Origin: a virus
Direction: 5' to 3' (one strand)
Virus record (IMG/VR): IMGVR_UViG_3300044628_000573
Location: 1-23,467 of that record
DNA length: 23,467 nt
Position 1 is the first letter of the stretch. Every line of letters starts with the position of its first letter. The translations under genes were made by a program, and so were the position numbers. Below the pieces are notes generated by a model, which had not been told where the DNA came from, made no database searches, and was given only the letters and a program-made list of their open reading frames with translations. Below are positions 1 to 23,467 of this stretch, piece by piece.

Positions 1-2
1 TT

Positions 3-467
3 CAACCGCCCTATGCTGGAGGTATCTATTCTTTAAAGTCTGCCAAGGATTACAATGCAGTCTTGACAAATCCATCTTTCTGGCAGGGATGCCGGTATGA
101 TCGAGTGCTAATATTTCAGCATGATTCTGGATTATTAAAAGATGGCATTGAGGAGTTTTTAGAATGGGACTTTATAGGATCGTGGATTAAAAATATACCA
201 GGCTGCATGAATGGAGGTTTAAGCATTAGAAATCCTAAGCTAATGTATGAGATTTGCTCAAAGCATCGGTATAAAGGAATGGCAGTACATGGGAATGAAG
301 ATATTTACTTTACTAATAAGATGCGTGAGCTAGGTTATAAATTACCCGATAAGGCAACCTGCAATAAGTTTGCCGTTGAAACAGAGTTTGAATATGGCTC
401 AGTAGGTTATCACGCCATAGATAAGTATCATAAAAATTATAACCTTTTACTAAATCAATATGATTGA
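3..467 (+). CDS. DUF5672-type putative glycosyltransferase, 5' end cut by window edge
   Basis: The frame is open from base 3, so the true start lies upstream; the TTG at 63 is internal, because the residues before it (PYAGGIYSLKSAKDYNAVL) continue the same domain. Motifs seen are LIFQHDSGLL, a GSW segment, CMNGGLSIRNPKLM and NEDIYFTNKM, the pattern I associate with DUF5672, a GT-A-like family near sugar and methyl transferase clusters. The QHDS and NEDIYF segments could be the acidic metal/sugar-nucleotide site. It overlaps the next gene by 8 nt, the first link in a chain of four modification genes inside the structural operon. Inference: it takes part in glycan synthesis, perhaps virion decoration. 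Donor and acceptor cannot be read from the sequence. Confidence 0.7.
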   Translation, partial: QPPYAGGIYSLKSAKDYNAVLTNPSFWQGCRYDRVLIFQHDSGLLKDGIEEFLEWDFIGSWIKNIPGCMNGGLSIRNPKLMYEICSKHRYKGMAVHGNEDIYFTNKMRELGYKLPDKATCNKFAVETEFEYGSVGYHAIDKYHKNYNLLLNQYD

Positions 468-1014
468 TAAAATATTAAAAGTTACGGCAGAGCAGTTAAA
501 TGCAATCAATCTGTCTAAGTATCTAAAGAGTACGGATGATCTAGGATTTCCTAAAGGGTGGTTTTACATGGATGCAGGACTTGAGCATTACAGATTACTA
601 GCTTATATAAGCACTTTATATAACGGAGTTACTTTGCTAGACATTGGAAGTTATCAGGGAAGCTCTGCCATAGCTTTGTCATTTAACAAAAAGAATAAAG
701 TTATCAGTTATGACATTGAGCATCAGCCAGAGATAGCGGAAATTAAAATACCTAACATAAAATTTATAAAAGGCGATGTTTTAAAGTATGAGATTGCAAG
801 TCCTTTTATAATGCTAGATACTTATCATGACGGCGAGTTTGAGCAAAAGTTTGCTGATCATTTGCTAAAGATTAATTACAAAGGCTTAGTCATGTTTGAT
901 GACATTTATTTAAACAATGAAATTAGTAATTTCTGGAATGGATTAAAGAACGAAAAATACGATTTAACACATATAGGACATCATACAGGTACAGGCATAG
1001 CTATTTATGATTAA
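460..1014 (+). CDS. class I SAM-dependent methyltransferase
   Basis: 184 aa. A Rossmann-type glycine-rich motif I is clear at residues 59-66 (LLDIGSYQG), followed by the acidic end of strand 2 (ISYDIE, D85) and a GDV segment near 106. The downstream VMFDDI segment resembles the Methyltransf_24 group that modifies small molecules or sugars. ATG at 460 overlaps the upstream stop by 8 nt, and the gene overlaps the next start (1007) by 8 nt, so the four genes are probably co-translated. Given its glycosyltransferase neighbours, O-methylation of a sugar is a reasonable inference. No DNA-methyltransferase target motif (DPPY/SPPY) is present, so DNA methylation is unlikely. Confidence 0.8.
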   Translation: MIDKILKVTAEQLNAINLSKYLKSTDDLGFPKGWFYMDAGLEHYRLLAYISTLYNGVTLLDIGSYQGSSAIALSFNKKNKVISYDIEHQPEIAEIKIPNIKFIKGDVLKYEIASPFIMLDTYHDGEFEQKFADHLLKINYKGLVMFDDIYLNNEISNFWNGLKNEKYDLTHIGHHTGTGIAIYD

Positions 1015-1612
1015 TTTATTTACTTCAATTTATACCGATAAAAGCGCAATCAGGCAAAAGGAATTAATCTACTGCTTAAATAAAAACATAGAGAATCCTC
1101 ATATAAATAAAATTTATCTTTTTGTAGATGGTTTTGTTGAGTTGCCAAATTCTGACAAATTAGTAATTATACCATTTCAGCGACCAACATATAGAGACTT
1201 TTTTAATCTGATTGACAGAACAGTCACAAGCAGGGATGATATATCAATGGTTGCAAATACAGATATTTATTTTAACCATACGCTTAGCCAGTTGACTTTA
1301 AATGAACGGCAATGCATAGCGTTAAGCAGGTGGGATGATAAGATAGGAGGTTTAAAGTTACATAATGAGCGCTTTAGTCAAGATGTCTGGATATTTAAGG
1401 GCAAGATGCGCAATGTTAATTTCTGTGACTTTTATTTAGGCATACCGGGTTGTGATAATCGGATTGCTTATGAGTTACATAGTGCAGGTTATGCGCTTTA
1501 TAATCCAGCTACAAGAATACAAGCTATACACTATCATAGAAGCGACCTGCATAATTACGATGGCAGAACATTAAAGATACAAAGACCATATCTGTTTATT
1601 CCTGTAACATGA
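1007..1612 (+). CDS. putative GT-A-like glycosyltransferase
   Basis: 201 aa. It starts MINLFTSIY and carries KIYLFVDGF, then RPTYRDFFN, then VANTDIYFNHTL (about 82-93), where TDIYF looks like a variant DxD metal-binding site. Later come ALSRWD and IPGCDNRIAYEL, then HYHRSDLHNYD near the end. This set resembles small glycosyltransferase-like proteins of polysaccharide clusters and phages. It overlaps both neighbours (8 nt upstream, 4 nt downstream). It shares the phrase pattern N/T-x-DIYF with the first gene of the window, so the two may be distant relatives. Sugar specificity is unknown. Confidence 0.6.
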   Translation: MINLFTSIYTDKSAIRQKELIYCLNKNIENPHINKIYLFVDGFVELPNSDKLVIIPFQRPTYRDFFNLIDRTVTSRDDISMVANTDIYFNHTLSQLTLNERQCIALSRWDDKIGGLKLHNERFSQDVWIFKGKMRNVNFCDFYLGIPGCDNRIAYELHSAGYALYNPATRIQAIHYHRSDLHNYDGRTLKIQRPYLFIPVT

Positions 1613-2553
1613 ACATCTTACTAAGTCCAGGCATTTACTTACCTCACCAAAGGGCAGGATCTGAAATTTATTTGCATCGGGTTGTAACTTATCTAATGAG
1701 CAAAGGTCATGAGGTTAAAGCAGTTACTAGATGTCCTGAGAATTACAGTTTTGAGGGCATACAAGTTTACAAGGCTAAAGACAATTACAAGCAATGTCAT
1801 AATGATTTATGGGACTGGGCAGATTTGGTGTTCTGCCAACTATCAGGCACTTATTATGCCATGAATAAACAAAGGCTAAACCCTAAAAAGGTTATAAACT
1901 TTGCTCATAATAACGTAGGCTATCCGCAGGTTAACATTAGACATAATACTTATACAGTTTATAACTGCGAGAACACAAAGCGAGAGTTAAATTACAATCA
2001 GGAAACCTATACTTTGTATGCGCCAATAGATTACCGAGATTATTCTACAGATAGAATAAATGCAGAATATGTCACTTTGATAAACCATAACGAAAACAAA
2101 GGCGGTCAGATATTAATAGAGATTGCAAAGCGAATGCCTAAAGTTAAATTTATGGCGGTGCAAGGTGGCTACTATCATCAGATAAAAGACGAAAAAGTCA
2201 GGAATATAAAATATGTACCTTTAATTGATGATGTTCGCAAATATTTAGCCATGACAAAGGTACTTATTGCGCCAAGCGAGTATGAGAGTTACGGAATGGC
2301 TCAAATAGAGGCTCTCTGTTGCAATATTCCTGTCATTGCATCTGATATACTTGGATTCAGAGATAGTCTTGGAGATGCAGGGATATTTGTCAAGAGAAAC
2401 GATATAGATGGTTGGATAGATGCTATTTCTAACATTGATACAATCCAGACTAAGAAAACGCCTTTAGAGAGGGCAAAACAATTAGATCCTGCGGAGGAAT
2501 TACCCAAGTTTGAAAATTGGTTAAATAAAATATGTAATTTAGCATTATCGTAA
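1609..2553 (+). CDS. GT4-like (GT-B fold) glycosyltransferase
   Basis: 314 aa, somewhat short for the family. N-terminal NILLSPGIYLPHQRAGSEIYL is the usual GT4 opening with the acceptor-side GGAE-like loop (RAGSE, 15-19). The C-terminal donor domain has APSEYESYGMAQIEA with the EX7E motif (E226 and E234), then NIPVIASDILGFRDSLGDAG and a GIFV strand. Family knowledge: these retaining enzymes transfer sugars from nucleotide-sugar donors. ATG overlaps the preceding stop (ATGA). It is the last of four modification genes; the next clear gene is the head-tail connector, so the cassette sits inside the virion operon. Confidence 0.88.
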   Translation: MNILLSPGIYLPHQRAGSEIYLHRVVTYLMSKGHEVKAVTRCPENYSFEGIQVYKAKDNYKQCHNDLWDWADLVFCQLSGTYYAMNKQRLNPKKVINFAHNNVGYPQVNIRHNTYTVYNCENTKRELNYNQETYTLYAPIDYRDYSTDRINAEYVTLINHNENKGGQILIEIAKRMPKVKFMAVQGGYYHQIKDEKVRNIKYVPLIDDVRKYLAMTKVLIAPSEYESYGMAQIEALCCNIPVIASDILGFRDSLGDAGIFVKRNDIDGWIDAISNIDTIQTKKTPLERAKQLDPAEELPKFENWLNKICNLALS

Positions 2554-2720
2554 TGGAAAAAAAAGAGTATTTAAAACAACCCTTTAAACCTAAACAGAAT
2601 GAACCAGTTAAATGTAGTGAGCCTAGCGGATGCGAAGATGTACCTGAGATTAGACCTAGATTACACAATCGAAGATGGCTTAATAACATCATTAATAAAA
2701 TCTGCGGTAAATCAAGCTGA
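2553..2720 (+). CDS. possible small overlapping gene, 55 aa
   Basis: ATG at 2553 forms a TAATG overlap with the glycosyltransferase stop, the same coupling used elsewhere in this genome. The frame encodes 55 residues beginning MEKKEYLKQPFKPKQNEPVK, with two cysteines (EPVKCSEPSGC) and a basic middle. It runs 122 nt into the connector gene in another frame. It fills the 45-nt gap that would otherwise separate the glycosyltransferase from the connector. It may be a real small gene, a coupling ORF that delivers ribosomes to the connector start, or chance. I do not recognise the protein. Confidence 0.3.
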   Translation: MEKKEYLKQPFKPKQNEPVKCSEPSGCEDVPEIRPRLHNRRWLNNIINKICGKSS

Positions 2721-3099
2721 ACAGTTTACTTTGCAAGTATTATGGCAAAGGCAATTAACTGCAATAACTCCAGCAACAGGTGCGCTAAAAATATATGAAT
2801 ATCCTTTGATTGCGGTTGAGTCTGTTAAGAATCCTGATATGGATGACTTGACATTTGAAACAATCGAAACGCAAGGCTACACAGAAGTAATATCCGGAGC
2901 GCCGGGATTTAACACAGTTACTTATGTCGCTGGTTATGGATGGAATTATGAGGGCGGATCTGATGTGCCAGACGATATTGAAACTGCAATAAAAGAAATG
3001 ATAACTTTTTATTACGAGAACAGGGATAATCCAGTTGTGGGTATGCCTACGATTGCAACTCTTTTGCTTTCACCATATAGACGCATAACTTTATTCTAA
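2599..3099 (+). CDS. head-tail connector protein (gp6-like / phiE125 gp8-like)
   Basis: 166 aa. The N-terminal VVSLADAKMYLRLD followed by DGLITSLIKSAVNQAEQFT is the hallmark of the HK97 gp6 / phiE125 gp8-like connector family, which forms a ring below the portal. The middle has YPLIAVESVK and the C-terminus VPDDIETAIKEMITFYYENRD, the usual final helix. Start at 2599 puts the conserved SLADAK motif near residue 8, as normal. It abuts the head-tail adaptor gene (stop/start overlap at 3099). It marks the junction between head genes (outside the window) and tail genes. Confidence 0.85.
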   Translation: MNQLNVVSLADAKMYLRLDLDYTIEDGLITSLIKSAVNQAEQFTLQVLWQRQLTAITPATGALKIYEYPLIAVESVKNPDMDDLTFETIETQGYTEVISGAPGFNTVTYVAGYGWNYEGGSDVPDDIETAIKEMITFYYENRDNPVVGMPTIATLLLSPYRRITLF

Positions 3100-3437
3100 T
3101 GAATCCGGGCAGATTAGACAAAAGAATTACATTTGGCACGTTCAGCTCAGTTGAAAATGCCTATCAGGATTACGTGATTACGTTTGTGCCTGTATTGGCT
3201 ACATGGTCAAACATAAAGCCATACGATGGCAATAGACAGTTACAAGCGCAAGAACAGGTCATAAATCAAGTCTTTAGGTTTACAATACGGTATAGAAAAG
3301 ACTTTGCACCTACAAAGGACATGCGAATCCTTTACGAGTTAAATTTTTTCACTATTCATTCAATTAGGAATGTAGATGACACGTTTCGTTTTTATGAGAT
3401 ACTGGCATCTGTAACGGATGATAATAATGGCGTCTAA
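3099..3437 (+). CDS. head-tail adaptor (SPP1 gp16 / phage_H_T_join-like)
   Basis: 112 aa. The opening MNPGRLDKRITFGTF matches the typical start of head-tail joining proteins (small beta barrels that plug or extend the connector), followed by YVPVLATWSNI-like wording (FVPVLATWSNIKP) and RFTIRYRKDF then MRILYELNFFTIHSI. Gene order (connector before it, HK97 gp10-like after it) supports the call. The start overlaps the connector stop, and the end overlaps the next gene by up to 20 nt. Confidence 0.82.
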   Translation: MNPGRLDKRITFGTFSSVENAYQDYVITFVPVLATWSNIKPYDGNRQLQAQEQVINQVFRFTIRYRKDFAPTKDMRILYELNFFTIHSIRNVDDTFRFYEILASVTDDNNGV

Positions 3438-3867
3438 AATAAACATCTCTAAACTTTTATCTCAGATTGATTCGTTTGGTCAAGATGCTAATAGGACAGC
3501 GGTTGCGGTGACTAATGAAACTACGCAGGGCATGGTTACTCAAGCGCAGTTAAGAGTAGTTGTTGATCTAGGTCAGTTAAGACAGTCAATAGGAAAAACA
3601 ACTGCTAGAGTAGGTTTTAATAGATCATTCTTTTTTGCTAACGCTCCTTATGCTGCTTATGTTGAGTTTGGAACGGGAAGCGGAGTTATTATACCAAATG
3701 GCTTTTCAGACATGGCTGCACCTTTCAAGGGCAAAGGAATAAGGATAAGAAATTATCCGGCTAAGCCTTTTTTTATTCCTAGCTACTTAGAGGGCATCCA
3801 ACAATATCCCAAAACTTTAAGAAAAGTATTGGAAGTTCAGACACGAAAATATAATGCAAAAAAATAA
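3427..3867 (+). CDS. HK97 gp10-like tail/neck component
   Basis: 146 aa from ATG 3427 (MASKINISKLL); an alternative in-frame ATG at 3418 adds MII. The central PYAAYVEFGTGSG motif is diagnostic of the HK97 gp10-like family, as is the late YPAKPFFIPSYLEG segment. These proteins act at the tail end that joins the head. It lies between the adaptor and the tail terminator candidate, as in many siphoviruses. The stop is followed directly by an AT-rich TACATTTG box that may start a new transcript. Confidence 0.82.
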   Translation: MASKINISKLLSQIDSFGQDANRTAVAVTNETTQGMVTQAQLRVVVDLGQLRQSIGKTTARVGFNRSFFFANAPYAAYVEFGTGSGVIIPNGFSDMAAPFKGKGIRIRNYPAKPFFIPSYLEGIQQYPKTLRKVLEVQTRKYNAKK

Positions 3868-3876
3868 TTACATTTG
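3862..3876 (+). promoter_or_regulatory. extended -7 promoter-like box (TAATTACATTTGAGA region)
   Basis: TACATTTG at 3869-3876 is an exact match to the Bacteroidota TAnnTTTG box. The wider string TAATTA-C-ATTTGAGA recurs with one change (T for C) at 12844-12859. Both copies follow a gene stop and precede a new gene. No TTTG element is visible about 20 nt upstream. The start codon at 3881 is so close that any transcript would be nearly leaderless. Confidence 0.35.
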
Positions 3877-3880
3877 AGAA

Positions 3881-4303
3881 ATGAAAGATGCTAATTTATC
3901 AATACTGAATGCATATAAGAGCGCTCTAGCCAATTTAATAGTCGGTAGCGTTACTATTCCAGTATACAGTAAATCAGCACCTTTAAAGAATGTACCGGCT
4001 AAATATGTAATTTTATCAAGCCAAACTAGATTGCAAGAGCAGACAAAGTGCGGATATTGGTATCTTTGCACAATAAACGTGCAGATAGTCACTAAATATC
4101 CAAATGGTAATGGCGATTTAAGTTTTGCAATGGTAATTAGTGAAGAGATACAAAACAGAATACAGGTTACTAACTTAACTTTAAGTAACTTTATAAATGT
4201 TGAAACCTTACAACTATTAACAAATGAAGTGATACTAGAAACAGAAACAGAAAACATATTTCAATACATATTAACTTTTCAACACAAATTAAATAGAAAC
4301 TAA
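3881..4303 (+). CDS. probable tail terminator / tail completion protein (DUF3168-like)
   Basis: 140 aa. Position between the gp10-like gene and the tail tube gene is where the tail terminator (gpU-like) or DUF3168 protein lies. The body fits: an N-terminal helix (NLSILNAYKSALANLI), PVYSKSAPLKNVPAKYVILS, then YLCTINVQIVTKYPNGNGDL and a long helix with EEIQNRI. The call rests mainly on synteny and this pattern, since no single motif is decisive. A TAnnTTTG box lies just in front of the start codon. Confidence 0.6.
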   Translation: MKDANLSILNAYKSALANLIVGSVTIPVYSKSAPLKNVPAKYVILSSQTRLQEQTKCGYWYLCTINVQIVTKYPNGNGDLSFAMVISEEIQNRIQVTNLTLSNFINVETLQLLTNEVILETETENIFQYILTFQHKLNRN

Positions 4304-4305
4304 AA

Positions 4306-4776
4306 ATGGCAGACGAGCAATTTTATTCAGGCAGTTTATTCATGCTATATATCAGGACAGGCGGCGCTTGGAAACCTGTAGCGTGTTTAACATCAAACGG
4401 AATTTCCGAAAGCTGGGATTTCGCAGAAACAGTAACCAAATGCGATCCTGGAGTGACCAGACGCAAACCGACAACCTATTCTTTTGAGATACCTTTTGAG
4501 GGTGTTTTTACAGATACGTCAGGTGCTGGTGGTGATAACGCTAAAGCATCATGGGATCGTATATCAATTATTGCAAGAGCAAAGACTTTAACCGAGTTTC
4601 AAGTGGCGTTACTTAAAACAGATGGCACAGAAGAACCTAACTTTAGTGCGCAGTATGGCTATGCTTACTTTAGTGCTTTAGAGATTACAGGCGCAGAGGG
4701 TGATTTCATTACCTTTACTGGCACTCTGTTAGGCGATGGCGATATTACCACAACTGATCCATATCCTGGTTACTAA
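4306..4776 (+). CDS. major tail tube protein (TP901-1-like)
   Basis: 156 aa. Features are LFMLYIRTGGAWKPVACLTS, a mid TYSFEIPFEGVFTD strand pair and the C-terminal ALEITGAEGDFITFTGTLLGDG, the Ig-like/tube fold ending typical of TP901-1-type major tail proteins. It lies just before the chaperone pair and the tape measure, the expected position. Role: it polymerises into the tail tube around the tape measure. It shows clear local similarity to the two small proteins encoded at 9905 and 10242. Start spacing from the previous stop is 2 nt. Confidence 0.8.
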   Translation: MADEQFYSGSLFMLYIRTGGAWKPVACLTSNGISESWDFAETVTKCDPGVTRRKPTTYSFEIPFEGVFTDTSGAGGDNAKASWDRISIIARAKTLTEFQVALLKTDGTEEPNFSAQYGYAYFSALEITGAEGDFITFTGTLLGDGDITTTDPYPGY

Positions 4777-5130
4777 ATGGAGGGACATTTAACGTACAAA
4801 ATAAGTGAGGTCGACAGGCAGATGTTCTTTGGCAATTACGCTTTGGAGCATACGCTTACTCACTTTGATGCATCGGTAACTGATTTATCAGATTTGTTAG
4901 GTAAGCAATTACTGCCATTCCTCAGAGTATTTATTTATCATGCATCGGCTTACCCTATACTAAAGAAAGGCGAGATCGTAGACTTCACAGAGTTTGATGT
5001 TCACGATTGGATTGATAACTCTGGAGGCTCAGGGGGTGAGTTTATCCTGACAGTTTCTAAAGAAGTATTTAGAGTGTTAGGTTTAAACACAGAGGTAACC
5101 GAGCAAAAAAAAAGCAAACAGGAAAGTTAA
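4777..5130 (+). CDS. tail assembly chaperone, short form (gpG-like)
   Basis: 117 aa, starting 1 nt after the tail tube stop (TAAATG). The C-terminus is charged and lysine-rich (EVTEQKKSKQES). Directly before the stop lies A AAA AAA in frame (5106-5112), a classical -1 slippery heptamer. The -1 frame is open from there to 5438, giving a gpGT-like long form. Family knowledge: chaperones between tube and tape measure genes are made in short and long forms by frameshifting and coat the tape measure. I did not recognise a motif; the call is from position and frameshift geometry. Confidence 0.75.
   Translation: MEGHLTYKISEVDRQMFFGNYALEHTLTHFDASVTDLSDLLGKQLLPFLRVFIYHASAYPILKKGEIVDFTEFDVHDWIDNSGGSGGEFILTVSKEVFRVLGLNTEVTEQKKSKQES
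5106..5112 (+). promoter_or_regulatory. programmed -1 frameshift slippery site (A AAA AAA)
   Basis: Zero frame reads GAG CAA AAA AAA AGC; P- and A-site AAA codons at 5107-5112 can slip to AAA at 5106-5111, giving next codon AAG at 5112. A run of nine A (5105-5113) surrounds it. The zero frame stops 16 nt later (5128-5130). AAAAGCAAA (5110-5118) can pair with TTTGCTTTT (5154-5162), but that stem begins inside the slip site, so its role is doubtful. Confidence 0.75.
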
Positions 5131-5144
5131 ATTGGAATAAAGAT

Positions 5145-5438
5145 GTGTTGACTTTTGCTTTTGGAGAACTCGGTTTGATGCCTGATGACTTTTACGCCTT
5201 GACATGGAATCAATATATTCTTAAATGTCAAGGCTTTTTTAATAAAGAAAAAAAGGACTGGGAGCGCATAGGATGGGCAACATGGAATGGCATGAGAGTA
5301 CATGTTAATAAAGGAATGCCAAGCTTTAAAAAGTTCATGGCTTTTATCTATGAAAATGATGAGATAGCAGACATGGATATAATTAAAGAACAAATGAATA
5401 AGGCGATGCTTAAATACTTAGAAGATGCAAGGAATTGA
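5145..5438 (+). CDS. tail assembly chaperone, -1 frame extension (gpT-like)
   Basis: The only start candidate is GTG 5145, but the frame is open back to the slip site at 5112 and contains sensible residues (KQTGKLNWNKDVLTFAFGEL), so it is best read as the second half of a fusion made by -1 frameshifting (about 112 + 109 residues). The product has FGELGLMPDDFYALTWNQY, reminiscent of lambda gpT / GP13-like chaperone domains, and a helical C-terminus. It overlaps the tape measure gene by 14 nt, the usual coupling. Independent translation from GTG is possible but less likely. Confidence 0.75.
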   Translation: MLTFAFGELGLMPDDFYALTWNQYILKCQGFFNKEKKDWERIGWATWNGMRVHVNKGMPSFKKFMAFIYENDEIADMDIIKEQMNKAMLKYLEDARN

Positions 5439-7461
5439 GATACCTATTGGCGCACCTTTAGGGCAATTAGATAAAGATTTAAAGGGTGCGCAAAAAAAAT
5501 TAAAAGGCTTTACTAATGGTGCTGAAACAGATTTAAAAAGTTTTTCATCAACTGCTAGTAGTGCATTTAAAACCGCAGGTCTTGCTTTTGCAGGAGCATT
5601 TAGTGTAGGTGCTTTTATTAGTTTTGGCAAAGAGGTTTTAGCAGTAACGGCTGAGTTTGAAAAGTTTGGTGCGGTTTTAGGCAATACTTTAGGATCTAAT
5701 GCTTTAGCAAAATTAAAACTAAAAGAAATAGAAGATTTTGCTGCTAAAACTCCATTTAGCGTTCAAGAATTAACTGCATCATTTGTAAAGTTAGCGAACC
5801 AAGGATTTAAGCCTACTGGTGATGAGATGCGAAAACTAGGAGATTTAGCATCTAGTACCGGTAAATCATTTGATCAATTAGCTGAGGCAATATTAGATGC
5901 GCAAACAGGCGAATTTGAAAGGTTAAAAGAGTTTGGTGTAAGGGCCCAAGATGCTGGGGATAAGGTGATATTTACCTTTAAAGGCGTTCAAACCACAGTT
6001 GATAAATCATCTGAGGCTATTAGAAACTATGTTACATCTCTAGGTAATGCTGAGGGTGTATCTGGATCTATGGCAGTTATATCTGAAACCTTAACAGGGA
6101 AAATTTCAAACTTACTTGATAGTTGGGATCAGATGCTAGTTTCAATTGGTAGCAATACTGCTGGAGTATTTAGTTCAGTAATCAGCATAATAAGTGAGGC
6201 AGTTACTTCAATAACAGAATTTAACAAGGAATTAAATATTGCATCTAAATTCAAAATTGAAGGGACATTAATAGATGGTTTAGTAAAATCGGTTGGTAAA
6301 ATTACAGGCATCCCTGCATTGGGAGCATTTATGTCCACAAAGGATATAAAAGTAGACGCTATTCAATCAGTTGAAAAAGGAGTTAATAATATAGTTTCTG
6401 CAACATTATCAGGCGCAAAAAGTGCTAATGATTTTGGTACTGCAATAGCACGTTTAAAAGCTGAAGGCGATAAATTACTACAATCAAAGGGCGGAGGCGA
6501 TAAGCAAGTTGCAGCAGCATTTCAATCTATTTATCAGGATGGTATTAGAGCATTACAAGATGGCAGAAAACAATTTCAAGCAGAATTAAGTAAACCAGCA
6601 ACTGCAAGTTTTGGTAAAGCACCTAAAGCAAAAGAAGATAATACTGTAAAACAGGCAAAAGATAAGGCAGATAAATTAAAAGCTGAAGCTGGTAAATTTA
6701 ACCAAGAAATGATGAGTTCATTAATGAACTTTGAAGCTAACGCAGCCTTGGCAGCTAAAGAGGCAAAAGCAAAATTAAATATTATTGACCCAGAAGCCTT
6801 AGAGTTGGCAGTTAGTCAGTCTGAGGTTGCAGCTAAGGCAATAGTTGATAAATTCGCTGCAATAAAAGCACCATTATTAACTCCATTTCAAAACCTAAAC
6901 CTTTACATAAAAGATAATATTTTACCACAGTTAAGCACATCATTTAAAACATTCTTTGATGATTTGTTAATGAATGGTAAACTATCATTTGATACATTAG
7001 GTCAAGCAATTAAAAATACTTTTCTATCTGTTTTAGCAAGTGAAGCTACTAAAGGAGTAATGAGTTTATTATCAGGAGGTGATAAAAAAGATGGTTCTAA
7101 AAGCAAAGGTTTAATTGGTATAGTTGGAAGTTTGCTTAAAATTGGAGGCGGTAAAGCTGCATTAGCAGGAGGAACGGCAGCTGCAAGTGGTGGTACTGCT
7201 GCATTAGCAACTGGAACGGCTGCCACAGGTGGCGCATTATTACCAATACTTGCAGGAGTAGCAGCCGTTGCAGGGATTGCATCTTTATTTAAAAAGAAAC
7301 AACAGGCACCTATACCACAAGCATCATCTACAATCAGCACAAGTGCGGCAGGATCTGCTCAGGACTTTGGCGGTGGTCGGGTTGTATTTGAGATTTCAGG
7401 CACTAACTTAATTGGGGTGTTAAACAGAGCAGGTGCTAAATTACAGAGGTTCGGACCATGA
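5425..7461 (+). CDS. tape measure protein
   Basis: 678 aa, mostly helical. Seen: PLGQLDKDLKGAQKKLKGF at the start, a hydrophobic segment about 50-67 (AGLAFAGAFSVGAFISF), then the tape-measure domain with LKEIEDFAAKTPFSVQELT and LAEAILDAQTGEFERLKEFG. The C-terminal part has an Ala/Gly-rich stretch (about 565-635) ending in GVAAVAGIASLFKKK. By the usual 0.15 nm per residue, the tail would be roughly 100 nm. It overlaps the chaperone extension by 14 nt and the hub gene by 4 nt. The protein sets tail length and is expected to be threaded into the cell on infection. Confidence 0.9.
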   Translation: MQGIEIPIGAPLGQLDKDLKGAQKKLKGFTNGAETDLKSFSSTASSAFKTAGLAFAGAFSVGAFISFGKEVLAVTAEFEKFGAVLGNTLGSNALAKLKLKEIEDFAAKTPFSVQELTASFVKLANQGFKPTGDEMRKLGDLASSTGKSFDQLAEAILDAQTGEFERLKEFGVRAQDAGDKVIFTFKGVQTTVDKSSEAIRNYVTSLGNAEGVSGSMAVISETLTGKISNLLDSWDQMLVSIGSNTAGVFSSVISIISEAVTSITEFNKELNIASKFKIEGTLIDGLVKSVGKITGIPALGAFMSTKDIKVDAIQSVEKGVNNIVSATLSGAKSANDFGTAIARLKAEGDKLLQSKGGGDKQVAAAFQSIYQDGIRALQDGRKQFQAELSKPATASFGKAPKAKEDNTVKQAKDKADKLKAEAGKFNQEMMSSLMNFEANAALAAKEAKAKLNIIDPEALELAVSQSEVAAKAIVDKFAAIKAPLLTPFQNLNLYIKDNILPQLSTSFKTFFDDLLMNGKLSFDTLGQAIKNTFLSVLASEATKGVMSLLSGGDKKDGSKSKGLIGIVGSLLKIGGGKAALAGGTAAASGGTAALATGTAATGGALLPILAGVAAVAGIASLFKKKQQAPIPQASSTISTSAAGSAQDFGGGRVVFEISGTNLIGVLNRAGAKLQRFGP

Positions 7462-9908
7462 GTTACAGTCAAAAATATTATTTTACGTTTTATTCGGACA
7501 GAGATACTCGGATTGTTGATGGGTTGCCAGATGAATATTTGTGCAGTATCTCGCAGTTAGATTATGCAGGTGAATCTACAGAGATTCAGGCTCAGCAGAA
7601 TCCTATACAGATTAACTATCAAAATACATCAAGTAATAAGCTAGAGCCTATTATCGGTTCTGAGTGTACGTTAAATCTAATAGCAACTGAGGACTTTGAG
7701 CTAGAGGATTTGTATAGCGAGAATGAGCGTGAGTTCATGGTGCAAATTTATCGCAAAGAAACTCCGAATACATTAATTATTAACTGGGAATTAGAAGAAG
7801 ATATATCAGGAGTTGATGCAAACTTAGAGATATTGGTAAATGGTGTTCAGATAGTCAATCAGTTTAATAGTGCATCCGGATCATTTTATATTAATCGTGG
7901 CGATACTGTTTTAATTAAATCATTTAGTTACACATCGACATCAGGTAATAATGGTGTTAATTTAGAAATTACAGGAATACCAACTAAAAGGTCTGTCATA
8001 TTCCCTTTTGCAATGGATACAACTATTATACCTACAACTGATATAAATGTTTTTTTGCAAAGTACTCATTCAGCTACAGAATATACCGCTATCCGTTCAG
8101 CGGTGTTTGAAACATCTTGCGCATCTGGTGAGGGATCCTTAGAGGTCTTTACTAAAAATTATAATAGCGTGACAAGTCAGGCAGCAGCTCAGGCTCTAGC
8201 AGATGCTGATAGCGGATTTACGGCAGAGGGGCAAGCCTATGCAAATGCAAATGGCGTTTGTTATGTTAGTCCAGGCGAGTTTGAGGATTTAATCTGGCAA
8301 GGATTTATCATTCCAGATGGATGTCAGGAGTCTTTTACATTTCCGCCTTATGTTATTTCTGTAAATGCGGTTGATGGAATAGGGTTGCTAAAAAATCTGT
8401 CCTATGTACAGAATGATGGAAATTTCTATCTAGGTAAACAAACTTTTATAGAGGTCATTCAGGCCTGTTTGGTAAGGTTAGAAGCACCTGCATTGTATCT
8501 AAATACTTGCGTAAATATCTTTGAAGATAGCATGACGCAAGGCGATACATACGATCCGCTAGATCAATGCTATGTAAATAGTGAACGGTTTTTAAAGGAT
8601 GACCAGTTTAATCCTATGAGTTGCGAGGAGGTTCTTAGATCTGTTTTAGAGTTATGGACTGCCGTATTAGTACAAAGTTCTGGCGAATGGTTTATTTATA
8701 GACCAACGGAGTTAGCCGTAGATGGCAGTTTGACTTTTAGAAGATATTTAGATGGTTACAGGGTTTATGATCAATCTACATTAACAGAGAATTTAGATTT
8801 AGTTTTAGGTGGTGAAAGTGAGGGCGTAATTGCAGCTCCTTATTTTCATATCAATACAGATCAGATAAAAATGATAGACAGACCGTACAAAAATGCGTCG
8901 ATGTCTTTTCTTTATGGTTTTGTAACCTCTTTGATTGTAAATCCAGAATTTGTTGGATGGAATGGCATAACTTTTACAGATTGGGCAAAGAGTAATGTTT
9001 TATTACCACTTACAGAAGATTCTGCCGGTGGCGCTAAATTGGGCAATGTAACTGCATCGCCTGGTCCTTATGAGTATATTGAAAACATTACACCTGCGCC
9101 AATTACAGAGGGCGATATGGTGGTGTTTAAGATGAGTTATTATAACTATATATCAGACGGACCAAGTGCTAGAGTTATGCTAACTGATGGATTAACAACA
9201 TGGTATTTAGACCAGACTGGCGAATGGGGTGTAAATGATACTAGAATAAACGGCTTGACTTTACAATACTATGAGGGCGCTATGAGTATTACTGCACGTA
9301 GAGCGCCAATTACAGGAAACCTAACTATTAGACTATACGAAGCACGTGAGGACTTAATACCTCCATCTATTGATTTATTTATTACTTATAGATCAGCAAG
9401 TATAATTCCTAACATAGGCACAGAGGATCCTATTGGTGAAATGCATACGGCTACGCAAACAGGGAAGTTTACTTTTGTGCCAGAAACTGTTAATCTGTTT
9501 AATGGCGATACAACATCAAATTTATATCTAAGCGGAATTTATCAAGCAAACCAAACGACGCTAACTACTTTATGGAATCGCAGAGGAATATCTGAGAGTA
9601 TTTTAGCTACTCCTTATGAAAGTAGCAAAGCATTTTTACGAATATCAGTAGAAGAAAAACAGAGATTATACGCAGGACCATTTGTGCGCTTTGAGGGATC
9701 TATATTTGGCTACTTTAATCCTTTGCAGAGGTGGTCAATTAATTTAATAGAGGGTTATTTTATGAATTTAAGCCTAACTTATGACTTACAGCAGAATATT
9801 TGTAAAGCAGTTTTAGGTAGAATAGTAGATGACGAAATTGCTCTGGATTATACGTTAACTCCAGATTACGGAGCGACAACTAAAGTAACTGTAAAAGCAG
9901 GACCATGA
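7458..9908 (+). CDS. tail hub / distal tail protein with inserted domains
   Basis: 816 aa following the tape measure. The N-terminus (SQKYYFTFYSDRDTRIV, then STEIQAQQNPIQI and EREFMVQIYRKE) resembles the Dit-like start of Bacteroidota phage hub proteins. The matching continuation, FEDLIWQGFIIPD then FTFPPYVISVNAVDGIGLLKN, appears only at about 275-313. Residues about 110-272 therefore look inserted: an Ig-like stretch, then a DUF5977-like module with SQAAAQALADADSGF and GQAYANANGVC. A second beta-rich insert with a carbohydrate-binding flavour starts at LIVNPEFVGWNG (about 492). It overlaps its neighbours by 4 nt on each side. Likely role: tip of the tail and contact with the host surface. 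Confidence 0.7.
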   Translation: MSYSQKYYFTFYSDRDTRIVDGLPDEYLCSISQLDYAGESTEIQAQQNPIQINYQNTSSNKLEPIIGSECTLNLIATEDFELEDLYSENEREFMVQIYRKETPNTLIINWELEEDISGVDANLEILVNGVQIVNQFNSASGSFYINRGDTVLIKSFSYTSTSGNNGVNLEITGIPTKRSVIFPFAMDTTIIPTTDINVFLQSTHSATEYTAIRSAVFETSCASGEGSLEVFTKNYNSVTSQAAAQALADADSGFTAEGQAYANANGVCYVSPGEFEDLIWQGFIIPDGCQESFTFPPYVISVNAVDGIGLLKNLSYVQNDGNFYLGKQTFIEVIQACLVRLEAPALYLNTCVNIFEDSMTQGDTYDPLDQCYVNSERFLKDDQFNPMSCEEVLRSVLELWTAVLVQSSGEWFIYRPTELAVDGSLTFRRYLDGYRVYDQSTLTENLDLVLGGESEGVIAAPYFHINTDQIKMIDRPYKNASMSFLYGFVTSLIVNPEFVGWNGITFTDWAKSNVLLPLTEDSAGGAKLGNVTASPGPYEYIENITPAPITEGDMVVFKMSYYNYISDGPSARVMLTDGLTTWYLDQTGEWGVNDTRINGLTLQYYEGAMSITARRAPITGNLTIRLYEAREDLIPPSIDLFITYRSASIIPNIGTEDPIGEMHTATQTGKFTFVPETVNLFNGDTTSNLYLSGIYQANQTTLTTLWNRRGISESILATPYESSKAFLRISVEEKQRLYAGPFVRFEGSIFGYFNPLQRWSINLIEGYFMNLSLTYDLQQNICKAVLGRIVDDEIALDYTLTPDYGATTKVTVKAGP

Positions 9909-10249
9909 TGCTATTTATAAACAATGTGCCAGTAGGTTGTTTAACCTCTGTAAGCAGATCAGAGCAGATTTCTTTTCTAGCAACGTGCAAGACTTCACAG
10001 TCAGGCGGACTAACTCAATTAGGTAGGATCTACACCTACTCAATACCCTTTGAGGGTGTTATGACTACCGAAAATAATATAATGTCGTGGACAGGCTTAA
10101 AATCGCTTGAAAGAGTTCAGATAGATTGGGAAATTACAGGCGATGGCATAGAGGGTGAGCAAGGGCAAGGATTTATAGAGAATTTAGAGATATTAGGTGA
10201 GGTGCAGGATTTTATTAAATTTAGTGGTAATATAACAGGATATGACTGA
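9905..10249 (+). CDS. small tail tube-like protein 1 (paralogue of major tail protein)
   Basis: 114 aa; ATG at 9905 is followed by another at 9908. MLFINNVPVGCLTS, YTYSIPFEGVMTT and NLEILGEVQDFIKFSGNITGY match in order the tube protein's PVACLTS, TYSFEIPFEGVFTD and ALEITGAEGDFITFTG. It is therefore a shortened tube-fold protein placed after the hub instead of before the tape measure. Possible roles are a tail-tip ring or fibre adaptor. The stop overlaps the next start by 8 nt. Confidence 0.65.
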   Translation: MMLFINNVPVGCLTSVSRSEQISFLATCKTSQSGGLTQLGRIYTYSIPFEGVMTTENNIMSWTGLKSLERVQIDWEITGDGIEGEQGQGFIENLEILGEVQDFIKFSGNITGYD

Positions 10250-10697
10250 TTTAATGCTTTATATAAACGATACGCCTGTTGGGTGTTTGCTGAGTAATAA
10301 TCTAGCTGAAAATATCAACTTTATAAAGACTTGCAAGTCTACGCAAGATATGGCTCAAAAGCAGTTACCACAGTTGCATTCTTATTCTATAAGTTTTGAA
10401 GCGGTTTATTCAACAGATCAGGCTATAATAGGTTGGGATGAGTTAAAAGATATCGGCAGGTCAAGACAGATTATGGACTGGTCAATGCTAAACACAGATA
10501 CGAATGAGGGCGATGCAGGTGAGGGGTTTCTGGAATCTTTAGAAATAACCGGAACCTCAGAGGATTTTGTTAAATTTACAGGAGTTATTACCGGATATGG
10601 AGCAATAGTAAATGCAGCTCTAGCTTATAATGTTTGGGCGCAGGATTCAGGTGTTTATGTAGATAATGGTGGTGGTTTGTATGTATTTGTAAATTAA
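10242..10697 (+). CDS. small tail tube-like protein 2 with C-terminal extension
   Basis: 151 aa. It has the same motif order as its upstream neighbour: LMLYINDTPVGCLLS, HSYSISFEAVYST and SLEITGTSEDFVKFTGVITGYG. It then carries about 30 extra residues (AYNVWAQDSGVYVDNGGGL) that end at YVFVN. The pair looks like a tandem duplication that has since diverged. The tail may link to the fibre encoded next, 6 nt downstream. It shares the tube-like fold by inference only. Confidence 0.6.
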   Translation: MTDLMLYINDTPVGCLLSNNLAENINFIKTCKSTQDMAQKQLPQLHSYSISFEAVYSTDQAIIGWDELKDIGRSRQIMDWSMLNTDTNEGDAGEGFLESLEITGTSEDFVKFTGVITGYGAIVNAALAYNVWAQDSGVYVDNGGGLYVFVN

Positions 10698-10703
10698 AAT
10701 ATT

Positions 10704-12566
10704 ATGCCAGTAATTAATGGAGTTTATTTAAAGGATTTTACGGCATTACCGAGTTCGGTAACGGATGCTAATATAATACCTATTGCTATTACAGGCGATA
10801 ATATAGCGTATAGAACAACTGTCGGAGGTATTGTGACAGATGCTAGAGTTACAAGTAAGCTACTAACAGGATTATCAGTCACAGGCAGCGCAATTCTTGC
10901 AACAGATACAATTTTACAAGCATTTGGCAAAGTTCAGAATCAGCTAAATGGTAAGCAAGGAACTATAACGCTTACCACAACTGGCACAAGTGGTCCATCT
11001 ACATTGGTTGGCAATACTTTAAACATTCCTAATTATGCTGATGGTGGAGTGCTATCGCTATCAGCTATCGGTGCAAGTCCAAACGCAAACGCTGCAACCA
11101 TTGCTGGAACTCAATTAAACTTAGAACCTGCCTCAGCTTCATTTGGTGGTGTAGTTACTACATTAGCACAGACATTTGCAGGAGATAAGACGCTTACAGG
11201 AGCATTGATAGGCACAACAGGAAGTTTTTCATCTAGTGGTGGTAGCGATACATTTAGTATTAGTCATTCAAGTGGTGCGGGTATAGCGTTAAATATTACA
11301 AAGGGTGGGAATAAGGAGGGTATTTATGTTAATAAGACTTCGGGAAGTGGTAATGCGGTAACTATTATAGGAACGCTAAACGCTACAACTTTGGTTAAGT
11401 CAGGTGGCACATCTGCGCAATTTCTAAAAGCAGATGGTACTGTTGATTCGACTACTTATCAAGGTGCAATTACCTTAACAACGACAGGCACAAGTGGTGC
11501 AGCAACTTTTATTAGCAATACATTAAACATTCCTGATTATGGTTCTGCATTAAGTGGTTACTTACCATTAACAGGAGGTACGCTTACAGGAGCATTATCA
11601 GGAACAAGTGCAACCTTTACAGGAACAACTTTATCTGGTGTTGTAAAAGGAATAGCTACAAGCGGATTTGGTGTATCAGGAGAAGCAACAAGCGGAAATG
11701 CAGTTGCTGGTAATGCTACTACTGGGGTTGGGGGTGTTTTTATTGCTAATAACACAGGTGGAGTTGGATTAATTGCTGATTCATATACAGGAGTTATTGC
11801 TAAATTTCAGGCATCTGGAAGTGATAAAGTTACAATTGCAAATACAGGAGCATTAAGTGGTACAAGTGCAAGTTTTAGTTCAACTGTAGCCGCATCGGCT
11901 TTTATTCCATCGGGTTCAACGGTTGCAACCAATGGAATGTATTTAAGTGCCGCAAATACATTAGCTTTTTCAACGAATTCTACCAACAGAATAGTTATTT
12001 CATCAGATGGTGACGTCGGAATAGGAAGTTCAACTATCTCTAATCCTCCAGGAATTGCAAGGGTTTTGAATATTTCTAATGCTAGTAATTCGGGATTAGT
12101 ATTATCACAAGGTGCTAATAATTACTCGCTTGCTGTAGTATCTAATATTTTTCGAATTTACAAAGAAGGTACTGAAAAATTCTCAATGGATTCAGATGGG
12201 GTAGTTACAATAGTGAATTTAGCAGGCACAGGAAGCAGAGCAGTATTTGCAGATTCAAACGGTGTTTTATCCGCTCCCGTTTCTGATATATCTGTAAAAC
12301 AAAATATTAAGCCTATCGGATATGGATTGAATGAAATCATGAAAATGAATCCAGTTTGGTTTAATTTTATTGATGAATACAAAAACTTTGGCGAAGGCAG
12401 ACAGAATGGAAATATAGCACAAGAAATGGCAGAGATAATACCAGAAGCGGTTTTTGTAACCGCATCAACTGGGAAAATGGGTATTAGTTATGACCAGCTT
12501 CACGCAGTATACATCAAGGCAATTCAAGAATTAAAAAAAGAAATCGACATTTTAAAAAACAAGTAA
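10704..12566 (+). CDS. tail fibre with C-terminal S74 self-cleaving chaperone domain
   Basis: 620 aa. The shaft is low-complexity Thr/Ser/Gly-rich with repeated units such as TLTTTGTSG...NTLNIP and GGTLTGALSGTSATF. The C-terminus from residue 527 reads SDISVKQNIKPIGYGLNEI, then NIAQEMAEIIPE and YDQLHAVYIKAIQELKKE, which fits the peptidase S74 / intramolecular chaperone family. The Ser527-x4-Lys532 spacing matches the catalytic dyad known from endosialidases; cleavage before Ser527 would release a 94-residue trimerisation domain. Likely role: receptor binding at the tail tip. The next gene starts immediately (TAAATG). Confidence 0.88.
   Translation: MPVINGVYLKDFTALPSSVTDANIIPIAITGDNIAYRTTVGGIVTDARVTSKLLTGLSVTGSAILATDTILQAFGKVQNQLNGKQGTITLTTTGTSGPSTLVGNTLNIPNYADGGVLSLSAIGASPNANAATIAGTQLNLEPASASFGGVVTTLAQTFAGDKTLTGALIGTTGSFSSSGGSDTFSISHSSGAGIALNITKGGNKEGIYVNKTSGSGNAVTIIGTLNATTLVKSGGTSAQFLKADGTVDSTTYQGAITLTTTGTSGAATFISNTLNIPDYGSALSGYLPLTGGTLTGALSGTSATFTGTTLSGVVKGIATSGFGVSGEATSGNAVAGNATTGVGGVFIANNTGGVGLIADSYTGVIAKFQASGSDKVTIANTGALSGTSASFSSTVAASAFIPSGSTVATNGMYLSAANTLAFSTNSTNRIVISSDGDVGIGSSTISNPPGIARVLNISNASNSGLVLSQGANNYSLAVVSNIFRIYKEGTEKFSMDSDGVVTIVNLAGTGSRAVFADSNGVLSAPVSDISVKQNIKPIGYGLNEIMKMNPVWFNFIDEYKNFGEGRQNGNIAQEMAEIIPEAVFVTASTGKMGISYDQLHAVYIKAIQELKKEIDILKNK
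10961..11542 (+). repeat. duplicated shaft module in the fibre gene
   Basis: Bases 10961-11036 and 11466-11542 encode near-identical shaft units: both read ITLTTTGTSG, then a variable stretch, then NTLNIP and DY or NY. The DNA has diverged mostly at third positions, so the duplication is old or under protein-level selection. Such units are sites where recombination can exchange fibre segments. Confidence 0.7.
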
Positions 12567-12848
12567 ATGAAAACAATCACAGCTATTACTATCTGGCATA
12601 ATGGACAAAACAAGCAAGCAGATATACTCAATGCATTTGCGGTTAACGTAACATTAGGGAAGTCCGCTGAATTTTATTACACAATCTCAAATGAAACGGA
12701 GCAGTTAGCATTTGGGAACTTAACACTTGAAGGCGAAGATTATCAACAATGGGATGCAGATGTATTTGCTTGGGGTTGGATTGCAGAGCAGTTGAACTTG
12801 ACTATTATAGGGGATTATGCCAAGCCAGAAACACAACCCAATAATTAA
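12567..12848 (+). CDS. conserved small protein after the tail fibre, function unknown
   Basis: 93 aa, starting right after the fibre stop. Beta-rich: ITIWHNGQNKQADILNAF, EFYYTISNETEQLAFGNLTL, then YQQWDADVFAWGWIAEQLNL. I have the impression of similar small proteins following fibres in Bacteroidota phages, but no named domain is recognised. Position suggests a fibre-associated or assembly role. No signal peptide or membrane segment is visible. Confidence 0.6.
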   Translation: MKTITAITIWHNGQNKQADILNAFAVNVTLGKSAEFYYTISNETEQLAFGNLTLEGEDYQQWDADVFAWGWIAEQLNLTIIGDYAKPETQPNN

Positions 12849-12859
12849 TTATATTTGAG
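12843..12859 (+). promoter_or_regulatory. extended -7 promoter-like box, start of lysis cassette
   Basis: TATATTTG at 12850-12857 fits TAnnTTTG exactly, in the context TAATTATATTTGAGA, which repeats the box at 3862-3876 with a single change. It lies 2 nt after the previous stop and 17 nt before the next start codon, in the only real gap between the tail and lysis genes. No TTTG is seen 19-21 nt upstream. Plausible promoter for the lysis genes. Confidence 0.4.
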
Positions 12860-12873
12860 ATAAAAACAACCCT

Positions 12874-13101
12874 ATGAAAACTGAAAAAGAAACACAAACA
12901 GAACCAACACCAGAAAACCAACCAGAAGCACAAACAGAAGTACAACCAACCCCAAAAAAGTTAAAAGTAGAATTGGAAGTACAAGAATGGGAAGCAGTAT
13001 TGGCAGTCATTGAGCAGTCAACCGCTTCACACATTCAAGTGAAGGCAGTAGCAGCCGAATTAGTTAAACAATTACAACCTCAGATTAAAGATGACAAATA
13101 A
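12874..13101 (+). CDS. small Pro/Glu/Gln-rich protein, function unknown
   Basis: 75 aa. The first 30 residues are low complexity (EKETQTEPTPENQPEAQTEV); the rest is a predicted helical region (LEVQEWEAVLAVIEQSTASH) with regular hydrophobic spacing. No membrane segment or signal peptide. It is first in the lysis cassette behind a promoter-like box and overlaps the next gene by 11 nt. Similar two-part small proteins near fibres are usually left unnamed. Possible structural or lysis-timing role, not supported further. Confidence 0.55.
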   Translation: MKTEKETQTEPTPENQPEAQTEVQPTPKKLKVELEVQEWEAVLAVIEQSTASHIQVKAVAAELVKQLQPQIKDDK

Positions 13102-13258
13102 TAACGCTGATTTAGCGACCATAGTTTCCGTATCAGGCGCAATGCTAAGTATTGCAAATGTGCAACCGATAGTTACATTAATAGCTTCTATTGTCGCTAT
13201 TGTCAGTGGAATATTTGCCGTCAGGTATTACATTAAAGCAACTAATAAAATCAAATGA
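13091..13258 (+). CDS. small membrane protein, holin candidate (55 aa)
   Basis: ATG 13091 overlaps the upstream stop by 11 nt, and the stop overlaps the next ATG (ATGA, 13255-13258). The product has a polar N-terminus (MTNNNADLATIVSV) and a long hydrophobic core (GAMLSIANVQPIVTLIASIVAIVSGIFAVRYY, about 14-46) that could form one long or two short membrane helices, then a basic tail (KATNKIK). Size and location fit a holin or holin-like protein. A second holin candidate lies at 14428. Confidence 0.6.
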   Translation: MTNNNADLATIVSVSGAMLSIANVQPIVTLIASIVAIVSGIFAVRYYIKATNKIK

Positions 13259-13791
13259 TTAAGAACGGAATAATATTTATTTTGGGTTTAGTGTGTTTGT
13301 TTTTGTTTGAACTTAGGATTCCAACAAGGACAGTTACTAAAACTAAAATAGATACCGTTTTTACTGTGAAAACTTTCACAAAGCATACCAAAGGAGATAG
13401 AATACCTTTTAAAGTTTTAGACACGATTTTCACTAATACAAAAAGCTATGATACAACATACATTGTTAAAGATTATAACCAAGCTACGGAGTATTTGGAT
13501 TCAATCAGACAAGACAGTAACCTCTTTGTCATCACAGATACCATCAGCCAAAACAGAATCATCGGCAGGTCATTCCAAGCCAAAATCCAAGAAAAAACAA
13601 TCACAATAACAAACAATATAGAATCCAAGAGCAAAGCGGCTTTGTATTTAGGCATAAAAAGCGATATAACGATAGATTTAGGTAAAGTGAATCACAACAT
13701 TAGCCTATCATTTAAAACTCGGCAGAAAGGCTTATTTAGCGTTGGTTATGGAATGAGTGGTTATTCAGTAGGTTATTCATTAAAATTATAA
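13255..13791 (+). CDS. membrane-anchored periplasmic protein, possible spanin-like
   Basis: 178 aa. Residues 5-20 (GIIFILGLVCLFLFEL) form an N-terminal membrane anchor. The rest is beta-rich with many Thr/Lys/Asp, for example TKIDTVFTVKTFTKHT, and ends GLFSVGYGMSGYSVGYSLKL, an alternating pattern like outer-membrane strands. I associate this type with DUF6808-like proteins in Bacteroidota phages, but that is uncertain. With an inner-membrane anchor and a sticky beta C-terminus it could bridge the envelope like a unimolecular spanin; this is inference. It is coupled to the small membrane protein upstream. Confidence 0.5.
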   Translation: MIKNGIIFILGLVCLFLFELRIPTRTVTKTKIDTVFTVKTFTKHTKGDRIPFKVLDTIFTNTKSYDTTYIVKDYNQATEYLDSIRQDSNLFVITDTISQNRIIGRSFQAKIQEKTITITNNIESKSKAALYLGIKSDITIDLGKVNHNISLSFKTRQKGLFSVGYGMSGYSVGYSLKL

Positions 13792-13793
13792 TT

Positions 13794-14093
13794 ATGGCAA
13801 TCAAAGAAAAAGTAAATTTAACAAATCCTTTACCAATAAATTTTAAGGATTTTAGTAAAAACCCAGTGGTGGGTACAATGTTCTTAGTAATCATTGGCAT
13901 TAGTGCTTTATACATTGATATTAGAAGCACGTTTCATGAGCAAATTGATAATCAAGGAGCAAAAATCGAGAAACTTGAAGCTAAAATGGATGCTATGAGT
14001 CAATCATTAATTAAGTGCGAGGGTGCAATGAGTGGAGCATCTGCAAAGTTAAGCACGTTGGAATCATTAGGTAAAATTCAGAAAATCAAATGA
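13794..14093 (+). CDS. membrane protein with coiled coil, inner-membrane spanin candidate
   Basis: 99 aa. One membrane segment at about 24-41 (PVVGTMFLVIIGISALYI) after a short N-terminus, then a helical, coiled-coil-like stretch from about 44 to 95 (NQGAKIEKLEAKMDAMSQSL). This is the layout of i-spanins (Rz-like). The next gene, overlapping by 4 nt, encodes a lipoprotein with helical content, as expected for an Rz/Rz1-type pair. It might instead be a haemolysin XhlA-like protein. Confidence 0.55.
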   Translation: MAIKEKVNLTNPLPINFKDFSKNPVVGTMFLVIIGISALYIDIRSTFHEQIDNQGAKIEKLEAKMDAMSQSLIKCEGAMSGASAKLSTLESLGKIQKIK

Positions 14094-14431
14094 GATATTT
14101 AGTATTCATACTTTTCATAAGTTCGTGTAGTACAACAACTGAACACGAGCAGGTAAACAAATACGATACTTTACTATTAAAAGTTGCTAAAAGTCAATTA
14201 AAGATGGATAGTAGTATTGTTGAGGCTACAAAGAAAGAAGCTAAAATAATTAACAAAACTGTTGAAAGTATTATTGAGGATAAAAAACAGATTAAACAAT
14301 TGTTTAGTGAGGTAGCTGAAATAAAAGCAAATCCAAGAGTACAAATTCAAATTGATACTGTTAGGGATACTATTTTTGTTACAGAGAAGAAAAACTTTTG
14401 GGGTAAAAGTAAAAAAGACACAGTACAATGA
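14090..14431 (+). CDS. lipoprotein, outer-membrane spanin candidate
   Basis: 113 aa. Signal peptide with lipobox ISSC: residues 1-12 MRYLVFILFISS, Cys13 as the acylated residue, followed by polar STTTEHEQ. The mature part is mostly helical (LLLKVAKSQLKMDSSIVEA and IIEDKKQIKQLFSEVAEI) and ends in a basic segment. It overlaps the coiled-coil membrane protein by 4 nt and the holin-like gene by 4 nt. Together with the upstream gene it resembles an i-spanin/o-spanin pair that fuses inner and outer membranes; it is longer than typical o-spanins. Confidence 0.6.
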   Translation: MRYLVFILFISSCSTTTEHEQVNKYDTLLLKVAKSQLKMDSSIVEATKKEAKIINKTVESIIEDKKQIKQLFSEVAEIKANPRVQIQIDTVRDTIFVTEKKNFWGKSKKDTVQ

Positions 14432-14649
14432 AACAGTTTTTTTGTGATGAAAGTGGAAGTCTAAGCATGAAGCGTTTATGCGGATTGCTTTGCGTAATTG
14501 CCTTATGCGTGACTATGTATCATAACTCGTTCAGCGAGGAACATACTGCACCATCGGCTATATTGGTTGAATCAGTAGCTTTATTGGCTTTTGGTTGTTT
14601 AGGTTTAACCTCTGCTGAAAAAATATTTAAGAAAAATGAAACTATCTAA
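14428..14649 (+). CDS. holin-like protein, two membrane segments
   Basis: 73 aa. DESGSLSMKRLCGLLCVIAL starts with a polar, acidic N-terminus followed by membrane segment 1 (about 15-32); segment 2 is about 42-62 (AILVESVALLAFGCLGLTSA); the tail is basic (EKIFKKNETI). The shape (short acidic start, Ser-Met-Lys-Arg before TM1, small loop, TM2, Lys-rich end) matches holin-like proteins next to lysins in Bacteroidota phages. The stop overlaps the lysin start by 14 nt. Confidence 0.7.
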   Translation: MKQFFCDESGSLSMKRLCGLLCVIALCVTMYHNSFSEEHTAPSAILVESVALLAFGCLGLTSAEKIFKKNETI

Positions 14650-15226
14650 AGAACAAATAGAAGAATCCGTAAAGGCAAAAGGCTATGTTTGGTTTGATGG
14701 AGATAAAGATTTTGATGTAAATATTGTAGGTGTACGAAATTCTGCAACAGGTCAGAAAGTTACAAACGTATTTGACGATTTTATGACGCTATCTTACAAG
14801 GTAGATGGCGAATGGGAATTTCATTCATGGATGGCAACAACAGACCCCGGTACTAAAGGCGTTAAAGAGTTCCATAATGTTGCAGGGGTTGCAAGGCTTG
14901 TTGAAGGCCAATATAGAGGCTCTCATGCGATTGGTTTACATCAAGGTAAGTATGAAGCTTTAAGACAACAAAAGCCAGTTAAAGTTTATCGTGATGCCAA
15001 TAAAGACATGACTTATGATGAATCAAAAATCCAAGAAGGCGTGTTTGGAATTAACATCCATAAAGCAGGGGTTGATTCAACTTATGTAGAAAATTGGTCA
15101 GAAGGATGCCAAGTATTTAAGAAGGCTGCTGATTTTGATGAATTTATGGCTATCATAAGAAAAGCTAAAGATATACATGGTAATTCATTCACATACACTT
15201 TAATTGAGTCTTCGGATATAAAGTAA
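14636..15226 (+). CDS. candidate endolysin with His...SEGC motif (L,D-transpeptidase-like)
   Basis: 196 aa, right after the holin-like gene. Residues 138-161 contain GINIHKAG (His142) and NWSEGCQVF (Cys158), a spacing of 16 residues that resembles the catalytic His-x(n)-S-H-G-C of YkuD-type L,D-transpeptidases, with Glu where the second His usually is. SHAIGLHQGKYEAL precedes it. No signal peptide, as for holin-dependent lysins. Function as a peptidoglycan-acting enzyme is inferred from location and this motif; the exact bond cut is not known. Last gene of the plus-strand late block. Confidence 0.6.
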   Translation: MKLSKEQIEESVKAKGYVWFDGDKDFDVNIVGVRNSATGQKVTNVFDDFMTLSYKVDGEWEFHSWMATTDPGTKGVKEFHNVAGVARLVEGQYRGSHAIGLHQGKYEALRQQKPVKVYRDANKDMTYDESKIQEGVFGINIHKAGVDSTYVENWSEGCQVFKKAADFDEFMAIIRKAKDIHGNSFTYTLIESSDIK

Positions 15227-15237
15227 CTCATGATATG

Positions 15238-15260
15238 ACAAGTGCAGGTTTATTACTTGT
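15238..15260. terminator. possible weak hairpin between convergent operons
   Basis: ACAAGT (15238-15243) and ACTTGT (15255-15260) can pair across an 11-nt loop, in the 95-nt gap between the lysin (plus) and the membrane-protein operon (minus). The stem is short and there is no proper T-run, so termination is only a guess from location. The rest of the gap (15261-15321) holds nothing I recognise. Confidence 0.2.
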
Positions 15261-15321
15261 ATTTGTCGGATGTTTACTAATATAGCACCATTTGCGGCGA
15301 CGTTCATAAGATTTCAGAGAA

Positions 15322-15618
15322 CTACTCCCATTTAATATTTCCGTACTTTTCTTTAGCTGACTTTTCCGCATCCGCAATTTGCTTTTTGCTCCATCCAAAT
15401 CTTGGAAGCCACATTTTATGTTGACTATCAATCCAAGTGTGCTTATACATCAAACGAAATGGCAAATTGCACATCATCCAATGATAAACACTACTCATAA
15501 TAGCACCTACCAAAAAAACAGGTTTTTCGGCACCCCAAACCAATCTACAGACCCAAACCAAAGCGGAGAGGGTTATGTAAATTGTCAGGGTGATGAATAT
15601 AAACGCAGTGAGGATCAT
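15322..15618 (-). CDS. small membrane protein of the minus-strand cassette (98 aa)
   Basis: Starts 3 nt after the upstream stop. N-terminal membrane segment about 3-27 (LTAFIFITLTIYITLSALVW), possibly a second about 33-46 (PVFLVGAIMSSVYHW), then a soluble, basic C-terminus (FGWSKKQIADAEKSAKEKYG). I do not recognise it. Being last of a three-gene unit oriented against all other genes suggests an accessory cassette, with possible roles in superinfection exclusion or host membrane modification (inference only). Confidence 0.6.
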   Translation of the reverse strand: MILTAFIFITLTIYITLSALVWVCRLVWGAEKPVFLVGAIMSSVYHWMMCNLPFRLMYKHTWIDSQHKMWLPRFGWSKKQIADAEKSAKEKYGNIKWE

Positions 15619-15621
15619 TAG

Positions 15622-15981
15622 TTATTTCCTTTTAAATATCTTTTTACGTTTATCTGTTTCTATTGTTTCTGAATAGAACAGAATAGTTATGGGGATGATT
15701 AATGATATTACATTCATCGCCACAAATTTCTGAGTGAAGCCAAAATCAAACCAATAATATAGCAAATTAATAATCCATGAAATTAGCGCAAAGAATACTG
15801 CGGTATTTCTTTTGCCGATTACTGTGAATATTAATATTGAGCATTCTAAACTAAATGCGAAAATCCAAGATATTATGTAATCTAAGTCTGTCTTTTTACT
15901 AATCATGTAAAAGACCTCTGATGCGTGTGTTATTTGTGTTAATAAGGCAAAACCTATTGTAATTAGGATAAATTTTTTCAT
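15622..15981 (-). CDS. four-segment membrane protein of the minus-strand cassette (119 aa)
   Basis: Signal-like or membrane N-terminus (MKKFILITIGFALLTQITHA), then hydrophobic segments about 35-54 (YIISWIFAFSLECSILIFTV), 62-80 (TAVFFALISWIINLLYYWF) and 87-104 (FVAMNVISLIIPITILFYS), and a basic end (TDKRKKIFKRK). ATG overlaps the RHH stop (ATGA), so the two are translationally coupled. No family recognised. Pairing of a small DNA-binding protein with an integral membrane protein is typical of accessory or toxin/immunity loci, but nothing here proves that. Confidence 0.65.
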   Translation of the reverse strand: MKKFILITIGFALLTQITHASEVFYMISKKTDLDYIISWIFAFSLECSILIFTVIGKRNTAVFFALISWIINLLYYWFDFGFTQKFVAMNVISLIIPITILFYSETIETDKRKKIFKRK

Positions 15982-16130
15982 AATTTAAATCCCTCTCTTT
16001 TTAACAATTTGTCAATCTCCTGCTCGATTAATCGAGTCTGGGCAATGCGTTTAGTTTTACTAATAGTTTTTAAAGCGGACCGCTTTTCATCGGTCAAGTA
16101 GACCGGAATTGATTTTAGTTTTTCACTCAT
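15978..16130 (-). CDS. ribbon-helix-helix-like regulator (50 aa)
   Basis: The product is MSEKLKSIPVYLTDEKRSAL and onward: a short strand (KSIPVYLTDE) followed by two helices (KRSALKTISKTKRIAQTRLI and EQEIDKLLKRE). This is the size and order of CopG/Arc/omega-type RHH repressors and antitoxins, which bind DNA as dimers through the strand. The stop overlaps the next gene. Upstream is a 125-nt divergent region with TATCAAAA repeats and a TAnnTTTG box, suggesting autoregulation. Alternative: an accessory mobilisation-type RHH protein, less likely in a phage. Confidence 0.65.
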   Translation of the reverse strand: MSEKLKSIPVYLTDEKRSALKTISKTKRIAQTRLIEQEIDKLLKREGFKL

Positions 16131-16146
16131 GTGTTTTTTATTTCTA

Positions 16147-16174
16147 CAAATATATAAATTTTATCAAAATCAAA
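16147..16174 (-). promoter_or_regulatory. promoter for the minus-strand cassette
   Basis: On the minus strand TATATTTG (plus 16147-16154) matches TAnnTTTG, with TTTG about 16 nt upstream (plus 16171-16174). The RHH start codon lies 17 nt downstream. AT-rich surroundings give some chance matches. Confidence 0.45.
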
Positions 16175-16216
16175 ATAAATAAAAAAAAATATCAAAATAA
16201 TTTTTTTATATCAAAA
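16162..16216. repeat. three TATCAAAA direct repeats, possible RHH operator
   Basis: TATCAAAA occurs at 16162-16169, 16190-16197 and 16209-16216, all in the same direction, between the divergent minus and plus promoter boxes. Short direct repeats are typical RHH operators. The region is strongly A/T-biased, so this may partly reflect composition. Confidence 0.35.
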
Positions 16217-16223
16217 ATAGATT

Positions 16224-16231
16224 TATATTTG
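16224..16231 (+). promoter_or_regulatory. promoter box for the small-gene operon (TATATTTG)
   Basis: Exact TAnnTTTG match, 24 nt before the ATG at 16256. No clear TTTG 19-21 nt upstream, though the area is T-rich. It faces the minus-strand promoter across the TATCAAAA repeats. Confidence 0.4.
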
Positions 16232-16255
16232 GCCACACCAAAACACAAAACGATT

Positions 16256-16345
16256 ATGGAAATTATCATTTTTTTTATTATTATGTCAGCAGTACTAATT
16301 GGATTAGCTGGAATTTGTGACTATTTAACCCATAAACTAAAATGA
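16256..16345 (+). CDS. 29-aa single-pass membrane microprotein
   Basis: ATG 16256 opens a frame reading MEIIIFFIIMSAVLIGLAGI and ending CDYLTHKLK. Nearly all is one membrane helix with a short basic tail. The open frame extends upstream to 16109, but that part lies in the AT-rich promoter region and opposite the RHH gene, so the shorter start is preferred. Its stop overlaps the next ATG (ATGA). Function unknown. Confidence 0.5.
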   Translation: MEIIIFFIIMSAVLIGLAGICDYLTHKLK

Positions 16346-16488
16346 ACTTTGACGCGTATTATGATGACTTGTACGATAGGACAGAGACATCAGCAGAGCA
16401 TTGTGAATACTGCAATGCAAGAATTGAAAAATGTAAATGCCACAAGCACGATGATTACGACAGAAGGAGGGATGAAGAAAATGAATAA
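16342..16488 (+). CDS. 48-aa cysteine-rich microprotein, possible zinc binder
   Basis: ATG overlaps the previous stop (ATGA) and the frame ends by overlapping the next start by 8 nt. The centre has EHCEYCNARIEKCKCHKH, giving C21, C24, C31, C33, H34 and H36, a zinc-finger-like set. The N-terminus is acidic/aromatic (MNFDAYYDDLYDRTE) and the end is charged (DRRRDEENE). No family recognised; small zinc-binding proteins in early phage regions often act on host proteins, which is only a possibility here. Confidence 0.55.
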   Translation: MNFDAYYDDLYDRTETSAEHCEYCNARIEKCKCHKHDDYDRRRDEENE

Positions 16489-16699
16489 TCTATTTGACAG
16501 ATTGAAGCCTGAGTACAAGACACTATTGCAAGATCAAGCTGAATTTTATCCAAATGCTATTCCATTAATCATTGATGAACTTATAAAAGAAAAGTCTATT
16601 TTAGATTTACGCTACGGAACTGTCGGGTTATTAGCATTGTACCTGAATGTAAAAAATTTAGGAATTACCGAAATTGTAAACTTATTCAACGAATCATGA
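16481..16699 (+). CDS. 72-aa helical early protein, function unknown
   Basis: I chose ATG 16481 because an AAGGAGG purine block (16464-16470) lies 10 nt upstream. ATG 16472 (adding MKK) is possible, and the open frame further upstream is explained by the overlapping cysteine-rich gene. The product begins MNNLFDRLKPEYKTLLQDQA and contains LIIDELIKEKSILDLRYGTV and LLALYLNVKNLG; likely all-helical and soluble. It overlaps the next ATG by 4 nt. No named domain seen. Confidence 0.6.
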   Translation: MNNLFDRLKPEYKTLLQDQAEFYPNAIPLIIDELIKEKSILDLRYGTVGLLALYLNVKNLGITEIVNLFNES

Positions 16700-16947
16700 A
16701 AACATTATTAATCAAAACAACAATCCTTCCAAGTGGTGAGCGTATCACTTGGGAGGATGGAATGCCAGTTCATAAGACCAGGGAAGTACATTCTGACCAG
16801 TTTAATCAATGGCATTTTTATATCCAAAACGAAAATATTAAAATGCGAATGTGGGGTAAAATCATTAATCGGATTAAACTTGGTGCAGTATGTCACCAGG
16901 AAGGTCAGGAATCAGCTTTAAAGTTAGCAAAGGAAATTTTGAAATGA
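16696..16947 (+). CDS. 83-aa early protein, function unknown
   Basis: Start ATGA-coupled to the previous gene. Reads MKTLLIKTTILPSGERITWE at the start, a basic middle (NENIKMRMWGKIINRIKLGA) and a helical end (EGQESALKLAKEILK). No cysteine motif, signal or membrane segment. I do not recognise the family. The stop overlaps the next ATG. Confidence 0.6.
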   Translation: MKTLLIKTTILPSGERITWEDGMPVHKTREVHSDQFNQWHFYIQNENIKMRMWGKIINRIKLGAVCHQEGQESALKLAKEILK

Positions 16948-17075
16948 TGCACTTTCACGAAGATCCTAACCCCGAATCAAACAGAGCCTTTTGGTTCTTA
17001 ATGTTTGGCCTTATCTTACTTGCTATGTTTTTCGTTATTGAAATTTTTGTGAGGTTTTATTTGCAGGTAACATAA
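16944..17075 (+). CDS. 43-aa single-pass membrane microprotein
   Basis: ATG 16944 overlaps the previous stop (ATGA), which is why it is preferred to the longer open frame from 16890. N-terminus MMHFHEDPNPESNRAF is polar; then one membrane segment (WFLMFGLILLAMFFVIEIFV) and a short end (RFYLQVT). Last of the chain of tiny genes; the TTTG of the next promoter lies in its final codons. Function unknown. Confidence 0.5.
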   Translation: MMHFHEDPNPESNRAFWFLMFGLILLAMFFVIEIFVRFYLQVT

Positions 17076-17091
17076 TAATTTTTTAATTTAG
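17060..17091 (+). promoter_or_regulatory. promoter of the recombination operon (TTTG-N20-TAATTTAG)
   Basis: TTTG at 17060-17063, then exactly 20 nt, then TAATTTAG at 17084-17091 (one or two changes from TAnnTTTG). Transcription would start near 17097-17100, precisely where the first stem of the leader RNA begins. The same N20 layout is seen at 22006-22037. Confidence 0.45.
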
Positions 17092-17098
17092 ATACACC

Positions 17099-17188
17099 GA
17101 CTGGAAGCGGTATTAAAAACATCTTAAGAGCCTTATTTCGGGGGCGGATCTTCCAGTCCAAACCCGGTATAAGGCATTTTTATTTATA
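17099..17188 (+). ncRNA. pseudoknot-type leader RNA upstream of the annealing protein
   Basis: A = GACTGGAAG (17099-17107) pairs perfectly with A' = CTTCCAGTC (17150-17158). B = GCCTTAT (17130-17136) pairs with B' = ATAAGGC (17169-17175); B extends inward through C17139-G17142 with G17166-C17163, with one mismatch and one G-T pair. The order A-B-A'-B' means A' lies in the loop of B, a pseudoknot. B' is followed by ATTTTTATTT, 13 nt before the ATG, as in a terminator tail. A matching element occurs at 22043-22148. Confidence 0.6.
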
Positions 17189-17713
17189 ATGAGTACAGAA
17201 ACAAAAAAACCAAATCTACCAGCAATAGTCAAAGATTTGGGACTATCCGTAAAGATGGATAGTTTAAACACCTTACTGAGCAGTACACCGCCGCAATCTT
17301 GGTTATCCGTTCACAAAGGTATTACCTACCAGCCTATTGATCGGGTAAAAAACAGCCTAATTACTATTTTTCAAGATTATGACTGGAGCATTAAAAATGT
17401 TCAAATTATGGCTAATTCTGTTTTAGTTTTTGGAACGCTATCGGTTATCAATCCGATCACCGGGCGCACTCGTAACGTAGATGGAGTAGGGGCGTGGCCT
17501 ATACAGTTAAAGTCAGGTTCTACACCAATGCAGATTGAAAACATTATTCAAGATGCAATTCAAAAGAACGCCCCGGCTGCCGAAAGCTTAGCACTTAAGA
17601 ACGCTGCATCTAAGCTGGGTAAAATCTTTACCGATGGCGGTTCTGATGTCGAGTTTAACGGAATGTACTCTAAGGATGTACCAATGGATGACATTAAAGC
17701 CTCACAATCATGA
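17189..17713 (+). CDS. putative ssDNA annealing protein (Rad52/ERF-like)
   Basis: 174 aa. It has YQPIDRVKNSLITIFQDYDW (a Rad52-like start of the core), a strand-rich middle (VFGTLSVINPITGRTRNVDG) and SLALKNAASKLGKIF near 150, comparable to the AxKxAAxxLG helix of annealing proteins. It sits just before a YqaJ-type exonuclease and an SSB-like gene, the usual lambda Red-like trio. Expected role: annealing complementary single strands during phage recombination and replication. Subfamily (Rad52, ERF or other) is not certain. A structured leader RNA lies directly in front; the stop overlaps the exonuclease start. Confidence 0.65.
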   Translation: MSTETKKPNLPAIVKDLGLSVKMDSLNTLLSSTPPQSWLSVHKGITYQPIDRVKNSLITIFQDYDWSIKNVQIMANSVLVFGTLSVINPITGRTRNVDGVGAWPIQLKSGSTPMQIENIIQDAIQKNAPAAESLALKNAASKLGKIFTDGGSDVEFNGMYSKDVPMDDIKASQS

Positions 17714-18366
17714 TTATCACCGGACAACAAAACGAAAACCAACGTACCCCTGAATGGCTAAAGTCACGTATGGGGCGTTTCTCTTGCAGTCAACTGCACA
17801 GACTAATGACCGAACCAAAAGCAAAAGCCGATAAGGAAGCTGGCAAATTATCGGATGGCGCAATTACTTATGTGATGGAGTGCATTGCTGAAAAGCTAAC
17901 TGGCAAACCAGCCAAAGAAGATTTTACAAGCAAGTACACCGATTGGGGCGTAATGCATGAACCTATCGCTATTGGTATTTACGAGGAAGTGTTTCAAACC
18001 AAAGTTACGCAATCGGGTTACATTCCGCATGGTGAGAACTTCGGCGGTTCGCCTGATGGCTTGGTAGATGAGGCAGGAGGCATTGAAATCAAATGCCCCT
18101 ATACAATTACTGCGCATTTGGTTCACTCGCTTACAACTGATCTAAAAGCGGATTATAAAGAGTGCTACTGGCAAATTATTGGTTACATGATTATTACCGA
18201 ACGCAAGTGGTTCGATTTTATATCTTATCATCCCGAGTATCCGGGCAAATATCAATTCAAGCGGATTCGTTTAGAACGTGCAAACGTACTGCAAGACATT
18301 GAACTTGCTCAGGATAAAATTAACAAATCAACGCAATATTTAAACCTCATACTAAATTCAATCTAA
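17710..18366 (+). CDS. YqaJ / lambda-exonuclease family nuclease
   Basis: 218 aa. RTPEWLKSRMGRFSCSQLHR opens the family fold; Glu84 in WGVMHEP, GGSPDGLVDE (Asp116), GGIEIKCP (Glu126, Lys128) and ECYWQIIGYM (Gln155) give the PD-(D/E)xK active site in order, with spacing like lambda exonuclease (D119, E129, K131). It should degrade 5' ends of duplex DNA, leaving 3' tails for the annealing protein encoded next to it. ATGA overlap with the annealing gene; the next start overlaps its stop by one base (TAATG). Confidence 0.9.
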   Translation: MIITGQQNENQRTPEWLKSRMGRFSCSQLHRLMTEPKAKADKEAGKLSDGAITYVMECIAEKLTGKPAKEDFTSKYTDWGVMHEPIAIGIYEEVFQTKVTQSGYIPHGENFGGSPDGLVDEAGGIEIKCPYTITAHLVHSLTTDLKADYKECYWQIIGYMIITERKWFDFISYHPEYPGKYQFKRIRLERANVLQDIELAQDKINKSTQYLNLILNSI

Positions 18367-18656
18367 TGGGAAAACCAATGCAAGGCTCAATATGTTTGAG
18401 CGATCTCGCAGATGCTTACAAAGCTGGGCACTCCGCATTTAACAAGTCTGAAAAGAACGGCAAAGTCTACGCTAACATTGCAGTATGGATGAACGATCAA
18501 CCTGATCAATATGGGAACATTCTATCATTGCAGCTAAATTCTAAAAAGGATGCGACTGATGAAAAGGTTTATTTCGGAAATGCAAAAATGCCTGATGGGG
18601 TAAAACCTCAATCAGCACAAACACCAAAAGCAAAGGATGATGATCTCCCCTTTTAA
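18366..18656 (+). CDS. SSB-like single-stranded DNA-binding protein
   Basis: 96 aa. SICLSDLADAYKAG, KVYANIAVWMNDQPDQYGNI and SLQLNSKKD suggest a short OB-fold, and the protein ends DDDLPF, the acidic tip with a terminal Phe by which bacterial SSBs recruit partners. YFGNAKMPDG resembles phage SSB-like proteins. Position in the annealing/exonuclease operon fits. Much shorter than E. coli SSB, so one OB-fold with a brief linker is assumed. Start is coupled to the exonuclease stop. Confidence 0.65.
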   Translation: MGKPMQGSICLSDLADAYKAGHSAFNKSEKNGKVYANIAVWMNDQPDQYGNILSLQLNSKKDATDEKVYFGNAKMPDGVKPQSAQTPKAKDDDLPF

Positions 18657-18891
18657 CCAATCCTCCCTGCCATTGAATATCTCTGGCAGGGGTAAACGAT
18701 ACGGCACTCGACATACAAAAGAAGTCATAGGTTTAGCATTAGAGTATTGCATTGGTAATAATATACCTCCTACCGAAGCTGGCAGATTGCTTAACTTACC
18801 AATGTCAACCGTTGCTGATTGGATGACAAAATACTGGTTTTACAAAAAATTAGATAACCCAATAATCTTAACCTTAAAATCCAATGTTTAA
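18637..18891 (+). CDS. small helix-turn-helix protein
   Basis: 84 aa. Starts within the SSB-like gene (20-nt overlap); ATG at 18637 is followed by another at 18640. The N-terminus has SLPLNISGRGKRYGTRHT, basic, then a trihelical HTH (EVIGLALEYCIGNNIPPTEA and GRLLNLPMSTVADWMTKYWF). Probably DNA-binding; it might regulate the early operon or act in replication. No similarity to a named repressor noticed. The frame ends just inside the next small ORF. Confidence 0.5.
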   Translation: MMISPFNQSSLPLNISGRGKRYGTRHTKEVIGLALEYCIGNNIPPTEAGRLLNLPMSTVADWMTKYWFYKKLDNPIILTLKSNV

Positions 18892-18997
18892 TCACCTACA
18901 TCACCGAATATTGATGGACTTTTTTAGAAAGAGATCATTGATGAAGTACAAGATTGAGGATATTTGTGAAGCAATTTTAAATTATTATGACTTATGA
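18884..18997 (+). CDS. 37-aa small ORF between HTH gene and helicase
   Basis: ATG 18884 overlaps the HTH gene stop by 8 nt and its TGA overlaps the helicase ATG (18994-18997), so it fills the gap with coupling on both sides. Starts MFNHLHHRILMDFFRKRSLM and ends ICEAILNYYDL; basic first half, then a helix. Function unknown. Confidence 0.4.
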   Translation: MFNHLHHRILMDFFRKRSLMKYKIEDICEAILNYYDL

Positions 18998-20361
18998 CAT
19001 ACGAAGATTTTATAGCGCAAAAAAAGCATAGCTACGGAGAATTTGGTTTTGAAGCAAAATACACTCCAGATATTGCTTTTGACTTTCAGAAACACGTAAT
19101 TAAAAAAGCAATACGAAAAGGTCGCGTAGCTTGTTTTCTTGATACTGGACTTGGTAAGACTTTAATTCAGTTAGCTATTGCAAACAACATTATTTTACAT
19201 ACCAATAAAAGGGTATTAATTTTAACACCTTTGGCAGTAGCTTTTCAGTTTTTAATTGAAGCCGATAAAATTGGGATTGATGATATTGAATATTGCAAGG
19301 ATGGAAAGTTTACTAAAAAAATAGTCATTTGCAATTATGAGCGGTTACATTATTTTGATACAAAAGACTTTGAATGTGTTATTCTTGATGAAAGTTCAAT
19401 ATTGAAAAATTTTGAGGGTAAAATTAAAGCTGAGGTAACTGCATTTATTAAGAAAACGCCTTATCGGTTTTTGTCAACTGCAACGCCTTCCCCTAATGAT
19501 TTTATTGAATTAGGTACAAGTTCTGAGGTTTTAGGTTATATGGGTTATATGGATATGCTTGGAAAGTTTTTTAAGAACAATCAAAATAGCGTAGATAGTA
19601 ATAACCGGAATATTGGAGAAAAATTCTATTTAAAACCTCATGCCGAAAAGGATTTTTTTTCATGGGTTAATCAATGGTCAATAATGGCAAAGATGCCATC
19701 CGATTTAGGCTTTTCTGATAAGGATTATATTTTACCGGAATTGATTACTCAAAAGCACTTTGTAAAAAATCAGTCACTAATTGACATTAATGGTCAAATA
19801 CAAATGTTTACCCCGATGGCTAAATCAATGACAGAGGTAAGGCACGAACAAAAGCAAACTGAAATAAAAAGGTGCGAAAAGGCTATTGAATTAGCCGAGG
19901 GTAAAACCTCTGTCTATTGGTGCAACACTAATCTTGAAAGCGGTTATCTTAAATCAATGGATAAGGATGCAGTTGAAATAATCGGATCTCAAACTATTGA
20001 CCGAAAAGAAGAAATTTTATTAGCTTTTGCAAATGGTGAAATAAAGCGATTAATTACTAAAGCTAAAATGACATCAATGGGGTTAAATTGGCAACATTGC
20101 AATCATTCTGTATTTTTTCCGACCTGGAGTTATGAGCAATATTATCAGGCTATTCGTAGGTTTTGGAGATTTGGCCAAAAGAACCCGGTCAATATTGATT
20201 TAGTTATCTCAGATGGTCAAACAAGAGTATTAGAAGCTATTGAACAGAAAACACAAAAGGCAATCGAATTGCATAAAAATCTAACTGAAAACGTGAACGG
20301 AGTATTTACAAACAAAATTAAAGAATTTAATAAACCAGTAATAAAACCTAACTTCTTATGA
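18994..20361 (+). CDS. SNF2-type DEAD/DEAH helicase
   Basis: 455 aa. FQKHVIKKAIRKGRVACFLD leads into Walker A TGLGKT (51-56), then VLILTP (motif Ia), Walker B LDESS (131-135), STATPSPND (motif III, 161-169), and a second RecA domain with MTSMGLNWQHC (motif V) and QAIRRFWRFGQ (motif VI, 385-395; arginine finger candidates R388, R389, R392). The compact SNF2-like form is common in phages. Its stop overlaps the methyltransferase ATG, so both are made together. By eye this pair is more AT-rich than the neighbouring recombination genes, suggesting it may have been acquired as a unit. Confidence 0.85.
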   Translation: MTYEDFIAQKKHSYGEFGFEAKYTPDIAFDFQKHVIKKAIRKGRVACFLDTGLGKTLIQLAIANNIILHTNKRVLILTPLAVAFQFLIEADKIGIDDIEYCKDGKFTKKIVICNYERLHYFDTKDFECVILDESSILKNFEGKIKAEVTAFIKKTPYRFLSTATPSPNDFIELGTSSEVLGYMGYMDMLGKFFKNNQNSVDSNNRNIGEKFYLKPHAEKDFFSWVNQWSIMAKMPSDLGFSDKDYILPELITQKHFVKNQSLIDINGQIQMFTPMAKSMTEVRHEQKQTEIKRCEKAIELAEGKTSVYWCNTNLESGYLKSMDKDAVEIIGSQTIDRKEEILLAFANGEIKRLITKAKMTSMGLNWQHCNHSVFFPTWSYEQYYQAIRRFWRFGQKNPVNIDLVISDGQTRVLEAIEQKTQKAIELHKNLTENVNGVFTNKIKEFNKPVIKPNFL

Positions 20362-21365
20362 GTACCGTAAAAGACCAAATAATAACAGAAAATTATGCAA
20401 TCTATAATTCTGATTGTATGCTTGTAATGCCTACACTTGCAAATGAATCAATAGATTTATCGGTTTATAGTCCTCCATTTGCAGGACTTTATAATTATTC
20501 AAGTTCTGAAAATGACTTTTCAAATTGTGAAAGTAAAGAGCAATTTTTAGATCAGTACGAATTTCTAATTAGTGAAATTGCAAGGGTAACAAAACCCGGC
20601 AGAATATCAGCGGTGCATGTTACCGATGTATTTGATAATACTTGCAGACTTTGGGATTTTCCACACGAGGTAATTAAATTACATGAAAAATACGGATTTG
20701 AATATCGTAACCGCATAACCATTTGGAAAGAACCTTTAAAGGTCAGAATGAGAACAATGGTTCAATCTTTAATGCATAAATTTATTGTAGAAGATAGCAC
20801 AAAATGCTTTACTGCAATGCCAGATTATGTTTTAGTATTTACTAAAAAAGGCGAAAACAAAGTTCCGGTAGTTCATCCCTTTGGTATTAATCATTATGCT
20901 GGGGAAACACCTATTTTACCAAACATTTTAAGAGCATGGAATAATGCAAATGATTCTAACCTAAATGAAGATCAGCTATGGCAAAGATTAAATTTGATTA
21001 ATGAACATGATAAAATTACAAAGCTTAATCATTATATCTGGCAACGTTACGCTTCATCTGTTTGGGATGATATTCGAATTGATAATGTATTGCCTTTTAG
21101 GGATAGCAAAGAAGATGACGACGAAAAACACGTTCACCCTTTGCAGCTTGATGTAATTGATAGATTAGTTGAATTATATTCTAATCCAGGCGAAATAGTT
21201 TTAACGCCATTTATGGGAGTAGGTAGTGAGGTTTATAGTCCGGTATCAATGGGTAGAAAAGCAATAGGTATTGAATTAAAAGACAGTTACTATAAACAAG
21301 CTATACAAAACATGAAAGTAGTTAAAAGTAGATTTGATAATCACAAAGCAGAAACCTTATTTTAA
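20358..21365 (+). CDS. DNA methyltransferase, beta-class N4/N6 type
   Basis: 335 aa. Motif IV SPPF at 38-41 (VYSPPFAGLYNYSSS), then ITKPG-like RVTKPGRISAVHVTDVFD, HVHPLQLDVIDRLVELYSNP and motif I LTPFMGVGSE (282-291), with GRKAIGIELKDSYYKQA (motif II/X area) near the end. Motif IV precedes motif I, the beta order. SPPF is compatible with N4-cytosine or N6-adenine; the target base and sequence are not readable. No matching restriction gene is near, so it probably protects phage DNA or modifies it for packaging or regulation. Coupled to the helicase upstream and to the next gene through TAATG. Confidence 0.87.
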   Translation: MSTVKDQIITENYAIYNSDCMLVMPTLANESIDLSVYSPPFAGLYNYSSSENDFSNCESKEQFLDQYEFLISEIARVTKPGRISAVHVTDVFDNTCRLWDFPHEVIKLHEKYGFEYRNRITIWKEPLKVRMRTMVQSLMHKFIVEDSTKCFTAMPDYVLVFTKKGENKVPVVHPFGINHYAGETPILPNILRAWNNANDSNLNEDQLWQRLNLINEHDKITKLNHYIWQRYASSVWDDIRIDNVLPFRDSKEDDDEKHVHPLQLDVIDRLVELYSNPGEIVLTPFMGVGSEVYSPVSMGRKAIGIELKDSYYKQAIQNMKVVKSRFDNHKAETLF

Positions 21366-21595
21366 TGTCTCGCAAACTAATTAAAACCAACGGCCTGGGC
21401 GATGCAATTGAACACCCAAAAGTTCAAACCTACAAAGCAAAGCCAAAGCCGTACAAAGAACCTGATTTCTTGCGAAATTACAGATTAGCAAGGGAAAGGT
21501 TCTTTTGGAAAAAATACCCAGAGCAAAGGGCGGATATTGAGGAAAAAGTAAAATTAATGCAGAAAGAATGGCAAACGCAGGACAAAAGAAAATAG
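21365..21595 (+). CDS. 76-aa basic protein, function unknown
   Basis: TAATG overlap with the methyltransferase stop. Basic N-terminus (MSRKLIKTNGLGDAIEHPKV), then repeated Lys-Pro (KAKPKPYKEPDFLRNYRLA), and a charged helix (EQRADIEEKVKLMQKEWQ). No cysteine set, signal or membrane segment. It overlaps the VRR-NUC gene by 28 nt, so it may be an accessory of the nuclease or methyltransferase, but no family was recognised. Confidence 0.55.
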   Translation: MSRKLIKTNGLGDAIEHPKVQTYKAKPKPYKEPDFLRNYRLARERFFWKKYPEQRADIEEKVKLMQKEWQTQDKRK

Positions 21596-22029
21596 ACCAC
21601 ACCAACCCCCTAAGCCAATACAAATCCCACAAGGCATACAAGCCAAAGATTCAGCATGAATGGGCGGCCCAACTTGCTCTGTGCAAGTGGCTAAAGCTGC
21701 AACATCCTGATATTCGATTCCGATCAGATATTCAGTCAGCCGGGAAACTATCGCCACAGATGCAAAACATTAAACTGATCATTGATCCCTGGAGAGCGTG
21801 GCCGGATATTCAAATTTATCACAGATGCGGCGATTATTGCGGATTAATGATTGAAATGAAACGCATAGATTCCGGAACGTTTTTGAAGGATGGCAGTTTA
21901 TCAACCCAAAAGCACGTGCAAGAACAAGCAGAGATGCATAAGTTTCTTAGAGGGTTAGGCTGGTCAGTTTGCTTTGCGGAAGGGTTTGAGCAAGCTAAAA
22001 GAAAGTTTGAAGAGTACATTAATTATTAG
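21568..22029 (+). CDS. VRR-NUC domain nuclease
   Basis: 153 aa. Contains IQHEWAAQLALCKWLKLQHP, then FRSDIQSAGKLSPQ and the metal site WPDIQIYHRCGDYCGLMIEM-K with Asp80, Glu96 and Lys98, followed by STQKHVQEQAEMHKFLRGLG, typical of VRR-NUC (PD-(D/E)xK) Holliday-junction or structure-specific nucleases. Such proteins process replication or recombination intermediates in phages. The first 25 residues are outside the core. It overlaps the preceding gene, and a promoter plus leader RNA follow. Confidence 0.82.
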   Translation: MANAGQKKIDHTNPLSQYKSHKAYKPKIQHEWAAQLALCKWLKLQHPDIRFRSDIQSAGKLSPQMQNIKLIIDPWRAWPDIQIYHRCGDYCGLMIEMKRIDSGTFLKDGSLSTQKHVQEQAEMHKFLRGLGWSVCFAEGFEQAKRKFEEYINY

Positions 22030-22037
22030 TAAATTTA
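22006..22037 (+). promoter_or_regulatory. promoter of the primase transcript (TTTG-N20-TAAATTTA)
   Basis: TTTG at 22006-22009, exactly 20 nt, then TAAATTTA at 22030-22037 (one change from TAnnTTTG). The expected start near 22043 coincides with the first stem of the leader RNA. Same layout as at 17060-17091, which makes both more credible. Confidence 0.45.
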
Positions 22038-22042
22038 CCTTA

Positions 22043-22148
22043 GCTACAACGTCATGAAAATATTTAAAATTTCCCTCCTGTTCCTTTTACCTGTCATTCG
22101 ATGGGGGCGTTGTAGCGACTTCTTTGGTTCAGGAGGGTTCTTTTAATT
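22043..22148 (+). ncRNA. pseudoknot-type leader RNA upstream of the primase
   Basis: A = GCTACAACG (22043-22051) pairs with A' = CGTTGTAGC (22108-22116). B = CCCTCCTG (22073-22080) pairs with B' = CAGGAGGG (22130-22137), plus an inner CC/GG after two T-T mismatches. Order A-B-A'-B', a pseudoknot. B' contains the SD-like AGGAGG, 11 nt before the ATG at 22149, and is followed by TTCTTTT. Folding would hide the ribosome site or form a terminator. The A-B spacer is 21 nt (22 in the first copy). Confidence 0.6.
22054..22146 (+). CDS. possible leader peptide (30 aa)
   Basis: ATG 22054 opens 30 codons that end with TAA 2 nt before the primase ATG. The peptide begins MKIFKISLLFLLPVIRWG and ends DFFGSGGFF, with a hydrophobic first half. 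The ORF runs through both B arms and A', so a translating ribosome would unfold the pseudoknot. It may be a real leader peptide or chance; the other leader copy has no ATG. Confidence 0.3.
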   Translation: MKIFKISLLFLLPVIRWGRCSDFFGSGGFF

Positions 22149-23467
22149 ATGGATATTTCGCTATTTAATTCGCTGCCCGAAAAAGGCAAACCCCATATTT
22201 CAGATGCTAAAATATCTATTTTAGAATTTCTTCATTACGTTAAGTCTGGCAAGTATAAATTCCAGATTGAACGTATAAGAACTGAGCAGGATAAAACAAA
22301 TCGGGATGCGCTAAAAAAGCAATTACCAGCCGTTACAATTTCTGGAATATTTACTGAACGAAAAGCAGAATTGTTGATTTCTCATTCCGGGTTCATTCAG
22401 ATTGATATTGATCATTTTTCCGATAAATCTGCATTGATCACGGATCCTTATACCTACTCTTTATTTAAGTCCGCATCCGGAGGTGGACTTGCCATAGTAG
22501 TTAAGATAAATTCCGAAAAGCATAAAGAATCTTTTAACTGGTTGCGCAACTATTACTTTCAGCACTTTGGTATTGTAATTGATTCCGCACCGCAAAACGT
22601 GGCATCGCTTAGATTTGTTTCATACGATCCGGAACTCATAACAAATGAGAGGTCAAAGATTGCGCGTACGCTTACAGAAAAAAAGTATGTAAGCAAATCA
22701 TTGCCTATTGTAGTGGATGGCTCACAAGTCGCTGAAATGGTGCAGGAGTGTGTAAACTTGGGCCATAACCTTGCACCAGATTACGATTCATATTTAAAAT
22801 TAGGATTTGCACTTGCGCAAGGATTCCAAGAACAAGGCAGAGAATATTTTCACGCGCTTTGCTCAGTATCTGAAAAATACGATTCGCGCCATGCAGATAA
22901 GCAATTTACTATCTGTCTAAAAGGTAAAAATTCTGGTATAACTGCCGGTACTTTCTACTGGATGCTTAAGCAAGTTGGGATACATGCTCCGGAAAGTCAA
23001 AAGAAAGCCGTACAAGTGGCAACACTTGGCAAACGTGCCGGGCAAACTAAGGAAGAAGTAAAAAAGCAGATTGAGCAAATTACGGGAGTTGATGAAAAAC
23101 AAGCTGATAAATTAGTTAGCGAAGTTTTTAACCGGGATGACATTTCGATAAAATCCGCATCGGGAGATCCCGATCATTTAATACAAGCATTAACGCAATG
23201 GATGAAACAAAATCATCCGATGAAAGTAAATTCCATCACGCGCATAATTGAGGAGAAAAATAACGAGGTCAGGCGCGAAAGAATAAATTCTATTTACCTA
23301 CGTGCAAGAATGTTTTTTAATACAAAGGATATTACAAAGGATTTAGTTGAATCTTATATTTTTAGCGATTTTATTATCGAATACAATCCAATAACGGAAT
23401 ACATTGATAAAAATTTGCACCGAAAATCAGTAGGAAATATTACAGACTTGGCAAAGTGCATCCGATC
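22149..23467 (+). CDS. primase/helicase with VirE_N and PriCT_2 domains, 3' end cut
   Basis: 439 codons in the window, no stop before the edge. Residues about 55-160 fit the VirE_N (BT4734-like) AEP-type primase domain: LPAVTISGIFTERKAELLIS, QIDIDHF with acidic Asp86 and Asp88, and SASGGGLAIVVKI (108-120). Residues about 195-275 fit PriCT_2: DYDSYLKLGFALAQGF, REYFHALCSVSEKYDSRHAD and GITAGTFYWMLKQVG. After about 390 the sequence (IFSDFIIEYNPITEYIDKN) resembles the start of VapE/VirE-like helicase domains, expected to continue beyond the window. Likely role: primer synthesis and fork unwinding for phage DNA. A structured leader precedes it. Confidence 0.82.
   Translation, partial: MDISLFNSLPEKGKPHISDAKISILEFLHYVKSGKYKFQIERIRTEQDKTNRDALKKQLPAVTISGIFTERKAELLISHSGFIQIDIDHFSDKSALITDPYTYSLFKSASGGGLAIVVKINSEKHKESFNWLRNYYFQHFGIVIDSAPQNVASLRFVSYDPELITNERSKIARTLTEKKYVSKSLPIVVDGSQVAEMVQECVNLGHNLAPDYDSYLKLGFALAQGFQEQGREYFHALCSVSEKYDSRHADKQFTICLKGKNSGITAGTFYWMLKQVGIHAPESQKKAVQVATLGKRAGQTKEEVKKQIEQITGVDEKQADKLVSEVFNRDDISIKSASGDPDHLIQALTQWMKQNHPMKVNSITRIIEEKNNEVRRERINSIYLRARMFFNTKDITKDLVESYIFSDFIIEYNPITEYIDKNLHRKSVGNITDLAKCIR

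Follow-up and report, generated by a model that had tools for sequence, protein, structure and literature searches.

Two leaders with interlocked pairings in a phage genome

The window, by which we mean the whole stretch of DNA analysed here, is a 23,467-base virus record. Its genes and relatives point to a Bacteroidota phage; the genomes that match it most closely are a Chitinophaga-binned contig, with a 91% identical primase, and a Pedobacter prophage. Two of its genes are each preceded by a leader in which four segments pair in the order A-B-A'-B':

17084-17091, +: -7-like promoter box TAATTTAG, 5' of the first leader (read from the sequence; box enrichment)
17096-17188, +: first leader element, with A-B-A'-B' pairing
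17096-17111, +: hairpin 1 of the first leader, ACCG[ACTGGAAG]CGGT, its loop (17100-17107) being A (MFE fold, stem covariation)
17112-17129, +: A-rich spacer from hairpin 1 to B (sequence)
17130-17175, +: hairpin 2 of the first leader, the candidate terminator hairpin, with B GCCTTAT at 17130-17136, A' CTTCCAGT apical at 17150-17157 and B' ATAAGGC at 17169-17175 (pairing, covariation, MFE fold)
17176-17188, +: T-rich tract ATTTTTATTTATA, followed by the ATG at 17189 (sequence, T-tract statistics)
17189-17713, +: putative ssDNA-annealing protein gene (position before a YqaJ exonuclease)
22030-22037, +: -7-like promoter box TAAATTTA, 5' of the second leader (sequence, box enrichment)
22041-22148, +: second leader element, with A-B-A'-B' pairing
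22043-22051, +: A (GCTACAACG) of the second leader; flanking 5' hairpin marginal or absent (pairing, fold)
22054-22146, +: possible 30-codon leader ORF across B, A' and B', stopping 2 nt before the primase ATG
22073-22137, +: hairpin 2 of the second leader, with B CCCTCCTG at 22073-22080, A' CGTTGTAGC at 22108-22116 and B' CAGGAGGG at 22130-22137 (pairing, fold)
22138-22148, +: T-rich tract TTCTTTTAATT, followed by the ATG at 22149 (sequence, T-tract statistics)
22149-23467, +: primase (BT4734-like_N and PriCT_2 domain matches), cut by the window end

The pairings reported in a preliminary description of this DNA are present, perfect and interlocked in both elements (GACTGGAAG/CTTCCAGTC with GCCTTAT/ATAAGGC in the first, GCTACAACG/CGTTGTAGC with CCCTCCTG/CAGGAGGG in the second), as are the T-rich tails before the ATG. 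The motif GGGGGCG, which it also listed as shared, does occur in both window elements, but most other members of the class described below lack it. The gene at 17189 is called a putative ssDNA-annealing protein from its place before the exonuclease; its product has one weak match, to a PHROG of unknown function. A small ORF at 18366-18656 has a DDDLPF end resembling the acidic tail of bacterial SSB proteins, and its sole family match is likewise a PHROG of unknown function.

Most leaders of the class have two complementary hairpin loops

Related viral contigs show that the pairing pattern is better read as a kissing loop: a short hairpin at the predicted transcript start carries A in its loop, and a second hairpin, closed by B/B', carries A' in its apical loop. 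In the first leader, A is the 8-nt loop of the 5' hairpin and A' lies in the 6-nt apical loop of the second. Because A and A' both sit in hairpin loops, this element represents a loop-loop contact. Plain MFE folding, which is blind to pseudoknots, returns both hairpins with their complementary loops open for this leader and for the leaders of L057, L060, L112 and L100. In the second leader the 5' hairpin is marginal at best, and the element is more nearly a plain pseudoknot; together with its close relatives it occupies the pseudoknot-like end of the range, in which A is 9-11 nt long and the hairpin around it is slight or absent. The interlocked topology first proposed holds, with most members being kissing loops rather than simple pseudoknots.

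To find relatives, we used the primase and annealing proteins, singly and as alignments, as queries against viral contigs, which yielded more than 100 loci. The leaders of distant primases are unrelated in sequence and share a common plan, in which a promoter-like TATATTTG box is followed by a short hairpin, then by an A-rich spacer, and finally by a second hairpin with a loop complementary to that of the first. For instance, the L100 leader has TGTTAT[GGTCAAG]ATAACA with the second loop CTTGACC, and the L112 leader has AGAAC[GTGCGAG]GTTCT with the second loop CTCGCAC. Spacers between hairpin 1 and B average 50% A (51 elements), and a T-tract and then the start codon lie 3' of B'. When hairpin 2 is folded alone, A' is 80% unpaired, compared with 35% for random placement, a difference that is partly built in by our search descriptor.

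Genes downstream of these leaders encode primases, annealing proteins, ResIII- and SNF2-type helicases, a PIF1-like helicase, an HNH endonuclease, small Zn-ribbon proteins and others. The leader is missing directly before primases that are internal to an operon, and in several such phages (L015, L017, L020, L021, L082, L107, L115) it is found further upstream instead. As a further check beyond the loci on which the descriptor was developed, we searched four cultured Flavobacterium phages and obtained five matches, in 11b, FCL-2, mymlan6-1 (two) and elemoF. Each of the five elements ends 10-23 nt before an annotated CDS start. The available sequence of Cellulophaga phages phi46:1 and phi38:1, Nonlabens phage P12024L and Bacteroides phage B124-14 contained no convincing element.

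The leaders exceed chance expectation

Shuffled copies of the window contain, per strand, about 0.67 exact interlocked pairs confined to 100 nt when A is at least 9 and B at least 7 nt, and about 0.16 when B is at least 8 nt. Random-sequence simulation, by which the preliminary description had proposed its arrangement could be refuted, thus leaves single elements only modestly unusual. A loose, energy-based single-sequence descriptor also gave many chance matches in shuffled DNA, and was replaced by anchored and shuffled tests. Because the significance of a single element is modest and the loose descriptor matches by chance, the case rests on comparison of loci.

For the shuffle test, we took the 165 nt before the start codon at 41 primase loci, with 300 dinucleotide shuffles of each. 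Among primases with an intergenic leader of at least 90 nt, 15 of 21 scored at p≤0.01 (combined p 1.2e-21), compared with 2 of 20 operon-internal primases, which lack an intergenic leader of that length. One of these two, L024, does carry a leader, its intergenic length being shortened by an overlapping reading frame.

The anchored descriptor required a promoter-like box, a T-tract and a start codon. With a score cut-off of -30 or below, it gave 36 matches at 49 loci, some of which had served to develop the energy descriptor; all 36 lay on the gene strand, and the opposite strand had none. At -34, 32 matches lay on gene strands of phage loci and one in 380 kb of Pedobacter chromosome, both strands; these thresholds were set by hand, and many loci are related, so the counts represent non-independent events. 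The single Pedobacter match has a promoter box and start codon, and its B/B' helix is weak and large in span. A weak kissing score or a weak T-tract was seen in the primase leaders of L033, L038, L095 and L023.

The complementary loops change together

We reasoned from a sequence-based alignment of 15 annealing-gene leaders (alignment A5), in which the proposed structure pairs in 92.8% of cells. Seven pairs changed on both sides, compared with 1.2 after shuffling; none of 500 shuffles scored as high, and slid controls gave 0-2. A MAFFT alignment of the distant primase leaders was unreliable in hairpin 1 and was left out of the covariation analysis.

The strongest single case of covariation, as read from the aligned leaders, is that of L057 (1679-1772) and L060 (4108-4201). 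Their genes are 96% identical in DNA and their leaders nearly alike outside the loops, which change from CTGGAAG/CTTCCAG to CTGCTAC/GTAGCAG through three compensatory double changes, as if loop specificity had been switched. One stem pair has also changed, from A-U to C-G.

The primases of L090 and L100 are 94% identical in protein and have leaders of unrelated sequence and common plan, and loop pairs differ between orthologous Zn-ribbon genes and helicases. The annealing protein of L054 is 91% identical to that of the window, and the two leaders are unrelated in sequence; that of L054 (1472-1560) is completely different and of similar plan, which suggests that the leader is replaceable as a module. 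The automatic A/A' assignments for L090, L096 (5577) and L034 (5632) are weak and are not to be counted. Overall, related loci strongly support a class of phage leader RNA in which pairing is kept independently of sequence, as the preliminary description had suggested from two examples, and further examples upstream of replication genes were found many times over among the viral contigs.

Predicted terminator and promoter, and leader open reading frames

Because a T-tract and then the start codon come after B', hairpin 2 resembles an intrinsic terminator. In a search that did not require a T-tract, at least 5 of the 8 nt after B' were T in 16 of 17 primase leaders; as a control, the best 8-mer reached at least 5 T in 29% of 215 upstreams, and the ordinary upstream regions of these phages are rich in A (41% A, 28% T). 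The candidate terminator hairpins have a median energy of -22 kcal/mol, and the arrangement characteristic of intrinsic terminators, a GC-rich hairpin followed directly by a T-tract, lies between promoter and start codon. A simple terminator scan flagged neither window hairpin, probably due to their large loops and inner stems.

No antiterminator helix was found among the 51 elements: the best upstream competitor reached a median of 0.39 of the B/B' energy, and at least 0.8 in two. A classical two-state switch is therefore not visible. Because upstream segments rarely compete with B/B', A/A' is the only other pairing able to modulate the terminator in cis.

The predicted promoters are placed according to the known Bacteroidota -7 consensus. 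Strict TAnnTTTG boxes lie upstream of hairpin 1 in 18 of 51 elements, compared with 3.2 expected, and -7-like boxes end at most 7 nt from hairpin 1 in most primase leaders.

Two kinds of leader ORF were seen. One, of about 30 codons, occurs in the window at 22054-22146 and in L010, L100, L023 and L096 (1447), with a stop that falls between 2 nt short of the downstream ATG and 4 nt beyond it; this spacing suggests translational coupling with the downstream gene. In the first window leader, that of the annealing gene, there is no such ORF. The other, of 8-10 codons, is found in the L024:5976 region and its relatives L034, L103 and L026, and in L110:1392-1482. Its stop coincides exactly with the 3' end of B, and a ribosome positioned there would therefore occlude B and prevent the terminator from forming.

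A probable cis-acting attenuator

Taken from sequence comparison, the reading that we consider probable is that the leader is a cis-acting kissing-loop transcription attenuator, and not a put element. Transcription would start at a Bacteroidota-type promoter just 5' of hairpin 1, which would fold at once and expose loop A. After passing the A-rich spacer, the polymerase would make hairpin 2, whose stem B/B' and T-tract would serve as an intrinsic terminator directly ahead of the start codon; we infer that termination occurs here. The terminator loop A', being complementary to loop A, would kiss it, most likely capturing and preorganising the emerging terminator. Many transcripts would then stop after about 90-130 nt. 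Disturbing the contact or the stem would allow the gene to be expressed; this could be done, for example, by a ribosome on the leader ORF (in some members), by a protein of the phage or host, or by a different RNA. That the kiss favours the terminator is a judgement rather than a result; we consider it the more likely direction because loop-loop contacts are compatible with both stems and stabilise them.

Terminator-based attenuators of the trp type, ribosomal-protein leaders and transcriptional riboswitches likewise place a GC-rich hairpin and T-tract in a 5' leader before the first gene. Here, however, neither an alternative antiterminator helix nor a conserved ligand-pocket sequence was found, and the apical loop of the terminator pairs with the loop of a promoter-proximal hairpin. 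Because the mutually exclusive antiterminator helix was not found, we do not file the leader as a classical two-state attenuator.

Alternatively, the leader could act on translation, as a kissing or pseudoknotted structure bound by a protein or the ribosome with the T-rich tract as an unstructured ribosome entry region, on the model of the phage T4 gp32 and ribosomal protein S15 leaders. The end of B' about 10-24 nt before the ATG in most members would suit this, as would the ORFs of several primase leaders that stop beside the downstream ATG, but the tract after B' is rich in T where ordinary upstreams are rich in A, the stem base is GC-rich and terminator-like, and the annealing-gene leader of the window lacks an ORF, so we regard translational control as rather unlikely. 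The T4 gene 32 leader resembles ours in having a pseudoknot and an A/U-rich stretch before a replication gene; here, in contrast, the T-tract abuts the stem, and leaders of unrelated sequence precede varied genes. Autogeny of the gp32 type, in which the gene encodes the ssDNA-binding protein that binds its leader, does not fit a set of primases, helicases, PIF1, HNH and others. The likeness to HK022 put sites drawn in the preliminary description fares worse. In such a put- or nut-like element the polymerase would be modified by the folded leader, with or without a phage protein, to read through later terminators. HK022 put sites give factor-independent read-through of distant terminators by way of the beta' zinc-binding domain. 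The putL and putR sites have sequence in common and bind the zinc-binding domain of the polymerase (PMC9378689), and they too are two-hairpin structures that start early transcripts and occur more than once per genome (PMC9378689), the start being placed here by promoter-like boxes. The window copies and their relatives, however, share architecture and loop-loop complementarity but no primary sequence, and a T-tract directly after hairpin 2 puts a terminator-like site inside the element itself, which makes a put-like role decidedly improbable.

The 6-8 nt complementary hairpin loops, the association with replication genes, and loop sequences that vary while the architecture stays constant are shared with plasmid loop-loop RNAs (ColE1 RNAI/RNAII, R1 CopA/CopT, the pT181 attenuator). 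Kissing loops and an attenuator before replication genes would fit antisense attenuation of the pT181 type, in which termination is forced by a counter-transcript that pairs with the loops of the leader. In our leaders, however, both loops lie in one transcript, and opposite-strand -7 boxes show no excess (8 observed, 6.1 expected, as a promoter-box proxy only); because the needed counter-promoter is not enriched, we do not assign the leaders to this type, and consider it very unlikely. Chance inverted repeats, or a DNA-level element such as an operator or origin, would account for the frequent matches of the loose descriptor to shuffled DNA and the modest rarity of each window element alone, but the class is strand-specific (36 to 0), anchored to start codons and covaries in RNA-type pairs, so that this explanation has almost no weight left.

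Besides any action in cis, terminated leader RNAs might conceivably provide gene-specific feedback in trans, with a private specificity in each loop pair, much like plasmid incompatibility RNAs; we think this improbable. Were it true, loop-loop contacts would let a phage genome sense a superinfecting relative or its own copy number. Within one genome, cross-pairing of different leaders averages -3.8 kcal/mol, compared with -13.2 in cis and -4.3 for random pairs. Fast loop switching between genes that are nearly identical and weak cross-pairing are compatible with trans feedback and do not demand it.

Occurrence and reach of the class

An Rfam covariance-model search at gathering score found no match in the window or ten relatives. 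A search of open-access papers, which is weak evidence of novelty, found no description of the leader class. Because only complementarity is conserved, sequence-profile searches can hardly find it. With matching loops that change sequence together, it looks like an undescribed family of built-in RNA brakes in many Bacteroidota viruses. To our knowledge, little is known of early-gene regulation in Bacteroidota phages; the attenuator reading, if true, would give these phages a widespread RNA control device, and it predicts short leader RNAs in the cultured phages 11b, FCL-2, mymlan6-1 and elemoF. The orthogonal loop pairs could also be natural parts for RNA circuits.

One leader of Flavobacterium phage 11b (L141:33634-33718) and one of a metagenomic phage (L084:3912-3996) have nearly the same loop pair, GGGCAGG/CCTGCCC, and both precede small hypothetical genes.
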